The notes beneath the pieces were generated by a model. That model was not told the DNA's origin, ran no database searches, and was given only the letters and a program-made list of their open reading frames with translations. 64,000 nucleotides of DNA from positions 1 through 64,000 of the forward strand of contig NZ_PTJD01000005.1 in assembly GCF_002934625.1 (NCBI RefSeq), given 5' to 3'. The DNA comes from Kineococcus xinjiangensis (GTDB lineage Bacteria; Actinomycetota; Actinomycetes; Actinomycetales; Kineococcaceae). The stretch's first letter is position 1; each line of letters begins with the position of its first letter. Of the stretch, positions 1 to 64,000 are shown piece by piece. The translations under genes were made by a program, and so were the position numbers.

Positions 1-63
1 GGCCGATTGACCCCTATCGAGTACGAGACCATCATGACCGCACCGGCCAATCAGGCCGCGTGA
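1..63 (+). CDS. IS3-family transposase, C-terminal end only
   Basis: Reading from base 1, the frame gives 20 codons ending in TGA at 61-63. The translation (GRLTPIEYETIMTAPANQAA) resembles the C-terminal tail of actinobacterial IS3-family OrfB transposases, which close with a P-x-E-Y/F motif shortly after the last catalytic helix. Only the tail is present because the window begins inside the gene. The catalytic DDE residues cannot be seen. The family call rests on this short tail and on the truncated host gene just beyond it. Confidence 0.6.
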   Translation, partial: GRLTPIEYETIMTAPANQAA

Positions 64-97
64 CCTGATCTGACACCGGATCATGCAGCAGACCCCA
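1..97 (+). mobile_element. Right end of an IS3-like insertion sequence (continues left of window)
   Basis: The first 63 bases encode the last residues of a transposase. The element probably ends near base 97, where the sequence reads ...CA, as expected for IS3-type ends (5'-TG...CA-3'). From base 98 onward the minus strand is homologous to the sigma gene at 547-1206, so the junction marks the insertion point. The left end is outside the window, so the target duplication cannot be checked. Confidence 0.65.
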
Positions 98-202
98 GTA
101 CGAGCGGACCGCCTGGGCATGCCGGTCGAAGATGACGCCGAAGCCCTCGGGGTCGCCGTCGGCAGCGCGCTGCCACAGCTCTCCGTCGCTCAGCTCGTTC
201 AT
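32..202 (-). pseudogene. ECF sigma factor gene truncated by the IS element
   Basis: From ATG at 202 the frame begins MNELSDGELWQRAADG and continues through FGVIFDRHAQAVRSY. It matches residues 1-40 of the intact sigma factor at 547-1206 (DDELWSRAAAG, FGVLFQRHEHAVRSY) and is sigma region 2.1. Similarity stops at the RSY codons (about base 98). After that the frame runs into IS sequence and stops at 32-34, so regions 2.2-4 are lost. The fragment and the intact gene lie head to head. They are either old paralogues or the product of an inverted partial duplication. Confidence 0.7.
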
Positions 203-546
203 GAGGGTCACATCATGAAGTGCCCGCAGCCACCCCGACGCTCCCAACTACTTTGCGCCACCTACCGTCACGGCGTGTCCAGTCGATCTTGGCTACTCGC
301 TTTGGAGCGCTGGGCGCGACATGCGCAGCAAGGCGTGAACGGTGTGACGAGACGCCTGGCGTCACGGCAGGAGTCGTTGCCCGAAGAGGCCCGCCGGTCG
401 TCCTGGTACGTCACCTACTTGGTGGAAGCGCTGTCGGCGCGGAAGGGTCCGGTGCTGGCACCATCGTGGCTGCCGGTGGCCTGACGCCTCCCGCAGATTG
501 GGATGGAACTCGTCGCATGCTGCGGCCATAGGGAGGTGTGACCCCT
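203..546. other. Intergenic stretch between truncated and intact sigma genes
   Basis: About 344 bases with no convincing gene; the short open frames here show no recognisable domain. It should hold the promoters of the divergent sigma gene and its truncated neighbour, but I see no clear -35/-10 pair. The ribosome-binding GGGAGG at 531-536 belongs to the gene starting at 547. Confidence 0.5.
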
Positions 547-1206
547 GTGGATGAAGCACCAGATGACGAGCTGTGGTCACGAGCCGCGGCCGGGGAGGTG
601 GAGTGCTTCGGTGTCCTCTTCCAGCGCCACGAGCATGCGGTGCGCTCCTACTGTCACCGGCGTACCGGCTCCCTGGACGCGGCCGATGACCTGCTCTCGA
701 TCGTCTTCCTCGAGGCATGGCGCCGGCGCCAGGACGTCGAGCTGCACGGCGACTCGCTGCTGCCGTGGTTCCTCTCCGTCGCCGCCTACACCATGCGTCA
801 CCGCTGGCGCACCGCGAGGCGCCACCGGGCGGCCCTAGCGCGGCTACCCGTTGAGCTGACCACGCCCGACCACGCCGACGAGGTCGCCGAACGGCTCGAC
901 GGCGCGACGGCCTTGGACAGTGCCCAGCGGGCCTTCGCCCGCCTCAAGCCCGCCGACCAGGACGTCCTGGCCCTCTGCGTCGGCCAGGGCCTGGACTACG
1001 CCGCCGCATCCGTCGCTCTCGGTGTCCCGATCGGCACGGTCCGGTCTCGCTTGTCCCGCGCCCGTGCTCGCCTGCGCCAACTCCTCGAGGAAGACCCACC
1101 CGGTGAGGCATCCGCGTCCCCGGTCACGGCCCTCCACCTCGGCAGGCCCACCGTCGCCCTCACCTCAGCTCAGGCCGCGCCCACGACTGCGCAGGAGACC
1201 CCGTGA
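547..1206 (+). CDS. ECF-type RNA polymerase sigma factor
   Basis: This 219-aa protein is a sigma-70 family factor of the extracytoplasmic-function type. Region 2 covers about residues 5-80 (DELWSRAAAGEVECFGVLF, then AADDLLSIVFLEAWRRR, the core-binding and -10 recognition helices). Region 4 covers about residues 125-180, with a helix-turn-helix read as AAASVALGVPIGTVRSRLSRAR. GTG at 547 is chosen over GTG at 538 because GGGAGG at 531-536 sits 10 bases before 547 but only one base before 538. The stop overlaps the ATG of the next gene, a single-pass membrane protein, as in sigma/anti-sigma pairs. The proline/alanine-rich tail after residue 185 is not part of the conserved fold. Confidence 0.9.
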   Translation: MDEAPDDELWSRAAAGEVECFGVLFQRHEHAVRSYCHRRTGSLDAADDLLSIVFLEAWRRRQDVELHGDSLLPWFLSVAAYTMRHRWRTARRHRAALARLPVELTTPDHADEVAERLDGATALDSAQRAFARLKPADQDVLALCVGQGLDYAAASVALGVPIGTVRSRLSRARARLRQLLEEDPPGEASASPVTALHLGRPTVALTSAQAAPTTAQETP

Positions 1207-2333
1207 TGCTCACCACGCCGCCCATGGACCCTCGACGCAAGGACGCGATGACCCGCTACCTCCAGCGGGAGGCAGCTACCACCCTGCAAGCGACCTCCAA
1301 GCAGCGCACCCCCCGCCGCCTGTCGCTCATCGGCGCATCGGCCGGCCTGGCCGCCGCTGTGGCTGTCGCCGTCGTCATCACCCACGGGACCGAGCTCGGG
1401 CAGCGGGGCCCCGCGATGGGGCTGGTCGCGTACAGCCTCCCCGTGCCGACCGAGGCGCCGACCAACTGCGACGAACAGTCGGCGTTCAGCTACCCCGCCT
1501 TCGAGAAGGTCCCGGAGCTGCTCCACCTCCTGCCCGAAGCACCACCGGAGACGGTGCTCGCCGGCGCGATCGTGGAGGTCACCGCCTGCAACCGGGGCGC
1601 CTGGCCGGCGGCCAGCTTCCTGCGTTTGGCCCCGGATCGCGGCCGCGCCGAGAAGGCCCTGACCGTCTGGGGACCCAACGCCGCGGGCTTGCCCATGGAC
1701 CTGCGCGACGGCGAGCAGGGCGTGCGCATAACCGAGGTCGCCGGGCAGCCGGCGCGCGTGCGGGTCACGGACTGGGGCGTCGTGCAGTCCTGGAGCACCG
1801 GCTCGGAGCACTGGGTGATCACCGCGGCCGGCATGGATCCGCGCACCGTTGCTCAGGTCGCTGAGCACGTCGTCCTCAACGACGGCATTGAGGGACTGGC
1901 CCAGCAGCTGCCCGACATGGAGAACATCGCCCTGCCTCCCGAGCCGAAGGGAGCAGTGGCCACCTACACCGTCCGCTACGAGGTTCCCGGGGCGAACGTG
2001 GAGGGCTCACAGGACTTCGACGCCCCGGGGATGCACATCCAGGTCGGTCCAGGCCTCACCCCTTGGTCGGCCGCTCTGAGCACCGGCCCACTCGAAGACC
2101 AGGGCATCTTCGACATCAACGGCACCCTCGGAACGGGCGTCAGCAACGGCGGCGTCCCCGGCGGAGTGGCTTGGCAGATCACCCCCGACCTCACCGCCAC
2201 CGTCTTCGGCACAGCAAGCCGCGACAGCACCGGCTACCGCGACCTGGTGCCGCTGATGCGCACTCTGCAGCCCGTGACGCCGGACGACCCGCGCTTCGCG
2301 GACCCGGCCGTCGACACCAGGGCCGGCGGCTGA
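1206..2333 (+). CDS. Single-pass membrane protein paired with ECF sigma factor (possible anti-sigma or signal partner)
   Basis: This 375-aa protein has a cytoplasmic N-terminus of about 38 residues, one transmembrane segment at about residues 40-58 (LIGASAGLAAAVAVAVVI), and a large extracytoplasmic part. ATG at 1206 overlaps the TGA of the sigma gene and lies 7 bases after AGGAGA. The layout and coupling resemble the membrane proteins that follow many actinobacterial ECF factors (CU044_5270-type). The N-terminal segment lacks the Hx3Cx2C motif of zinc anti-sigma domains, so direct sigma binding is an inference. The outer domain has no fold I recognise; its two early cysteines could form a disulfide. 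It could also be a regulated target rather than a regulator. Confidence 0.6.
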   Translation: MLTTPPMDPRRKDAMTRYLQREAATTLQATSKQRTPRRLSLIGASAGLAAAVAVAVVITHGTELGQRGPAMGLVAYSLPVPTEAPTNCDEQSAFSYPAFEKVPELLHLLPEAPPETVLAGAIVEVTACNRGAWPAASFLRLAPDRGRAEKALTVWGPNAAGLPMDLRDGEQGVRITEVAGQPARVRVTDWGVVQSWSTGSEHWVITAAGMDPRTVAQVAEHVVLNDGIEGLAQQLPDMENIALPPEPKGAVATYTVRYEVPGANVEGSQDFDAPGMHIQVGPGLTPWSAALSTGPLEDQGIFDINGTLGTGVSNGGVPGGVAWQITPDLTATVFGTASRDSTGYRDLVPLMRTLQPVTPDDPRFADPAVDTRAGG

Positions 2334-2436
2334 TCGGAACGGCGAGGGCGGCGCTGTCTCGTACCGGCGCCGCCCTTCTGGTCCTGACACTGGTGCAGGA
2401 GCGTCAACGCTGAGTCGATGAACTTCGCCTTCGCAT

Positions 2437-3375
2437 TCAAGGGATCCGGTAGGCGTCGCGCGGGGTGCGGTCGCCGAGGACTTGGTGGGGTCGGCGGGTG
2501 TTGTAGGTATGTCGGAACAGGTTGACCTCTACCGCGAGGGCATCGCCGTCGTCGATGATCGCGCGGTAGAGGTGCTCGTACTTGAGCGTGCCGAAGAAGC
2601 GCTCCACGACCCCGTTGGTCTGCGGGCTCCTGACTCTGGTGCGGACGTGCCGCAGCAGCGGGTCTGGGCCGGTGAACAGCTGCGCGAAGGTGTCTCCGCG
2701 GAAGCACGGCCCGTTGTCCGTGACCAGCGCGATGGGTGCGGGTTGGTCGAGGAGCTCCCCGGTGGCCTCGTCGAGGACCTCGACACTGCCGCGGTCGGCC
2801 CGCAGGTCCTCCAAGTTCAGCTGCCGTTGCGCTGCGTCGACGGCCGCCCGGACGCAGGCGACGGCGTCGCCGCCGCGACTCGTCGTCGTCACGGTGACAG
2901 CGAGGCAGAACTTCGTGGCGTAGTCCACGACCGCGCAGAGCCGCCAGATGCCGCCGGTGGGGGTCTCGAACGAGGTGGGGGTACCTCCCGCTTGCGGGGG
3001 AAAGTCCATCTGCCACAGCCGGTTCCTCACCATGGGCGGGTCGTGGAAGACGCGGCGGCGCACCATCGACCACGCCTTGCGGTCAGCCCGGAAGCCCGAC
3101 GACAGCAGCAGACCGCGTCGCAGCAGCGCCCTGCGGACGGTGGAGGTGGACACCTGCTGGCCGTCAGCACGCATGAGGGCGGCGTTTTTGCGATGGCCCC
3201 ACGCCGGCCAGTCCGCGGCGTCCTTCGCCGCCAGCGCCTCCACGGCGTCCACCTTCGGAGACGGCCAAGGACCGCGGTCAGGATGCTCGGGACCGAGCCG
3301 GCGGTAGCGGGTGAGCCGGCGGCGGTAGGTCCGCTCCGGGATCCCAGCCAGCTTGGCGAACCTCGAGACCGGCAA
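2437..3375 (-). CDS. IS3-like transposase OrfB (DDE integrase catalytic domain)
   Basis: The product is 312 aa from a TTG at 3375. It carries an N-terminal helical part (ERTYRRRLTRYRRLG, then HRKNAALM) and an rve integrase core. The catalytic triad is visible: Asp in LWQMDF, Asp in VTDNGPCF, and Glu in NGVVERFFGTLK, followed by the typical YNTRRPHQ. The frame is open upstream of 3375 (GVLEALRGEAGLPVSRFAK), so in the active element OrfB would be made as an OrfA-OrfB fusion through a -1 frameshift rather than from this TTG. The gene looks intact; the defect lies in orfA. Confidence 0.85.
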   Translation of the reverse strand: MPVSRFAKLAGIPERTYRRRLTRYRRLGPEHPDRGPWPSPKVDAVEALAAKDAADWPAWGHRKNAALMRADGQQVSTSTVRRALLRRGLLLSSGFRADRKAWSMVRRRVFHDPPMVRNRLWQMDFPPQAGGTPTSFETPTGGIWRLCAVVDYATKFCLAVTVTTTSRGGDAVACVRAAVDAAQRQLNLEDLRADRGSVEVLDEATGELLDQPAPIALVTDNGPCFRGDTFAQLFTGPDPLLRHVRTRVRSPQTNGVVERFFGTLKYEHLYRAIIDDGDALAVEVNLFRHTYNTRRPHQVLGDRTPRDAYRIP

Positions 3376-3389
3376 GCCTGCCTCGCCCC

Positions 3390-3780
3390 TCAGGGCCTCG
3401 AGGACTCCGAAGGGCCCCGCGACCCCGGTGAGGTTGCTCCTGTCCCGGAGGTCTCTGGGTAGTGGGTGGCGGTCTGCAGGATCCGCAGCGCGATGGTCGT
3501 CTCAGCCAGGGCGAGCTTGAGCTGCTCGTTCTCCGCCCCGCAACCGCCTCTCGATCATCGTGCCGGGCCCTGGCGGGCCGGGCTTCTTCGCCACCAGCCC
3601 TTCCCGACCCGCGGCGATGAAGCGGTCCGGCCATGCATCGACGGTGATGGCACTGACCCCGTGGCGGCGGGCCGCCTCGGTCATGGACAGCTCCCCGGCC
3701 AGTACTGCCAAGACCACGGAGAGCTGGACGTCGGAGCTGACCAGGCGGGGCCGCGACCGGCTCACGGCACACCGGACCAC
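3390..3780 (-). pseudogene. IS3-like OrfA (HTH plus leucine zipper), frameshifted
   Basis: The first 92 codons from 3780 give a winged-helix/HTH region (LSMTEAARRHGVSAITVDAW) and then run to an early stop at 3502. In another frame the sequence continues as ENEQLKLALAETTIALRILQ, the leucine-zipper tail of OrfA, ending at TGA 3390-3392. The frames join if one base is removed from the CCCC run at 3536-3539, restoring RLRAENEQLK. The element is therefore probably immobile unless this is a sequencing error in a homopolymer. Confidence 0.7.
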
Positions 3781-3832
3781 AAGCTAACTAGGGCTCTGGT
3801 CATGCCACATATCTTGAAGCACCACAACCCAC

Positions 3833-3853
3833 TAGGGTCGAACGCATGTTCGA
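3833..3853 (+). promoter_or_regulatory. Leaderless promoter with a perfect LexA (SOS) box
   Basis: TAGGGT at 3833-3838 is a -10 hexamer, followed by TCGAACGCATGTTCGA at 3838-3853. The latter is an exact palindromic match to the actinobacterial LexA site TCGAAC-N4-GTTCGA. The start codon ATG at 3846 lies inside the box, 7 bases after the -10, so LexA would cover both the transcription start and the start codon. The upstream IS element ends shortly before the expected -35 region. Confidence 0.85.
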
Positions 3854-4253
3854 TCAGCGGCGCTCCGGTCGTGGCGCCGCGCCGCGGGTCCCGGGCGCCC
3901 CGCCGGGGTGGCCGCCGGGGGTCCTCCCGCCGGCGGCCCCGGACTTCGAGGCGAGCGCGGTGGCGTGGCTGCTCGACCAGGCGCCTCCGGAGTACCGGGC
4001 GTACCCGGCGGCGCGCCGGCACCCCGTGCTGCTCGTGTGGCTCGTGGCCCACCACGTCGACGCGCAGGCGGAGGCGGTGCGGCGGGCCGTCGCCACCGCC
4101 CGGGTGGACCTGAGCGACGTGCTGCCCGTGGAGATGGCCCCGCGCGTCTTCGAGCTGCTGGAGCGGGAGGACCTGCGCCTGCGCCGGGTGCGGCGGGCCG
4201 TGGCGCTGCTGCAGGAGGCGCTGCACGGCCGCCGCTACGTGCCGCGACTGTGA
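3846..4253 (+). CDS. Small SOS-regulated protein of unknown function
   Basis: A 135-aa protein with a basic, proline-rich N-terminus (to about residue 35) and a helical, arginine-rich remainder (DFEASAVAWLLDQAPPEYRAYPAARRHP, then VLEREDLRLRRVRRAVALLQEAL-like helices). No signal peptide, membrane segment or catalytic motif is visible. ATG at 3846 has no Shine-Dalgarno; it follows a -10 hexamer by 7 bases, so the message is probably leaderless. The perfect LexA box across the start indicates induction by DNA damage. It is transcribed toward dxs, but the 174-base gap with its own promoter suggests dxs is separate. I do not recognise the family. Plausible roles are in checkpoint control or repair, but nothing in the sequence proves that. 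Confidence 0.8.
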   Translation: MFDQRRSGRGAAPRVPGAPPGWPPGVLPPAAPDFEASAVAWLLDQAPPEYRAYPAARRHPVLLVWLVAHHVDAQAEAVRRAVATARVDLSDVLPVEMAPRVFELLEREDLRLRRVRRAVALLQEALHGRRYVPRL

Positions 4254-4342
4254 CCCGCACCCGGGGTGACGGTGAACGGGGGGCGACTGTGAGGATCCTG
4301 CGGGGGCGCCCGCGCCGGGCGGCCGGGTCCGCGACCTGCTCT

Positions 4343-4348
4343 TACACT
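4343..4348 (+). promoter_or_regulatory. Likely -10 element for dxs
   Basis: TACACT at 4343-4348 lies 80 bases before dxs in an otherwise extremely GC-rich gap. No good -35 is visible, as is common in this phylum. The leader would be about 75 bases. Confidence 0.4.
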
Positions 4349-4427
4349 CGACACGGCGAGGCCGCCGAGGCCCCGTCCGCGCCCGCCCCGGCGAGGCGCA
4401 CGGCCGCACCCCAGGAGGACACCCCGG

Positions 4428-6332
4428 ATGGGGCTGCTCGCATCGATCACCCGACCCCAGGACCTGCGCAAGCTCGACCAGCACGAGCTCGAGCAGCTCG
4501 CCGGGGAGATCCGCGACTTCCTGGTCGCGTCCGTCAGCCGCACCGGCGGCCACCTCGGCCCCAACCTCGGCGTCGTCGAGCTGACGATCGCCCTGCACCG
4601 GGTGTTCGACTCCCCGCGCGACCGCATCGTCTTCGACACCGGTCACCAGTCCTACGTGCACAAGCTGCTCACGGGGCGCCAGGACTTCACGAGGCTGCGC
4701 GCCCGCGGCGGCCTCTCCGGGTACCCCAGCCGCGCCGAGAGCCCCCACGACGTCGTGGAGAACTCCCACGCCTCCACGTCGCTGTCCTGGGCGGACGGCC
4801 TGGCGCGCGCCCACCAGCTGCGCGGCGAGATCGACCGCCACGTCGTCGCCGTCGTCGGTGACGGCGCCCTGACCGGCGGCATGGCCTGGGAGGCGCTGAA
4901 CAACATCGCCGCCGGCGACCGGCCGGTGATCATCGTCGTCAACGACAACGAGCGCTCCTACGCGCCCACCATCGGCGGCCTGGCCTCGCACCTGGCGACG
5001 CTGCGCACCACCAGCGGCTACGAGAAGTTCCTGGAGTGGGGCCGCGGCACCCTGCGCCGCGCGGGCGGTCCCGGGCGCCTCGCCTACGACACCCTCCACG
5101 GGATGAAGAAGGGGATCAAGGACATCGTCGCGCCCCAGGGCCTCTTCGAGGACCTCGGGCTGAAGTACGTCGGCCCCGTCGACGGCCACGACGTCACTGC
5201 GATGGAGCACGCGCTGCGCCGGGCCCGCGCCTACGGCGGCCCCGTCATCGTGCACGCCATCACCCAGAAGGGCCGCGGCTACCGTCCCGCCCTCGACGAC
5301 GACCTGGACCACTTCCACGCCGTCGGCGTCATCGACCCCGAGACGGGGGAGGCGCAGGCGTCCTCCGGCTCCTCGTGGACGAGCGTGTTCGCGGAGGAGA
5401 TGGTCGCGATCGGCGCCGAGCGCGACGACGTCGTGGGCATCACCGCCGCGATGCTCGCCCCCGTCGGCCTCGACGCCTTCGCCCGCGCCCACCCCGACCG
5501 GGTCTTCGACGTCGGCATCGCGGAGCAGCACGCCGTGACCGCCGCGGCCGGCATGGCCGCCGGCGGCCTGCACCCGGTGGTCGCCGTCTACGCCACGTTC
5601 ATCAACCGCGCCTTCGACCAGGTCCTCATGGACGTCGCGCTGCACCGGGCGGGCGTCACCTTCGTCCTCGACCGCGCCGGGGTGACCGGACCCGACGGGG
5701 CCAGCCACCACGGCATGTGGGACATGGCGCTGCTGCGCATCGTGCCCGGCCTGCGCCTGGCCGCCCCCCGCGACGCCACCACCCTGCGCGAGGAGCTGCG
5801 TGAGGCGCTCGACGTCACCGACGCCCCCACGGTCGTCCGCTTCAGCAAGGGCAAGGTGCCCGCCGACCTGCCCGCCATCGCCCGCACCGGCGGCGTCGAC
5901 GTCCTCGAGGGGCCCTCGTGGGCGGAGGGCGACGACGTCCTGCTCGTCGCCGTGGGCTCGATGGTGCCGACCTGCCTCGACGTGGCCGCCCGGCTGCGCG
6001 CGCAGGGCGTCGGCGTCACCGTCGTCGACCCGCGCTGGGTGGTGCCGCTGGACGCCGCGCTCGTCGACCTCGCCCGCCTCCACCGCCACGTGGCGGTCGT
6101 GGAGGACGGCGGGGAGGCCGGGGGCGTCGGCGGCGCGCTGGCAGACCTGCTGCGCCGCGAGGGCGTCACCGCCGACGTGCTGACGTTCGCCCTGCCGCAG
6201 CGCTTCCTCGACCACGGCACCCGCGACGAGGTGCTGGAGGAGGCCGGGCTGGCGCCGCAGGCGGTCTCCCTGCGCATCGTGGAGGCCGTCGCCCGCCTGC
6301 AGGAGGTCGACGCGCCCGCCGGCACGGCCTGA
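4428..6332 (+). CDS. dxs: 1-deoxy-D-xylulose-5-phosphate synthase
   Basis: The 634-aa enzyme condenses pyruvate with glyceraldehyde 3-phosphate, the first step of the MEP isoprenoid pathway. Its length is normal for the family. Residues 1-310 carry the thiamine-diphosphate binding part: [11 protein letters not shown] near residue 70 and [16 protein letters not shown] near 144, the Mg-ThDP motif. The transketolase pyrimidine-binding domain follows with [15 protein letters not shown], and a C-terminal transketolase domain ends the protein. A strong AGGAGG precedes ATG 4428. The gene is single, followed by a hairpin and a convergent gene. ThDP enzymes of this family act as cytosolic homodimers. 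Confidence 0.97.
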
Positions 6333-6341
6333 CGCCCGACC

Positions 6342-6363
6342 GGCGCCGCCCCCGGGCGGCGCC
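6342..6363. terminator. Bidirectional hairpin between dxs and the convergent gene
   Basis: A 9-bp perfect stem, GGCGCCGCC (6342-6350) with GGCGGCGCC (6355-6363) and a 4-base loop, lies between two converging stop codons. There is no T-tract on either strand, as usual for GC-rich actinobacteria. Confidence 0.6.
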
Positions 6364-6373
6364 TGCGGGGGCT

Positions 6374-7225
6374 TCAGACCTCCAGCGACTGCCGGGTCAG
6401 GTCCAGCGTCGGCTCGGGCATCGCCACCTCGTGGCGGGTGACGAGCACGGCGCGGGGGAAGGCGCGGTCCTCCACCTCGGTGGCCGACCACGCCGCCCCC
6501 ACGAACGCCGGGTCGACGCGGGCCAGGTCGAACCAGCCGCGCTCGCGCCGCGGCACCGCCACCGCGCGCATGCCGCACTCGTCGTCGCCGACGACGAACG
6601 AGCGCAGCGACTCCGCCGCCAGCAGCGTCGGCACGTCGCAGCCGCCCACGGGACGAAGGACGCCCCCGCCCCGGACGCCCTTGTCGCGGCGCAGGCGCTG
6701 GGCGGCGTACTCGCCCATCCGCTCCAGGTAGCTCAGCGCCCCGCTCGGCTGGCCGCCGTCGGCGTCGGGGCCCAGGCCCACGCGCGCCGCCACCGGCCGC
6801 GGCAGGGGCACCACCCGCTGCGCGCCCGGCGGCGGGAACGGCAGCCGCACCCCCAGGCCCAGGTCCATCGCGCCGCCCAGCACGGGGCGGCTCGCCCAGG
6901 CCGGGCCCAGGTGCGCGGCGGAGGTCACCGGCAGCGCCAGCGGCAGCAGCAGGGCCCACGGGTCCGTGCCTGCCGCGACCTCCTCCTGCAGGGTGCGGTG
7001 GGCGAGCACCCAGTCGCGCACCCGCAGTCGCGCCGAGGCGGGTCCGGCGGGGGCGCCCGCGGCCGCGGCGACCTCCGTCCACGGCACCAGCGGGTCACCG
7101 CCGGCGACGGGCACCTGCACGCCGTCGTCGCCGGGCAGCAGGTCCAGGTCGTCCACGACCACCACGGCGAGCACGGCGCGGCGCAGGGTCGCGCGCAACG
7201 TGGCGGGTTCCGGGGAGGTGGGCAT
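6374..7225 (-). CDS. Hypothetical protein beside dxs
   Basis: A 283-aa protein with no signal peptide and no domain I recognise. It begins MPTSPEPATLRATLRRAVLAVVVVDDLDLLPGDDG and ends with a basic stretch and a beta-rich segment (RERGWFDLARVDPAFVGAAW). ATG at 7225 is preferred to upstream starts because TACGGT lies 6 bases before it, a leaderless arrangement; there is no Shine-Dalgarno. It converges on dxs across a hairpin. A gene of this size beside dxs suggests a lineage-specific hypothetical; I propose no function. Confidence 0.7.
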   Translation of the reverse strand: MPTSPEPATLRATLRRAVLAVVVVDDLDLLPGDDGVQVPVAGGDPLVPWTEVAAAAGAPAGPASARLRVRDWVLAHRTLQEEVAAGTDPWALLLPLALPVTSAAHLGPAWASRPVLGGAMDLGLGVRLPFPPPGAQRVVPLPRPVAARVGLGPDADGGQPSGALSYLERMGEYAAQRLRRDKGVRGGGVLRPVGGCDVPTLLAAESLRSFVVGDDECGMRAVAVPRRERGWFDLARVDPAFVGAAWSATEVEDRAFPRAVLVTRHEVAMPEPTLDLTRQSLEV

Positions 7226-7231
7226 GTGCCG

Positions 7232-7237
7232 ACCGTA
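7232..7237 (-). promoter_or_regulatory. Leaderless -10 for the gene starting at 7225
   Basis: The minus strand reads TACGGT-CGGCAC-ATG: a TANNNT hexamer ending 6 bases before the start codon, with no Shine-Dalgarno. Confidence 0.55.
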
Positions 7238-7364
7238 GTTCGCCCCCGCTCGGGGCGGCATGCCACGGACGGTCACCGTTGCGCCGTTCGGAGGACGGCC
7301 GAGCGGTGTGCCCGTGGGGAGCCGCCGCGCCCGTCCTCACCCGCGCGGGCGCACCCGTTCACCG

Positions 7365-8171
7365 TCAGGGACGGCAGAGCACCTCGCCGTGCAGGATCGT
7401 GAACCAGCCGTCCTCCGCCGCGGCCCACGCCCGCCACCCGGCCGAGATGCGCTCCAGGTCCGCCTGCGTGGCCAGGCCGCTCTCGACGGCGCTGCGGCCG
7501 GTCCCCGACTCCAGGATCCGCTGCGCCCAGGACCCGCCCCACAGCTCCCGCCCGGCGGGGTCGGCGTAGCACCACGTCGACGCCCCGGCGGTGACGTCGC
7601 GGAAGTCGGCCTCGCGGGCCCAGGAGAGCAGGCGGCGACCGGCGTCCGGCTCGGCTCCCCGGGTGCGGGCGACCGCGTCGTACAGGGCGCGCCACTCCTG
7701 CAGGGCGGGTTCGGCGGGGTACCAGGTCATCGCGGCGTAGTCCGCGTCGCGGGCGGCGACGTACCCGCCCGGGCGGCAGACGCGGCGCATCTCCCGCAGG
7801 GCGGCCACCGGGTCGGGCAGGTGCTGCAGGACCTGGTGGGCGTGGACGACGTCGAAGCTGTCGTCGGGGAAGGGCAGCGCGGTCGCGTCCGCCGCGGTGA
7901 AGGTGACCCCCTCGACGCCCCTGCGCGCGCAGTGCGCCCGCGCGGCGTCCAGCGCCTCTGCGGAGGTGTCGACGCCGACGACGGCGCCGGGTGCGACCAG
8001 GGCGGCGAGGTCGGCGGTGATGGAGCCCGCCCCGCAGCCCACGTCCAGCAGCGTCGTGCCGGGGCGCAGGTGGGGGAGCAGGTGGGCGGCGGAGTTCTCG
8101 GCGGTGCGCGTGTCGTAGGTGCGCAGGACCGAGGGCGCGTGGCCGTGGACGTACTCGCCGGTGCTGCTCAT
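7365..8171 (-). CDS. Class I SAM-dependent methyltransferase
   Basis: The 268-aa protein has a Rossmann-type methyltransferase core. Motif I is LLDVGCGAGSITADLAAL (about residues 40-57), the acidic end of strand 2 is GVDTSAEAL, and the later strand is FDVVHAHQVLQHLPDPVAALREM, typical of the Methyltransf_11/25 group that includes UbiE-like enzymes. The substrate cannot be read from sequence; the tryptophan-rich C-terminal third (TWYPAEPALQEW, GGSWAQRILESG) is the substrate-binding part. It stands alone with its own promoter and a palindrome at 8212-8228. A small-molecule substrate is most likely. Confidence 0.88.
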   Translation of the reverse strand: MSSTGEYVHGHAPSVLRTYDTRTAENSAAHLLPHLRPGTTLLDVGCGAGSITADLAALVAPGAVVGVDTSAEALDAARAHCARRGVEGVTFTAADATALPFPDDSFDVVHAHQVLQHLPDPVAALREMRRVCRPGGYVAARDADYAAMTWYPAEPALQEWRALYDAVARTRGAEPDAGRRLLSWAREADFRDVTAGASTWCYADPAGRELWGGSWAQRILESGTGRSAVESGLATQADLERISAGWRAWAAAEDGWFTILHGEVLCRP

Positions 8172-8201
8172 GGTGGCTCCGCTCTCCGTGGTGGGAGGCC
8201 G

Positions 8202-8230
8202 ACCCTAGCGATCACGTCCATGATGTGAAA
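8202..8230 (-). promoter_or_regulatory. Promoter with embedded palindrome for the methyltransferase
   Basis: On the minus strand TTTCAC (8230-8225) and TAGGGT (8207-8202) are spaced by exactly 17 bases, a sigma-A-like promoter. The plus-strand segment 8212-8228, TCACGTCCATGATGTGA, is an imperfect inverted repeat (TCAC-N9-GTGA) that overlaps the -35 and spacer, the position of a repressor operator. The stretch around it is unusually AT-rich for this genome. Confidence 0.5.
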
Positions 8231-8263
8231 CGGCGGTATCAAATTGTGAGACGAGGCGGGTGG

Positions 8264-9595
8264 TCAGGACCCGGCGTCGCCCGCCACCACGTCCGCTGCC
8301 ACGTCCCCTGCCACGTCCTCGGCCCGCGCCGCGGCGAACGCCTCCGCCAGCGGTGCGGCGACCAGCTCCCGCTGCCACGGCCGCGCCCCGCGCTCCGCCA
8401 GCGCGGCCGCGATCTGCTCCGCCCCGGCCGGCTCCGGCGGCGACCACGCCAGCCGGCGCAGCGCATCCGGCTGCAGCACGTTCTCCTGCGGCAGGCCGTG
8501 GCGCTCCGCCAGCCCCTGCACCACCGTCCGCCCCGCAGCCAGCCGCGCCGCCGCCAGCGGCTCCCGCGCCGCCCACGCCCGCGGCGGGGGAGGCCCGTCG
8601 CCCCGCGGCGGATGCACCGGCAGCTCCGCCTCCGGCAGCTCCAGCGCCCGCGCCACCGCCTCGGCCCAGCGCTCCACCCCGCTGCGCGCGGCCCGCCCCT
8701 TGAACCCCGGCAGGGCCAGCAGGTCCCGCGCCGAGCGGGGCGTCGCCCGGGCGGCCGCCACGATCGCCGAGTCCGGCAGCAGCCGCCCCGGAGAGGTGTC
8801 CTGCTCCTGGGCCGCCGCGTCCCGCGCCAGCCACAGCTCCCGCACCACCGCCAGCTGCCGCCGCGAGCGCACCGCGTGCAGCCCCGAGACGCGCCGCCAC
8901 GGGTCGGCCGCCGGCACCGGCGGGGGCGCCGCCGCGACCGCCGCGAACTCCTGCCGCGCCCACTCCAGCTTCCCCTGCGCGGCCAGCCGCGCCGCGAGGG
9001 CGTCGCGCAGCTCCAGCAGCACCTCCACGTCGAGCGCCGCGTACGTCAGCCACGGCGCCGGCAGCGGCCGCGTCGACCAGTCCACCGCCGAGTGCTCCTT
9101 CGCCAGGCGGATGCCCAGCAGCTCCTCCACGACCGCCGCCAGCCCCACCCGCGGCAGGCCCGCCAGACGGGAACCGAGCTCGGTGTCGAACAGCTCGTCC
9201 GGGCGCATCCCCAGCGCGGCGAGGCACGGCAGGTCCTGGCTGGCCGCGTGCAGCACCCACTCCACGCCCTCCAGCGCCGCCCCCAGCGACGACAGGTCGG
9301 GCAGGGGGGTGGGATCGATGAGCGCCGTGCCGGCGCCGGCACGGCGCAGCTGCACCAGGAAGGCGCGCTGGCCGTAGCGGTAGCCCGAGGCTCGCTCCGC
9401 GTCCACCGCCACCGGCCCGGTGCCCGCGCGCATCGCCGCGACCACCTCCGCGAGGCCGGCCTCGTCGACGACCACGTCGGGGAGCCCGCCCGCGGGCGCG
9501 TCGAGCAGCGGCAGGGGCGGCGCGTCCACCGCCTGCGCCCCGTCGCCGTCCGCCGCACCCGCGGCGGGGATCTCGTCGCGTCCTCGAACTGACAC
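8264..9595 (-). CDS. rnd: Ribonuclease D-like 3'-5' exonuclease with HRDC domain
   Basis: The 443-aa protein has a DEDD exonuclease fold: Asp and Glu in VAVDAERASGYRYGQRAFLVQL, Asp in HAASQDLPCL, and the last Asp in YAALDVEVLLEL. An HRDC domain follows (QLAVVRELWLARDAAAQEQD, then ARDLLALPGFKGRAARSG). The family trims RNA 3' ends in the cytosol. GTG at 9595 is chosen because TACGGT ends 6 bases upstream (leaderless pattern) and homology begins soon after; longer upstream frames are low-complexity. It stands near the response regulator, DUF3000 and hemE genes, a common actinobacterial order. Confidence 0.9.
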   Translation of the reverse strand: MSVRGRDEIPAAGAADGDGAQAVDAPPLPLLDAPAGGLPDVVVDEAGLAEVVAAMRAGTGPVAVDAERASGYRYGQRAFLVQLRRAGAGTALIDPTPLPDLSSLGAALEGVEWVLHAASQDLPCLAALGMRPDELFDTELGSRLAGLPRVGLAAVVEELLGIRLAKEHSAVDWSTRPLPAPWLTYAALDVEVLLELRDALAARLAAQGKLEWARQEFAAVAAAPPPVPAADPWRRVSGLHAVRSRRQLAVVRELWLARDAAAQEQDTSPGRLLPDSAIVAAARATPRSARDLLALPGFKGRAARSGVERWAEAVARALELPEAELPVHPPRGDGPPPPRAWAAREPLAAARLAAGRTVVQGLAERHGLPQENVLQPDALRRLAWSPPEPAGAEQIAAALAERGARPWQRELVAAPLAEAFAAARAEDVAGDVAADVVAGDAGS

Positions 9596-9601
9596 GCCCC
9601 C

Positions 9602-9607
9602 ACCGTA
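9602..9607 (-). promoter_or_regulatory. Leaderless -10 for RNase D
   Basis: The minus strand reads TACGGT-GGGGGC-GTG, the hexamer ending 6 bases before the start codon at 9595. The hexamer and spacing are the same as at 7232-7237. Confidence 0.55.
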
Positions 9608-9683
9608 CGCACCAGAGGTGCGCCCGGTGGGGGCGGCTGCCGAACGGCGCGTCCCGACGGGGGAACCCGTCAGGACGCGGCGG

Positions 9684-10286
9684 TCACTGGATGACGCCGG
9701 AGCGCAGGCAGATGGCGACCATCTCCGCGCGGTCACCGGTGCCGAGCTTGCGGGCGATGCGCGCCAGGTGGCTCTTGACCGTCAGCGCGGACAGGCCCAG
9801 CAGGGCGCCGGTGTCCTTGTTGGAGCGGCCGTCGGCGACGTGCTGCAGCACCTCGATCTCGCGCTCCGAGAGGCTGTCGACGCCGTTGTCGCCCTGGCGG
9901 GCGTCGGGGCCGGCGCCCTCGGGGCGCGTGGTCACCAGGTAGCAGCGCACACCGGCCGCGACCGCGCCGCGCACCGCGAACGGGTCGGCGTTGGTCGACA
10001 GGACCACGCAGCGGTTCCAGCCCGCAGCGCGCAGCTCGGAGACGAGCTGGGCGCCGGAGCCGTCGGGCAGGCCGGCGTCGGCCACGAACAGGGCGCGCGG
10101 GCCGGTGCGGGCGAGCGCACGGGCCTGGGCGACGCTGGTCGCGTGCTCCACGTTGGCCGCGCCGAGGAGGCGCAGGGTGCGGGTCACGGACTCCCGGGTC
10201 GCGGGGTCAGCGACCGCCACGAGAGCCGCGAACCGGCCGAGGCGAGAGGGCACCGCCATGCCGGGCCGTTCCACGAGGGCAGTCAT
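9684..10286 (-). CDS. Orphan response regulator with atypical receiver and LuxR-type HTH
   Basis: A 200-aa protein with a receiver-like domain (about residues 15-115) and a C-terminal LuxR/NarL HTH (SLSEREIEVLQHVADGRSNKDTGALLGLSALTVKSHLARIARKL). The receiver keeps a candidate phosphoacceptor Asp in FVADAGLPDGSG and the Ser of VVLSTN. It lacks the second acidic residue at the strand-1 end (VAVAD) and the invariant Lys, which is replaced near CYLVTT. No histidine kinase gene is nearby. Phosphorylation-independent control is therefore likely. ATG at 10286 has AGGAGG 5 bases upstream. The position beside DUF3000 and hemE is conserved in many actinobacteria. Confidence 0.88.
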   Translation of the reverse strand: MTALVERPGMAVPSRLGRFAALVAVADPATRESVTRTLRLLGAANVEHATSVAQARALARTGPRALFVADAGLPDGSGAQLVSELRAAGWNRCVVLSTNADPFAVRGAVAAGVRCYLVTTRPEGAGPDARQGDNGVDSLSEREIEVLQHVADGRSNKDTGALLGLSALTVKSHLARIARKLGTGDRAEMVAICLRSGVIQ

Positions 10287-10422
10287 CGAGTCCTCCTGCG
10301 GACACGGGGAGCCGCACCGCGCGGTTCCCTTCAGGAGGTGCATCGGTCGCCCGGCAGGGGGACTTGACCTGGATGGCGGTGTTCGCCTCGCGGCGCCCAC
10401 CCGGCACGCCGCGAGGTGGCGC

Positions 10423-11025
10423 TCAGCGCATCCGCTGCGCCAACGCCGAGACGCCCTCCGGCAGCGGCGGCAGGCCCGCCACCGCGCACAGCAGGGCCGC
10501 CCACGCCTGCAGGTGGGCACCGACGGCCACGTCGCCGTCGTCGGCGAGGACCGGCGTCCACGACGCCCGGACCTCCACGTCGACCGAGGCGGGGCGCTCG
10601 GCCAGCTCCCCGTAGCCCTCCGACAGGACCCGCGTCACCGTCCCGCCCGTGCCGACCGCCCGCGCGCCCGCCTGCGACAGGCCCTCCTCCAGCCACGCCC
10701 AACCCACCTGGCCCAGCAGCGGGTCCTCGCCGAACTCCGGCTCCAGGTCGGCGCGAACGTACGTGACCACGCGGAAGGTCCCACCCCACTCCGCCGGCGC
10801 CGCGGGGTCGTGCAGCAGGATGAAGCGGCCGGTGGCCACCTCCTCGTCGTGCACCACGACGTCGCCCGCCAGGGCCGCCGCACGGGGCGCGATGCGGGCG
10901 GGCGCCGGGACCTCGCTGACGCTGATCTCGGCCCGCAGACGGACGTCGTGCATCTCCGCGACGGCACGGTCGAAGGACGACAGCCGGGGGGCGGGGACAC
11001 GGGGCGCGCTCACGGCGACGACCAT
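10423..11025 (-). CDS. DUF3000 family protein
   Basis: A 200-aa soluble protein starting [42 protein letters not shown]. This resembles the actinobacterial DUF3000 family, found next to hemE. The middle part is beta-rich ([37 protein letters not shown]), with a strand-rich end on seeing [26 protein letters not shown]. No catalytic residues are evident. ATG at 11025 follows GGGAGGTG at normal spacing. It is divergent from hemE with about 107 bases between. The family has no assigned function that I know of; conserved linkage hints at a heme connection but does not prove it. Confidence 0.8.
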
Positions 11026-11120
11026 AAGCAGCACCTCCCGGCTTGCGGGCGCGGCGCGCCGGATCCGCGAGTCGCCGCGCATCCGCACCGCCGCCGCCCG
11101 CCGCCGTTCCCGGCCCGTGG

Positions 11121-11126
11121 GAGCAT
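11121..11126 (+). promoter_or_regulatory. Possible leaderless -10 for hemE
   Basis: GAGCAT at 11121-11126 ends 6 bases before GTG 11133. It is a weaker hexamer than the others (GA rather than TA) but has the same spacing, and there is no Shine-Dalgarno before the GTG. Confidence 0.35.
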
Positions 11127-11132
11127 CGGCGG

Positions 11133-12254
11133 GTGCCCGCCACGCCCCCCTCCCAGCAGCCCGCCCCGCACCCGACCGGCCCGGAATCGCCCTACCTGCG
11201 GGTGTGCCGGGGCCTCCCGTCCGACCGCGTCCCCGTCTGGTTCATGCGGCAGGCCGGCCGTTCCCTGCCGGAGTACCGGGCCGTGCGCCGCGACGTGGGC
11301 ATGCTGGAGAGCTGCCGCCGCCCCGAGCTGGTCACGGAGATCACCCTGCAGCCCGTGCGCCGCTACGGCGTGGACGCGGCGATCTTCTTCTCCGACATCG
11401 TCGTGCCCCTGGAGGCCGTCGGCCTCGACCTCGACATCGTCGCCGGCACCGGCCCGGTCATCGCCGAACCCATCCGCACCCGCGCCGACCTCGACCGCCT
11501 GCCCGAGCTGCACCCCGAGCAGCTCGGGCACATCGGCGAGGCCGTGCGCCTGCTCGTCGCCGAGCTGGGCCCCACCCCCCTCATCGGCTTCGCCGGGGCG
11601 CCCTTCACCCTGGCCAGCTACCTCGTCGAGGGCGGCCCGTCGCGCGACCTGCTGCGCACCAAGGCGCTGGCCCACGGCGACCCGCAGCTCTGGAACGACC
11701 TCCTCGCCCGCCTCGCGCAGATCTCCGGCGCGTTCCTGCGCGCGCAGGTGCAGGCCGGGGCCTCGGCCGTGCAGCTGTTCGACTCCTGGGTGGGGGCGCT
11801 GTCCGCCGCCGACTACCGCCGCCTCGTCGCCCCGCACTCCGCCGCCGCGCTCGCGGCCGTCGCCGACCTCGGCGTGCCGCGCACCCACTTCGGCACCGCG
11901 ACGGGGGAGCTGCTGGCCGACATGGCCGCACCCGACGGCTCCGCCTGCGTGGACGTGCTCGGCGTCGACTTCCGCATCCCCCTCGACGAGGGCGCCCGCC
12001 GCGCCCGCGCCGGGGCGGGGCGTCCCGTGGCGGTGCAGGGCAACCTCGACCCCGCGCTGCTCTTCGCGCCCGCCGACGTGCTCACCGAGGCGGTGCGGGG
12101 CGTCCTCGCCGCCGGCGACCGCACACCGGGGCACGTGTTCAACCTCGGCCACGGCGTCCCGCCCACCGCCGATCCCGACGTCCTCCAGCGCGTCGTCGAC
12201 GAGGTCCACGCCTGGGTGCCTGCGCGGCGGGAGACCGCCCAGCCGGTGGGCTGA
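11133..12254 (+). CDS. hemE: Uroporphyrinogen decarboxylase
   Basis: The 373-aa enzyme removes four acetate carboxyls from uroporphyrinogen III to give coproporphyrinogen III. Family signatures are present: [16 protein letters not shown] near residue 40 (substrate-binding arginines) and [17 protein letters not shown]. The barrel ends with [22 protein letters not shown] at 11133 is preferred because the family N-terminus begins just after it ([15 protein letters not shown]). It heads hemE-hemY-hemQ; the stop is 3 bases before the next GTG. It feeds the coproporphyrin-dependent heme pathway in the cytosol. Confidence 0.96.
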
Positions 12255-12257
12255 GCC

Positions 12258-13718
12258 GTGACCACCCCCATCCCGGTGCCACCGTCGTCGCGGCCGCGCG
12301 TCGTCGTCGTCGGCGGCGGCATCAGCGGCCTGACGGCGGCCCTGCGACTGGCCGCCGCCGCCGACGTCCTCGTGCTGGAGGCCGCACCCCGCACCGGCGG
12401 GGTCCTGCAGCGCGCCGAGGTCGGCGGGGTGGTCCTCGACACCGGCGCCGAGTCCCTGCTGGCCCGTCGCCCCGAGGCGGTCGCCCTCGCCCGCGCCGTC
12501 GGCCTCGGAGCGGACCTCGTCGAGCCGGCCACCACCCGGGCGGCGCTGCGCGTGGACGGGCGGCTGCACCCGCTGCCCCCGGGCACGCTGCTCGGCGTCC
12601 CCGGCCACCCCGAGCGGCTGCAGGGCCTGCTCACCGAGGCCGACGTGGCCCGGGTGGCCGCCGAGCCCGGTCTCCCCGCCCCACCCCTCGCCGACGACGT
12701 GGCAGTCGGCGCGTACGTGGCCTCGCGCATGGGACCGGCCGTGGTCGCCCGCCTCGTCGAGCCCCTCCTCGGCGGTGTCTACGCCGGGCGCGCCGCGGCG
12801 CTGTCCCTGCAGGCCGCCGCGCCGCAGCTGTGGGCGCACGCCGCGCGCGGCGGCTCCCTCCTGCACGCGGTGCAGGAGCGGACCTCCGCGCCGGGGACCG
12901 TCGCCGCCCCGGTGTTCGCGGGCATCTCCGGGGGAGTGGCGCGGCTGCCCGACGCGGTGCGCGACGCGCTGACCGCCGCCGGCGGCGCCGTGCGCTGCGG
13001 GGTGGACGTGCGCGCGCTCGCCCGCACCGGCGCCGGCTGGGCCGTGGAGACCGGCGCCGGCACCGAGCGCGCCGACGCCGTCGTCCTCGCCGTGCCCGCC
13101 CCCGTCGCCGCCCGGCTGCTCGCCCCCGCGGCACCCGCCGCCGCGGCGGAACTCGCACCCGTGGAGACCGCGAGCACGGCGCTCGCCGCCCTCGCGGTGC
13201 CCACCGCCCAGCTCGCGGGCCTGGACGGCTCGGGGGTGCTCGTCCCGCCCGCCGAGGGCGCCCGGGAGGGCCTGCAGGCCAAGGCGCTGACCCTCTCGGC
13301 GTCCAAGTGGGACTGGGTGCGGGCCCAGCGCAGCGACGTGCGGGTGCTGCGCGTCTCCCTGGGCCGGGCCGGGGAGGACGCCGTCCTCGACCGCGACGAC
13401 GACGACCTGCTGCGCACCGCCACCGCGGACGCCTCCCGGCTGCTGGGCCGCGAGCTGCGGCCGGTCGACGCGGCGCTGGTGCGCTGGCGAGCCGGCCTGC
13501 CGCAGTACGCCGTCGGCCACGCCGCGCGGGTGCGGCGGTTGCGGGCGGCGGTGGCGGACGTGCCCGGGCTGGCGGTGTGCGGGTCCGTGCTCGACGGGGT
13601 GGGCGTGCCCGCCTGCGTCGCCGCCGCGGAGCGCGCCGCGCAGGAGCTGCTGGCGCAGCTGGCCGCGGCGGGGGTGGCCCCCGGGGCCGCGGCGGCCGGG
13701 GGGAGGATGGAGCCATGA
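12258..13718 (+). CDS. hemY: Coproporphyrinogen III oxidase (HemY/CgoX), FAD-dependent
   Basis: The 486-aa flavoprotein starts with a dinucleotide-binding motif, [28 protein letters not shown], and continues with RTGGVLQ, as in the protoporphyrinogen oxidase family. The C-terminal part includes [16 protein letters not shown] and [25 protein letters not shown], the conserved end that closes over FAD. In actinobacteria with HemQ this enzyme oxidises coproporphyrinogen III to coproporphyrin III. Its stop overlaps the hemQ ATG (ATGA), indicating translational coupling. The ferrochelatase gene of the pathway is not in the window. Confidence 0.94.
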
Positions 13719-14410
13719 CGCAGACGCCCCTCACCGCGCAGGAGATCAACGAGAGCATCCGGTACACGATGTGGTCGGTGTTCGCGGTCCGCGAGTCCCT
13801 CGGGGAGGACCGCGACGGGCTGACCGCCGAGGTCCAGGCGCTGCTCGACGAACTGGCCGGCAAGGGCCTGGTCGTGCGCGGCTTCTACGACGTGGCGGGC
13901 ATGCGCGCCGACGCCGACCTCATGGTGTGGTGGCACGCCGAGAGCGTGGAGCTCGTGCAGGAGGCGTACCGGCGGCTGCGGCGCACCCACCTCGGCCGGC
14001 ACCTGGAGCCCGTCTGGTCGGTCGTCGGCCTGCACCGGCCGGCGGAGTTCAACCGCGGCCACGTGCCCGCCTTCATGGCGCAGGAGGAGCCGCGCGGCTA
14101 CCTGTGCGTGTACCCGTTCGTGCGCTCCTACGAGTGGTACCTGCTGCCCGAGGACGAGCGGAAGAAGATGCTGCGCGACCACGGCCTCGCCGCGCGCCCC
14201 TACCCGGACGTGCGCGCGAACACGGTGTCCGCCTTCGCGCTGGGCGACTACGAGTGGATGCTCGCGTTCGAGGCGGACGAGCTGCACCGGATCGTCGACC
14301 TCATGCGGGACCTGCGCAACACCGAGGCCCGCCGCCACGTGCGCGAGGAGGTGCCGTTCTTCACCGGCCCCCGCGTGCCGCTGGCGGAACTGGTCGCCGA
14401 GCTGCCCTGA
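13715..14410 (+). CDS. hemQ: Coproheme decarboxylase (HemQ/ChdC), chlorite-dismutase family
   Basis: The 231-aa protein belongs to the Cld superfamily and turns iron-coproporphyrin III into heme b by oxidative decarboxylation. Recognisable segments are [15 protein letters not shown] at the start, then [19 protein letters not shown], and [25 protein letters not shown]. The tyrosine in [10 protein letters not shown] matches the catalytic tyrosine position of actinobacterial HemQ, and the following His lies in the heme pocket region. It lacks the distal Arg context of true chlorite dismutases. It is the last gene of the hem operon, followed by a strong hairpin. Confidence 0.95.
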
Positions 14411-14432
14411 CGCCGACCCCCTCGACGCGGCA

Positions 14433-14470
14433 GGGGCCCCTCGACACCGAGCGCGGTGCCGAGGGGCCCC
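14433..14470. terminator. Bidirectional hairpin after hemQ
   Basis: An 11-bp perfect stem (14433-14443 with 14460-14470, GGGGCCCCTCG/CGAGGGGCCCC) encloses a second short stem CACC/GGTG. It lies between converging hemQ and the DUF5709 gene. Confidence 0.8.
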
Positions 14471-14497
14471 TTCCGCGTGTCGGGGGAGCGGTGGTGC

Positions 14498-14866
14498 TCA
14501 GCCGTGCCCGACCTGCTTGTCGACGACGTTGGCGTCGAAGGTGTCGGCCTCCGCGACGTGGTCCGGGCCGGTGCTCGCCGCCCCGATGTCCCCGACGTCC
14601 GGCTCCTCCTGTGCGAGGCGCTGCTCGATCGGGTCCACGGCGGTGTCGTCCATGAGGAGCCCGGTCGCGTTCGACAGGTGGTGGTCCGGCTCGAAGGTCT
14701 CGCTCTCGTCGTCGCCGTCGAGCGTGTCGGTGGCGAGGCCGCGGGGGTCGGCCGGGTTGCCGGGCTGGTCCTCGTCGGTGATCTCGCTGTCGTGCTGGCG
14801 CAGGTCGGGGTCGTCGAGGGCGTCCAGCTCCGGGTCGATGCCGTTGGCGGGGATCTCTGCGCTCAT
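14498..14866 (-). CDS. DUF5709-like acidic small protein
   Basis: A 122-aa, strongly acidic protein (MSAEIPANGIDPELDALDDPDLRQHDSEI...) with the stretch PIEQRLAQEEPDVGD, typical of DUF5709 proteins in actinobacteria. It has no membrane segment or signal peptide and is probably largely unstructured. It stands alone, converging on hemQ. Family members have no assigned role that I know; highly acidic, disordered proteins of this kind are often stress-related, but that is speculation here. Confidence 0.65.
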   Translation of the reverse strand: MSAEIPANGIDPELDALDDPDLRQHDSEITDEDQPGNPADPRGLATDTLDGDDESETFEPDHHLSNATGLLMDDTAVDPIEQRLAQEEPDVGDIGAASTGPDHVAEADTFDANVVDKQVGHG

Positions 14867-15076
14867 GCCTCCACCCTGCCCCGCACCGCTGGCCGACGCA
14901 CGCCGGGCGAGCGGGTGCCGACGACCGCTCCGGCGGTGCGTCCGGCCACGCTGCGTGCGGTCGCCGCGACGCGAACGGGTCGCGCTGTGCGCCGCAGGAG
15001 TGGATCCCCGCGGTGATGTCCCGCCGCCGGCCCACCGTGCCGGACGCTGCCCTCAGGACGAGCGGAGGGAGTGGGC

Positions 15077-15274
15077 GTGGACGGTCAGCCAGGAGGCGGG
15101 TGCCAGGACCCCCGCTACCGGCACGAGCACTGGTGCGCCGCCTGCGGAACGGGGCGGGTCTTCTCGATCATCCGCTGCCGCGTGGTGCGCGGCGTCCCGC
15201 CGTGCTCCGAGTGCGGCGAGCAGCGCTGGATGGACGAGATCGACGCCTTCATCGCCGGCGTGCAGGGGGCCTGA
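15077..15274 (+). CDS. Small zinc-ribbon-like protein
   Basis: A 65-aa protein with two CxxC pairs: HEHWCAACG near residues 20-27 and CSECGEQRWM near 44-53, the spacing of a small zinc ribbon. The start GTG 15077 is 7 bases after GGAGGG (15064-15069); GTG 15071 would be too close. It sits alone between the DUF5709 gene and msrB. Codon use matches its neighbours, so it is probably real, but I do not recognise a named family. It could bind RNA or a protein partner. Confidence 0.6.
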   Translation: MDGQPGGGCQDPRYRHEHWCAACGTGRVFSIIRCRVVRGVPPCSECGEQRWMDEIDAFIAGVQGA

Positions 15275-15347
15275 GGCGCCCGCCGACAGGGCCGCCCGCC
15301 TTCGCACACCCGCAGTCCACCGGGAGTGGAGGAGCGGCAGCGGGCAG

Positions 15348-15776
15348 TCAGGCCTTCGGCCGCAGGCGCAACGAGACGGAGTTGATGCAGTAGCGCTGGT
15401 CCGTCGGCGTCGGGTAGCCCTCGCCCTCGAACACGTGGCCCAGGTGCGATCCGCAGGTGGCGCAGCGCACCTCGGTGCGGACCATGCCGAGGGTCCGGTC
15501 CTGGATGAGCTCGACCGCGGAGGAGTCCTTCGGGTCGAAGAACGACGGCCAGCCGCAGTGCGAGGCGAACTTCGTCTCGCTGGTGAACAGCTCCGCCCCG
15601 CAGGCCCGGCAGGCGTAGACGCCCTCGGTGGTGGTGTCCTCGTACTCGCCGGTGTACGGGCGCTCGGTGCCCGCCAGCCGGAGCACCTGGTACTCCTCCG
15701 GACTGAGCTCAGCGCGCCACTCCGCGTCGCTCTTCCGGACGGGGTAGCTGCGGCCGCTGGTCTCGTGGGTGCTCAC
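15348..15776 (-). CDS. msrB: Peptide-methionine (R)-S-oxide reductase
   Basis: The 142-aa cytosolic enzyme reduces methionine-R-sulfoxide in proteins. Zinc-binding pairs CRACG and CATCG are both present, SHCGWPSFF and GSHLGHVFEG are family signatures, and the catalytic Cys lies in QRYCINSVSL near the C-terminus. Length is normal. GTG at 15776 gives the standard N-terminus ending in KSDAEWRAELSPEEYQVLR. It stands alone; regulation is not visible. The gene next to it on the same strand is unrelated in sequence. Confidence 0.96.
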   Translation of the reverse strand: MSTHETSGRSYPVRKSDAEWRAELSPEEYQVLRLAGTERPYTGEYEDTTTEGVYACRACGAELFTSETKFASHCGWPSFFDPKDSSAVELIQDRTLGMVRTEVRCATCGSHLGHVFEGEGYPTPTDQRYCINSVSLRLRPKA

Positions 15777-15824
15777 GTCCTGCTCAACTCCCCGCCCCCG
15801 GACCCTGTTCCACCAGCGCACCCC

Positions 15825-16313
15825 TCACCCCAGCCGGGGGGTGCCCGCGTACACGTGCAGGACCGGGACCCCCAGCTCGTCCCGGGCCCGCGACGCCCAG
15901 TCGGTGTGGAAGGTGTCCTCCACGGCGTGGACGCGGGTGACGACGACGACCTCGCGGGCGGGCCGCCCCTCACCGGCGACCGCCGCGCGCACCGCGGGCA
16001 GGGGGTCGTCGCCGGTGGTGCCGCCGTCGGCGGTCAGACCGGCCTGGCGCAGGGCGGCCAGGGAGCGGGCGAGGGCGCCTTCGGCGTTCGCGCGGGCCTG
16101 CTCCGGGGCCGGGCCGCCGCGCACCGCCCCCAGCGCCTCCCGCAGCTGCCCGAGCGCGAGGTGGTCCAGCAGGTCCGCCAGCACGCTGCGTTCGGTGTCG
16201 GCGGGCACGAGGACCAGGTAGGCGACCTCCTCGCCCTCGTGCAGGGACGCGATGCGTGCGGCGTCGTCGGGGCCCAGGGCCTCCTCGGTCAGGACGACGA
16301 TGGTGTCGGTCAC
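15825..16313 (-). CDS. Hypothetical protein, alpha/beta fold
   Basis: A 162-aa protein starting from GTG at 16313 behind GAGGGG. Alternating hydrophobic strands and helices (TDTIVVLTEEALGPDDAARIASL, then EEVAYLVLVPADTERS and REVVVVTRVHAVEDTFHTDWASRARDELGVPVLHVYAG) suggest a Rossmann-like or universal-stress-protein-like alpha/beta fold. The ATP-binding GxxGx9G(S/T) motif of UspA is not visible. It has no membrane segments. It lies upstream of msrB by about 50 bases on the same strand, so the two may be co-transcribed. Function unknown. Confidence 0.7.
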   Translation of the reverse strand: MTDTIVVLTEEALGPDDAARIASLHEGEEVAYLVLVPADTERSVLADLLDHLALGQLREALGAVRGGPAPEQARANAEGALARSLAALRQAGLTADGGTTGDDPLPAVRAAVAGEGRPAREVVVVTRVHAVEDTFHTDWASRARDELGVPVLHVYAGTPRLG

Positions 16314-16410
16314 GTGTTCCCCTCGGCTGTCGTGATCACGGCGGCGCTCGTCCGGCACGCTACCGAGGGAGCCGCCGCGGCACGATCCGGCGATCGGGCA
16401 GGATCGGGTC

Positions 16411-16800
16411 ATGACCAGCGACGGCCGGCGGCGCACCGCCTCCACCACCCTCGCCGCGCTGCTGCTGGCGGCGGGGACCACCCACCTGCTGAGGCCGGCG
16501 CCGTTCGACCGGATCGTGCCCTCCGCGCTGCCCGGCGGAGCGCGGTTCTGGACGCTGACCTCCGGGGTGGGTGAGCTGCTGCTGGGCGCGGGCCTGCTGC
16601 ATCCCCGCTCGCGCCGGCGGAGCGGGGAGGCCGCTGCCCTCTTCTTCGTCGCCGTGCTCCCCGCGAACGGGAAGATGGCGCTGGACGCGCACCGCCGGGG
16701 AGCGTCCCGCGCCTGGCGGTGGGGCACCCTCGCGCGCCTGCCGCTGCAGGCCGTCCTCGTCGGCTGGGCGCTGCGCGCGGCGGAGGAGGGCAGGCCGTGA
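16411..16800 (+). CDS. DoxX-like small membrane protein
   Basis: The 129-aa protein has about four hydrophobic segments (TTLAALLLAAGTTHLL, LTSGVGELLLGAGLL, AAALFFVAVLPANGKMAL, LPLQAVLVGWALRAA) arranged as in the DoxX/DUF4870-like four-helix family. HLLRP and ANGKMALD match positions often conserved in DoxX-type proteins. Its stop overlaps the GTG of the hydrolase gene, so the two are translationally coupled. DoxX proteins are membrane parts of redox-related complexes in some bacteria; its partner here is not evident. Confidence 0.7.
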   Translation: MTSDGRRRTASTTLAALLLAAGTTHLLRPAPFDRIVPSALPGGARFWTLTSGVGELLLGAGLLHPRSRRRSGEAAALFFVAVLPANGKMALDAHRRGASRAWRWGTLARLPLQAVLVGWALRAAEEGRP

Positions 16801-18002
16801 GCGCGACCCGGCGCGCGGTGACGGCCGGGGCCGTGGGGGCCGGTGCGGTGGCGACCGCGGCGGTGGCCACGACGGGTCTGGCGCTGCTGCTGACGCGCAG
16901 GGTCGTGACCCCGGCGCGCCGTCGGCCCGACGACGTGCACGTGCTGGACGTCTCGGGGGAGCGGGTGGTGCTGCGCGCGGACGTGCAGACCTGCGCCCCG
17001 GGGCGCTACGGGCTGTGGACCCGGGGCGGGGCCGGGCACGTCCGCCTCGGCGAGGTCGTCGCCTCCGACCCCGCGCGCGGCCGGGTGACCCGCGCGCTGC
17101 TGGGCGTGGACCGCGGCTGCGTCACGCCGGGCCCGGCGCGGTGGAACCAGTACTACTACTGCGGGACGCCCACCTCGGCGCTCGGCATCGGGCACGAGGA
17201 CGTCGTCGTCGACTCCGAGGTCGGCGCGCTGCCCGCGTGGTGGGTTGCCGCCGCCGAGGGGGCGGACCCGCTCCCGGCGCGCACCTGCGCGGTGCTGGTG
17301 CACGGGCGCGGCGCCACCCGGGAGGAGGCGCTGCGCCCGGTGCCGATGCTGCACCGCGCGGGGCTGGACGTGCTGGTGCCCGGCTACCGCAACGACGCCG
17401 GTGCCCCGCCCTCCCCGGCGGGCCGCTACGGCCTCGGCGACACCGAGTGGCGCGACGTCGAGGCGGCGGTGGCGTTCGCGCTGGCCCGCGGCGCGGAGCG
17501 CATCGTGCTGGGCGGGTGGTCGATGGGCGGGGCGATCGTGCTGCAGCTGGTCGCCCGCTCACCGCTGGCGGGGCGCGTCGCCGCGCTGGTGCTGGACGGC
17601 CCCGTCCTCGACTGGCACGACGTCATCGAGCACCAGGCGCGGCGCCACCACCTGCCCGCCGGCCTGGGCCGCTACGGGGCGCGGCTGATGGCCCACCCGC
17701 AGGGACGCCGGCTGGTGGGCGTGGACGCCCCGCTCGACCTGGCCCGGTTGGACTGGGTGGCGCGGGCGGCGGAGCTGCACCTGCCCCTGCTGCTCCTGCA
17801 CAGCGACGACGACGAGGTGGTGCCGTCCGGTCCCTCCCGGCGGCTGGCGCAGGCGCGCCCCGACCTGGTCACGCACGTGCCCAGCAGCGGGGTGCTGCAC
17901 ACCAAGGAGTGGAACCTCGACCCCGCGGCGTGGGAGTCGGCGGTGGGGGGATTCCTGCGTCGTCACGGCGTGCTGCCACCGGGCGCGACCGGCGGGGGCT
18001 GA
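16797..18002 (+). CDS. Membrane-anchored alpha/beta hydrolase
   Basis: A 401-aa protein with an N-terminal hydrophobic anchor (about residues 5-38), then an alpha/beta hydrolase fold. The nucleophile elbow is GGWSMGGA (Ser about residue 242), the acid is probably in LLHSDDDEVV (about 336-340), and the base is His in SGVLHTKEWN (about 368). VHGRGATREE forms the oxyanion-hole region. GTG 16797 overlaps the preceding stop (GTGA) and follows GGAGGAGGG. The substrate is unknown; exported serine hydrolases of this layout are often lipases, esterases or peptidases acting at the cell surface. Confidence 0.82.
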   Translation: MSATRRAVTAGAVGAGAVATAAVATTGLALLLTRRVVTPARRRPDDVHVLDVSGERVVLRADVQTCAPGRYGLWTRGGAGHVRLGEVVASDPARGRVTRALLGVDRGCVTPGPARWNQYYYCGTPTSALGIGHEDVVVDSEVGALPAWWVAAAEGADPLPARTCAVLVHGRGATREEALRPVPMLHRAGLDVLVPGYRNDAGAPPSPAGRYGLGDTEWRDVEAAVAFALARGAERIVLGGWSMGGAIVLQLVARSPLAGRVAALVLDGPVLDWHDVIEHQARRHHLPAGLGRYGARLMAHPQGRRLVGVDAPLDLARLDWVARAAELHLPLLLLHSDDDEVVPSGPSRRLAQARPDLVTHVPSSGVLHTKEWNLDPAAWESAVGGFLRRHGVLPPGATGGG

Positions 18003-18084
18003 GCGGGGGGCCGGCACACGGCCTTTCGGGTGGATCGGGGGGCCGGACCCTCGACCGGCGACGCGGTTCCGCCGATGGTGAGCC

Positions 18085-18186
18085 GGGGCATCCGCCTGCC
18101 AGAGAAGGGCAAACCCGTCGTGAGGCGGGGACGCAAAGCCACGGGGCCTCACCGCCAGGCGAGGCAGCCCGGCCACCGAAGGGAAC
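18085..18186 (+). ncRNA. Cyclic di-GMP-I (GEMM) riboswitch aptamer
   Basis: The core motifs are AAGGGCAAACC (18105-18115) and GGGACGCAAAGCC (18128-18140). Between them is a 6-bp stem (CCCGTC 18114-18119 with GGCGGG 18124-18129) closed by a GTGA tetraloop, the GNRA loop of P1b. The second arm pairs GCCTC (18146-18150) with GAGGC (18161-18165). The 3' part is GCCCGGCCACCGAAG. The purine-rich AAGGGA before ATG 18193 merges with the 3' edge of the aptamer, so ligand binding could control ribosome access. The outer P1 pairing is the least certain part. Confidence 0.85.
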
Positions 18187-18192
18187 CACCGC

Positions 18193-18690
18193 ATGCGCAG
18201 CAGCACCAGGGCCACCGTCGTCGCAGCTCTCGTCCTCGGGCTCACGCTGCCCGCGGGGGGTGCGGCGATCGCGGCCGGGCCGGACAAGGGCCGCACCGCG
18301 GCCGTCGCCGCGGCCGGCGAGACGAAGAAGAAGCCGGCGAAGAAGGCCCGCAAGGCCGTCGTCTCGCTGCGGGCGGGCGGCACCGTCACCGCCGTCGACG
18401 CGGCGGCGGGGACGCTCACGTTCACCGTGAAGGGCGGCAGGAACAAGGCCCTGCGCGACAAGCCGCTCACCGTGACCGTGGCGAAGGACGCCAAGATCAC
18501 CCGGGACGACGCCGTCGTGGAGCTGTCGGCCGTGCTGGTCGGCGACCGCGTCCAGGTCAAGGGCGTGAAGGTCGACGCCACCTACACGGTGGCCCGGGTG
18601 GCGGCCTCCGCCGCCGAGTCGGCGCCGGCGCCGGCCCCCGAGCCGACCCCGACCCCGACGCCCACGCCGGAGCCGACGCCCACGCCGTGA
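18193..18690 (+). CDS. Secreted small protein under c-di-GMP riboswitch control
   Basis: A 165-aa protein with a signal peptide (MRSSTRATVVAALVLGLTLPAGGAAIAAG, probable cleavage after the Ala-rich segment), a lysine-rich linker (ETKKKPAKKARK), a beta-rich domain of about 75 residues (VSLRAGGTVTAVDAAAGTLTFTVKGGRNK ... RVQVKGVKVDATYTVARV), and a proline-threonine tail of EPTPTP repeats. The core resembles DUF5666-type OB-like secreted domains. The PT tail is typical of surface-exposed or wall-spanning stalks. Control by a c-di-GMP aptamer suggests a role in adhesion, surface attachment or a motile/sessile switch. It ends at a very strong hairpin. Confidence 0.8.
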   Translation: MRSSTRATVVAALVLGLTLPAGGAAIAAGPDKGRTAAVAAAGETKKKPAKKARKAVVSLRAGGTVTAVDAAAGTLTFTVKGGRNKALRDKPLTVTVAKDAKITRDDAVVELSAVLVGDRVQVKGVKVDATYTVARVAASAAESAPAPAPEPTPTPTPTPEPTPTP

Positions 18691-18716
18691 CGTCCGGCGC
18701 GGCCGCGACGGCCTGA

Positions 18717-18764
18717 GCACGCAGCACGGCTCCGGAACCTCGGTTCCGGGGCCGTGCTGCGTGC
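18717..18764. terminator. Long bidirectional hairpin between the secreted-protein gene and ribA
   Basis: A 14-bp perfect outer stem (18717-18730 with 18751-18764) plus an inner 7-bp stem CCGGAAC/GTTCCGG around a CTCG loop. It serves converging genes on both strands. Confidence 0.85.
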
Positions 18765-18790
18765 GGGGTGGGACCCCTCCCGCCGGGTGC

Positions 18791-19486
18791 TCAGGGGACG
18801 CCGGGCAGGCGGTGGCCCATGCGGTCGCGCTTGGTGCGCAGGTAGTCGACGTTGTCGCCGGTGGCGGCCACCGGCAGGTCCACCCGCTCCACCACGTCGA
18901 CGCCGTGCGCGGCCAGCGCCGCCACCTTGGCGGGGTTGTGCGTCAGCAGGCGCACGTCGCGCACCCCGAGGTCGCGCAGCACCGCCGCGGCGCCGGAGAA
19001 GTCCCGGGCGTCCACGGGCAGGCCGAGGTCGAGGTTGGCCTCCACGGTGTCGCGGCCGGCCTCCTGCAGGGCGTAAGCGGCGATCTTGTCGGCCAGGCCG
19101 ATGCCGCGCCCCTCGTGCCCGCGCAGGTAGACCACGACACCGCGGCCCTCGGCCGTGACGGCGGCGAGGGCGGCGTCGAGCTGCGGGCCGCAGTCGCAGC
19201 GCAGGGAGCCCAGCACGTCGCCCGTCAGGCACTCCGAGTGCAGCCGCACCAGGACCCCGGAGCCCTCGGCGACGTCCCCGGCGACCAGCGCCAGGTGCTC
19301 GGCCCCGGCGGAGTCCCGGTAGGCCACGGCCGTGAACTCCCCCCGCGTCGTCGGCAGCCGGGTCGACGCCACGCGCGTCACCGTCACCGCGGCGCCGGGC
19401 ACCGCGCCGGCGCGCGCGGGGGTCGCCCCGGCGCCGGGACCACCGGCGCCGGGGCCGTCCGGCGTGCGCGTGAGGGGAAGGGTCAC
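18791..19486 (-). CDS. ribA: GTP cyclohydrolase II
   Basis: The 231-aa enzyme opens GTP to the pyrimidine precursor of riboflavin. Zinc ligands are in [18 protein letters not shown], and the catalytic region reads [19 protein letters not shown], with [15 protein letters not shown] (here EANLDLGLP) and LLTHNPAKV further on. It is the stand-alone RibA type, not fused to DHBP synthase. GTG at 19486 overlaps the stop of the sufE-like gene (GTGA), so it is translated as the third cistron of a sulfurtransferase-SufE-RibA operon. The first 25 residues are a Gly/Ala/Pro-rich extension. Linkage of riboflavin synthesis to sulfur trafficking genes is unusual but may be incidental. Confidence 0.93.
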
Positions 19487-19953
19487 TGCACCTGCGCTGC
19501 CGCGTGCGCTGCCCGCACCTGGCGCTTGACGCGCCCGAGCATCCCCGTCATCCCGCGCAGGCGCAGCGGGCTGATGGCCTGCATGAGGCCGAGGCGGGCG
19601 CAGAAGTCCTCGGGCACGTCGAGGACCTCCTTGCCGGACATGCCGTGCAGGCCCTCGCGCAGCACACCCGCGAAGCCGCGGGTGGTGGGCGCCTCCTGCG
19701 GGGCGGAGAAGTGCAGGTGCGCGCGGTCCTCGCCGTCCAGCTCGACGCTGACGAAGACGGGGGACTGGCACTCCTCCACCTGCTCCATCAGCTCCGGGTG
19801 TCCCTCGAGGTGCGCCGGCAGCGGCGGCAGCCCGTCGGAGTACTCCAGGAGCAGCTTCAGCCGGTCGCGCTCGGAGACGGCGTGGAACTCCTCCACGATC
19901 TCCGCGAGCTTGGGGGACAGGCCCTCGGTGTCGGGCCCCGTCAGGTTGACCAT
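19483..19953 (-). CDS. sufE: SufE-family sulfur acceptor
   Basis: A 156-aa protein of the SufE/NifU-like fold. Signatures include [34 protein letters not shown] at the N-terminus and [16 protein letters not shown] around residue 60, where the Cys is the sulfur-accepting residue. [17 protein letters not shown] ends the domain. It is coupled to the upstream sulfurtransferase by an ATGA overlap. In actinobacteria a rhodanese followed by a SufE-like gene is a standard pair. It delivers sulfane sulfur for Fe-S or thio-compound synthesis in the cytosol. The desulfurase partner is elsewhere. Confidence 0.9.
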
Positions 19954-20861
19954 CACTTCCCGCCCTTCGCCGGCACGGTGCCGGGCTCCTCGCCGACCGC
20001 GATCGGCACGCGCACGGTGTTGCCCCACTCGGTCCAGGAGCCGTCGTAGTTGCGGACCTTGGAGAAGCCGAGCAGGTGGGTGAGGACGAACCACGTGTGG
20101 CTGGACCGCTCGCCGATGCGGCAGTAGGCGATCACGTCGTCGTCGGGGGAGAGGCCCTTCTCCTGCTGGTAGATGGCCTCCAGCTCCGCGCGCGGCTTGA
20201 AGGTGCCGTCCTCGGCGGCCGCCCGCGCCCACGGCACGCTCTGCGCCCCGGGGATGTGCCCGCCGCGCAGGGTGCCCTCCTGGGGGTAGTCGGGCATGTG
20301 GGTGCGCTCGCCGGTGTACTCCTGCGGGGAGCGCACGTCCACCATGGCGCCGCCGAGGTGGGTGAGCACGTCGTCCTTGAAGGCGCGGATCGCGGAGTCG
20401 TCGCGCTCGACGACCGGGTAGTCGGTGGGCCCGGGCTGCGGCACGTCGCGGGTCAGCTCCCGGCCCTCCTCGATCCACTTGGTGCGGCCGCCGTCGAGGA
20501 GGCGCACGTCCGGGTGGCCGAAGAGGGTGAACACCCACAGCGCGTAGGCGGCCCACCAGTTGTTCTTGTCGCCGTAGATGACGACGGTGGTGTCGCGGCC
20601 GATGCCCTTGGCGGACATGAGCCGGGCGAAGCCGGCGCCGTCGAGGTAGTCGCGGGTGACGGTGTCGTTGAGCTCGGTGTGCCAGTCGACCTTGACCGAG
20701 CCGGGGATGTGGCCGGTGTCGTAGAGCAGGACGTCCTCGTCGCTCTCGACGACGACGAGGCCGGGGGTGCCCAGGCGCTCGGCCAGCCACCCGGTCGTCA
20801 CGAGGCGCTCGGGGTGCGCGTACTCGGCGAGCTTCGGGTCGGGGTCGTGGGGCAGGGCCAC
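19953..20861 (-). CDS. sseA: Sulfurtransferase (tandem rhodanese; thiosulfate/3-mercaptopyruvate type)
   Basis: The 302-aa protein has two rhodanese domains. The first (about residues 20-140) ends with [23 protein letters not shown], where the Cys position is Asp, so it is inactive. The second (about 165-285) carries the active loop [13 protein letters not shown] with the catalytic Cys; CRxGxR-S loops are typical of actinobacterial thiosulfate sulfurtransferases. GTG at 20861 has AGGAGG 6 bases upstream. It heads the operon with sufE and ribA. The long gap upstream holds a repeat array that separates it from the divergent zapE. Confidence 0.92.
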
Positions 20862-21028
20862 GGATGTCCTCCTGAGGTGCTCGTGCTGGTGCTGCGCCCG
20901 GGCGGGCGCCGGCGCTCGTCGTCCAGCGGTCGGATCGTCCTGCTGTCGAGCGGCAACACCGGGGCCCGTCCCGGCGTTCCCCGCCGCCCGAAGTGTCCCA
21001 GACCACCGGCCGGGCGCCGACCACGCAC
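20862..21028. other. Intergenic region upstream of the sulfurtransferase
   Basis: This GC-rich region should contain the minus-strand promoter for the sulfurtransferase operon. I see no clear -35/-10 and no gene. It borders directly on the repeat array. Confidence 0.5.
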
Positions 21029-21378
21029 GGGCGCGGCAGCACCCATCGGGTGACGGGCGCGGCAGCACCCATCGGGTGACGGGCGCGGCAGCACCCATCG
21101 GGTGACGGGCGCGGCAGCACCCATCGGGTGACGGGCGCGGCAGCACCCATCGGGTGACGGGCGCGGCAGCACCCATCGGGTGACGGGCGCGGCAGCACCC
21201 ATCGGGTGACGGGCGCGGCAGCACCCATCGGGTGACGGCTGCTGCGGCGCCCGGCGGGTGGCTCCTGCGGCAGCACCCGGCGGGTGGCTCCTGCGGCAGC
21301 ACCCGGCGGGTGGCTCCTGCGGCAGCACCCGTCGGGTGACGGCTGCTGCGGCGCCCGTCGGGTGGCTCCTGCGGCACC
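21029..21378. repeat. 26-bp tandem repeat array with a conserved internal palindrome
   Basis: Eight perfect head-to-tail copies of a 26-base unit occupy 21029-21236. About five and a half diverged copies (24-28 bases) follow to 21378. Every unit keeps the inverted repeat CACCC-N3-GGGTG, with N3 being ATC, GGC or GTC; two copies have CGCCC on the first arm. There are no unique spacers, so this is not CRISPR. It ends 4 bases before the -10 of zapE. Confidence 0.95.
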
Positions 21379-21382
21379 TCAC

Positions 21383-21388
21383 TACGCT
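21383..21388 (+). promoter_or_regulatory. Leaderless -10 for zapE
   Basis: TACGCT at 21383-21388 ends 6 bases before the GTG at 21395. The repeat array occupies the -35 region and everything upstream. Confidence 0.55.
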
Positions 21389-21394
21389 CGCGCT

Positions 21395-22465
21395 GTGACC
21401 GCTGCCGCCGATCTCGCCGCCCCCGCGCGCCTCGTCGACCGCGACCCCCGGGTCCGCCCCGAGCAGCTGGTCGCCGAGCTGGTGCCCCCGCCCCGCTTCG
21501 GGGACGTGCGCTTCAGCACCTACGTGCCCGACCCGGCGCAGCCGACGCAGGCGCAGGCCGTGGAGCGGCTCGGCGCCTTCGGGCAGGAGATCACGGCGGG
21601 CGGCGGCGGCGGTGGTGGTGGCGGCCTGCTGGGCATGTTCCGCCGCGGCCGCAGCGCCCCGCAGTCGCCGGGGCGCTACCTCGACGGCGGCTTCGGCGTG
21701 GGCAAGACGCACCTGCTGTCGTCGCTGTTCCACCAGGTCAGCACCGAGGGCGGGCGCCCGGCCGCCTACGGCACGTTCGTGGAGTACACGAACCTGGTGG
21801 GCGCGCTGGGCTTCCGCCCGGCCGTGGACGCCCTCGGCGGCAACGCGCTGGTCTGCATCGACGAGTTCGAGCTGGACGACCCGGGCGACACGGTCCTGAT
21901 GTCGCGGCTGATGCGCGAGCTGGTGGACCGGGGCGTGCGGCTGGCGGCGACGTCGAACACGCTGCCCGACGCGCTGGGGGAGGGCCGCTTCGCCGCGCAG
22001 GACTTCCAGCGGGAGATCCAGGCGCTGGCCTCGCAGTTCGAGGTGCTGCGCGTCGACGGGGAGGACTACCGCCACCGGGGGCTGCCCGCGGCGCCGCAGC
22101 CGCTGCCCTCCGGTGCGGTAGCCGAGGTCGCCGCCGCGCAGCCGGGTGCGACGCTGGACTCCTTCACGGGGCTGCTGGAGCACCTCTCCCGGGTGCACCC
22201 CAGCCGCTACGGGGCGATGGTCGAGGGTGTGACCGCCGTGTGCGTGCAGGACGTCACGACGGTCGCGGACGACGTGGTGGGGCTGCGGCTGGTCGTGCTG
22301 GCCGACCGCCTCTACGACCGCGACATCCCGGTGGTGCCCTCCGGTGAGCCCTTCGACCGGCTCTTCACGGAGGCGCTGCTGCGCGGCGGCTACCGGAAGA
22401 AGTACCTGCGGGCGGTCTCGCGGCTCTCCGCGCTGGCGCGCGAGGGGGCGTCGCTGCGGCGCTGA
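21395..22465 (+). CDS. zapE: ZapE/AFG1-family cell-division ATPase
   Basis: The 356-aa P-loop ATPase has Walker [11 protein letters not shown] (about residue 110) and Walker [16 protein letters not shown] (about 150), followed by sensor-like [16 protein letters not shown], all typical of the AFG1/ZapE group. In E. coli ZapE acts at the division ring under stress; mitochondrial AFG1 handles respiratory-chain proteins. The chain holds a nine-glycine run (about residues 69-77) before the P-loop, a low-complexity insertion. GTG at 21395 is chosen by the -10 spacing and the family N-terminus. Confidence 0.9.
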
Positions 22466-22479
22466 GGGCGCTGCCCGCC

Positions 22480-22630
22480 CGCTGGGCCCGCCCGGTCAGC
22501 GGGCGTCGTCAGTGGGACGCAGCCGGCTTGCGCCAGCGCCACACCGCCGCGCCCGACAATGTGCAGGGCCGCCACGACGCCGAGCAGGCTGCCGAGGCGG
22601 CGGGTGTCCCCGCGGGTCCAGCGGCGGGAG
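22480..22630 (-). pseudogene. Remnant of the N-terminus of a NiCoT nickel/cobalt permease
   Basis: The minus strand, read from about 22629, gives SRRWTRGDTRRLGSLLGVV then AALHIVGRGGVALAQAG. It aligns with the start of the intact permease at 44670-45815 (FTAGEWRSIAGMAGFILLLHVVGWGVLLLA). Similarity ends near 22515, and the signature RHAFDADHI that should follow is missing. The same frame is open upstream with a proline-rich leader but lacks a clear start. It appears to be the stump of a deleted permease gene against the 3' end of zapE. Confidence 0.5.
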
Positions 22631-22742
22631 GCGCCGAGGGCCTGGGTGGGCGCGCCCGCTGCGGGGGCGCTGTCGGGAGACGGGCCGGTGCGGGACGACG
22701 GGGCTTCCGGGCGGGCTGGGACGAGCGACCTGCGCCGCCGCC

Positions 22743-22765
22743 TTCCTGCGAAGAGTTCGCAGGAA
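22743..22765 (-). terminator. Terminator of the three-gene ATPase/TOPRIM/SLOG operon
   Basis: A perfect 10-bp inverted repeat, TTCCTGCGAA (22743-22752) with TTCGCAGGAA (22756-22765) around a 3-base loop, begins 19 bases after the last stop codon of the operon. Confidence 0.7.
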
Positions 22766-22783
22766 CGGGGAGCCCCTGGTGGC

Positions 22784-23350
22784 TCAGGACGACGATGGCT
22801 CCGGTCTCACCCGCTCGTCGGCCCGGCGCAGCGCGTCCGTGACGGCCTCCTCCACGCGGTCGCCGCAGTCGACCAGTCCGGCGAGCACCGTCCCCGACGC
22901 CACCGCCGGGTCCAGGTCCACCCCGGCCACCGGCCCGCCCGCCTTGTGCAGCGCGTGCACGACCTCGACGACGGTGCCCGGGTTGAGGCCCACGGCCACG
23001 ATCGCGTCGCAGGAGTTCACCAGCACGAAGTTGCGCGCCTCACCGATGCCGGTGCAGACGACGTGCGTCAGGTGCCGCGACGCCCGGTCGGCGTCGGCGT
23101 CGGGGAGGATCCCGATGCTCGTCCCACCGGCTGTCGCCGCCCCCGCCGCCGCGGCGTCCATCACTCCGCCGAGCCCGCCGCAGACCACCACGGCGCCGCT
23201 CCGGGCGAGCAGGTTTCCGGCGCGGTGGGCGAGTTCCCGCTGATGCGGTGTGGCGTCGTCACCGGGACCGACGACGCCGATCTGCAAGCGGCGCACCAGC
23301 GGTCGCTCGCCGGGCATCGTGCGGTTTCGAGGAACCGGGGACTGGTTCAC
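22784..23350 (-). CDS. SLOG/LOG-like nucleotide-binding protein (TIGR00725-like)
   Basis: The 188-aa protein has a Rossmann fold of the SLOG/LOG superfamily: QIGVVGPGDD at strand 1, VVVCGGLGGVMDAAAAGA (the GGxxGxM loop), GTSIGILPDAD, and AIVAVGLNPGTVVEVVHAL, which replaces the PGGxGTxxE motif of LOG enzymes. GTG at 23350 overlaps the stop of the upstream gene (GTGA), so it is chosen; ATG 23317 is a possible internal start. LOG enzymes hydrolyse nucleoside monophosphates, and some SLOG proteins sense nucleotide signals in defence systems. The changed motif makes binding more likely than LOG catalysis. It could also be an unrelated housekeeping TIGR00725 protein. Confidence 0.75.
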   Translation of the reverse strand: MNQSPVPRNRTMPGERPLVRRLQIGVVGPGDDATPHQRELAHRAGNLLARSGAVVVCGGLGGVMDAAAAGAATAGGTSIGILPDADADRASRHLTHVVCTGIGEARNFVLVNSCDAIVAVGLNPGTVVEVVHALHKAGGPVAGVDLDPAVASGTVLAGLVDCGDRVEEAVTDALRRADERVRPEPSSS

Positions 23351-24000
23351 GAATCTCTCAGGTCGGAGGCTACGCGGTCGATCCCCTCGAGCATCTGCTG
23401 CCATGCCGACAAGCGCGTCACCGGTCCCTCGCAGTCGAGGTTCTCGAGCAGCAAGCGCCGCTGCTGCTCGAAGCGCTTGGCCACGCGTTCCCGGCGCCGC
23501 CCTCGCTCTCCGGATGCGGCGAGGAGCACCTCGCGCAGCAGCGCCTTGGGATCCGCGCGCCTCTCGACCTCGGCGGCGCTCGGGAGGTGCAGTGGTTCCC
23601 GTCCAGCCGGGTTCCCGGCCGCTCGGCGGATCGCCTCCTCGTCGAGGAGCAGCCACGCCTCTGTCATGCGCATCGGGATCACGGGCACGAGGTGGCTCTC
23701 CAGCTGGCACGCATCGAGGGCCTGCCGCATCTCTTCCTGCCGCGCGGCCACGTCCGCGGTGTCGGTGTCCCGATGGAGGATGATCACGTCCGGCCTGCCC
23801 TGCATCAGCCGACATCCAGCCCGGACACGCGAAGCCACGTCCCTGCCCACTCGTTCCCCGAGCAGGGTGAAGTCCGGCGCGCTGATCCGCAGCCGCACGC
23901 CCCGGTCGAGGAAGAGCCGCGTCACGATCTCGGCCAGCGGCGCATCGCTGGAGCCCTCGGCGGCGAAGAACGCCGTCCGTGGGCGCGTCCGATCGCTCAT
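23347..24000 (-). CDS. TOPRIM-like protein (DUF4276/RloB-type), second gene of a candidate defence operon
   Basis: A 217-aa protein with the acidic pattern of TOPRIM-type nucleases. Glu15 lies in FFAAEGSSD, Asp78 and Asp80 lie in VIILHRDTDTAD, and the conserved MRMTEAWLLLDEEAI (Glu114, Trp116) resembles DUF4276 and RloB proteins. The C-terminal third is helical and basic (GERGRRRERVAKRFEQQRRLLLENL). The ATG overlaps the ATPase stop (ATGA). In PARIS, AbiL and similar systems an ABC-type ATPase works with such a protein as the toxic effector. The domain call is by motif only. Confidence 0.7.
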   Translation of the reverse strand: MSDRTRPRTAFFAAEGSSDAPLAEIVTRLFLDRGVRLRISAPDFTLLGERVGRDVASRVRAGCRLMQGRPDVIILHRDTDTADVAARQEEMRQALDACQLESHLVPVIPMRMTEAWLLLDEEAIRRAAGNPAGREPLHLPSAAEVERRADPKALLREVLLAASGERGRRRERVAKRFEQQRRLLLENLDCEGPVTRLSAWQQMLEGIDRVASDLRDS

Positions 24001-25433
24001 ACGTCGACGGGCAGCGTGAGCTGCGCTCCGGGAGGCGCGACGAGGTAGGGAATCACATCGGCCTCCGTGAAGCTCTTCACGGCGCTGTCGGCCTCGCTCT
24101 CCCCCCGCAGGCGCCATGACCCCTTGTACGGTCGCAGGGCCAGGGCGCGAGCAGCGCCACCGTCATCGAGCGGCACGAGCACGGTCTCCGCCCGCAACAG
24201 GTCAGCGGGCTCGCACAGCTGCACGACTCCAGGCGAGTGGGTGTTGACGATGACCTGCCGGAAGGGGTTGTCCTCGTCAGGGGCCAGCCGGGGATCGACG
24301 GCCAGGTCACGCACCAGTTCCAACATGGCCGGGAGGTTCACGGGATGGATGCCGTTCTCCGGTTCTTCCATGCAGATGAGCCCGGTCGCCTGGGCATCTT
24401 CGAGCAGTACGCAGAGAGCCAGGAAGCGCAGCGTCCCCTCCGACAACGCGCGTGCAGGCAGGCGCATGGACTTGTTCTCGTTGAGGAAGAGCGTGAAGAC
24501 CTCCCGCACCGGGTCCAAGTCCACCGTCACCCCGTCCACGCTCACGCCCGCGAGGTCGGAGAGCCGACCGGCCACCCGGGCGAAGACCGCCTCCGGCCGT
24601 TGGCTGCCGTCAGACCCGACCTGGTGAGCGATGCGGTGGAGAGTGGCTGCCAAGTGGCGACCGTCTGGAGCCATCGACCTCGGGGCGTCGAACCCGTCGG
24701 GGGCGCGGAGCGCTGACGGTTCCAGAGCGAGGCGGCGCCAGCTCTGCATCTCGCGGCGAGCGGCGAGGATCGTCGGGTAGTCGTTCGTGGTCACGCTGCT
24801 GAGCACCGTTCGGCCGGCCCGCGCAGCGCCCCTCGGCTGCGGCCGTCCGAAGCTTCCGCCATCTCCGTGGACGTTGATCACCGTTCCGGACTCCCGCTCC
24901 TCCGTGGAGATGAACGGGCCTCCGCGTCGCTCACCGGTCACCACGGCGGACCTGAACGACTTCGCCACGTGCGGGAACTTGAGGTGCAGGGCGGCCTGGC
25001 CCTTGGTGATGTGGCTCAGGTGCTCGCGCAGCAGGGCGATCCGGCCGACGCTACCCTCGCCGGCCGGTGGTTCGTACCCCAGCGACAGTTCATACCGGAG
25101 GAACGTCGTGCTGGCTTCCGCCTCTGCGCCGAGATCGTCCTCGACATGCCGAGGCACCAACATCTCGGCGGCGAGATGGATCACCCGGTGGTGATTCCGG
25201 TATCCGTCCCAGAACAGGTCACGGGGGTCTCCGGAGCGAGTGCCGGAGGCCGCCCTGACCCGCTGGGCGGCCTCCGCGAGGGTCTCAGAGGCCAAGAACG
25301 ACAAGAACTCGATCACGTCGAAGACGTTCGACTTGCCGATTCCGTTCTCGCCGGCGATGCACGTGAAAGGACCGAAGTCGACGTCCACGTCAAGGAGGTT
25401 CTTGAACCCCCGCACTTCCAGCCGGGTGAGCAC
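23997..25433 (-). CDS. AAA/ABC-type (OLD/SMC-like) ATPase, first gene of a candidate defence operon
   Basis: The 478-aa ATPase begins with an SMC-like strand (LTRLEVRGFKNLLDVDVDFGPF) and Walker A GENGIGKSN at residues 28-36. A long variable insertion follows to about residue 300. Then come the ABC signature LSEGTLRFLALCVLL, Walker B LICMEEPENGIHP, and the H-loop VNTHSPGVV. This is the AAA_21 architecture shared by OLD, PARIS AriA and AbiL ATPases. There is no fused TOPRIM; that role falls to the next gene. GTG at 25433 follows TATGCT by 6 bases, so it is probably leaderless. It senses or holds its partner in known systems; the trigger here is unknown. Confidence 0.85.
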   Translation of the reverse strand: MLTRLEVRGFKNLLDVDVDFGPFTCIAGENGIGKSNVFDVIEFLSFLASETLAEAAQRVRAASGTRSGDPRDLFWDGYRNHHRVIHLAAEMLVPRHVEDDLGAEAEASTTFLRYELSLGYEPPAGEGSVGRIALLREHLSHITKGQAALHLKFPHVAKSFRSAVVTGERRGGPFISTEERESGTVINVHGDGGSFGRPQPRGAARAGRTVLSSVTTNDYPTILAARREMQSWRRLALEPSALRAPDGFDAPRSMAPDGRHLAATLHRIAHQVGSDGSQRPEAVFARVAGRLSDLAGVSVDGVTVDLDPVREVFTLFLNENKSMRLPARALSEGTLRFLALCVLLEDAQATGLICMEEPENGIHPVNLPAMLELVRDLAVDPRLAPDEDNPFRQVIVNTHSPGVVQLCEPADLLRAETVLVPLDDGGAARALALRPYKGSWRLRGESEADSAVKSFTEADVIPYLVAPPGAQLTLPVDV

Positions 25434-25439
25434 CGCGAC

Positions 25440-25445
25440 AGCATA
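25440..25445 (-). promoter_or_regulatory. Leaderless -10 of the candidate defence operon
   Basis: The minus strand reads TATGCT-GTCGCG-GTG, the best -10 match in the window, inside a notably AT-rich pocket (25440-25475) between the NUDIX stop and the ATPase start. No clear -35. Confidence 0.6.
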
Positions 25446-25467
25446 GTCAATCGATCATGGTGATGTG

Positions 25468-26169
25468 CTAGTCCCACTCCGTGGGCAGGCCCGGGTCGCG
25501 GTGGTGGGCCAGCACCGTCTCCAGCTCCGAGGGCAGCACCCGGCCCAGCGACAGCGGCGGCAGCTCGTGCAGCCCGAACCAGCCGACCTCCAGGGTCTCC
25601 AGCGCCTGCGGGGCCACCGGTTCGCCGACCTGCCGGCACAGGAAGAAGAGCTTGTGCACCGCCACGGGCAGCGGCGGCACGTGGCCGCGGGCGTCGCGGT
25701 CCCAGACGGCGACCAGCTTCACGGCCTCCACCGGGTAGCCGGTCTCCTCCAGGACCTCCCGCTCCGCCGCCTGCCCGGGGCGGTCGCCGGGGTCCGCCCA
25801 GCCGCCGGGCAGGGACCAGCGCCCGTCGCTGCGCTCCCGCATGAGCAGGAACCGCTCCTGCTCGTCGAGGACCGCCGCGCGCACGTCGACCTTCGGGGTG
25901 GCGTAGCCGCTGTCGCGGCCGAGCTGGACCAGCAGCTCGTCGCGGTCGGACCCGGACTGCGCGCTGAGGATCTCCGCGGCCAACTCCCGCATCAGCGAGT
26001 ACCGCGACGTGTCGTAGTCCTTGGCGGGGTCCCCGGCCGTGAAGGCGAGGCCGGACTGGGCCAGCCCGGCCAGCAGCACCGCCGCCCGCCGGATGCGCTC
26101 GGCGGCCGGGAGCTCCTCCGCGGCGAGCTGCTGCGCCGGCTCCGGCCGGACGTCCTCCGGAGGCGTCAC
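25468..26169 (-). CDS. NUDIX hydrolase with N-terminal NUDIX-associated domain
   Basis: A 233-aa protein. The first 70 residues (AERIRRAAVLLAGLAQSGLAFTAGDPAKDYDTSRYSLMRELAAEIL) match the helical domain found before some NUDIX domains. The NUDIX box reads GGWADPGDRPGQAAEREVLEETGY, with Asp in place of the first Glu of Gx5Ex7REUxEExGU; the catalytic EREVLEE is intact. Such enzymes usually act on ADP-ribose or nucleoside diphosphates. GTG at 26169 overlaps the treZ stop (GTGA), so it is the last cistron of the GT2-treZ-NUDIX run. The substrate is unknown. Confidence 0.88.
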   Translation of the reverse strand: MTPPEDVRPEPAQQLAAEELPAAERIRRAAVLLAGLAQSGLAFTAGDPAKDYDTSRYSLMRELAAEILSAQSGSDRDELLVQLGRDSGYATPKVDVRAAVLDEQERFLLMRERSDGRWSLPGGWADPGDRPGQAAEREVLEETGYPVEAVKLVAVWDRDARGHVPPLPVAVHKLFFLCRQVGEPVAPQALETLEVGWFGLHELPPLSLGRVLPSELETVLAHHRDPGLPTEWD

Positions 26170-28001
26170 CGCAGTTCGACCACGGCGCAGCCCTCGCCCG
26201 CCATCCGCACGCCCGCACCCGTGACCTCGCAGGCCGACGTGACCTCCTCGTCGCCGTCCGCGACGAGCGCGAGCACGACGCGACCCGCCGGTGCGTCCAG
26301 CGGGACCTCCCGCGCCGGGCCCAGGTTCACGACGACGCGGAAGCGGCCGCGGTGGACCACCAGCCAGCCGTCGTCGCCCTCGCCGGACCCCGCGCCCGTG
26401 TCGACCGCCACCGTGCTGAGGCCGGCGTCGCGCAGGTCCGCCTCGGCGCGGCGCAGCGCGATGAGGTCGCGGTACCAGCGCAGGATCCGCTCGTGCGCCT
26501 CGCGCCCCGGCTCGCTCCAGTCCAGCACGGAGCGCTCGCGGGTGGCGGGGTCCTGCGGGTCGGGCACGTCCTCGGCGCTCCAGCCGTGCTCGCCGAACTC
26601 CGAGCGGCGCCCCTTGCTGACGGCCGCACCGAGCTCCGGGTCGGGGAAGTCGGTGAAGAACTGCCACGGCGTGCTCGCCGCCCACTCCTCGCCCATGAAG
26701 ATCATGGGGGTGAAGGGGCCCGTCAGGTAGAGGGCGGCCCCGGCTGCCTTGCGCCCCAGCGTGAGCCCCGTCCCGACGCGGTCGCCGACGGCCCGGTTGC
26801 CGACCTGGTCGTGGGTCTGCAGGTAGCCGAGGAAGCGGTGCCCCGACGTGGCCTTGCGGTCGACCCGCCTGCCCCACACCTCGCCGCGGAAGCTGGAGTG
26901 TCGCTCCGCGTGCCAGAACGCCTCCTGCAGCGCGGTCGCCATCACCTCCAGCGAACCGAAGTCGGCGTAGTAGCCCTGACGTTCCCCGGTGAGCAGGGCG
27001 TGGATGGCGTGGTGGACGTCGTCGTCCCACTGCGCCGTCATGCCGAAGCCGCCCGAGGCGGTGGGCGTCACCATGACCGGGTCGTTGAGGTCGCTCTCCG
27101 CCACCAGGGACAGCGGACGCCCCAGTTCCTGGGCCAGGGCCGCGGTCTCGTCGGCGAGCTGAGTGAGGACGTGCACCTCGGAGTCGTCGACGAGGGCGTG
27201 CACGGCGTCCAGGCGCAGGGCGTCGACGTGGAACTCGCGGAACCAGCGCAGCGCGTTGTCGACGATCCAGCGGCGCACCTCCTCCGAGCCGGTGTCGTCG
27301 AGGTTGACGGCCGACCCCCACGGGGTGTCGTGCTTGTCGGTGAAGTACGGCCCGAAGCGGCTGAGGTAGTTCCCGCTGGGACCGAGGTGGTTGTAGACGC
27401 AGTCCAGCGCCACCGCGAGACCGCGGGCGTGGCAGGCGTCGACGAAGCGCGCGAAGGCGTGCGGGCCGCCGTAGGGCTCGTGCACGGCGTACGGCGCCAC
27501 ACCGTCGTAGCCCCATCCCCAGCGGCCGTCGAAGGCCGAGACGGGCATCACCTCGACGACGTCGACCCCGAGGTCCACGAGGTGGTCCAGCCGCTCGAGC
27601 GCGGCGTCGAACGTCCCCTCGGGGGTGAACGTCCCGACGTGCATCTCGTAGAACACCGCTCCGCGCGCGTCGCGGCCCGCCCAGGTGTCGTCGGTCCACT
27701 CGAACGCGCCGGTGTCCAGCACGGCGCTGGGGGCGTGCACCCCGTCCGGCTGCCAGGGCGTGCGCGGGTCCGGCGTGGGGTCGCCGCCGTCGACGCGGAA
27801 GGCGTAGCGGACCCCCTCGGCGGGCACGCCGCCGGCCGTCTCCGCGTCCACCGTCCACCAGCCGGGGCGCGGGTCGTCGCTGCGCTGCATCGGCACGGTG
27901 CGGAACCCCTGGCCGTGGTCGACGTCCAGGTCGACGCGCTGCGCGTCGGGCGCCCACACGGAGAAGGCGGGCGCGGGAGACCCCATGAGCGAGAAAGCCA
28001 T
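26166..28001 (-). CDS. treZ: Malto-oligosyltrehalose trehalohydrolase
   Basis: The 611-aa GH13 enzyme frees trehalose from maltooligosyl-trehalose made by TreY. An N-terminal beta-sandwich (FSVWAPDAQRVDLDVDHG) precedes the barrel. Catalytic Asp lies in VDALRLDAVHAL, the Glu in LSLVAESDLNDP, and the transition-state Asp in QTHDQVGNRAVG. AFDGRWGWGYDGVAPYAVHEPYGGP is characteristic of TreZ rather than GlgB. ATG 28001 follows AGGGTGA. It is 4 bases after the glycosyltransferase stop. treY and glgX are transcribed from a separate upstream unit. Cytosolic. Confidence 0.95.
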   Translation of the reverse strand: MAFSLMGSPAPAFSVWAPDAQRVDLDVDHGQGFRTVPMQRSDDPRPGWWTVDAETAGGVPAEGVRYAFRVDGGDPTPDPRTPWQPDGVHAPSAVLDTGAFEWTDDTWAGRDARGAVFYEMHVGTFTPEGTFDAALERLDHLVDLGVDVVEVMPVSAFDGRWGWGYDGVAPYAVHEPYGGPHAFARFVDACHARGLAVALDCVYNHLGPSGNYLSRFGPYFTDKHDTPWGSAVNLDDTGSEEVRRWIVDNALRWFREFHVDALRLDAVHALVDDSEVHVLTQLADETAALAQELGRPLSLVAESDLNDPVMVTPTASGGFGMTAQWDDDVHHAIHALLTGERQGYYADFGSLEVMATALQEAFWHAERHSSFRGEVWGRRVDRKATSGHRFLGYLQTHDQVGNRAVGDRVGTGLTLGRKAAGAALYLTGPFTPMIFMGEEWAASTPWQFFTDFPDPELGAAVSKGRRSEFGEHGWSAEDVPDPQDPATRERSVLDWSEPGREAHERILRWYRDLIALRRAEADLRDAGLSTVAVDTGAGSGEGDDGWLVVHRGRFRVVVNLGPAREVPLDAPAGRVVLALVADGDEEVTSACEVTGAGVRMAGEGCAVVELR

Positions 28002-28005
28002 GGCG

Positions 28006-29085
28006 TCACCCTGTCGGAGATGCCACCCGCTCGCGACCCGGCCCGTGACCCTCGCCGGAGCGGGCCGCGACACGGTCGCCGGCGCGTTGCGACGGCGGTT
28101 CCGGGGCCCTTTCCGGCAGGGGCTGCAGCGGTGGCCGCAGCACCGGCGGGACCGCCGCGTCGCGCACCCGGGAGCCGCTGTAGCGCACCCCGCCGCGCGC
28201 CCGGGCGAGGATCGCCAGCCACACGCACACCGTCCGCTCGGCGGCCCACGCGGGCGCCCACAGCGCGGCACCCGGGCCGAACGCCGCGCGCCCGCCGTGA
28301 CGGCGGCGGCCGGCCTCGGCGACCACCACGGCCGTCGCCGCCGCGGCCAGTGCGGCCCTCGCGCCGCGGCGGGGGCGGCGCCCCGCCAGGAGCAGGCCCG
28401 GCAGCCAGCTCGCCTCCCAGACGAGCCGGGCGGGCTGGGCGAAGTCGTCGTAGGCCTGCCGCACGCGCTGGCCGAGGAAGTGCCGGGCGGTGGGCGGGCG
28501 CCTCAGCACGAACAGGTCCGGGGCGCGCAGTTCCACGCCCCCCGCGGCGCGCACCGTGCGCAGCATCTGCAGGTTCTCGAAGAGCACGTCGCCGTCGTAG
28601 CCGCCCATCCGGCAGAAGGTGCTGCGGCGCAGGCCGAACGTCCCCGGGTAGTCCGCCCCCAGGGCGCGGTTGAGGAGGGTGCGGCCGGTGTCCCAGCGGG
28701 CGTGCCAGGGCTGCGGGGAGAACACGTTCTGCGGGCGCACCACGTCGGCGCGCTCCAGCAGCGCGGCCATCCGCCGCAGCCCCGCCTCGTCCCAACGGAC
28801 GTCGTCGTCGGCGACCACGACGTGCTCGTGCCGGGCCGCGCGCACTCCGGTCACCACGCCCGCGACCTTGCCGTTGCGCCCCGGCCACGGCAGCGGGCGC
28901 AGGTGGCGGACCGTGCCCGCCCACGCCGCGGCGTGCAGGCCGAAGGCCTCCGCGGGGGAACCGTCGACCACCGTGACGTCCGCCGTCCGCGCCAGCTCGC
29001 GCAGGTAGTGCGTCATCTCCCTGAGGTCGGCGCCGGGCTCCCAGCGCAGCGGGACGACGATCTCCAGGGGCAGCCGCCGGGCCAC
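28006..29085 (-). CDS. Family 2 glycosyltransferase
   Basis: A 359-aa GT-A type transferase: EIVVPLRWEPGADLREMTHYLREL at the start, ADVTVVDGSP, GVRAARHEHVVVADDDVRWDEAGLRRM (the DDD metal-binding DxD), and later WHARWDTGRTLLNRALGADYPGTFGLRRST. Hydrophobic helices near residues 240-300 suggest membrane association (AALAAAATAVVVAEAG, PAWAAERTVCVWLAILA). GTG 29085 lies 2 bases upstream of the heme-oxygenase-like gene stop. It sits between that gene and treZ, so its acceptor may be a glycolipid or the product of the neighbouring enzyme. The C-terminal 50 residues are low-complexity. Confidence 0.8.
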   Translation of the reverse strand: MARRLPLEIVVPLRWEPGADLREMTHYLRELARTADVTVVDGSPAEAFGLHAAAWAGTVRHLRPLPWPGRNGKVAGVVTGVRAARHEHVVVADDDVRWDEAGLRRMAALLERADVVRPQNVFSPQPWHARWDTGRTLLNRALGADYPGTFGLRRSTFCRMGGYDGDVLFENLQMLRTVRAAGGVELRAPDLFVLRRPPTARHFLGQRVRQAYDDFAQPARLVWEASWLPGLLLAGRRPRRGARAALAAAATAVVVAEAGRRRHGGRAAFGPGAALWAPAWAAERTVCVWLAILARARGGVRYSGSRVRDAAVPPVLRPPLQPLPERAPEPPSQRAGDRVAARSGEGHGPGRERVASPTG

Positions 29086-29086
29086 C

Positions 29087-30202
29087 TCAGGCGACGTTCC
29101 CCGTGCGGGCGGCGACGCCGCGCAGGGAGCTGCGCCCGGCCTCCCAGCTGTCCAGCAGGTGGCGCCCCGCGACCGCGTCGAGGGCCAGGCAGGCCGCCGC
29201 CCCGAACAGCACGTCGCCCGCCCGCTCCGGCTGCTGCACGGCCAGGCCGCCGGCGAGGTCGCGGCCGGCGATCTGCTCGTGCACGGCGTCGGCCTCGACG
29301 TGCTCGTCGAAGAACCACGTCGCGTCGCGGTCGAAGCCGAGCCGGCGCATCCCGTTGCCGTACAGCCGGTTGGGGATGGAGGAGGTCATCTCGAAGACAG
29401 CGAGGTGCCCGACGATCGCGCCGACGAGGCGGCGGTTGAGGCCGAACATCGACATCGCGTTGGTCCCCGCGAGCGTCGTCGCGGGAATCCGGTCGAGGTG
29501 GGCGCCGTAGGAGTCGTCGAGGCCGGCCGCGCGCATCGTGCGGGCGAAGAGGGCCGCGTGCATGCGCTCCGGGCGCCCACCGCCGTACTCGTCGGCCTGC
29601 ACCTCCACCAGCGCGGCCTTCGGCACCCCGCCCAGCCGAGGGATGGCCCACGTGTGCGGGTCCGCCTCCTTCAGGTGGTACGCGGAGCGGTGCACCAGGA
29701 ACTCGCGGAACTGCTCCAGCGTGGCGTTGCGGCACAGGTAGCGCGACAGCGGCGGACCGTCGTCCTCCGCGGCCATCGTGAACAGGGTCTCGGCCACGTC
29801 CTCCGGCGCCACGTCCGGCACCTCGACCAGTTCCCGGATCGCGGCCTCGAACGCGGTCTCCAGCGTCGCCCGCACCCCGAGGAGGCCGGTGTCCCACTCC
29901 CAGGAGTCGTCCACGCCGCGCAGGCCCCGGTAGTGCAGTTCGTAGAGCAGCGCGAGGCTGAGCTGGACGTCCTCGTCGCGGACGACGTCACCGGCCGCCG
30001 CGGCGCGTGCCAGTTCCGGCAGTTCCCGCACGAGCGGCGCCGAGCCGTCGCGGGCGGACGTGAGGACCTCGAGGAGGGCGGCGCTGAGCGGTCCGCGCGC
30101 CCCCGGCAGGGGCAGCCGCCCGTCCGTGGCCGCGGCGGCGCGGAGCGGGGCGGAAGGGGCGAGGTCACCGGTCGTGCTGGGCACGGGCAGGGTTGCGGTC
30201 AT
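29087..30202 (-). CDS. Iron-containing redox enzyme (heme-oxygenase-like diiron family)
   Basis: The 371-aa protein has the helical heme-oxygenase-like fold and likely diiron ligands: SAYHLKEADPHTWAIPRL, then LVEVQADEYGGGRPERMHAALF, then FFDEHVEADAVHEQIAGRDL. The E/H-x2-DEYG-x-G and H-x2-x-D-x2-H spacing is that of the HDO family (annotated as iron-containing redox enzymes). Members oxidise varied substrates including N-hydroxylated amines and fatty acids. AAGGAG precedes ATG 30202. It is divergent from the CDGSH gene and co-directional with a glycosyltransferase. Its substrate is unknown. Confidence 0.85.
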   Translation of the reverse strand: MTATLPVPSTTGDLAPSAPLRAAAATDGRLPLPGARGPLSAALLEVLTSARDGSAPLVRELPELARAAAAGDVVRDEDVQLSLALLYELHYRGLRGVDDSWEWDTGLLGVRATLETAFEAAIRELVEVPDVAPEDVAETLFTMAAEDDGPPLSRYLCRNATLEQFREFLVHRSAYHLKEADPHTWAIPRLGGVPKAALVEVQADEYGGGRPERMHAALFARTMRAAGLDDSYGAHLDRIPATTLAGTNAMSMFGLNRRLVGAIVGHLAVFEMTSSIPNRLYGNGMRRLGFDRDATWFFDEHVEADAVHEQIAGRDLAGGLAVQQPERAGDVLFGAAACLALDAVAGRHLLDSWEAGRSSLRGVAARTGNVA

Positions 30203-30255
30203 CGGGACGGAGCTCTCCTTCTGCGCGGGCGCGGCGGGTACGGCATGGTCAGAGC

Positions 30256-30540
30256 ATGGACGAGTTCTGCGCCGAGGCAACCGGACGTGACGACCTGGAC
30301 CGTGACCTCGCGCACGGTCCCCGCGACACCGACGAGGTGACGGTCGTCGTCTGTCCCGACGGCCCGCTGCTGGTGCGCGGCCCCGCACGGATCGTGGACA
30401 CCGAGGGACGTCCCGTCGAACGGCGGCGGGCGACCGTGGCGCTGTGCCGCTGCGGGAAGACCGGCATCGCGCCCTACTGCGACGGCGCCCACAAGGCGCG
30501 CTCCCGCTCCGGCGTCCCCCGCCAGGACGTGCGCCCGTGA
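30256..30540 (+). CDS. CDGSH iron-sulfur domain protein
   Basis: A 94-aa protein with the CDGSH motif CRCGKTGIAPYCDGAH, whose three Cys and one His bind a [2Fe-2S] cluster. The N-terminal half forms a small beta part (DEVTVVVCPDGPLLVRGPARIVD). It has one motif, so one cluster per chain. It is encoded divergently from the heme-oxygenase-like enzyme with 53 bases between starts, suggesting shared control and perhaps electron donation to that enzyme. ATG 30256 is chosen because the family N-terminus lies just after it. Confidence 0.9.
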   Translation: MDEFCAEATGRDDLDRDLAHGPRDTDEVTVVVCPDGPLLVRGPARIVDTEGRPVERRRATVALCRCGKTGIAPYCDGAHKARSRSGVPRQDVRP

Positions 30541-30572
30541 ACTGAGCCGGCCCACCCGGTGCTGACGCCGAC

Positions 30573-30602
30573 GGCGGCCCACCCCCTCAGGGGTGGGCCG
30601 CC
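30573..30602. terminator. Bidirectional hairpin between the CDGSH gene and treY
   Basis: A 13-bp perfect stem (30573-30585 with 30590-30602, GGCGGCCCACCCC/GGGGTGGGCCGCC) with loop CTCA between converging genes. Confidence 0.85.
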
Positions 30603-30632
30603 GTCTCGCGCGCCGTTCCGTGGCCGGAGGCG

Positions 30633-33128
30633 TCAGTCCTCGCGCACCAGCAGCGCCACCGGCAGGCGCTGCAGCAGGTCGGCGAGGCGCACGCTGCTGT
30701 CGGTGGCCGTCACGCCGCTGAGCGCGCACCGCCACCGCCCCTCCGGCAGGGTCAGGGTGTGCTCCCCCCAGCCGCCGTTGCGCTCCAGCGCGACCGGCAG
30801 CCGGGTGGCGACGGCGATGACCCGCGCGCCCGCGGCGTCGCCCCGCGCCAGCGCGACCGCGTGACCCGTCGTCGTCGGCACCGGCGCGTACGTCGCGTCC
30901 GGGCCGAGGAACCACTCCCGGTGCTCCCGGCGCAGCCGCAGCACGCGCGAGGTCACCAGCAGCTTCTCGTCGTCGAGGTCGGAGGGCTTCCCGCCGCCGT
31001 CGAGCGCCTCCAGGCGCCGCCGGCGCTCCGCGTAGTCCACCGGCCGGCGGTTGTCGGGGTCGACGAGGGAGAGGTCCACCAGTTCGCTGCCCTGGTAGAC
31101 GTCCGGAACGCCGGGCATGACGAGCTGCAGCAGCTTCTGCCCCAGCACCGCCGTGCGGGTCGAGGTGGCCAGCGCCGCCACGAACTCCCCGACGCCCGCC
31201 ATCAGCGTCTCGTCGCCCAGGACGCCCTCGACGAAGCGGCGCACCGCCGTCTCGTAGGCCTCGTCCGGGGAGGTCCACGTGGTGTGGTCCTTCGCCTCCC
31301 GGGTGGCCTTCTCCAGGTAGGCGACGAGGCGGTCGCTGCTGATCGGCCCCTGCGTGCCCCACGTGCCCACGATGCTCTGCCAGATCAGGACCTCGGTGCG
31401 CGCGTCGAGCTCCGCCTCGCGGTGGGCGCCGGCGGCCTCCCGCCAGGACGTCAGCGCCTGGTGCCACTCCTCGTGCCGCTCCGACAGCCCGGACAGCTGC
31501 GCCCGGACGTCCTCGCTGCGCTTGGTGTCGTGGGTGGACAGCGTCGTCATGGTCGCGGGCCAGTCCCGGGCCATGCGGGAGGAGTAGGCGTGGAACTCCT
31601 CCGGGGCCACGCCGAAGCGCGCCGGGTCCCCGCCGACCTCGTTGAGCGAGGAGAGCCGGAACCAGCGGTAGAAGGCGGTGTCCTCCACGCCCTTGGCCAT
31701 CACGGGCCCGCACGTCTGCTGGAACCGGATGACGAACTCGGCCTGCTTGGCCGCCGAGCCGACGCCGTCGCCGACGGAGTCGGTGGCACCGCGGCCCAGC
31801 GCGAGGTCCGCCACCACCTGCAGGGTGTCGTGGCGCTCGGCGGGCAGGTGGTGGCGCGCCCGCTCCGTCGCCGCCGTGACGACCCGCACCGACTCCTCCG
31901 GCGCGGGCTCGCCCGGCACGACGTAGGCGCGGTAGCGGTCCATCGCCACCAGCAGCTCCACGACGGACTCGTGCAGGCCGCGGCGGGTGTGGTCGCGCAG
32001 GTCGACGTCGGCGTGGCAGATCTCGACGAGCAGGTCGACGAGGCGGTGCACCTCGGCGTACAGCCCGTGCTCCACGACCTCGCGCTTGGCGCGGTCGACG
32101 ACCTCGTGGAAGTCGGCGGTGTCGCCGGTGAGGGTGGTGTAGTGCGCGAGCAGGGGAGCCGCGCCGGCGGGGTCGAGGAACAGCCCGCCGACCACGTGCA
32201 GCGCGTCGTAGCCGGTGGTGCCGTCGCAGGCCCAGTCCGAGACGAGCGCCTCGTCGCCCTCGAGGATCTTCTCCACGACCACCCAGGCGCCGCCGTCGCC
32301 GCGGTCGGTCGCCGCGCGCAGCCGGCGCAGGTAGCCGGCCGGGTCCGCCAGCCCGTCGGGGTGGTCGATGCGCAGGCCGTCGAGGCGGCCGTTGTGCAGC
32401 AGGTCCAGCAGGAGCTCGTGGGAGGCGGCGAAGACCTCCTCGTCCTCCACCCGGATCGCGGCGAGGGTGTCCACGTCGAAGAAGCGCCGGTAGTTCAGCT
32501 CCTCGTCGGCGACCCGCCAGTGCGCCAGGCGGTACCACTGCCGGTCCACCAGCTTCGGCAGCGGCAGGTGCTCCGTGCCGGGCCGGACGGGGAAGACGTG
32601 CTCGTAGTAGCGCAGCACCGGCTCGGCGCCGCTGCTGTCCAGCGAGATCTCGCCGGCGGCCAGCACCTGCCCGATCCGCTGCCCCAGCACCGGCACCAGC
32701 AGGGCGCGGTCGGGAACCGACCAGTCCACGTCGAACCACTTCGCGAACGGCGACGCCGGACCCTCCCGCATCACCGACCACAGCTGCCGGTTCGCCGACG
32801 CGGGCGTCGGGACGGCCATGTGGTTGGGGACCACGTCGGCGACCGCGGCCAGGCCGCGCTCCGCGAGCGCGTCCGTGAGCCGGTCGAAGCCCTCCCGGCC
32901 GCCCGCCTCCGGGTTCAGCCGGGAGTGGTCGACGACGTCGTAGCCGTGGGTGGAGCCCTTCGTGGCCGCCAGCACGGGGGAGAGGTAGGCGTGCGAGACC
33001 CCGAGGGAGTCGACGTAGGCCACCTGCGCGGCGGCGTCGTCGAAGGTGAAGGCACCCTGGATCTGGAAGCGGTAGGTGCCGGTCGGCACGACCCGCTCGC
33101 GGCGCTGCGCGCCCGGCTCCGCCGTCAT
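30633..33128 (-). CDS. treY: Maltooligosyl trehalose synthase
   Basis: An 831-aa GH13 enzyme that turns the reducing end of maltodextrins into a trehalose unit. It opens with GTYRFQIQGAFTFDDAAAQVAYVDSLGVSHAYLSPVL and TKGSTHGYDVVDHSRLNPE, the TreY signature. The catalytic Asp is in LDGLRIDHPDGLADP and the Glu in AWVVVEKILEGDE. KGVEDTAFYRW and the C-terminal MPGVPDVYQGSELVDLSLVDPDNRRPVDY also fit. ATG 33128 overlaps the glgX stop (ATGA), so it is coupled to glgX. Cytosolic; works with TreZ at 26166-28001. Confidence 0.96.
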   Translation of the reverse strand: MTAEPGAQRRERVVPTGTYRFQIQGAFTFDDAAAQVAYVDSLGVSHAYLSPVLAATKGSTHGYDVVDHSRLNPEAGGREGFDRLTDALAERGLAAVADVVPNHMAVPTPASANRQLWSVMREGPASPFAKWFDVDWSVPDRALLVPVLGQRIGQVLAAGEISLDSSGAEPVLRYYEHVFPVRPGTEHLPLPKLVDRQWYRLAHWRVADEELNYRRFFDVDTLAAIRVEDEEVFAASHELLLDLLHNGRLDGLRIDHPDGLADPAGYLRRLRAATDRGDGGAWVVVEKILEGDEALVSDWACDGTTGYDALHVVGGLFLDPAGAAPLLAHYTTLTGDTADFHEVVDRAKREVVEHGLYAEVHRLVDLLVEICHADVDLRDHTRRGLHESVVELLVAMDRYRAYVVPGEPAPEESVRVVTAATERARHHLPAERHDTLQVVADLALGRGATDSVGDGVGSAAKQAEFVIRFQQTCGPVMAKGVEDTAFYRWFRLSSLNEVGGDPARFGVAPEEFHAYSSRMARDWPATMTTLSTHDTKRSEDVRAQLSGLSERHEEWHQALTSWREAAGAHREAELDARTEVLIWQSIVGTWGTQGPISSDRLVAYLEKATREAKDHTTWTSPDEAYETAVRRFVEGVLGDETLMAGVGEFVAALATSTRTAVLGQKLLQLVMPGVPDVYQGSELVDLSLVDPDNRRPVDYAERRRRLEALDGGGKPSDLDDEKLLVTSRVLRLRREHREWFLGPDATYAPVPTTTGHAVALARGDAAGARVIAVATRLPVALERNGGWGEHTLTLPEGRWRCALSGVTATDSSVRLADLLQRLPVALLVRED

Positions 33129-35263
33129 GCCGACTCCGCCGGCGGGCGGGCGAGGACGGTGATGGAACGCGACGCCACGGGGAGCTTCGTCCCCGGCCCG
33201 AAGGCCGTCTCGTCGGTGAAGATGTTGACCACTCCCACCTGGTCGTCGGCGGTGTCGAGGCGCAGGTGCCAGTCGTCACCGTAGGCGGCGTCCGGCAGCG
33301 TGAACGTGACGTCCTCGTGCCAGGGGTTGAACAGGATGAGGAACGAGTCCCCGACGATGCGCTGGCCCCTTCGGTCGGGCTCGGGGATGGCCTCCCCGTT
33401 GAGGAAGACCATGACGCATCCGCGCGAGGGGTCGGACCAGTTGGTGTCGCGCATCTCCTCGCCCGCGGGCGTGAACCACTGGATGTCGCCGATCTCGGAG
33501 TCGCCGTGGCGGGAGTCCCCCGAGAAGAACCGGCGGCGCTGGAACACGGGCTCGGTGCGGCGCAGCGCCACCACCCGCTTGGCGTACTCCAGCAGCTCCT
33601 GCTGCGTCCCGTCGAGGCTCCAGTCCACCCAGGCGGTCTCGTTGTCCTGGCAGTAGACGTTGTTGTTGCCGGCCTGGGTGCGGCCCATCTCGTCGCCGTG
33701 CAGGATCATCGGCACGCCTTGGCTCAGCAGCAGCGTGGTGAGCAGGTTCCGCTGCTGCCGCGCGCGCAGCGCGATGATGTCCGGGTCGTCGGTGGGGCCC
33801 TCGACGCCGCAGTTCCAGGAGCGGTTGTGGCTCTCCCCGTCGGCGTTGCCCTCGCCGTTGGCGTCGTTGTGCTTGTCGTTGTACGAGACGAGGTCGCGCA
33901 GCGTGAAGCCGTCGTGGGCGGTGACGAAGTTGATGCTCGCGATGGGCTTGCGGCCGGTGTGCTCGTAGAGGTCGCTGGAGCCGGACAGCCGGCTCGCGAA
34001 CTCGCCCAGCGTCTGCGGCTCGCCGCGCCAGAAGTCGCGGACGGTGTCGCGGTACTTCCCGTTCCACTCCGTCCACAGGGGCGGGAACCCTCCGACCTGG
34101 TAGCCGCCGTCGCCGACGTCCCACGGCTCGGCGATGAGCTTCACCTGGGAGATGACCGGGTCCTGCTGGACGATGTCGAAGAACGCGGAGAGGCGGTCGA
34201 CCTCGTGGAACTGGCGGGCCAGGGTGGCGGCGAGGTCGAAGCGGAAGCCGTCGACGTGCATGTCCGTCACCCAGTACCGCAGTGAGTCCATGATCAGCTG
34301 GAGCACGTGCGGGGAGCGCATGAGCAGGCTGTTGCCCGTGCCGGTGGTGTCGAAGTAGTGCGCCTGGTCGCCGTCGACGAGCCGGTAGTAGTTGGCGTTG
34401 TCGATGCCGCGGAAGCACAGGGTCGGGCCCATGTGGTTGCCCTCGGCGGTGTGGTTGTAGACGACGTCGAGGATGACCTCGATGTCGGCCTCGTGCAGCG
34501 CCCGCACCATGGACTTGAACTCCTGCACCTGCTGGCCGCGCTGGCCGGTGGAGGAGTAGGAGTTGTGGGGGGCGAAGAAGCCGATGGTGTTGTAGCCCCA
34601 GTAGTTGGACAGCTCCTTCTCCACCAGGTGGGTGTCCTGCACGAACTGGTGCACCGGCATCAGCTCCACGGCGGTGATGCCGAGCTCCTTCAGGTGCTCG
34701 ATCATCGCCGGGTGGGCGAGGCCCGCGTAGGTGCCCCGGATCTCGTCCGGGATGCCGGGATGGGTCATCGTCAGGCCCTTGACGTGGGCCTCGTAGATCA
34801 CGCTCTCGTGGTACTCGTGCCCCGGGCGGCGGTCGTTGCCCCAGTCGAAGAACGGGTTGACCACCACGGAGAGCATGGTGTGACCCGCGCTGTCCGCGTT
34901 GTTGATCTTGCCGTTGTCCAGGAAGTGGTACGAGAAGAGCGACTCGTCCCCGTCGACCTGGCCGTCGATCGCCTTGGCGTAGGGGTCCAGCAGCAGCTTC
35001 TCGGGCTGGCAGCGGTGGCCGTTGGCCGGGTCGAAGGGCCCGTGCACGCGGAAGCCGTAGCGCTGCCCGGGCAGCACCGAGGGCAGGTAGGCGTGCCACA
35101 CGAAGCCGTCGACCTCGGGCATGTCGATCCGGGTCTCGGTGCCGTCCTCGCCGACGAGGCAGAGCTCGACCCGGTGCGCGACCTCGGAGAACAGCGCGAA
35201 GTTGGTGCCAGCGCCGTCGTAGGTCGCGCCCAGCGGGTAGGGCCGTCCTGGCCAGATCTGCAT
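33125..35263 (-). CDS. glgX: Glycogen debranching enzyme GlgX/TreX
   Basis: The 712-aa protein has an N-terminal CBM48 domain (RPYPLGATYDGAGTNFALFSEVAHRVELCLV) and a GH13 isoamylase-type barrel. Catalytic Asp is in MHVDGFRFDLAATLAR, the Glu in LIAEPWDVGDGGYQVGGFP, and TAHDGFTLRDLVSYNDKHNDANGE is the debranching-family stretch. It cleaves alpha-1,6 branches to give the linear dextrins used by TreY. ATG 35263 has GGAGGAG at normal spacing. It is the first gene of the glgX-treY unit, divergent from the YihY-like gene. Confidence 0.96.
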   Translation of the reverse strand: MQIWPGRPYPLGATYDGAGTNFALFSEVAHRVELCLVGEDGTETRIDMPEVDGFVWHAYLPSVLPGQRYGFRVHGPFDPANGHRCQPEKLLLDPYAKAIDGQVDGDESLFSYHFLDNGKINNADSAGHTMLSVVVNPFFDWGNDRRPGHEYHESVIYEAHVKGLTMTHPGIPDEIRGTYAGLAHPAMIEHLKELGITAVELMPVHQFVQDTHLVEKELSNYWGYNTIGFFAPHNSYSSTGQRGQQVQEFKSMVRALHEADIEVILDVVYNHTAEGNHMGPTLCFRGIDNANYYRLVDGDQAHYFDTTGTGNSLLMRSPHVLQLIMDSLRYWVTDMHVDGFRFDLAATLARQFHEVDRLSAFFDIVQQDPVISQVKLIAEPWDVGDGGYQVGGFPPLWTEWNGKYRDTVRDFWRGEPQTLGEFASRLSGSSDLYEHTGRKPIASINFVTAHDGFTLRDLVSYNDKHNDANGEGNADGESHNRSWNCGVEGPTDDPDIIALRARQQRNLLTTLLLSQGVPMILHGDEMGRTQAGNNNVYCQDNETAWVDWSLDGTQQELLEYAKRVVALRRTEPVFQRRRFFSGDSRHGDSEIGDIQWFTPAGEEMRDTNWSDPSRGCVMVFLNGEAIPEPDRRGQRIVGDSFLILFNPWHEDVTFTLPDAAYGDDWHLRLDTADDQVGVVNIFTDETAFGPGTKLPVASRSITVLARPPAESA

Positions 35264-35425
35264 CGGTCGTGCTCCTCCGTGCTCGTTGCGGACCCGGGGC
35301 AGCACCGGCGCCCGGGCGGGGCCTCCGGTCCCGCTCCCGGGCGTCCGTCGATCCCGGTCATTCTGTCGGGTGCGGGCCCGGCGCACGACTGGAGGTGCCC
35401 GCCCCGGCGCCGGGCTCCGCGCCGA

Positions 35426-35431
35426 TAACGT
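35426..35431 (+). promoter_or_regulatory. Leaderless -10 for the YihY-like gene
   Basis: TAACGT at 35426-35431 ends 7 bases before GTG 35439. There is no Shine-Dalgarno. An in-frame GTG at 35430 overlaps the hexamer and is therefore less likely. Confidence 0.5.
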
Positions 35432-35438
35432 GTCGGCC

Positions 35439-36461
35439 GTGCAGCCGCATGTCGTGCGCCGGGTTGCGGGGGAGGCCCGTGCCCGGTGGGCGGGCGCCCC
35501 CGGGCGGCTGAGCGCTCTCCCGGGCCGGTTCGTGCGCGCCGCCGCCGGCCGGCTGCGCGGCCTCGCCCGCGGTGCCCGCGACCTCCTCGTGGGCACCGTC
35601 TCCGTGTGCATGCAGTACCGGGTGACCGGGCTCGCCGCCGAGGGGGGCTTCTTCGCGCTGCTGTCCCTGCCGCCGCTGGTGCTGGGCCTCGTCGCCTGCC
35701 TGGGCTACCTGGGGCGCTGGATCGGCCTCGACGACGTCGCAGCGGTGCGCTCGGAGATCGTGGCCCTGACCGAGCCGGTCCTGACCTCCGACGTCGTCGC
35801 CTCCGTCGTCCTCCCCACCTTCGACGCGGTGACCACCACCGGCCGGGCCGACGTCACCCTCGTGGCCTTCGCGTTCTCCGTCTGGTCCGGCTCGCGCGCC
35901 CTCAACGTCTACGTGGACACCATCTCGATCATGTACGGGCTGGGCGGGGTGCGCGGCATCGTGCGCAACCGGCTGCTGTCGCTGGGCCTGTACGTGCTGT
36001 GCCTGCTGCTCGGCGTGGTGGTGCTGCCGCTCGTGCTGATCGGCCCCCGCCTGCTCGGCGGGTGGCTGCCGTCGCAGGTGGACTTCCTCATCGCCCTGTA
36101 CTGGCCGGTCGTCGTCGTCCTCACCGTGGCCGGTCTCGGCACGCTCTACCACATCGCCACGCCGGTGCGGAGCCGCTGGCGGCGCGACCTGCCCGGGGCG
36201 GTGGTCGCGCTGCTGCTGTGGGTGGCCACCTCCACGCTGCTGCGCGGGGTGATCGCGGCCTCGATCGGCGGCTCGTCGGTGTACGGGCCGCTGGCCTCGC
36301 CGATCGTCGTCCTGTTCTGGCTCTACGTCCTCGCCATCGCGGTGCTCGTCGGTGCGGCGTTCAACTCCACCCTGGACCGGCTCTGGCCCGACGAGGAGCG
36401 CGCCCGCGCCCGCGAGGAGGCCCGCGGCTCCGCCACGCAGCAGCGGTTGTGGCGACCCTGA
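35439..36461 (+). CDS. YihY/BrkB-family membrane protein
   Basis: A 340-aa integral membrane protein with six predicted helices, including AAEGGFFALLSLPPLVLGLVACLGYLG, YVLCLLLGVVVLPLVLIGPRLL, FLIALYWPVVVVLTVAGLGTLYHIA and SPIVVLFWLYVLAIAVLVGAAFNS. Motifs LYHIATP and GSSVYGPLASPIVVLFWLY are typical of the YihY/virulence factor BrkB family. The function of the family is unsettled (proposed transporters or flippases). The start is taken at GTG 35439 from the -10 spacing. It is divergent from glgX. The basic 50-residue N-terminus faces the cytosol. Confidence 0.88.
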   Translation: MQPHVVRRVAGEARARWAGAPGRLSALPGRFVRAAAGRLRGLARGARDLLVGTVSVCMQYRVTGLAAEGGFFALLSLPPLVLGLVACLGYLGRWIGLDDVAAVRSEIVALTEPVLTSDVVASVVLPTFDAVTTTGRADVTLVAFAFSVWSGSRALNVYVDTISIMYGLGGVRGIVRNRLLSLGLYVLCLLLGVVVLPLVLIGPRLLGGWLPSQVDFLIALYWPVVVVLTVAGLGTLYHIATPVRSRWRRDLPGAVVALLLWVATSTLLRGVIAASIGGSSVYGPLASPIVVLFWLYVLAIAVLVGAAFNSTLDRLWPDEERARAREEARGSATQQRLWRP

Positions 36462-36550
36462 GCGCAGGGCGGAACCCGAAGGCGCCGGGGGCGGGCACGC
36501 AGCGCCGCCTCAGCGGAGCTCCTCGGCGCCGGACGCGCCTCGCGCGGGGC

Positions 36551-36600
36551 GGAACGTGCGAGCCCTTACCCCCGTGTGGACCGTGTGCGAAGGTTAGGGC
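36551..36600 (+). promoter_or_regulatory. Putative promoter/operator region of the TPR-NicO operon
   Basis: GGAAC at 36551-36555 and CGTG at 36573-36576 are spaced 17 bases apart, as in ECF-sigma promoters. GCCCTTACC (36562-36570) and GGTTAGGGC (36592-36600) form an inverted repeat with 8 of 9 bases matching, and CCGTGTG occurs twice between them. This looks like a regulator-bound region, but no known box is matched. Confidence 0.35.
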
Positions 36601-36651
36601 ACGCACCGTCAGCGATGCCGGTGCGGGGAGACACGTCGGAGGTCCGCAGGG

Positions 36652-37971
36652 ATGAACACACTGGTACGGCGTCTGGCTCTTGCCGGTGGCACGCTCGGGC
36701 TGGGCCTGGCGCTGTTCACGGTGGGCAGCGTCGCCCTCGGCGATGACGAGCCGGCCCGCGCTCCGGGGGGCGGCGGCGAGGTGGCGCGGGTGAGCACCGC
36801 ACGACCCGGGCCCCTCCAGGCCCTGCAGAGCCGGGTCGAGCGGCTCCCCGGCGACTGGGTGGCCTGGGCCGCGCTCGGCTCCGCGTACGTCGAGCAGGCC
36901 CGGGTGAGCGGTGACGCAGGTCTCTACCTGCAGGCGGAGAAGGCGTTCGCGGAGTCGCTGCGCGTGCAACCCGAGGACAACGCCAAGGCGCTGACCGGCC
37001 AGGCGGGGCTCGCCGCGGCGCGGCACGACTTCACCGCCGCCGTGGACCTCGCCCGTCGATCCCTCGAGATCAACGCGTACGACGCCTCCGCCTACGGTGT
37101 GCTGACCGACGGACTGGTGGAGCTGGGGCGCTACGAAGAGGCCGAGGTGGCGCTGCAGCGGATGGCGGACCTCAATCCGGACGGTTCGGTCCTGACGCGC
37201 GTCTCCTACCTGCGTGAACTGCGCGGTGACGGCGCAGGTGCCCGCGCAGCGCTCGAGCAGGCTCGCGACATGGCCCACTCGCCCGCCGGTGCGGCGTTCG
37301 CGGCCTTCTACCTGGGCGAACTGGCCTTCAACTCCGGTGACCTCGACACGGCGGAGGCCCGGTACGGGGAGGCCGCTGCGCTCGACCCGGGCTGGCTGCC
37401 GCCCGTCGCCGGATCCGCCAAGGTCGCCGCGGCCCGCGGAGACGTGGAGCGCGCCGAGGCGGACTACCGGCGTGTCCTCGAAGCTCTGCCGCTCCCGCAG
37501 TACGCGAGCGAGTTCGGCGACCTGCTCGCCGCGACGGGCCGCACCGAGGACGCGCAGGAGCAGTACGCGGTGGTGGAGGCGCAGATCCAGCTGATCGAGG
37601 CGAACGGCGGCCGCGCCGATCTCGAGGCCGCCCTGTTCGCCGCGGACCACGGGGACCCCGCGAAGGCGCTGGAGCTGGCCCAGGCCGAGCACCGGGTCCG
37701 GCAGACCATCCACACCGAGGACGCCCTCGCGTGGGCCCTGCACCTCAACGGCCGCCACGCGGAGGCTCTGCCCCACGCCGAGAACGCTCTCCGGCTGGGT
37801 ACCCGCAGCGCATCGTTCCACTTCCACAAGGGCATGATCGAGGCGGCGCTCCACCTCGACGACCGGGCACGCGAGAGCCTGCGGACGGCGCTCGCGATCA
37901 ATCCCCACTTCTCGCTCCTGCAGGCGCCCACCGCGCGCGCCGAGCTCGCCCGGCTGGGCGTACCCGGGTGA
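36652..37971 (+). CDS. Secreted or anchored tetratricopeptide-repeat protein
   Basis: A 439-aa protein with an N-terminal hydrophobic signal (LALAGGTLGLGLALFTVGSVAL), a Gly-rich linker, then about nine TPR-like helical hairpins: DWVAWAALGSAYVEQ, AEKAFAESLRVQPEDNAK, AVDLARRSLEINAYDASAYGVLTDGLVELGRYEEAEVALQR and others. Many show the WxxLGxxYxxxGxxxxAxxxxxxALxxxP spacing. It probably acts as a scaffold outside the membrane. Its stop overlaps the GTG of the NicO gene, so the two are coupled. TPR plus NicO plus DUF4331 genes in one locus suggests a common metal-related surface function. Confidence 0.85.
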   Translation: MNTLVRRLALAGGTLGLGLALFTVGSVALGDDEPARAPGGGGEVARVSTARPGPLQALQSRVERLPGDWVAWAALGSAYVEQARVSGDAGLYLQAEKAFAESLRVQPEDNAKALTGQAGLAAARHDFTAAVDLARRSLEINAYDASAYGVLTDGLVELGRYEEAEVALQRMADLNPDGSVLTRVSYLRELRGDGAGARAALEQARDMAHSPAGAAFAAFYLGELAFNSGDLDTAEARYGEAAALDPGWLPPVAGSAKVAAARGDVERAEADYRRVLEALPLPQYASEFGDLLAATGRTEDAQEQYAVVEAQIQLIEANGGRADLEAALFAADHGDPAKALELAQAEHRVRQTIHTEDALAWALHLNGRHAEALPHAENALRLGTRSASFHFHKGMIEAALHLDDRARESLRTALAINPHFSLLQAPTARAELARLGVPG

Positions 37972-39848
37972 GGCGGCTCGCCGCCGAGCGACGTACGGCA
38001 GGTGCCCTCGCCGGTCTGCTGATCGGGGCGGTCCTCGTCGTGGGGCCGGCCGGTTCCGCCGCGGCGCACCCGCTGGGCAACGCCTCGACGAACGTGGCCA
38101 GCCAGCTGCGGATCGAGCCGGACCGGGTCGTCGTCGACCACACCACCGATCTCGCCGAGATCCGGACAGTGCAGCTCCTGCCGTCCGTCGACGGGGACGG
38201 GGACGGTGAGATCGTCTCCTCGGAAGCGTCGGCGTATGCCGCGTCGGCATGCTCCGACACGGCGCGCACCCTCAGCCTCGTCGTGGACGGCACCGCTCGC
38301 GCGTTGTCCGCGGGTGAGTCGTCGATGCAGCTCTTCCCCGGTCAGGGCGGATTGCAGGTCACCCGGCTGGAGTGCCGCCTCAGTGCGCCCGTCGAGGTCG
38401 ACGGCCCCACCGACATCACCTACCGGGACGAGTCCTACCCGGGCCGCTACGGCTGGCGCGAGGTGACGGCGGTCTTCGACGGGACGACGGCGATCGCCTC
38501 CGACGTCCCCACGCAGAGCCCGACCGACGGCCTGCGCGAGTACCCCGACGAAGCGGAGGCGGGAGACGTCGCCGACGTGCGGTCCGCGCAGCTCCAGGTG
38601 CGCCCCGGCGGGGCCCGCCTCCTGGACGACAGGAGCGACGCCGCCCCGGCGGCCCCTGGTGTGCTGCCCGGCACCGACCGGCTGACCGAGGCGTTCGCTG
38701 GTCTCCTGGCGCAGGAGGACCTCAGGTTGCTGCTGGCCCTGGGGGTCGTCGCGCTCGCGGTGGTGCTCGGTGCCGGGCACGCGCTGGCCCCCGGCCACGG
38801 CAAGACCGTCATGGCCGCCTACCTCGTCGGGCAGGAGGGGACGCGGCGGCAGGCGCTGCTGCTCGGGGGCATCGTGACCTTCACCCACACCGCCGGTGTC
38901 CTCCTGCTCGGCGTGCTGCTCCTCGTGTACCGGGCGCTGGCCTCCGAGCACCTGCTCGCAGGGATGCAGGTGGTCAGCGGGCTGCTGCTCGCGGCAGTGG
39001 GGGTCTACCTCGCGGTGCGTGCCGTCCGCCGACGCCGCGCCGTGCTGGCGGCGTCCCGACACGACCACGGCCAGGGCCACGGCCACGGCCACGCGCACGG
39101 CCATGGCCACGGCCAGGGCCACGGGCACGGGCACGGCCACGGGCACGGCCACGGGCACGACCACGGGCACGGCCACGACGACGACCACGGCCACGGGCAC
39201 GGCCATGGCCATGGCCACGGCGACGACCACGGCCACGGGCATGACCACGACGACGACCACGGGCACGACCACGATCACGATCACGCGCACGACCACGGTC
39301 GCGTCTCCCCGGCTCTGCAGTCGGTCGGGACCGGCACGTCCACGGGGCTCGTCGACCAGGACGAGCGTGATGCGCCGGCTCGGGACGAGACCGCGGTGGT
39401 GGCGGTCGCCGCTCCCGCGGAACGAGTGATCACGGTCTCCCACGACCACGGCTTCGGAGCCCACACCCATGTGCTCCCCGACCCGACCAAGCCGCTCGGG
39501 ATGCGCTCCCTGGCGGTCATGGGGGTGGCCGGGGGCCTGGTGCCGAGCCCTTCTGCGCTCGTGGTGCTCCTCGCCGCCAACGCCGCGGGGCGGGCGGCCT
39601 TCGGGGTCCTGCTCGTCGTGGCCTACGGCCTCGGCATGGCCCTGACCCTGACCGCGGCGGGTCTGCTGCTGCTGCGCGCCCGCCGACTGCTCGAACGCTC
39701 CGTCGGCGGGGAGCGCTTCGGGTGGCTCCGGAGCGGGCGCGCCGCGAGGATCCTCGCCGCGCTGCCGCTGGTCACGGCCGGGATCATCGTCACCGTCGGG
39801 GCGGTCCTCGTGCTGCGGGGGGTCCTCACCGCAGCCCTGCTGGGCTGA
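37968..39848 (+). CDS. NicO/RcnA-type nickel/cobalt transporter with EF-hand-like and long His-rich loop
   Basis: A 626-aa membrane protein. A signal-like helix is followed by an outer domain starting AHPLGNASTNVASQLRIEPDRVVVDH, which contains a perfect EF-hand loop DGDGDGEIVSSE (D-x-D-x-D-G-x-I-x3-E). The NicO core has six helices with GAGHALAPGHGKTVMAAYLVGQ and GGIVTFTHTAGVLLLGV. Between core helices lies a loop of about 85 residues made almost wholly of His, Gly and Asp (39061-39300), plus a later SHDHGFGAHTHVLPDPTKP. The histidines would bind Ni/Co/Zn. Family members export or import nickel or cobalt. It is coupled to the TPR gene upstream. Confidence 0.88.
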   Translation: MRRLAAERRTAGALAGLLIGAVLVVGPAGSAAAHPLGNASTNVASQLRIEPDRVVVDHTTDLAEIRTVQLLPSVDGDGDGEIVSSEASAYAASACSDTARTLSLVVDGTARALSAGESSMQLFPGQGGLQVTRLECRLSAPVEVDGPTDITYRDESYPGRYGWREVTAVFDGTTAIASDVPTQSPTDGLREYPDEAEAGDVADVRSAQLQVRPGGARLLDDRSDAAPAAPGVLPGTDRLTEAFAGLLAQEDLRLLLALGVVALAVVLGAGHALAPGHGKTVMAAYLVGQEGTRRQALLLGGIVTFTHTAGVLLLGVLLLVYRALASEHLLAGMQVVSGLLLAAVGVYLAVRAVRRRRAVLAASRHDHGQGHGHGHAHGHGHGQGHGHGHGHGHGHGHDHGHGHDDDHGHGHGHGHGHGDDHGHGHDHDDDHGHDHDHDHAHDHGRVSPALQSVGTGTSTGLVDQDERDAPARDETAVVAVAAPAERVITVSHDHGFGAHTHVLPDPTKPLGMRSLAVMGVAGGLVPSPSALVVLLAANAAGRAAFGVLLVVAYGLGMALTLTAAGLLLLRARRLLERSVGGERFGWLRSGRAARILAALPLVTAGIIVTVGAVLVLRGVLTAALLG

Positions 39849-39950
39849 CAGGTCCCGGTTCCGGCCTTGCACCCGCACTAGAGTCGCCGGTGAGGTCGGG
39901 AGCCGCCGTCCGCGTCAGCGGACCTCCCGGGCGGACCGGAGGGCTGTGGG

Positions 39951-40391
39951 ATGGATGGGACCGCGCGGCGGCGTGACGGGCGTCTGGGGCGGCTGGGTGC
40001 CGCGGCGCTGATGGCAGCGGCGCTCACCGGGACGGCGACCGCCTGCACCGATGCCTCGGCACCCCGGTTCGAGGCCGAGGACCTGCGCGCGGGGCCCTGC
40101 CGGGACATGGGCACCGCCCTGCTCGACGTCGAGCGCGTGCAGCGGGGAATGGCAGCCGGTGACGTCGAGGCCACGGCCGCCGCCGAGGGCTACGCACGGG
40201 CGCAGGCACAGCTGCGCGAGCAGACCTCCGCGGCAGAACCCGCGGTCGCGGAGGCGACGCGGGAACTGCGGACCGCCATGGGCCACTTCCGGGTGGGAGC
40301 GGACGCCGGCACGTCCACCACCGATCAGGGCGAGGCCGTGCGCCTGGCCCTCGACGAGGTCCTGCAGGCCTGCGGCGTCGACCTCTCTTGA
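39951..40391 (+). CDS. Putative lipoprotein
   Basis: A 146-aa protein with a basic start, a hydrophobic stretch (LGAAALMAAALTGTATAC) and a lipobox ending in TATAC, giving a lipidated Cys at about residue 32. The mature part is helical, rich in Ala and Glu, with one further Cys pair (CRDMG, QACGVDLS). GGAGGG lies 7 bases before ATG 39951. It is in the same direction as the NicO gene, 102 bases downstream, and is closed by a very strong terminator. No family recognised; it may be a surface partner of the metal locus. Confidence 0.7.
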   Translation: MDGTARRRDGRLGRLGAAALMAAALTGTATACTDASAPRFEAEDLRAGPCRDMGTALLDVERVQRGMAAGDVEATAAAEGYARAQAQLREQTSAAEPAVAEATRELRTAMGHFRVGADAGTSTTDQGEAVRLALDEVLQACGVDLS

Positions 40392-40447
40392 ACCGCCGCG
40401 GCGCGGCCCGCTCACCTCGGCGGCGGGCCGAGGACGGCGGACCGCCT

Positions 40448-40495
40448 GCACGACAGCGCCCCCGCCGGAACCTGCCGGCGGGGGCGCTGTCGTGC
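40448..40495. terminator. Very long bidirectional hairpin between lipoprotein and DUF4331-CWB2 genes
   Basis: A perfect 21-bp stem (40448-40468 with 40475-40495) with a 6-base loop lies between two converging stop codons. It is the strongest simple hairpin I saw in the window. Confidence 0.9.
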
Positions 40496-40505
40496 GGACG
40501 GAGAG

Positions 40506-42842
40506 TCAGTCGTTGCTGTTGGCCGCGTCCCTCGCCGCCGCCACGACCGGCTCGGTGACGGCGTTCGGACCGCCGTACACATGACCGCGCTCCAGGGCGA
40601 TCGACGACCGCGCGAGGTACTCGGTCACCGCGTTGCCCAGGACGGTGGGGCTGACGGTCATCACGATGGCCGACCTCTCCACACCCGCGTGCGGGCCGCC
40701 GGCCAGGGTGTCGGCCGGCACGTCACCTCGCGCCAGGTTGACGTGCGTGGGGTTGAAGCCGAGCTCACCGACCGCGAACTGCGCGATCGCGATCGACGTG
40801 GCGCCGCGATCGGCGCCACCGAGCCGGACCACCTCGACCCCCAGGTCCTTGACGAGGGTCGCCTCCGTCTCGGGAGAGACGGCGACCGGTCCGCCGGCGA
40901 TGATGACGCGCTTGATCCCCAGATCCCTGATGGTCGCACGCGCGTCCGGGGAGAGGGACTCACCGGCCGTGAGCAGGATCGGGAACTGCCCCGCGTACGC
41001 GAGCGGTCCGGCGACGAGGGCGTCCGGCCAGCGGAACCCGTTGGCGATGACCGCCGTGGCTTGGCCGACGTTGGCCGCACCGGGCTCCAGCGCCGCGGCA
41101 CGGGCGGTGGCGAAGCGGTCCCCGCCCGCGATCCGCGTCACCACGAACTGCCGGGCGAGGGCGTCCTGCTGTGCCTGTGAGATGCGCGCGGTGCCACCGA
41201 CGAGCACCACGTTGCGGACCCCCAGATCGGTGAGTGCCCGCATGGTGGCCTCCGGGGTGCTGTCCCTGGTGGTCAGCAGGAGGGGGCCGTTGCGGTCGCC
41301 GGCGACGTAGTTCGCGGTGAGCGCATCGGGGAAGGCTTCGTCTGCGCCGTTGACCAGGACCGCGGTCTGCGCGCCGCGGAAGGTCTCGCGGGCGATGGTC
41401 GCCGCCGTGGCGAACCGGTCGTCCCCGGCCAGCCGGTTGAACCCCGAGAACTCCGAGAGGTTGACGGCGCTGTTGTGCGGCAGCGCCACATAGGGGAAGG
41501 AGTTCGCGAAGGGCACGTCGTTGGCGTCCACCTGGTCCGTGAAGGCAGCCGTGTCGGCACCGAGCAGGGCTCCCTGCAGGGCCTTCAAGCCGATGTCGAC
41601 CACGTCATCGGTGAGGCGGCGACCGTTGGGGAAGCCTGCGAGGTCGCCGCCGAGCACGCCGAGACGGGCCGGGGTGCGGGTCGGTGCGATGCTCATGTTG
41701 AGCCGCAGCATCTCCGAGGGGGTGGGGTTCGTGACCACCTCGTTGATCGCGGGATCCGTGAGCTCGGGGACGCCGGTGAGGAAGACCTGCACCAGGTCGG
41801 TGCGCGGCGTCGCCGGCGCCGGGATGTCGTAGATGCTCTCGATGAGGCGAGGCACCTCAGGGTCCTGGACGAGGCCGAGGAAGTCGCCGTCCCCGGAGGG
41901 CCGGGAGTTGTTGAAGGCGTCCTTGAGGCCGACGGGGACCACGACCTCGTTGACCAGGGGGTTGCCCAGCCGGGAGACCTGGGCGAAGGCTCCGGACTCC
42001 GTGACCGTGCCGTCCGGGTTGAGCGTCCGCAGCCCGGGCCGCGAGGTGGTGCTGAAGATCCCGATGACCGGGTTCGCCGTCGGGTTGCCCTGCGCGGCGA
42101 GGGCGCTCTTGGGCACCTGCAGCGCGATGCTCTGCACGTTGTAGCCGTTGAGGGTGTCGTTCCCGCGCAGCGACAGGTCACCGCCGTACAGCAGGTCGAA
42201 GATCCGCAGGTCCAGGAAGAACGGGTCGTCCGCCTGGCCGGCGAAGGATCTGCCCGCGCCGCCGGGAAGCTCCCTGACGGCTTCCTGGCGGAGCTGCGCG
42301 TAGTTCGGCATCGACGCCGGTCCGACGTTGGACGGCGCGACCGGCTGGTCGGCTGCGGCCGTGGTGAACGTCGCACCGCCGTCGCGGCTGACGAGCAGGT
42401 CGTACGTCTGCCGGAAGTTGAGGTCCGGGTCGTCGAACGAACTCACCACGCCGGTGTTGTAGAGGAACGTGTTGCCGTTGCGGTAACTGCTCTCGAAGAC
42501 CCAGCGGTAGATGATGTCCACCACGGCGTCGGCGTTGTTGTCGATCTCGATGTCGTAGGCGGCGCCGTCGGCGAAGCGGTAGAAGTTGGGCCCGCCGTCG
42601 GGCTCCTCCATCGGCCACCAGTTGGCGATGAACGTGACGCTGTCGGGTGCGTCCGGGCTGACGAACGCGTAGACGTCGGTGTTGTCGGCACGAGGATCGC
42701 CGGCGATGTACGGCGCCTCGCGGTGGCTGGAGGCCCAGCCCGGTGCCGGCCCCAGCGCCGCAAGTGTGGCGAAGCCGGTGGCGGCTGCCGCCACCCCGGC
42801 CACGAGCTGCCGTCGGCGGCTCGCGGTTCTTGGTCGTTGCAT
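40506..42842 (-). CDS. DUF4331 surface protein with three cell-wall-binding (CWB2) repeats
   Basis: The 778-aa protein starts with a signal peptide (VAGVAAAATGFATLAALG). The DUF4331 domain runs from about residue 37 to 485, opening with SSHREAPYIAGDPRADNTDVYAFVSPDAPD. The C-terminal 290 residues carry three cell-wall-binding type 2 repeats: FNRLAGDDRFATAATIA, VVTRIAGGDRFATARAA and VEVVRLGGADRGATSIA, each with a LVxG / VxxVGGxxxIS pattern. CWB2 repeats anchor proteins non-covalently to cell-wall polymers. It lies 64 bases downstream of a paralogue without repeats, sharing GAGACCCATG at the start. DUF4331 has no established function; conserved Asp/His residues suggest metal binding. Confidence 0.88.
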   Translation of the reverse strand: MQRPRTASRRRQLVAGVAAAATGFATLAALGPAPGWASSHREAPYIAGDPRADNTDVYAFVSPDAPDSVTFIANWWPMEEPDGGPNFYRFADGAAYDIEIDNNADAVVDIIYRWVFESSYRNGNTFLYNTGVVSSFDDPDLNFRQTYDLLVSRDGGATFTTAAADQPVAPSNVGPASMPNYAQLRQEAVRELPGGAGRSFAGQADDPFFLDLRIFDLLYGGDLSLRGNDTLNGYNVQSIALQVPKSALAAQGNPTANPVIGIFSTTSRPGLRTLNPDGTVTESGAFAQVSRLGNPLVNEVVVPVGLKDAFNNSRPSGDGDFLGLVQDPEVPRLIESIYDIPAPATPRTDLVQVFLTGVPELTDPAINEVVTNPTPSEMLRLNMSIAPTRTPARLGVLGGDLAGFPNGRRLTDDVVDIGLKALQGALLGADTAAFTDQVDANDVPFANSFPYVALPHNSAVNLSEFSGFNRLAGDDRFATAATIARETFRGAQTAVLVNGADEAFPDALTANYVAGDRNGPLLLTTRDSTPEATMRALTDLGVRNVVLVGGTARISQAQQDALARQFVVTRIAGGDRFATARAAALEPGAANVGQATAVIANGFRWPDALVAGPLAYAGQFPILLTAGESLSPDARATIRDLGIKRVIIAGGPVAVSPETEATLVKDLGVEVVRLGGADRGATSIAIAQFAVGELGFNPTHVNLARGDVPADTLAGGPHAGVERSAIVMTVSPTVLGNAVTEYLARSSIALERGHVYGGPNAVTEPVVAAARDAANSND

Positions 42843-42906
42843 GGGTCTCCCTCACGAGCAGGAAGGGTGCGCCGTGCGGCCCACCCGGTGACGGGGGTGG
42901 AGCCGG

Positions 42907-44340
42907 TCAGCTGCGGTTCACAGCGATGCCGTGCGGGAGCGCGACGTAGGGGAACGTGCTCGCGAACGGCACGTCGTTGGCGTCCACGCCATCGGTGAAC
43001 GCGTCGGTGTTCGTTCCGAACAGGGCCCCCTGGAGGACCTTCAGCTCGATGTCCACCACGTCGTCGACGAGTCGCCGCCCGTTGGGGAAGCCTGCGAGGT
43101 CGCCCGCCAGGACGCCCAGCCGCTTGGGGTCGGCGGTCGGCGGGACCGCCATGTTCAGCCGCAGCTGCTCCGAGGGAACCGCCGTGGTCACGCCGGCGTT
43201 CAGCGTGTGGGCGTTCAGGTCCGCCTCGATGGCCGCCGGGCCGTTGCCGTCCCTCGAGATCCCCGTCAGGAAGACCTCGACCAGGTCGTTGCGCGGTGTC
43301 GCCGGTGCCGGGACGTCGTAGATCGTCTCGATGAGCCGTGGCACCTCCGGGTTCTGCACCAGGGAGAGGAACGTCGCATCACCGGGGGGCCGGGAGGCGT
43401 TGAACGCGTCCTTGAGGCGGACGGGCACGATGACCTCGTTGACCAGCGGGTTGCCGAGTCGTGACACCTGGACGTAGGCGCCGCTGTCCGTCGGGGCCTG
43501 ACGGCTCCCGGTGGCGGGGAAGACGCGCTGACTCTGACGGGAGGTGGTGCTGACGACGCCGATGACCGGGTTGGCCGTGGGGTCGCCGGCGAGCGCCAGC
43601 GTCGACTTGGGAACCTTCAGCGCGATGGTCTGGACGTTGTAGCCGTCCAGGGTGTCGTGGCCGGTCTTCGACAGGTCGCCGCCGTAGAGGAGGTCGAAGA
43701 CCCGAAGGTCCAGGAAGAAGGGATCGTCGGCCTGCCCGGCGAACGACGTCAGGCCGCCGGCGACGCCGACGACCGCACCGGCCCTCACCGCCGCGTAGTC
43801 CGGCATCGAGGCCTTGCCCACGTTCGACGGTGCGACCGGCTGGTCGTCCGCGATGGTGGTGAAGGCGCCGTTGCCCTGCCGGACCTGGAGGTCGTAGGTC
43901 TGGAGGAAGTTCAGGTCGGCGTCGCGGACGGTGGTCACGGGGCCGAAGTTGTAGAGGAAGGTGTTCGGATTGCGGTAGGTGCTGGTGAACACCCACCGGT
44001 AGGTCACGTCCGGCTGGGCGTCACCGTTGTTGTCGATCTCGATGTCGTAGGCCACGCCGTCGGCGAAGCGGTAGAAGTTGGGCCCGCCGTCGGGCTCCTC
44101 CATCGGCCACCAGTTCGCGATCAGCGTCACCGTGTCCGGTGCGTCCGGACTGACGAACGCGTAGACGTCGGTGTTGTCGGCTCGCGGGTCACCCGCGATG
44201 TATGGTGCCTCGCGGTGGCTCGACGCGGAACTGGGGTTGGCCCCCAGCGTGGCGACGGTCATCGCGGCGAGTCCGGTGAGCACGGCGCCGGCTCCCTTGG
44301 CGGCGCGGTGCCGCCGCGGCGTCCCTGATGGTCGTTCCAT
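42907..44340 (-). CDS. DUF4331 secreted protein (paralogue without wall-binding repeats)
   Basis: The 477-aa protein has a signal sequence (AGAVLTGLAAMTVATLGANPSSA) and a DUF4331 domain that begins with the same motif as its neighbour (SSHREAPYIAGDPRADNTDVYAFVSPDAPD) and ends FASTFPYVALPHGIAVNRS. The neighbour continues past the equivalent point (FANSFPYVALPHNSAVNLS) into wall-binding repeats, so this copy is the bare domain. The two arose by tandem duplication followed by fusion or loss of repeats. GAGGAGACCC precedes ATG 44340. It is probably released or held by partners rather than anchored. Confidence 0.88.
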   Translation of the reverse strand: MERPSGTPRRHRAAKGAGAVLTGLAAMTVATLGANPSSASSHREAPYIAGDPRADNTDVYAFVSPDAPDTVTLIANWWPMEEPDGGPNFYRFADGVAYDIEIDNNGDAQPDVTYRWVFTSTYRNPNTFLYNFGPVTTVRDADLNFLQTYDLQVRQGNGAFTTIADDQPVAPSNVGKASMPDYAAVRAGAVVGVAGGLTSFAGQADDPFFLDLRVFDLLYGGDLSKTGHDTLDGYNVQTIALKVPKSTLALAGDPTANPVIGVVSTTSRQSQRVFPATGSRQAPTDSGAYVQVSRLGNPLVNEVIVPVRLKDAFNASRPPGDATFLSLVQNPEVPRLIETIYDVPAPATPRNDLVEVFLTGISRDGNGPAAIEADLNAHTLNAGVTTAVPSEQLRLNMAVPPTADPKRLGVLAGDLAGFPNGRRLVDDVVDIELKVLQGALFGTNTDAFTDGVDANDVPFASTFPYVALPHGIAVNRS

Positions 44341-44669
44341 GGGTCTCCTCGTGAAGCGAGTGGGTCGTCGCCTTCCCGGCGACGCCGCGATCAGGAATGG
44401 GCCCGGTCGGGGGCCGTGTGCGACATCTCACCCCTGTTCCACGCACCGGACGACGGACGGATGCGCGCCATCCCCCTTGATGGCTTCTCCCAGCGGGACA
44501 CCGACGCGGCGCCACGGTCCGGTCAACCGCACGCCGCGACTCCGTGTATATCACTCGTGTCACGTGCGTGTCGCGGGCTGTCGAGCCGCAGTTCTCCCGC
44601 CGCCCCGGCCGGGCGCCGGCCGTCGTCCCCGGCGCCGAATCGGCGCCGCGCTCCGGTGACCTGGGCGGA
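44341..44669. other. Intergenic region between DUF4331 genes and the NiCoT permease
   Basis: About 329 bases without a gene. It must hold the promoter for the DUF4331 pair; the minus strand has GATATAC around 44546-44552, the most AT-rich spot, but no convincing paired element. The hairpin at 44630-44648 closes the permease gene. Nothing else stands out. Confidence 0.4.
44630..44648 (-). terminator. Hairpin after the NiCoT permease gene
   Basis: CGGCGCCG-AAT-CGGCGCCG (44630-44648) forms an 8-bp stem with a 3-base loop, 22 bases beyond the permease stop. Confidence 0.5.
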
Positions 44670-45815
44670 CTACTCCGTGGCGGGTGCGGCGTCGTCGCGC
44701 CGGCTGACGCCCGACCACTTCTCCTCGATGCGGCCGAACCGCCACACCGCCAGGGCCGCGCCCCAGATGAGGACGAACAGCCCGACGACACCGAACCCGA
44801 CGAACGCGAGGTCCAGCGACGCGAGCCACGGCAGCGGTCCGGTCTCGATGCCGAGACGTTCGGTGAGGAGCCCGACGAGGACCACGACCCCGACGACCAG
44901 GGCGACGACGACGGACAGGACGGTCACGGTGAGGCTGTAGAAGACCTTCCGCACCGGGTGCAGGAAGGCCCACCCGTAGGCACGCGACATGAAGACGCCG
45001 TCGGCGGCGTCGAACAGGCTCATGCCCGCCGCGAAGAGCACGGGCAGGACGAGGATGGCGTACCACGGCAGGACGAAGGCCGCGGAGCCCGCGGCGAGCA
45101 CCAGCAGCGCGACCTGGCTCGCGGTGTCGAAGCCCAGCCCCATCAGCAGACCGACCGGGTAGAGGTGCCAGGCGCGGCTGACGCGCTTCGTCACGCGCCC
45201 CAGGAGCCGTGCCAGGAAGCCGCGGTTGTTGAGGTGCTGCTCCAGTTGCACCTCGTCGTACTCCCCGGTGCGCATCCGGCGGAACACCCGGGCGATGCCG
45301 AAGACCGCGACGAGGTTCACGAGCCCGATGATCACGAGGAAGGCGCCGGCGACGAACGTGCCGATCAAACCGAGGAGCTGCCCGACCTGCGAGCCCTCGT
45401 CCTGGACGACCCCGGCGACCGAGCGGACCCCGAGCGCCAGGAGCAGGCTCGCGCCGAAGACGACCGAGGAATGACCGAGGGAGAACCAGAAGCCGGCACT
45501 CACCGACGGCTTGCCCTCACCGACCAGCTTGCGGGTCGTGTTGTCGATCGAGGCGATGTGGTCGGCGTCGAAGGCGTGCCGCACACCGAGCATGTAGGCG
45601 GTCAGGCCGACGCCCGCGCCCAGGACGCCCGTGGTCCCCAGTGCGTAGTTGCGGGGCGCCACGGCGAGGAGCAGGACCCCCCACCCGACGACGTGCAGGA
45701 GGAGGATGAACCCGGCCATGCCGGCGATCGAGCGCCACTCGCCTGCGGTGAACGCCGCCCGATGCCGTCCTCGGGCGAGGGGCGCCCCGGTTCTTGCTGA
45801 GGTGTCAGAGGTCAT
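44670..45815 (-). CDS. hoxN: NiCoT-family nickel/cobalt permease (HoxN/NixA type)
   Basis: A 381-aa membrane protein with about eight helices. The NiCoT signatures are all present: GVRHAFDADHIASIDNTTRKL (helix II motif RHAxDADHI), FWFSLGHSSVVFGAS, LLMGLGFDTASQVALL (LGFDTATE-like) and LPVLFAAGMSLFDAADGVFM. Such permeases import Ni2+ or Co2+ with high affinity for urease, hydrogenase, Ni-SOD or B12 synthesis. None of these targets is in the window. A Nur-like operator lies about 82 bases upstream. A stump of a second copy survives at 22480-22630. The gene runs toward the DUF4331 pair. Confidence 0.95.
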   Translation of the reverse strand: MTSDTSARTGAPLARGRHRAAFTAGEWRSIAGMAGFILLLHVVGWGVLLLAVAPRNYALGTTGVLGAGVGLTAYMLGVRHAFDADHIASIDNTTRKLVGEGKPSVSAGFWFSLGHSSVVFGASLLLALGVRSVAGVVQDEGSQVGQLLGLIGTFVAGAFLVIIGLVNLVAVFGIARVFRRMRTGEYDEVQLEQHLNNRGFLARLLGRVTKRVSRAWHLYPVGLLMGLGFDTASQVALLVLAAGSAAFVLPWYAILVLPVLFAAGMSLFDAADGVFMSRAYGWAFLHPVRKVFYSLTVTVLSVVVALVVGVVVLVGLLTERLGIETGPLPWLASLDLAFVGFGVVGLFVLIWGAALAVWRFGRIEEKWSGVSRRDDAAPATE

Positions 45816-46176
45816 GGGCTCTCAGGCGTCCTCGTGGTGAGCGGAGAAGGGCGGCCACCACGGACCTGGGGTCGCCCTCGACCGACGGCTACGTTTTTGC
45901 AACTTAGTCGCAGCAAGCAGAGCCGGGCAAGAAGAAGCGCTCACCAGCCCGTCGCTGCCGCCTCGCCCGGTCCGCTGTTCCCTCCAAGCGTCGGCGCAGC
46001 GGGCAGGGACCGCTGGGGCGGGCGTGGCCTCGTGGACGGCGAGCGGGCCGAACTCGCCTCCGCGGTCCCGCCGGCCCGGGAGGATGCCGCGGGGAGCCGG
46101 GTCCTCGGGGCAGGGCGCAGCGCCCGGTGGCGACGGAGCCCCGAGGAGCCGGCGCCGGGTCTCACGAAGCAATGCA
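45816..46176. other. Regulatory gap upstream of the NiCoT permease
   Basis: About 360 bases with no supported gene; the open frames here overlap tRNA genes or lack homology. Besides the Nur-like box at 45897-45913 it has an AT-rich core (45893-45915), likely the permease promoter. The rest is plain GC-rich DNA. Confidence 0.5.
45897..45913 (-). promoter_or_regulatory. Nur-like (Fur-family) operator for the NiCoT permease
   Basis: TTGCAA-CTTAG-TCGCAG at 45897-45913 fits the Streptomyces Nur consensus tTGCaa-N5-ttGCAA with two mismatches, both in the second half-site. It lies 82 bases upstream of a nickel/cobalt permease, the classic target of nickel-loaded Nur repression. Confidence 0.55.
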
Positions 46177-46210
46177 AGAGGCCCGCTCCCCGGTGGGGGA
46201 GCGGGCCTCT
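46177..46210 (-). terminator. Terminator of the Gly-Cys-Val tRNA cluster
   Basis: A perfect 15-bp stem (46177-46191 with 46196-46210, AGAGGCCCGCTCCCC / GGGGAGCGGGCCTCT) with loop GGTG lies 19 bases after the tRNA-Val 3' end. Confidence 0.85.
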
Positions 46211-46228
46211 GATCTGCTGTGACGTGCG

Positions 46229-46300
46229 TGGGCGATACTGGGATCGAACCAGTGACCTCTTCCGTGTCAGGGAAGCGCGCTACCGCTGCGCCAATCGCCC
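46229..46300 (-). tRNA. tRNA-Val(GAC)
   Basis: The 72-base minus-strand sequence folds as a full cloverleaf. Acceptor GGGCGAT pairs ATCGCCC, the anticodon arm CTTCC-CTGACAC-GGAAG gives anticodon GAC, and the T arm is ACTGG-TTCGATC-CCAGT. CCA is not encoded. It is the last tRNA of a three-gene cluster. Confidence 0.97.
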
Positions 46301-46338
46301 GGGTTCCCGGGGAGGCACCTGCTACGGGGTGCCGGCCG

Positions 46339-46409
46339 AGGTGGAGACGGGATTCGAACCCGTGTACACGGCTTTGCAGGCCGTTGCCTCGCCTCTCGGC
46401 CACTCCACC
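46339..46409 (-). tRNA. tRNA-Cys(GCA)
   Basis: A 71-base cloverleaf on the minus strand: acceptor GGTGGAG/CTCCACC with discriminator U, anticodon arm ACGGC-CTGCAAA-GCCGT giving GCA, and T arm with GGTTCGAATCC. CCA is not encoded. Confidence 0.97.
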
Positions 46410-46446
46410 GTATCGAGGCTGTTGCCTCAGAAGCTCGTGCCTCCGA

Positions 46447-46519
46447 GCGGACGACGGGACTCGAACCCGCGACCCTCACCTTGGCAAGGTGATGCGCTAC
46501 CAACTGCGCTACGTCCGCA
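46447..46519 (-). tRNA. tRNA-Gly(GCC)
   Basis: A 73-base cloverleaf on the minus strand: acceptor GCGGACG/CGTCCGC, anticodon arm TCACC-TTGCCAA-GGTGA giving GCC, T arm GCGGG-TTCGAGT-CCCGT. It is the first gene of the Gly-Cys-Val cluster; CCA is not encoded. Confidence 0.97.
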
Positions 46520-46667
46520 TGCACTCGGTGGACCGGATCTTTCGTTCCGTTCCCCCGGGGGCGAGAAGAACATTAGCCGACGTGCAGGGGTGCGGTCCAA
46601 CCGCCCCCCTGCCGGGGCCCTCGCGCCGCCCGATCGCCGGCCGCACGAGGGGCCCCGGCCCGTGCGC

Positions 46668-47786
46668 TCAGCGCCAGATGAGGTCCGGGGTCAGCGCCGA
46701 GAGCTCTCGCGCACCGCAGAGCCCCATCGCCATCCGCAGCTCCGTGTCGAGCATGTGGATCGCGGCCAGGGCGCCCTCGCGGCCCGCGGCGGCGAGGCCC
46801 CACAGGTAGGGCCGCCCCACGAAGACTGCGTCCGCCCCCAGGCACAGCGCCTTGAGCACGTCGGTGCCGCGCCGGATGCCGGAGTCCACGAGCACCGGGA
46901 CGCGCCCGCCCACCTCGGCGGCCACCGCGGGCAGCGCCACCGCCGTCGGGACCACCGTGTCGAGGTTGCGCGCACCGTGGTTGGAGACCCACACCGCCGC
47001 CGCCCCGTGGTCGACCGCGCGCGAGGCGTCGTCGGGGCGCATGACGCCCTTGACCACGACCGGCAGGTCCGTCAGCCCCGCCAGCCAGGTGATGTCCTTC
47101 CAGGTCAGCGTCGGGTCCAGGCGCTCGACGTAGACGCGGCGGTGGGCGGGGAGGTCGTCCTCCTTGCGGGGCGTCAGAGCCGGCAGGTTGGCGAAGGTCA
47201 TGCCCTTCGGCAGTCGCACGCTGCGACGGCGGTCGGTGTCGCGCGCACCCAGGACGGGGGTGTCGACCGTGACCACCAGGGCCGTGTAGCCCGACGCCGC
47301 CGCCCGGCGGGCCAGGCTTGCCGTCAGCTCCCGGTCCCGGCGCACGTAGAGCTGGAACCACACCGGCGCGGTCGCCGCGGCGGCCACGTCCTCCATCGAG
47401 GTCGTCCCCAGGGTGCTCTGCACGTACAGCGCACCAGCCTCGCCCGCGGCGCCGACCACGCCCAGCTCCCCGTCCGGGTGCCAGATCCGGTGGCTGGCCG
47501 CGGGCGACAGCCCGATCGGCGTGCTCAGCCGCTGCCCGAGCACCTCGGTGGTGGTGTCGATGCCGTCGACGCCCATCAGGCAGTGCGGGGCCAGCCGCAT
47601 CGCGGCCCACGCCTCCTCGTTCCAGGCGAGGCTGCGCTCGTCGCCGCTGCCGCCCTCGAGGTAGTCCCACATCTCCTGCCCGAACGCGCCGGCGCGCAGG
47701 CGCCCGAGGGCGTGCTGGCGCAGCTCCTTGACGTTCAGGGCCGGATCGGGGATGGGCTCGACGCGCGCGGCGGGGGTTTCCGTCAT
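46668..47786 (-). CDS. FMN-dependent alpha-hydroxy-acid oxidase/dehydrogenase
   Basis: The 372-aa TIM-barrel flavoenzyme belongs to the lactate/glycolate oxidase family. IGLSPAASHRIWHPDGELG and FQLYVRRDRE bind FMN. The catalytic His is in WVSNHGARNLD (family SNHGGRQLD), and substrate Arg and FMN contacts are in VLVDSGIRRGTDVLKALCLGADAVFVGRPYLWGL. It oxidises an L-2-hydroxy acid to the keto acid, with oxygen or a quinone as acceptor; which one cannot be read from sequence. ATG 47786 has only a weak CAGG upstream. It stands alone next to the tRNA cluster. Confidence 0.92.
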   Translation of the reverse strand: MTETPAARVEPIPDPALNVKELRQHALGRLRAGAFGQEMWDYLEGGSGDERSLAWNEEAWAAMRLAPHCLMGVDGIDTTTEVLGQRLSTPIGLSPAASHRIWHPDGELGVVGAAGEAGALYVQSTLGTTSMEDVAAAATAPVWFQLYVRRDRELTASLARRAAASGYTALVVTVDTPVLGARDTDRRRSVRLPKGMTFANLPALTPRKEDDLPAHRRVYVERLDPTLTWKDITWLAGLTDLPVVVKGVMRPDDASRAVDHGAAAVWVSNHGARNLDTVVPTAVALPAVAAEVGGRVPVLVDSGIRRGTDVLKALCLGADAVFVGRPYLWGLAAAGREGALAAIHMLDTELRMAMGLCGARELSALTPDLIWR

Positions 47787-47906
47787 GCCTGATGGACTAC
47801 CAGATGCGGAAGGTCCCCGGGGCGGCGAGCGCCGCACCGGGGACCGGGGTCCGTCCTGGGATCACCCGCCCGGGTCAGCGCCGCGGCGCTGACCCGGGCC
47901 GCGCGA

Positions 47907-48335
47907 TCAGGAGACGAGTCGCGCCACCAGCTCGTCGAGGTCGAGGTGGCGGGTCTCGCTGCCCGGGGGCACGAGGGCGTCGGCGCGGCGCAGGAAGCGG
48001 CGCACGTCCGCCTCGTCGGCCTCGAGCTCGGCGTTGCCGTCCGGCGAGGACAGCCGCAGCAGCACGCGGGGGAAGCCCTCGAGCGAGTCCGCGCACGGCT
48101 GCACCTGCACGTCCCCGGAGCCGGTGGGGCGGACCATGCCCTCGCGCAGCAGGTCGCGGGCGAACACCCATTCCACGTCGGCGTCGCCGCCGTGGAAGAC
48201 CGCGTGGATGGCATAGGGGTCGTCGGCGCCGTAGTGCAGGCTCGCCGGTACGGGCACGGCGGCCCCGCCGGCGGTCCGCAGCCGCAGCGACACGTCGACG
48301 TCGACCTCTGTCTTCCTGTGGGGCAACGAGGGCAC
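47907..48335 (-). CDS. ssgB: SsgA/SsgB-family sporulation and cell-division regulator
   Basis: A 142-aa protein strongly resembling Streptomyces SsgB: LRLRTAGGAAVPVPASLHYGADDPYAIHAVFHGGDADVEWVFARDLLREGMVRPTGSGDVQV, then LLRLSSPDGNAELEADEADVRRFL and PPGSETRHLDLDEL. SsgB recruits FtsZ to division sites in sporulating actinobacteria, so one copy here suggests a developmental or zoospore-forming host. GTG 48335 follows GGGAGG. It is divergent from the PGPGW gene. The upstream DNA resembles a stress-sigma promoter. Confidence 0.93.
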   Translation of the reverse strand: MPSLPHRKTEVDVDVSLRLRTAGGAAVPVPASLHYGADDPYAIHAVFHGGDADVEWVFARDLLREGMVRPTGSGDVQVQPCADSLEGFPRVLLRLSSPDGNAELEADEADVRRFLRRADALVPPGSETRHLDLDELVARLVS

Positions 48336-48390
48336 GTCGGCCTCCCATGATCCGTGGGCGCCGACGGGCTGCGGCGACCGTGCCGACCAG

Positions 48391-48416
48391 ATTCCCCCCG
48401 CAAGGGGCGGTGAAAC
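48391..48416 (-). promoter_or_regulatory. Possible sigma-B/H-type promoter of ssgB
   Basis: On the minus strand GTTT (48416-48413), 16 bases, then GGGAAT (48396-48391), close to the GTTT-N14/16-GGGTAY pattern of stress and developmental sigma factors. Streptomyces ssgB depends on sigma-H, a factor of this group. Confidence 0.35.
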
Positions 48417-48474
48417 ATCACCTGATCCGCGCATCCTGGCATGCGTCCGACCTGATCGGGGCCGATCGCTGACC

Positions 48475-48480
48475 TACCCT
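48475..48480 (+). promoter_or_regulatory. Leaderless -10 for the PGPGW protein gene
   Basis: TACCCT at 48475-48480 ends exactly 6 bases before ATG 48487; there is no Shine-Dalgarno. Confidence 0.55.
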
Positions 48481-48486
48481 GGGGAC

Positions 48487-49083
48487 ATGGACCATGCCGG
48501 CGGCACCTCCGCCCCGCGCCGGTGCGCGGAGGCCGCCGGGACGGGCGGCGTCGTGCCGGCTCCGGAGGTGCCGCCGCTCGCGCCGCAGGGGGGCGCCGCC
48601 GGTCCGGCCGCGGAGCGGCCCGCACCGCGCTCGGCTCCGCAGCGCGCGGTCGCGCGCGTCGCGCCCCGACCGCGCCGCTGGCGCGCTGCGCTGCACGCCC
48701 GGCGCGAGCAGATCCGCGCCGACGCCCGCATGAACCACCTCTGGCGCGTGGCGGTGGCGCTCATCGGCACCTGCATCACCGCCCTCGGGCTCGTCCTCGT
48801 GCCCCTGCCGGGGCCCGGGTGGCTCGTCGTCCTCATCGGCCTGGCGGTCCTCGGCTCGGAGTTCCACTGGGCCCGGCGCACGCACCTGTGGGTCCGCCGC
48901 CACGTGCACGCCTGGGCGAGCTGGGTCGCCGAGCGCTCCTGGTCGATCCGGATCGCGCTCGGGGCCACCACGGCGACCCTCCTGCTCTCGCTCGCATGGG
49001 GCTGGCTCGCCTGGCAGGGGGTGCCCACCTGGGTCCCCGAGGACGTCTCGGCCTCCCTCGTGCTCCTGCCCGGCCTGGACTGA
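48487..49083 (+). CDS. PGPGW-motif membrane protein (TIGR02611-like)
   Basis: A 198-aa protein with a disordered Ala/Pro/Arg-rich N-terminus (about 75 residues), a membrane hairpin RVAVALIGTCITALGLVLVPLPGPGWLVVLIGLAVLGSEFHWA containing the PGPGW motif, and a third hydrophobic helix near the end (IALGATTATLLLSLAWGWLAW). These features fit the actinobacterial TIGR02611/PGPGW family, of unknown function. ATG 48487 is supported by the -10 spacing; ATG 48730 (MNHLWRVAV) is a possible alternative start. Confidence 0.8.
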   Translation: MDHAGGTSAPRRCAEAAGTGGVVPAPEVPPLAPQGGAAGPAAERPAPRSAPQRAVARVAPRPRRWRAALHARREQIRADARMNHLWRVAVALIGTCITALGLVLVPLPGPGWLVVLIGLAVLGSEFHWARRTHLWVRRHVHAWASWVAERSWSIRIALGATTATLLLSLAWGWLAWQGVPTWVPEDVSASLVLLPGLD

Positions 49084-49188
49084 CGCCCCTTCCGGGGACG
49101 GAAGCGGAACCCGGTCGTGAGCACCCCGGGGGACCGGGTATGGTTGCTCCTGCCGGTTGCGGCCGACGCTCGTCGGACGCGTCGCACC

Positions 49189-49263
49189 GGGCGATTAGCT
49201 CAGCGGGAGAGCACCTCGTTCACACCGAGGGGGTCACTGGTTCGATCCCAGTATCGCCCACCA
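49189..49263 (+). tRNA. tRNA-Val(CAC)
   Basis: A cloverleaf with acceptor GGGCGAT/ATCGCCC, anticodon arm CCTCG-TTCACAC-CGAGG giving CAC, and T arm ACTGG-TTCGATC-CCAGT. Bases 49261-49263 encode the CCA tail, unlike the three tRNAs at 46.2-46.5 kb. It stands alone. Confidence 0.97.
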
Positions 49264-49283
49264 GCACGACACCAGGAGCGCGC

Positions 49284-49871
49284 ATGCCCCTCTCCGGGAC
49301 CCTCCTGCAGATCCGCACCTTCCCCGTGAAGTCCCTGGACGGCGCCCCCGTCGACGAGGCCGACATCGGCCCCGACGGCCTGCACGGCGACCGCGGCTGG
49401 GCGGTCGTCGACACCTCCGGCCGGGCCCTGCGGGCCAAGGAGCACCCCCTGCTGCGCGCGCTCGTCGCCCGCGCCGGCGACACCTGCCCCGAGATCCTGC
49501 TGCCGGGGAGCCCCCCGCTGCCGGTCACCGAGGCCGGCCCCGCGCTCGCCGGGATCCTCGGCCCCGCGGCCGGTCCGCTGCGCGTTGCCCCCCAGCCCGG
49601 TGGGGCCAGGGAGGTCGCCGCCGTGCACGTCCTCCTCGACCCCGCCGCGGACGCCGCCTGCGGCAGCGACGACCCCCGCGCCAACCTCGTCGCCTCCGTG
49701 CCGGGAGCCCCGGCCCCGGAGGGCCTGCGCGGCGCCGTCCTGCGCCTGGGCGACGCGGCGCTCCTCCTCGGGGACGCCCCGCGCCACTGCGCCGGGATCT
49801 ACGCCGCCGTGCTGCGGCCCGGGCGGGTGCGCGCCGGGCAGGCGGTCGAGCTGGACCTGCCCGGCGCCTGA
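49284..49871 (+). CDS. MOSC-domain protein
   Basis: A 195-aa protein with an N-terminal MOSC beta-barrel segment (LLQIRTFPVKSLDGAPVDEADIGPDGLHGDRGWAVVD), then a compact MOSC domain (DPRANLVASVPGA, LRLGDAALLLGDAPRHCAGIYAAVLRPGRVRAGQAVEL). The Cys in PRHCAGIY matches the conserved Cys used for sulfur or molybdenum cofactor binding. The chain is shorter than typical 260-aa members and lacks the middle region. AGGAG lies 6 bases before ATG 49284. It follows the tRNA. Roles proposed for MOSC proteins include Mo-cofactor sulfur transfer. Confidence 0.85.
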   Translation: MPLSGTLLQIRTFPVKSLDGAPVDEADIGPDGLHGDRGWAVVDTSGRALRAKEHPLLRALVARAGDTCPEILLPGSPPLPVTEAGPALAGILGPAAGPLRVAPQPGGAREVAAVHVLLDPAADAACGSDDPRANLVASVPGAPAPEGLRGAVLRLGDAALLLGDAPRHCAGIYAAVLRPGRVRAGQAVELDLPGA

Positions 49872-49936
49872 GCCCCGCCCGCCTCCTCCGGACCCGCACC
49901 TGGCCCGCACCCGGGCCCGACCGCTGCGGCGCTCGA

Positions 49937-49970
49937 TAGCATCGCCGGAAGTGCCCGCCTCCGCGGGCAC
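49937..49970 (+). promoter_or_regulatory. thrS promoter and leader hairpin
   Basis: TAGCAT at 49937-49942 is a probable -10. It is followed by a perfect 8-bp hairpin GTGCCCGC-CTCC-GCGGGCAC at 49951-49970, near the 5' end of the message. The leader is too short for a T-box and lacks the T-box core sequence. Confidence 0.45.
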
Positions 49971-50015
49971 CGAGCGGCCCGCCCGCTTCCCGTTCCAGGC
50001 CCCGGAGGCTCTCCC

Positions 50016-52034
50016 GTGCCCGCGCACCTCACCGTCACCGCGTCCGGCTCCGAGCACCAGGTCGAGGACGGCACGACGGCGGGCGCCCTCCTCGCGGGGC
50101 AGCACCCCGAGGACCGCGACATCGTCGTCGCCCGCGTCAACGGCGAGCTGCGCGACCTCGACCACGTCCTCGCCGACGGCGACGAGGTCGAGCCCGTCCG
50201 CGTCGGAGATCCCGACGGGCTCTCCGTCCTGCGCCACTCCGCGGCGCACGTGCTCGCCCAGGCCGTCCAGCAGCACTTCCCCGAGGCCAAGCTCGGCATC
50301 GGCCCGCCCGTGCGCGACGGCTTCTACTACGACTTCGACGTCGAGCGCCCCTTCACCCCCGAGGACCTCAAGACCCTCGAGAAGACGATGCAGCGCATCG
50401 TGAAGGAGGGGCAGGGCTTCCGCCGTCGCGCCGTCAGCGACGACGAGGCCCGCGAGGAGCTCGCCGGTGAGCCCTACAAGCTGGAGCTCATCGGCCTGAA
50501 GGGCTCCGGTGCGGCCGACGCCGCCGAGGGCGCCTCCGTCGAGGTCGGCGCCGGCGAGCTGACGATCTACGACAACCTGCGCCGCGACGGCTCCGTGGCG
50601 TGGAAGGACCTCTGCCGCGGCCCGCACGTGCCGACCACCCGCCTCCTCGGCAACGGCTTCGCCCTCACCCGCAGCGCCGCCGCCTACTGGCGGGGCAGCG
50701 AGAAGAACCCCCAGCTGCAGCGGCTCTACGGCACGGCCTGGCCGAGCAAGGACGAGCTGAAGGCCTACCAGGAGCGCCTCGCCGAGGCCGAGCGCCGCGA
50801 CCACCGCCGCCTCGGCAGCGAGCTGGACCTGTTCTCGTTCCCGGACGAGATCGGCTCCGGCCTGGCGGTCTTCCACCCCCGCGGCGGCGTCATCCGCAAG
50901 GCGATGGAGGACTACTCCCGTGAGCGCCACGAGCGCGGCGGCTACGAGTTCGTGTACTCCCCGCACATCACCAAGGGGAACCTGTTCCAGGTCTCCGGCC
51001 ACCTCGACTGGTACCGCGAGGGCATGTTCCCGGCGATGCACCTCGACGCAGAGCTCGGCGCCGACGGGGAGGTCCGCAAGCCCGGGCAGGACTACTACCT
51101 CAAGCCGATGAACTGCCCCATGCACAACCTGATCTTCCGCTCCCGCGGGCGCTCCTACCGGGAGCTGCCGCTGCGGCTCTTCGAGTTCGGGACGGTCTAC
51201 CGCTACGAGAAGAGCGGCGTGGTGCACGGCCTGACCCGTGTGCGCGGCATGACCCAGGACGACGCACACATCTACTGCACCCGCGAGCAGATGCACGCCG
51301 AGCTCACCGGGGTCCTGGAGTTCGTGCTCGGCCTGCTGCGCGACTACGGCCTGCAGGACTTCTACCTCGAGCTGTCCACCAAGGACCCCGAGAAGTACGT
51401 CGGCTCGGACGAGGTGTGGGAGGAGGCCACCCGCACCCTGGAGGAGGTCGCCGCCGCCTCCGGGCTGGAGCTGGTCCCCGACCCGGGCGGCGCCGCGTTC
51501 TACGGGCCGAAGATCTCCGTCCAGGCCCGCGACGCCATCGGGCGCACCTGGCAGATGTCCACCATCCAGCTCGACTTCAACCTCCCCGAGCGCTTCGACC
51601 TGGAGTACACCGCCCCCGACGGCACCAAGCAGCGGCCGGTCATGATCCACCGGGCGCTGTTCGGCTCGATCGAGCGGTTCTTCGGCGTCCTCACCGAGCA
51701 CTACGCCGGGGTGTTCCCGCCGTGGCTGGCGCCCGTCCAGGTCGTCGGGATCCCCGTCTCCGACGCCCACGTCGAGCACCTGCAGCAGGTGGCCGCCAAG
51801 CTGCGCGAACACCGCATCCGCGTGGAGGTCGACGCCTCCGACGACCGCATGCCCAAGAAGATCCGCACCTGGACCAAGCAGAAGGTGCCCTTCCTGCTCA
51901 TCGCCGGGGAGGAGGACGTCGCCAACGGCGCGGTGTCGTTCCGCTTCCGCGACGGTAGCCAGGACAACGGCATCGGGGTCGACGAGGCCGTGCGCCGCAT
52001 CGTCGAGGCCGTCGAGACCCACGCGCAGGTCTGA
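50016..52034 (+). CDS. thrS: Threonyl-tRNA synthetase
   Basis: The 672-aa class II synthetase charges tRNA-Thr. Domains in order: TGS (residues 1-60), the HxxxH editing domain ([14 protein letters not shown], with GFYYDF), the catalytic core, and a C-terminal anticodon-binding domain from about 560. Zinc ligands include Cys in [14 protein letters not shown]. Motif 2 is [26 protein letters not shown] and motif 3 is [26 protein letters not shown] 50016 follows CCGGAGG. The stop overlaps the ATG of the HIT gene. It heads a run of six overlapping genes. Confidence 0.97.
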
Positions 52035-52636
52035 TGCCCGTCGTTCCAGAGCACCAGGGGCCCGCCGGCCCGCACGTGGAGCCGGCGGGCGCGCTGGCAG
52101 GGGAGGCCGACGGCTTCGAGCGGCTGTGGACGCCGCACCGCCTGGCCTACATCAAGGGCGAGAGCAAGCCCAGCGACCCCGACGACGCGCAGCAGTGCCC
52201 CTTCTGCCGCGCCCGCACGATCGACGACGCCGAGGGGCTGGTCGTCCACCGCGGCGAGACGTGCTTCGTCGTGATGAACCTCTTCCCCTACAACCCCGGC
52301 CACCTGCTGATCTGTCCCTACCGGCACGTCTCCCTCTACGTCGACCTCACCGCCGAGGAGCTGGCCGAGTTCACGCAGCTGACGCTGGCCGCGCTCCGGA
52401 CGCTCACCGCCGCCTCCGCCCCCGCCGGGTTCAACGTGGGCATGAACCAGGGCGCCGTGGCGGGGGCGGGCATCGCCGCGCACCTGCACCAGCACGTCGT
52501 GCCGCGCTGGCAGGGGGATGCGAACTTCCTGCCGGTCGTGGGGCGCACGAAGGCGCTGCCGGAGCTGCTGGAGGACACCCGGCGCCGGCTCGCGCAGGCC
52601 TGGCCGGGGGACACCGACGGGAACGGGACGACCTGA
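52034..52636 (+). CDS. HIT-domain protein (AP4A phosphorylase-like)
   Basis: A 200-aa protein with the histidine triad AAHLHQHVVPRW (His-x-His-x-His) and a zinc pair in QQCPFCRAR. LVVHRGETCFVVMNLFPYNPGHLLICPYRHV is typical of HIT nucleotide hydrolases/phosphorylases. The position directly after thrS and before pgsA matches mycobacterial Rv2613c, described as an AP4A phosphorylase, and synthetases make AP4A as a by-product. The ATG overlaps the thrS TGA, and its stop overlaps the next ATG. Confidence 0.92.
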   Translation: MPVVPEHQGPAGPHVEPAGALAGEADGFERLWTPHRLAYIKGESKPSDPDDAQQCPFCRARTIDDAEGLVVHRGETCFVVMNLFPYNPGHLLICPYRHVSLYVDLTAEELAEFTQLTLAALRTLTAASAPAGFNVGMNQGAVAGAGIAAHLHQHVVPRWQGDANFLPVVGRTKALPELLEDTRRRLAQAWPGDTDGNGTT

Positions 52637-53268
52637 TGCTCAACCGCTTCGCCCGCGCCACGGTCACCCGCATCCTCGAGCCGGTCGCCCGGTTCCTGCT
52701 GCGGCTGGGCGTCAGCCCCGACGCGGTCACCGTCGCCGGGACCCTGGGGGTGGTCGCGGGAGCGCTGCTCTTCTACCCGCGCGGTGAGCTGCTGTGGGGC
52801 ACCCTCTTCATCACCGCGTTCGTCTTCTCCGACAACGTCGACGGCATCATGGCGCGGCTGTCGGGACGCGGCGGGACGTGGGGCGCGTTCCTGGACTCCA
52901 CCCTCGACCGCGTCGGGGACGCGGCGATCTTCGCCGGTCTCGCGGCCTGGTACGCGCGCGGCGGCGACTCGGTGACGACGGCGGCCCTGGCCGTGCTGTG
53001 CCTCGTCCTGGGCAACCTGGTCTCCTACGCCCGCGCCCGCGCCGAGGGACTGGGCCTGCGCGCCGACGTGGGCATCGCCGAGCGCGCCGAGCGGCTCGTG
53101 GTCGTGCTCGTCACCGCCGGGTTCACCGGACTGCTCGACCTGCCCGCGACCGTCCTGAGCGTCGTCCTGGCGCTGCTCGCCGCGGCCAGCGCGATCACGG
53201 TGGGGCAGCGGATCGCGATGGTCCACAGGCAGGCCCACGCGGCGGCCGGGCGTCCGGCCGGGACCTGA
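52636..53268 (+). CDS. pgsA: CDP-alcohol phosphatidyltransferase (phosphatidylinositol phosphate synthase)
   Basis: The 210-aa membrane enzyme contains the CDP-alcohol motif DNVDGIMARLSGRGGTWGAFLDSTLD (D-x2-DG-x2-AR-x8-G-x3-D-x3-D) and about six helices. In actinobacteria the enzyme at this locus joins CDP-diacylglycerol and inositol 1-phosphate to give phosphatidylinositol phosphate, the base of PIMs. Overlaps of 1 base at both ends (TGATG) couple it to the HIT gene and the acyltransferase. The context before PatA and PimA supports the PI rather than PG substrate. Confidence 0.92.
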   Translation: MLNRFARATVTRILEPVARFLLRLGVSPDAVTVAGTLGVVAGALLFYPRGELLWGTLFITAFVFSDNVDGIMARLSGRGGTWGAFLDSTLDRVGDAAIFAGLAAWYARGGDSVTTAALAVLCLVLGNLVSYARARAEGLGLRADVGIAERAERLVVVLVTAGFTGLLDLPATVLSVVLALLAAASAITVGQRIAMVHRQAHAAAGRPAGT

Positions 53269-54248
53269 TGCCGCGCGCGGGCACGCGCCACCTCCCCGAC
53301 GCCCGCGCCGCGCGGGAGGCGCTCGTGGTGGCCGGCTTCCGCACCGGCTGGCGCCTCACCCGCCTGCTGCCGGAGCGCGGCGCGCAGGCGCTCTTCCGGG
53401 TCGCCGCCGACGCCGCGACCCGGCGCGGGGGTGCGGGCGTGGCGCAATTGCGGGCCAACCTGTCCCGCGCCGCGCCCGCCGCGAACGGTGCCGCGCTCGA
53501 CGCTCTCGTCGCGGCGGGCATGCGCTCCTACGCCCGCTACTGGTGCGACGCCTTCCGCCTGCCCTCCTGGAGCGCGGCGCGGGTGGCGGAGACGGTGCGA
53601 ACGGTGGGGGAGGAACCGGTGCGCGCCGCCCTCGCCTCCGGTCGCGGGGTCGTCGGGGTGCTCGGCCACCTCGGCAACTGGGACCACGCCGGCGCCTGGT
53701 CGCAGGCGCGCCTCGCGCCGGTCGTCACGGTCGCGGAGCGCCTCAGGCCCGTCGCGGTGCACGAGCAGTTCCTCGCCTACCGGCGCGGCCTCGGCATGGA
53801 GGTGCTCCCGCACGGGGACCCGGCCACGTTCGGGATCCTCGTGCGCCGCCTGCGCGCCGGGGCCTTCGTGCCCCTGCTGGCGGACCGCGACCTCAGTGCC
53901 ACCGGCGTGGAGGTCACGCTGCTCGGCGAACCGGCGCGGATGGCGGCCGGACCCGCCGCCCTGGCGCTGGTCACCGGGGCGGCGCTCGTGCCCATCGGCG
54001 TCCACTACGAGGAGCTGCCCCCCGGCTCCGCGGGACGCCGCACCGGCGCCCGCCACGGCATCGTCATCACCTTCGGTGCCGAGGTCGTCCCGCCCCCCGC
54101 CGTCCCCGGCCGGGCCGGGCGCGAGGAGGCCGTGCGGCGGATGACGCAGGCGTGCGCAGACGCCCTCGCGGCCACCATCGCGGAGCACCCGCAGGACTGG
54201 CACATGCTCCAGCCCGTCTTCAGCGCCGACGTGGGCCGGCGCCGGTGA
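53268..54248 (+). CDS. Phosphatidylinositol mannoside acyltransferase (PatA-like)
   Basis: The 326-aa protein belongs to the LpxL/HtrB-type acyltransferase family. The HX4D active motif is GVLGHLGNWDHAG, followed by VTVAERLRPVAVHEQFLAYRRGLGMEVLP and FVPLLADRDLSATGVEVTLLGEP. It acylates the mannose of PIM1 or PIM2 on the inner face of the membrane. It lies between pgsA and pimA, overlapping both by a few bases, as in mycobacteria (Rv2611c). The ATG at 53268 overlaps the pgsA stop. Confidence 0.92.
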   Translation: MPRAGTRHLPDARAAREALVVAGFRTGWRLTRLLPERGAQALFRVAADAATRRGGAGVAQLRANLSRAAPAANGAALDALVAAGMRSYARYWCDAFRLPSWSAARVAETVRTVGEEPVRAALASGRGVVGVLGHLGNWDHAGAWSQARLAPVVTVAERLRPVAVHEQFLAYRRGLGMEVLPHGDPATFGILVRRLRAGAFVPLLADRDLSATGVEVTLLGEPARMAAGPAALALVTGAALVPIGVHYEELPPGSAGRRTGARHGIVITFGAEVVPPPAVPGRAGREEAVRRMTQACADALAATIAEHPQDWHMLQPVFSADVGRRR

Positions 54249-55360
54249 GGGTCGGGCTGGTCTGCCCGTACTCCTTCGACGTGCCCGGTGGCGTGCAGGC
54301 GCACGTGCGGGACCTCGCCGCGCACCTCGGGGCCGCGGGCCACCACGTCAGCGTGCTCGCCCCCGCGGAGGACGGGGCGGAGCTGCCCCCGTTCGTCGTC
54401 TCCGCCGGGCGCGCCGTGCCCGTCCCCTACAACGGCTCCGTCTCCCGCCTGCGCTTCGGGCCCGTCGCCGCGGCCCGGGTGGCGCGCTGGCTCGACGACG
54501 GCGGCTTCGACGTCTGCCACCTCCACGAGCCGCTCGCGCCGAGCACGTCCCTCCTCGCGCTGTGGGCGGCGACCTGCCCCGTCGTCGCCACGTTCCACAC
54601 CGCCAACCTGCGCTCGCGGGCCATGCAGGCGGCGTACCCGCTGCTGCGGCCGAGCCTGGAGAAGATCGCCGCCCGGATCGCGGTCAGCGAGGACGCCCGC
54701 CGCACGGTGGTGGAGCACATCGGCGGCGACGCCGTCGTCGTGCCCAACGGCGTCGACACGCGCCGCTTCGCGACCGCCGCGCCCCGGCCGGAGTGGACGG
54801 GAACCCCCGGGGCCCCGGTGCTGGCGCTGCTCGGCCGCCTGGACGAGCCGCGCAAGGGCCTGCACGTGCTGTGCGCCGCCCTTCCGCGGCTGCGGGCGGC
54901 GGTGCCGGGCGTGCGCGTCCTCGTCGCCGGGCACGGCGCCGCGGAACCGGTGCGCGCCCTCGCGCCCGCCGACGCGGCCGCCGTGGAGCTGCTCGGCCCG
55001 CTCGACGAGCCCGCCAAGGCCGCGCTGCTGCGCTCCGCGGACGTCTACGTCGCACCGCACACCGGCGCGGAGAGCTTCGGCATCGTGCTGGTGGAGGCGA
55101 TGAGCGCCGGCACCGCCGTCGCCGCCTCCGACCTGGGCGCCTTCCGCCGCGTCCTCGGCGACGGCGAGCACGGCCGGCTGTTCACCCCCGGCGACCCGGC
55201 CGCGCTCGCGGGGGCGGTCCTGGAGCTGCTGGCCGACCCCGCCGCCCGGGCCGGGCTCGCCCGCGCGGGGCAGCTCGCCGCCCGCACCTACGACTGGGCG
55301 GCCGTCGCGACCGACGTCCTCCGCGTCTACGAGACGGTGACCGCCGGGCGGCGGGCGTGA
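54245..55360 (+). CDS. pimA: Phosphatidylinositol alpha-mannosyltransferase
   Basis: The 371-aa GT-B (GT4) enzyme adds the first mannose from GDP-mannose to phosphatidylinositol. Signature segments: VRVGLVCPYSFDVPGGVQAHVRDLAAHL, VCHLHEPLAPSTSLLAL, VATFHTANLRSRAMQAAYPLLRPSLEKI, and the donor-site EX7E in GAESFGIVLVEAMSAGTAVAAS. GTG 54245 overlaps the acyltransferase stop (GTGA). It acts at the cytosolic membrane face. Its stop overlaps the next GTG in the same way. Confidence 0.95.
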   Translation: MRVGLVCPYSFDVPGGVQAHVRDLAAHLGAAGHHVSVLAPAEDGAELPPFVVSAGRAVPVPYNGSVSRLRFGPVAAARVARWLDDGGFDVCHLHEPLAPSTSLLALWAATCPVVATFHTANLRSRAMQAAYPLLRPSLEKIAARIAVSEDARRTVVEHIGGDAVVVPNGVDTRRFATAAPRPEWTGTPGAPVLALLGRLDEPRKGLHVLCAALPRLRAAVPGVRVLVAGHGAAEPVRALAPADAAAVELLGPLDEPAKAALLRSADVYVAPHTGAESFGIVLVEAMSAGTAVAASDLGAFRRVLGDGEHGRLFTPGDPAALAGAVLELLADPAARAGLARAGQLAARTYDWAAVATDVLRVYETVTAGRRA

Positions 55361-56046
55361 CCCCGCTGCTGTGGACGCTGCTGCTCCTGCTGGTCTGCTG
55401 CCTCCTCGCCTGGTACCTCACCGCCACCGCCGCCAGGCTGGACCGGCTGCACCACCGGGTGGAGACCAGCCGAGCCTCCCTGGACGCGGAGCTGGCCCGG
55501 CGCGCCTCCGCCGCGGTGGAGCTGGCGACCTCGGGCCTCCTCGACCCGGCCACGGCGCTGCTCCTCGCCGACGCCGCCACCGCCTCCCTCGACGCCCCCC
55601 GCGGTCCCGGCCCCCTGGACCCGGGGCCGGGCACCCGGGAGGAGCAGGAGCGCTGCGACGAGGAGCGGTGGTGGGTGGAGACCGCCCTGAGCCAGGCGCT
55701 GACCGCGGCGCTGGCACCGGGGATGGTCGACGCCCGCGGGCGCCCGGACGCGGCCGACGTCGTCGGGCGCGCGCGCGGCGCCGTGCGCCGGGTCGAGCTG
55801 GCCCGCCGCTTCCACAACGACGCGGTCATGCAGGCCCGGCGGCTGCGCGCCAAGCGCCTCGTCCGGTGGGCGCACCTGGCCGGGCACGCCCGCCTGCCCC
55901 GCACGGCCGACTTCGACGACGCGGCGGCGCTCGGGCGCCGGGACACCGCCCCGGACCCGGCCCCGGACCCGGCCCCGGGCTCCACCGTGGTCCCTCCGGG
56001 CACGAGCCCGTCCGACCGGCACCCGGACGCCGGACCGGGCTCCTAG
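55357..56046 (+). CDS. Membrane-anchored coiled protein at the end of the PIM operon (LemA-like)
   Basis: A 229-aa protein with an N-terminal membrane segment (PLLWTLLLLLVCCLLAWYLTATAA) and a long helical part (RLDRLHHRVETSRASLDAELARRASAAVELATSGLLD, then ARRFHNDAVMQARRLRAKRLVRWAHLAGHARLP). The pattern resembles LemA proteins. The tail is Pro/Asp-rich with DPAP repeats. GTG 55357 overlaps the pimA stop. It is the last of six overlapping genes, so expression is tied to PIM synthesis. Function unknown. Confidence 0.7.
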   Translation: MTPLLWTLLLLLVCCLLAWYLTATAARLDRLHHRVETSRASLDAELARRASAAVELATSGLLDPATALLLADAATASLDAPRGPGPLDPGPGTREEQERCDEERWWVETALSQALTAALAPGMVDARGRPDAADVVGRARGAVRRVELARRFHNDAVMQARRLRAKRLVRWAHLAGHARLPRTADFDDAAALGRRDTAPDPAPDPAPGSTVVPPGTSPSDRHPDAGPGS

Positions 56047-56049
56047 ACT
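56044..56049 (+). promoter_or_regulatory. Likely -10 of pdxS
   Basis: TAGACT at 56044-56049 overlaps the stop of the preceding gene and lies 55 bases before the pdxS start, so pdxS can be expressed apart from the PIM operon. Confidence 0.45.
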
Positions 56050-56103
56050 GGAACTCCTCCGGGCTCATCACCGGGGAAGCCGACGAGACGCGTGAGGTTC
56101 GAC

Positions 56104-57042
56104 GTGAGCACCGAGACCAGCAACGGGACGCCCGCTCCGGGGACGGTGGGCCACGGCGCCCCCGTCGTCGGCACCGACCTGGTGAAGCGCGGCATGGCGC
56201 AGCAGCTGCGCGGCGGCGTGATCATGGACGTGGTCACCGCCGAGCAGGCCCGCATCGCCGAGGACGCCGGCGCGGTGGCCGTCATGGCCCTCGAGCGCGT
56301 CCCCGCCGACATCCGCGCCCAGGGCGGCGTGGCCCGCATGAGCGACCCCGACATGATCGAGAGCATCATCGCGGCGGTCTCGATCCCCGTCATGGCCAAG
56401 GCCCGCATCGGGCACTTCGTCGAGGCGCAGATCCTGCAGTCCCTCGGCGTGGACTACATCGACGAGTCCGAGGTCCTCACCCCCGCCGACTACACCCACC
56501 ACATCGACAAGGCCCGCTTCACGGTGCCGTTCGTGTGCGGCGCCACCGGCCTCGGCGAGGCGCTGCGGCGCATCACCGAGGGCGCGGCGATGATCCGCTC
56601 CAAGGGCGAGGCGGGCACCGGCGACGTGTCCAACGCCACCACGCACATGCGCACCATCCGCGCGGAGATCAACCGCCTGCGCTCCATGAGCACGGACGAG
56701 CTGTTCGTCGCTGCCAAGGAGCTGCAGGCCCCCTACGAGCTGGTCAAGGAGGTCGCGGAGCGCGGGTCGCTGCCCGTCGTCCTCTTCACCGCGGGCGGCA
56801 TCGCCACCCCGGCCGACGCCGCGATGATGATGCAGCTCGGCGCCGAGGGCGTCTTCGTCGGCTCGGGCATCTTCAAGTCCGGCAACCCCGCCCAGCGCGC
56901 CGAGGCGATCGTGAAGGCCACCACCTTCCACGACGACCCCGACGTGCTGGCGAAGGTCTCCCGCGGCCTCGGGGAGGCCATGGTCGGCATCAACGTCGAC
57001 GCCATCCCCGAGCCGCACCGCCTCGCCCAGCGCGGCTGGTGA
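56104..57042 (+). CDS. pdxS: Pyridoxal 5'-phosphate synthase, PdxS subunit
   Basis: The 312-aa barrel enzyme forms PLP from ribose 5-phosphate, glyceraldehyde 3-phosphate and ammonia supplied by PdxT. Characteristic parts: [74 protein letters not shown] (the Lys in VMAKA is the substrate-binding residue) and [17 protein letters not shown] 56104 is preferred to 56092 because GAGG lies 6 bases upstream. pdxT is not adjacent; a NUDIX gene and kynU on the other strand intervene. Confidence 0.96.
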
Positions 57043-57058
57043 GCACGCCCGTCCGCCC

Positions 57059-57604
57059 GTGACGCCGTCGGCGCCCGCTCCGGAGGAGGACCCGCTCGGT
57101 CCGGAGTGGGCGACGGCCGCCGACGGCACCCGCACCCGCAGCGCGGCCCGCGTCGTCGTCCTCGACGGCGCGAGCCGCGTGCTGCTGGTCCGCGGCGGTG
57201 ACCCCGCGGTCCCCGGCTCGCGCTGGTGGTTCACCCCCGGCGGCGGCATCGCCGCGGGGGAGTCGCCGGCGGAGGCGGCCGCGCGGGAACTGGCCGAGGA
57301 GACCGGCATCGCCGTGGCCCCCGCCGCGCTCACCGGGCCCGTGCTGCGGCGGGCGCCCGTCTTCGAGTGGCTCGGCCGCAGCTGCCGGCAGGAGGAGCTG
57401 TTCTACCTGGCGCGACTGCCGAGCCCGCCGCGGCTGTCCCGCGCCGGCTGGACCGCCCTGGAGCGCGCCACCCTCGACGACGTCCGGTGGTGGGCCGCGG
57501 GCGAACTCGCGGTCACCGCGGACGACGTGTACCCGCCGTCGCTGGCGGAGCACGTGGAGCGCCTCGGCCGCGGCTGGGACGGGCGGCTGCTCCAGGTCGA
57601 CTGA
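57059..57604 (+). CDS. NUDIX hydrolase
   Basis: A 181-aa protein with a complete NUDIX box GGIAAGESPAEAAARELAEETGI (Gx5Ex7RELxEExG). The sheet before it reads ARVVVLDGASRVLLVRGGDPAVPGSRWWFTPGGG. The family hydrolyses nucleoside diphosphates linked to another group; the substrate cannot be read here. GTG 57059 is 16 bases after the pdxS stop, so co-transcription is likely. A NUDIX gene lies near the PIM genes in mycobacteria too, which supports ancestral placement. It converges on kynU. Confidence 0.9.
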   Translation: MTPSAPAPEEDPLGPEWATAADGTRTRSAARVVVLDGASRVLLVRGGDPAVPGSRWWFTPGGGIAAGESPAEAAARELAEETGIAVAPAALTGPVLRRAPVFEWLGRSCRQEELFYLARLPSPPRLSRAGWTALERATLDDVRWWAAGELAVTADDVYPPSLAEHVERLGRGWDGRLLQVD

Positions 57605-57656
57605 GCGCGTCCACCCCGACGGGTGCCCGGTCGCGGCACGCCCGGTCCCGGGACGG

Positions 57657-58931
57657 TCAGGTGACCGTGCCGCGCACCGCGAACCGGGGCTCGTGCTGCT
57701 CCCCGGCGTCCAGCACCCCCCGCAGCTGCTGCGCCGCGCGCAGGGCGTCGGCGTGGGTCACGTACAGCGGCGCGAACCCGAGCCGCACGATGTCCGGTTC
57801 CCGGAAGTCCCCGACCACGCCCCGCGCGATGAGGGCCTGCACGACCGCGTACGCCTGCGGGTGCCGCAGCGACACCTGCGCCCCCCGGCGGGAGTCCTCC
57901 GCCGGGGTCGCGATCTCGACCTCGGGCAGCAGCGACTCCACGCACTCGAGGAAGAAGCCCGTCACCGACAGCGCCGCCGCCCGCAGCTGCGCGGGGGAGA
58001 CGCCGTCGAAGGCCGTCAGCGCCGCCTCCATGGCCAGCATCGACAGCAGCGGCGGCGTGCCCACCCGCACCCGCCCGATCCCCTCGACCGGCGTGTGCTC
58101 GCCTACCATCGCGAACGGCGTCGCGGACCCCTGCCACCCGGTCAGCGGGGAGTCGAACGCCGCCTGGTGCCGCTGCGCGACGTAGCAGAAGGCCGGGGCG
58201 CCCGGCCCGCCGTTGAGGTACTTGTAGCCGCAGCCCACGGCCAGGTCCGCGCCGCCCGCGTCGAGGGCGACGTCGAGCGCGCCCGCGGAGTGGCACAGGT
58301 CCCACAGCACCAGCGCCCCGGCGTCGTGGGCGGCGCGCGTGAGCGCGGGCAGGTCCCACCGCTCGCCCGTGCGGTAGTCGAGCTCCGACACCGCCACCAG
58401 CGCCACCTCCGCGCCGCGCTCGGCGAGGACCTGCGGCACCTGCGGCACCCGGACCTGCACGACCTCGAGCTCCGCGAGGCGGGCGGCGCCCTGCAGGACG
58501 TGCAGGTCGGTGGGGAAGGAGTCGGGGTCCGTCACGACGACGCGGCGCCCGGGCCGCAGCCGGGCAGCGGCGACGTAGCACTTGAAGAGGTTCACGGACG
58601 TGGAGTCGGTGACCGCCACCTGCCCCGGCGCGGCGCCCACGAGGGCCCCCACCGCGTCGCCCACCCGCAGGGGCGCCTCCCACCAGCCGTTGACGTTCCA
58701 CGAGGCGATGAGGTCGCGGCCCCACTGCCGCGCCACCACGTCGGCGACCGCGGCGGGCACCGCCCGGGGCAGCGCGCCCAGGGAGTTGCCGTCCAGGTAG
58801 GTCACGCCCGCGGGCAGGTCGAAGCGCTCGCGGGTGCGCCCGGCGAGGGAGCCCGCGTCGAGGGCGGCGGCCCGGGCCCCGAGGTCCGGGGATCCGTGGG
58901 AGGTGGCACCGGCAGCGGCGGCGGTGGTCAT
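57657..58931 (-). CDS. kynU: Kynureninase
   Basis: The 424-aa PLP enzyme (aspartate aminotransferase fold) cleaves kynurenine to anthranilate and alanine. Recognisable parts: [28 protein letters not shown] at the start, [17 protein letters not shown], and [16 protein letters not shown], where the Lys binds PLP. No other kyn gene is in the window. The start ATG 58931 follows TAGGGT by 6 bases (leaderless). It is on the opposite strand between pdxS-NUDIX and pdxT, interrupting the usual order. Its cofactor is PLP, the product of PdxS/PdxT. Confidence 0.94.
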
Positions 58932-58937
58932 GTCCGG

Positions 58938-58943
58938 ACCCTA
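58938..58943 (-). promoter_or_regulatory. Leaderless -10 for kynU
   Basis: The minus strand reads TAGGGT-CCGGAC-ATG, hexamer 6 bases before the start. It faces away from the pdxT promoter 41 bases to the right. Confidence 0.6.
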
Positions 58944-58983
58944 ACCCCGGGCCGGGGCGGGACGGGCCCGTGCTCGCCGGACG

Positions 58984-58989
58984 TACCCT
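58984..58989 (+). promoter_or_regulatory. Leaderless -10 for pdxT
   Basis: TACCCT at 58984-58989 ends 7 bases before GTG 58997. Confidence 0.55.
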
Positions 58990-58996
58990 CAGCAGG

Positions 58997-59704
58997 GTGA
59001 GCGCGCCGTCCACCACCGGAACCGTCCAGCCCGTCCCCGCCGACGACGGATCCCGTCGCCCGCGCCCCGTGGTGGGCGTGCTCGCGATGCAGGGCGACGT
59101 GCGCGAGCACCTCGCCGCCCTGGAGGCCGGCGGCGCCGAGGCCGTGCTGGTGCGGCGGGTGGAGGAGCTGGCCGCCGTGGACGGCATCGTGCTGCCCGGC
59201 GGGGAGTCCACGACGATGGACCGCCTCCTGACCACGTTCGGGCTGCGGGAACCGCTGCGGGAGGCGATCGCCGCGGGGCTGCCCGCCTACGGCTCCTGCG
59301 CGGGCATGATCCTGCTGGCCGACCGGCTCGTGGAGGCGGCGCCCGGGCAGCGCACCCTGGGCGGCCTCGACGTCGTCGTCCGGCGCAACGCCTTCGGCCG
59401 GCAGGTCGACTCCTGGGAGGAGGACCTGCCGATGAGCGGCGTGGAGGACGGGCCCGTGCGGGCGGTGTTCATCCGCGCACCGTGGGTCGAGGAGGCCGGC
59501 GAGGGCGTCGACGTGCTCGCCCGGGTGGGGTCCGGGCCCGCCGCGGGTAGGATCGTCGCCGTTCGGCAGGGGAACCTCATGGCCACGTCCTTCCACCCGG
59601 AGATCACGGGCGACACGCGCGTGCACCGGGCGTTCGTCCGCCTGGTGGCGGCGCGGGGCGGGGACGGATCCCCCGCAGGGGCCCAGGCGACGCACGCGAG
59701 CTGA
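58997..59704 (+). CDS. pdxT: Pyridoxal 5'-phosphate synthase, glutaminase subunit PdxT
   Basis: A 235-aa class I glutamine amidotransferase. [29 protein letters not shown] opens the domain, [15 protein letters not shown] binds glutamine, the catalytic Cys is in [12 protein letters not shown], and the His-Glu pair is in [11 protein letters not shown]. It makes ammonia for PdxS. GTG 58997 is chosen from the -10 spacing; the family domain begins 27 residues later. It is followed by yebC after 10 bases. Confidence 0.95.
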
Positions 59705-59714
59705 GGGGAAGACC

Positions 59715-60476
59715 ATGTCCGGCCACTCCAAGTGGGCGACGACCAAGCACAAGAAGGCCGTCATCGACGCCAAGCGCGGCAAGATGTTCGCCCGCCTCAT
59801 CAAGAACATCGAGGTCGCCGCGCGCACCGGCGGAGGCGACCCGGCCGGCAATCCCACCCTCTTCGACGCCATCCAGAAGGCGAAGAAGTCCTCCGTCCCC
59901 GCCGACAACATCAACAACGCCGTCAAGCGCGGCTCCGGTGCCGAGGCCGGCGGCGCCGACTGGCAGACGATCATGTACGAGGGCTACGGCCCCAGCGGCG
60001 TCGCGATGCTCGTGGAATGCCTCACCGACAACAAGAACCGCGCCGCCATGGAGGTGCGCACCCGGATGTCGCGCAACGGCGGCAGCCTCGCCGACCCCGG
60101 CAGCGTGGCCTACATGTTCTCCCGCAAGGGCGTCGTCGTGATCGGCAAGGCGGGCAGCGACCTCACCGAGGACGACATCCTCATGGCGGTGCTGGACGCC
60201 GGCGCCGAGGAGGTCACCGACCAGGGCGACACCTTCGAGGTCGTCTCCGAGGCGACCGACCTCGTCGCGGTCCGCGAGGCCCTGCAGGCCGTCGGCATCG
60301 ACTACGACTCCGCCGACGCCAGCTTCGTGCCCAGCGTGCAGGTCCCGCTGGACGCGGACGGCGCGGCGAAGGTGTTCCGGCTGATCGACGCCCTCGACGA
60401 CTGCGACGACGTGCAGAACATCTACGCCAACTATGACGTCTCCGACGAGGTCATGGCGGCCCTCGAGGACGCCTGA
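59715..60476 (+). CDS. yebC: YebC/TACO1-family regulatory protein
   Basis: The 253-aa protein begins [47 protein letters not shown], the standard YebC start (SGHSKWxxIKHKK), and includes [21 protein letters not shown] and [23 protein letters not shown]. Length fits. Members act as translation factors easing polyproline stalling or as transcriptional regulators. GAGGGGAA precedes ATG 59715. The order pdxT-yebC-ruvC is standard in actinobacteria. Confidence 0.96.
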
Positions 60477-60526
60477 GGCGCAGCCGTCCGCCCGGCCCCG
60501 TCCTCGCCCCGTGCGAGGGTGGGGCC

Positions 60527-61099
60527 GTGCGCGTTCTGGCGGTGGACCCGGGCCTGACCCGGTGCGGACTGGCGGTCGTCGACGGCACCGGCGGGAGCCG
60601 GGCGACGATGGTGGCCGTCGGGGTGGTCCGCACCCCCGCCGCCGACCCGGTCGCCCAGCGGCTGCTGGCCGTCAGCGAGGGACTGGAGGAGTGGCTGGAC
60701 GAGCACGCTCCCGACGTCGTCGCCGTCGAGCGCGTCTTCGCCCAGGCCAACGTCCGCTCGGTGATGGGCACGGCCCAGGCCGCGGGCCTCGTCCTCGTGG
60801 CGGCCGCGCGGCGGGGGCTGCCCGTGGCGACGCACACCCCCAGCGAGGTGAAGGCGGCCGTCAGCGGCAACGGCCGTGCGGAGAAGGCCCAGGTCGCGGC
60901 GATGGTGACGCGCATCCTCGGGCTCGCCGAGGCGCCGCGCCCCGCCGACGCCACCGACGCCCTCGCCCTGGCGCTGTGCCACCTGTGGCGCGGCGGTGCC
61001 TCGACGCGCCTGGAGGCGGCGGCGCACGCCGCGCTCGTCACCGGCCGGCGCAACGGCTACGCCGAGGCGGTGCGCGCGGCCCGGGGCCGCCGCTCCTGA
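60527..61099 (+). CDS. ruvC: Holliday junction endonuclease RuvC
   Basis: The 190-aa resolvase starts [20 protein letters not shown] (first catalytic Asp). [35 protein letters not shown] holds the Glu, and [16 protein letters not shown] supplies the last two acidic residues. It cuts four-way junctions after RuvAB migration. GTG 60527 follows a GGGT/GGGG stretch with no clear -10. It is followed by 150 bases with a separate SOS promoter for ruvA, so ruvC and ruvAB may be partly independently controlled. Confidence 0.96.
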
Positions 61100-61173
61100 C
61101 GTCGTCCTCTCCGAGCCGCCGCGGACGGGGCCGTCCCGGCGCGTCCGCGGGCGTCGGTGTCGGCGACGGTCGC

Positions 61174-61197
61174 TACGGTGGTCGTACACCTGTTCGG
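61174..61197 (+). promoter_or_regulatory. LexA-regulated promoter of ruvA-ruvB
   Basis: TACGGT at 61174-61179 is a -10. TCGTAC-ACCT-GTTCGG at 61182-61197 matches the actinobacterial LexA site TCGAAC-N4-GTTCGA at 10 of 12 arm positions and would cover the transcription start, as at 3838-3853. Confidence 0.65.
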
Positions 61198-61249
61198 GAC
61201 GGCGGCCGCCGGCCCGGGGTGCGGGTCGTCGGGAGCGGAGGATGCACGG

Positions 61250-61861
61250 GTGATCGCGTCGGTGCGCGGGCGGGTGCTCGCGGTGCGGCTGGACTCCGCG
61301 GTGGTCGAGGTCGGCGGGGTCGGCATGCTCATGCACGCCGCACCGGCGACGCTGGCGCCCCTGCGGGTGGGGGAGGAGGCCGTGCTGGCCACCAGCCTCG
61401 TCGTCCGCGAGGACTCCCTCACCCTCTACGGCTTCACGGACGCCGACGAGCGGGAGGTGTTCGAGACGCTGCAGAGCGTCTCGGGCGTCGGGCCCCGGCT
61501 CGCGCTCGCGATGCTCGCCGTGCACCGCCCCGACGGGCTGCGCGCCGCGGTGCTGAAGGAGGACCTCGCGGCCCTCGTGAAGGTTCCCGGCATCGGGCGC
61601 AAGGGAGCGCAGCGCATCGTGCTCGAGCTCGGTGACCGGCTCGGCCCGCCCCTCGGGGACCTCGCGGGGACGGTGCCCGCGCCGCGGGCGCAGGAGACCT
61701 GGCGCGACGACGTCGTGGAGGCGCTCGTGGGGCTCGGTTGGGCCGCGAAGCAGGCCGGCGACGCCGTCGACGCCGTGACCGCTCCCGACGGCCCCGTGCC
61801 CGGTGGCGGCGACGTGCCTGCCGCTCTGCGCGCCGCCCTTCGCCACCTGAGCAGGACCTGA
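61250..61861 (+). CDS. ruvA: Holliday junction branch-migration protein RuvA
   Basis: The 203-aa protein has an OB-fold (residues 1-65, [29 protein letters not shown]), two HhH motifs ([18 protein letters not shown] and [23 protein letters not shown]), and a C-terminal UBA-like domain that contacts RuvB ([26 protein letters not shown]). GTG 61250 follows GGAGCGGAGGA and agrees with the family start. Its stop is 1 base before the ruvB GTG, so the two are translated together. Confidence 0.96.
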
Positions 61862-61862
61862 C

Positions 61863-62951
61863 GTGAGCGGGGAGACGCCGGGCGCCGGCCCGCGGGTGGT
61901 CGGCGTCGGCGCGGACGCCGTGGAGCGTGCCGCGGAGTCGGCGCTGCGGCCGCACGACCTGACCGAGTTCGTCGGTCAGACCGTGGTCCGCGAGCAGCTG
62001 CAGCTCGTGCTGGCGGCTGCGAGGAAGCGCGGGGCGCCGGCCGACCACGTCCTCTTCTCCGGCCCGCCCGGGCTCGGCAAGACCACGCTGGCGATGATCG
62101 TGGCCGCGGAGATGGGCGCCCCGCTGCGCCAGTCCAGCGGGCCGGCCATCCAGCACGCCGGGGACCTCGCCGCGGTGCTGTCCTCCCTCGACGAGGGTGA
62201 GGTGCTCTTCATCGACGAGGTCCACCGCATGGCCCGGCCGGCGGAGGAGTTGCTCTACATGGCGATGGAGGACTTCCGCGTCGACGTGATCGTCGGCAAG
62301 GGCCCCGGCGCCACCGCCATCCCCCTGGAGCTGCCGCGCTTCACGCTCGTCGGCGCCACCACCCGCGCCGGTCTGCTGCCCGCGCCGCTGCGGGACCGGT
62401 TCGGCTTCACCGGCTTCCTCGACTTCTACACCCCGGCGGAGCTGGTGCAGGTGCTGCGGCGCTCGGCGCTGCTGCTGGGCGTGCAGCTGACGGTGGAGGG
62501 GGCGGAGGAGATCGGGCGCCGCTCCCGGGGCACGCCCCGCATCGCCAACCGGCTCCTGCGGCGGGTGCGGGACTGGGCGCAGGTCCGCGGCAGCGGCATC
62601 GTCGACCGCCGCGCCGCCCGTGCCGCGCTGGAGGTCTACGAGGTCGACGAGCGCGGCCTGGACCGCCTGGACCGGGCGGTGCTGGAGGCGCTGTGCCGGC
62701 GCTTCGGCGGGGGCCCCGTGGGGCTGTCGACGCTGGCCGTCGTCGTGGGGGAGGAGGCGGAGACCGTGGAGACGGTCGCCGAGCCCTTCCTGGTGCGGGA
62801 GGGCCTGCTGGGCCGCACCCCGCGGGGGCGGGTCGCGCTGCCGGAGACGTGGGCGCACCTGGGCCTGACCCCGCCGCGGGGCAGTGCGTGGCAGCTCGCC
62901 CTGCAGCCGGACGACGAGGGGCGCGGCGCCGGGGGTGCCGACCCGGCCTGA
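61863..62951 (+). CDS. ruvB: Holliday junction branch-migration helicase RuvB
   Basis: The 362-aa AAA+ motor has Walker [15 protein letters not shown], Walker [11 protein letters not shown], sensor [13 protein letters not shown], and PLRDRFGF with the arginine finger. The C-terminal winged helix ([40 protein letters not shown]) binds DNA. It drives RuvA-bound junction migration during repair, consistent with SOS control of the operon. Length and motifs are complete. Confidence 0.97.
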
Positions 62952-63040
62952 GGTCGGTGACCGGCCGCCGGCTGCTGTCCGCCGCCGGCCCGAGGAGACA
63001 CGCTGGTCGCCGGGTGCAAGGGCCGAACGGGTGGCCTGTC

Positions 63041-63112
63041 TAGACTGCGTCCCCGCTGCGCTGCGCGCGGCGCTAGCTCTGAGCGGAGGGAACCGCACCC
63101 CGGTGCCCTCCG
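63041..63112 (+). promoter_or_regulatory. yajC promoter with leader hairpin
   Basis: TAGACT at 63041-63046 is a probable -10 for yajC-secD. About 38 bases downstream, CGGAGGG (63084-63090) pairs with CCCTCCG (63106-63112) around an inner CACC/GGTG stem, a structured element in the roughly 135-base leader. Confidence 0.45.
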
Positions 63113-63188
63113 TTCTCCAGCGAGCCGGTCCGATGCCGGCGCCGCGCCGGTGGGTGATCGTCGTCACCGGCAGGAAAGGACGTGCCTG

Positions 63189-63530
63189 GTGGACCCTCAG
63201 CTGATCTTCCTGCTGCTCATGATGGGTCTGCTGTTCTTCATGTTCTCCCGCACGCGCAAGCAGCAGCGGGCGCAGCTGGAGATGCAGAACAGCCTCGGAC
63301 CCGGCGCCGAGGTCATGACGACCTCCGGGCTCATCGGGCGCATCGTCGCGATCGAGGGCGAGGAGATGGTCCTCGAGATCGCCCCCGGCGTCCGCACCCG
63401 CTGGAACCGCCGCGCCGTCGCCCGCGTCACCACCTCCGACGCGCAGCTCGGCGGTGCCACCCCCGCAGGGCTGGACCTGGGCAAGCGCGGTCCGGCCGCC
63501 GGCTCCGGCGACGGCAGCACCCACTCCTGA
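63189..63530 (+). CDS. yajC: Sec translocon accessory subunit YajC
   Basis: A 113-aa protein with one N-terminal transmembrane helix (QLIFLLLMMGLLFFMFSRTRKQQR) and the YajC domain (NSLGPGAEVMTTSGLIGRIVAIEGEEMVLEIAPGVRTRWNRRAVARV). It joins SecDF-YidC in the membrane. GTG 63189 follows AGGAAAGGA. It precedes secD by 124 bases. The Gly/Ser tail is of no known significance. Confidence 0.95.
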   Translation: MDPQLIFLLLMMGLLFFMFSRTRKQQRAQLEMQNSLGPGAEVMTTSGLIGRIVAIEGEEMVLEIAPGVRTRWNRRAVARVTTSDAQLGGATPAGLDLGKRGPAAGSGDGSTHS

Positions 63531-63654
63531 CCCCCGTTCCGTCCCGGCTGCTCGACCGGTGCCCGTCGCAGATGTGGCAGCATCGATGACGAGCAGTCAC
63601 TCCTGACGTGCAGCGGCCGCACCGGCCGCGACGCACCCTGATCTGAGGTACGGC

Positions 63655-64000
63655 GTGCCCCCCAGCAGAGCTCCCCGACGTTCCCGACCCGGCCGCATGC
63701 TCGTCGTGCTGGGCCTCCTTCTCGCGATCCTCTTCGGGTCGCTCGCCGCGGGGGTCCGCTGGGGAGAGGCCGACTGGAAGCCCGGTCTCGCCCTCGACCT
63801 CCAGGGCGGCACCCAGGTGATCCTGACCCCGCGCGCCACCAACGGCGCGGAGGTCACGGAGGAGAACCTGCAGCGCGCGGTCGCCATCATCAGCCGCCGC
63901 GTGAACTCCACCGGTGTGAGCGAGGCCCAGGTCCAGGTCCAGGGCGGGCGCAACATCGTCGTGGCGATCCCGGGCACGCCCAGCCGGGAGACCCTCAACC
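63655..64000 (+). CDS. secD: Protein translocase subunit SecD (N-terminal part; runs off the window)
   Basis: The frame is open from GTG 63655 to the window end, 115 codons. A basic start is followed by a membrane helix (MLVVLGLLLAILFGSLAAGV) and the SecD signature WKPGLALDLQGGTQVILTPRA, then ENLQRAVAIISRRVNSTGVSEAQVQVQGGRNIVVAIPG of the first periplasmic domain P1. SecD with SecF uses the proton gradient to complete protein export. GAGGT lies 5-6 bases before the start. The remaining five helices and most of the protein are beyond the window. Confidence 0.95.
   Translation, partial: MPPSRAPRRSRPGRMLVVLGLLLAILFGSLAAGVRWGEADWKPGLALDLQGGTQVILTPRATNGAEVTEENLQRAVAIISRRVNSTGVSEAQVQVQGGRNIVVAIPGTPSRETLN

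Follow-up and report, generated by a model that had tools for sequence, protein, structure and literature searches.

A perfect LexA palindrome lies across the start codon of an unnamed 135-aa open reading frame in Kineococcus xinjiangensis. This raises the question of whether LexA controls the gene as part of the SOS response and, if so, what its product does. The window, meaning the whole 64,000-nucleotide stretch of DNA that was analysed, was read directly and positions 3830-3857 are CACTAGGGTCGAACGCATGTTCGATCAG. The features around this site are listed in Table 1. An initial annotation of this DNA had described a perfect palindrome containing the ATG and a -10 hexamer that shares its last base with the box. 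Both descriptions were confirmed, with the shared base at 3838, and the box is the sole perfect actinobacterial LexA box inside the window. It overlaps both the -10 and the ATG and, thus, sits in the promoter of the gene. The spacing of 7 nt between the -10 and the ATG falls within the leaderless pattern of ~6-8 nt, which supports the earlier suggestion that the gene is leaderless, as far as sequence can. A -35 at useful spacing was not found upstream of the hexamer; the closest candidate was TTGAAG (3814-3819), 13 nt from the -10, and the insertion sequence (IS) upstream of the gene may have replaced upstream promoter sequence. The composite of -10, LexA box and start codon, TANNNTCGAACNNRTGTTCGA, is present in 1 copy in the K. 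xinjiangensis genome, and its reversed-control pattern gave 0 matches in 59 relatives and 0 in 297 class members.

Table 1. Features at the LexA-box locus and its neighbours (window positions).
Feature	Position	Strand	Remarks
LexA (SOS) box TCGAACGCATGTTCGA	3838..3853	.	0 mismatches to TCGAACNNNNGTTCGA
-10-like hexamer TAGGGT	3833..3838	+	final T shared with the LexA box as its first base
ATG start	3846..3848	+	at positions 9-11 of the box and 7 nt past the -10; predicted leaderless
135-aa protein (P0001)	3846..4253	+	begun by the in-box ATG; actinomycete family; predicted N-terminal PPGWP segment and alpha-helical hairpin
TACACT	4343..4348	+	candidate -10 of a distinct dxs promoter, suggested by sequence only; not part of the switch
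dxs (1-deoxy-D-xylulose-5-phosphate synthase)	4428..6332	+	TIGR00204, E 2e-181
IS481/IS3-like transposase, C-terminal part	2437..3375	-	rve_3, E 1e-16; NF033577, E 9e-39, below the curated cut-off
IS481-like HTH N-terminal ORF, same element	3502..3780	-	HTH_28, E 9e-10

The palindrome TCGAACNNNNGTTCGA has 5 perfect sites in the 4,617,682-bp genome, while the reversed control had 0 matches across the whole 4.62 Mb. Both regulators of the response are encoded in the genome: lexA (LexA_DNA_bind, E 5e-25; Peptidase_S24, E 1e-32) and recA (RecA, E 4e-141), and the boxes preceding these two genes score 11-12/12. The palindrome at our locus might have arisen by chance, or be the site of another factor, leaving the gene outside the SOS response. 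In favour of this, 39 of the 61 boxes that no -10 overlaps have an RTG at positions 9-11. The central bases that LexA prefers probably account for this frequency, and an ATG inside a box is therefore unremarkable by itself. However, the rarity of perfect boxes in 4.6 Mb, the empty reversed control, the occurrence of this motif at both lexA and recA, and the conservation of the box in unrelated genera make a chance origin very improbable. Taken together, the sequence data strongly support LexA control of the gene and its membership in the SOS regulon.

Other boxes in this genome were also examined. Perfect or one-mismatch boxes are found between lexA and a divergent LysM gene, adjoining nrdR, an arrangement that is the layout of mycobacterial ChiZ/Rv2719c. 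Three boxes fall inside ~85 bp of this region (L001). The LysM gene, which is ChiZ-like (G000:C1:142557-145572, minus strand 930-1529), begins with a GTG within a LexA box (GTGTTCGAAGAG), as the P0001 gene does with its ATG, and its first codons pass through a second perfect box (VFEEFEHPFERV). Another box precedes a cassette encoding a protein that we take to be DUF6504-like, for which Pfam gave no match on the scanned stretch, and a SAV_6107-type HEPN protein (HEPN_SAV_6107). One perfect box (L004, G000:C6:266066-266081) has no convincing target gene and no -10 in register.

Next to the gene on its upstream side is an IS element with a transposase apparently split into two ORFs (2437-3780). 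It has a single near-full-length copy in the genome, and terminal inverted repeats were not recognised. The initial annotation had taken this adjacency as a hint to function. The element is indeed present, but its bearing on function did not hold up. None of the relatives checked has a comparable transposase directly upstream of the homologue, the nearest case being one weak 27% transposase match ~0.6 kb upstream at one locus (L012), and the orthologues still lie beside dxs. The adjacency was therefore dropped as an explanation, and the IS appears to be specific to the K. xinjiangensis genome, incidental and uninformative on function. In most order-level homologues dxs is immediately 3′ of the gene, and in the others the gene follows acnA or is located elsewhere.

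Homologues of P0001 were found in 28/59 relatives and in 153/395 genomes of the class. A first scan of genome contigs with the single protein as query gave no match, and an alignment-based scan gave 249 named stretches in GTDB genomes, from Kineococcus, Dermacoccus, Janibacter, Nocardioides, Marmoricola, Kineosporia, Tetrasphaera and other genera. A tblastn search of P0001 against 72,556 plasmid and 50,697 phage records gave no match.

Of 158 distinct homologues, 83 carry a LexA box that covers or adjoins the promoter. In a first survey, a box scoring at least 11/12 was found no more than 140 bp from the gene start at 37 of 92 loci, compared to 1 such box in the other 411 kb of sequence. Of the named loci, 51/80 had a box scoring at least 10/12; their flanks, scored at the different threshold of at least 11/12, held 4 boxes in 458 kb. 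The box is found in all homologues from the Kineococcus family (f1), in 8/8 of lineage f45 and 11/12 of f35, and in 36/38 named Nocardioidaceae and 6/16 named Intrasporangiaceae, and in none of the f47, f51 and f54 homologues. The presence or absence of the box required 12 changes on a protein tree compared to 52.5 in shuffles; this tree was built with FastTree on few columns, so only the clustering of the box label is usable. The idea that homologues keep the box is thus true for a little over half of them. Since the rest have no box, the family is not under SOS control throughout.

These data could also be explained by an old housekeeping gene, situated between acnA or rpe and dxs, that is bound by LexA and has repeatedly gained and lost SOS control, with its main role in metabolism or growth. 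The many lineages with the gene and without a box, often directly after acnA and before dxs, would fit this explanation, as would the lack of homologues in the plasmid and phage collections searched. On the other hand, the high frequencies in the named Nocardioidaceae and f35 speak against it. So does the retention of the box where the gene is away from dxs (f35, several f45 and some f17), which indicates that the box travels with the gene. We consider this housekeeping explanation rather unlikely.

The geometry of the -10, box and start codon was analysed in 87 distinct box-bearing loci. In 26 of these, a TANNNT ends in the first T of the box, while 0.07 would be expected from a background of 0.075% per position. 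In 68/87, a TANNNT is found 5-8 nt ahead of an in-frame start, as in leaderless genes. The offset between box and start peaks at 8, 28-30 and 36-38 nt, and two layouts occur: the -10 and box with the start within the box (Kineococcus, Janibacter and the window), versus the box followed by a -10 and a leaderless start (Nocardioidaceae). An in-box start with the same offset and -10 spacing as in the window was present in 18/87, and the offset is exactly 8 nt in 18/18 in-box leaderless starts. In-frame in-box starts occur in 16/26 loci where the -10 overlaps the box, compared to 9/61 where it does not (Fisher p 2e-5, which is only a guide because the sequences are related). Three loci of the Kineococcus genus (L006, L007 and L014) keep the -10 and box without an RTG at positions 9-11, and their apparent start is a downstream GTG after a purine-rich Shine-Dalgarno-like stretch. 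Leaderlessness is, therefore, not fixed even within the family. The conserved feature is the placement of LexA over the promoter, and the in-box start is a frequent economy rather than a rule.

Is this architecture peculiar to the P0001 gene? Seven genomes of the genus Kineococcus have a composite match, each of them once and at the homologue of this gene. In other actinomycetes, TANNNTCGAACNNRTGTTCGA heads DUF222 (13E12-type)/HNH genes (two confirmed by Pfam and the rest by eye). Genes recognised by eye as encoding UvrD-like helicases and a DnaE2-like polymerase with a PHP domain also follow it. Many of the proteins encoded after the composite begin with MFD, MFE, VFE or VFD, and those of the surveyed DUF222 genes begin with MFE, VFE or MFD. 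The likeness to P0001 is in the operator; the DUF222/13E12 proteins are unrelated to it, a DUF222 or HNH domain is absent from P0001, and no DUF222 was found among the matches of the alignment members. In Mycobacterium tuberculosis, the 13E12-repeat (DUF222/HNH) genes of the LexA regulon have the same box, and the published extended SOS motif MKWMTCGAAMRYWTGTTCGA has a TG at the same box position (PMC4181829). The lexA gene of M. tuberculosis, a different gene, is experimentally leaderless, with its translation start at its transcription start, and the available part of that source reports no box over the start codon (PMC2897130). ChIP-seq of the LexA regulon in Streptomyces venezuelae found sites near start codons, with recA, lexA, dnaE2, dinP and ruv as core targets (PMC9380542). 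The position near start codons is as here, but the homologues in Streptomyces-like large genomes (f37) have a box in 0/7 cases examined. The DUF222, DnaE2-like and UvrD-like genes, together with MKWMTCGAAMRYWTGTTCGA and the leaderless lexA of M. tuberculosis, make the architecture a recurrent actinobacterial SOS promoter type. The earlier claim of an unusual switch is reduced accordingly. A report of the composite architecture for this gene was not found in the literature searched, a search with subscription journals and RegPrecise outside its scope.

The composite-headed DUF222/HNH, PHP/DnaE2-like and UvrD-like genes are among loci L210-L259, and one genome (G304) has 13 copies of the composite. 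At L240, L241, L242 and L247, the composite is followed by very short ORFs of 8-12 codons (MFE, MFD, VFD and similar), which may be leader peptides or mis-starts.

From these features we infer LexA occupancy, induction by damage, the exact 5′ end of the mRNA and the function of the protein, as follows. With a LexA dimer on 3838-3853, the start codon and the predicted transcription start would both be covered, as would the -10 at its 3′ edge. Coverage from the edge of the -10 to ~+8 would block RNA polymerase and open-complex formation, although how tight this repression is cannot be read from the sequence, and the description of the switch as extremely tight was not retained. After DNA damage, RecA filaments would trigger self-cleavage of LexA and free the operator. 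The first transcribed base would then be the A of the ATG or its immediate 5′ neighbour, giving a leaderless mRNA that begins AUGUUCGA and whose translation starts with Met-Phe-Asp. In such an mRNA, the first codons would also be the right half of the operator. A reading of the palindrome as an RNA hairpin was rejected, since such a transcript carries the right half-site only and an operator hairpin in the mRNA is impossible. The whole is best explained by a true SOS gene that LexA represses, that is probably leaderless and that encodes a small helical protein; we assign this reading a probability of roughly 0.86.

The protein was then compared with known families and folds. The family core in two alignments (A1 and A2) is PPGWPxxVxPPxxxxWxxxAVxWLLDxxPxxYRxxxxxRxxPxxLxxLxxxHVxAxxxxxRxxxxxxR...ExxRL...RxVxLxxxALxGxxxxPRL. 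Searches of Pfam, NCBIfam, PHROG, PADLOC and PDB sequence profiles gave no family for P0001 or for the 28- and 63-member alignments, in agreement with the initial annotation, which had not recognised the family. ThcOx (0.0045), RecX_HTH2 (0.014) and DciA (0.044) were rejected as scattered chance matches of single or few members. Two AlphaFold2 predictions had pLDDT values of 86.6 and 92.3, and the model with the higher value has helices at 34-45, 48-52, 54-58, 60-89 and 95-126. Fold searches (PDB, viral and VIA-align) returned generic helical matches only, with no Foldseek E below 0.4 (best 0.43) and a best Z of 8.7, which does not show that the fold is new. The product is predicted to be a small, mainly helical and soluble protein, probably cytosolic.

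Most likely, the protein acts by protein-protein contacts in the damage response. No result indicates a partner among the replisome, RNA polymerase, RecA and the division machinery. Our best guess, which is tentative, is a modulator of replication or repair that binds DnaB/DnaG, RecA, a polymerase or RNA polymerase through its helical hairpin. This guess draws on the same composite operator at DUF222/HNH, DnaE2-like polymerase and UvrD-like helicase genes, and on a very weak likeness of the helical-hairpin fold to the helicase-binding domain of M. tuberculosis primase (5z51; Z 7.1, Foldseek E 2.8-3.7, below the significance guide for helical proteins). It is weakened by the lack of any significant sequence or fold match in these searches, and regulon membership alone gives no function. 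SOS division inhibitors are commonly lineage-specific, and a small SOS-controlled protein with no assigned function could be one of these, a functional analogue of SulA, YneA, ChiZ or SidA, as had been proposed for this gene. However, ChiZ/Rv2719c-type proteins are LysM proteins, and neither a LysM domain, a related family match nor sequence similarity to them was found for P0001. P0001 is a predicted soluble helical hairpin, and a ChiZ-like gene of the LysM type, divergent from lexA and with LexA boxes, is already present in the genome. The proposal was not supported, and we consider division inhibition improbable.

On balance, we lean slightly towards P0001 representing an unrecognised, widespread family of actinomycete SOS effectors with its own mode of action. 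In this broader proposal, the 21-bp composite unites the -10 and LexA operator with the points where transcription and translation start, it is shared by other SOS genes at their heads, and its LexA half-sites template a Met/Val-Phe-Asp/Glu N-terminus. Judging by the boxes, the SOS regulon would gain a conserved nameless protein family in Nocardioidaceae, Kineococcus, Janibacter and the large-genome f35 family. One species of Kineococcus, K. radiotolerans, is highly resistant to radiation (PMC2587704). With zero control matches, the composite selects candidate LexA-controlled genes with the start codon in the operator from public genomes. As a signature it is simple to search for, and it offers a way to find SOS genes and to correct mis-annotated starts.

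A paralogue of the P0001 gene is also present in the same genome (L033/L045, G000:C20:30057-30511). It is divergent, with 39% identity over the match, and has its own perfect box with an in-frame GTG inside the box and no TANNNT in register with it. The surroundings of this paralogue include a transposase and an EccC/FtsK-like ATPase.
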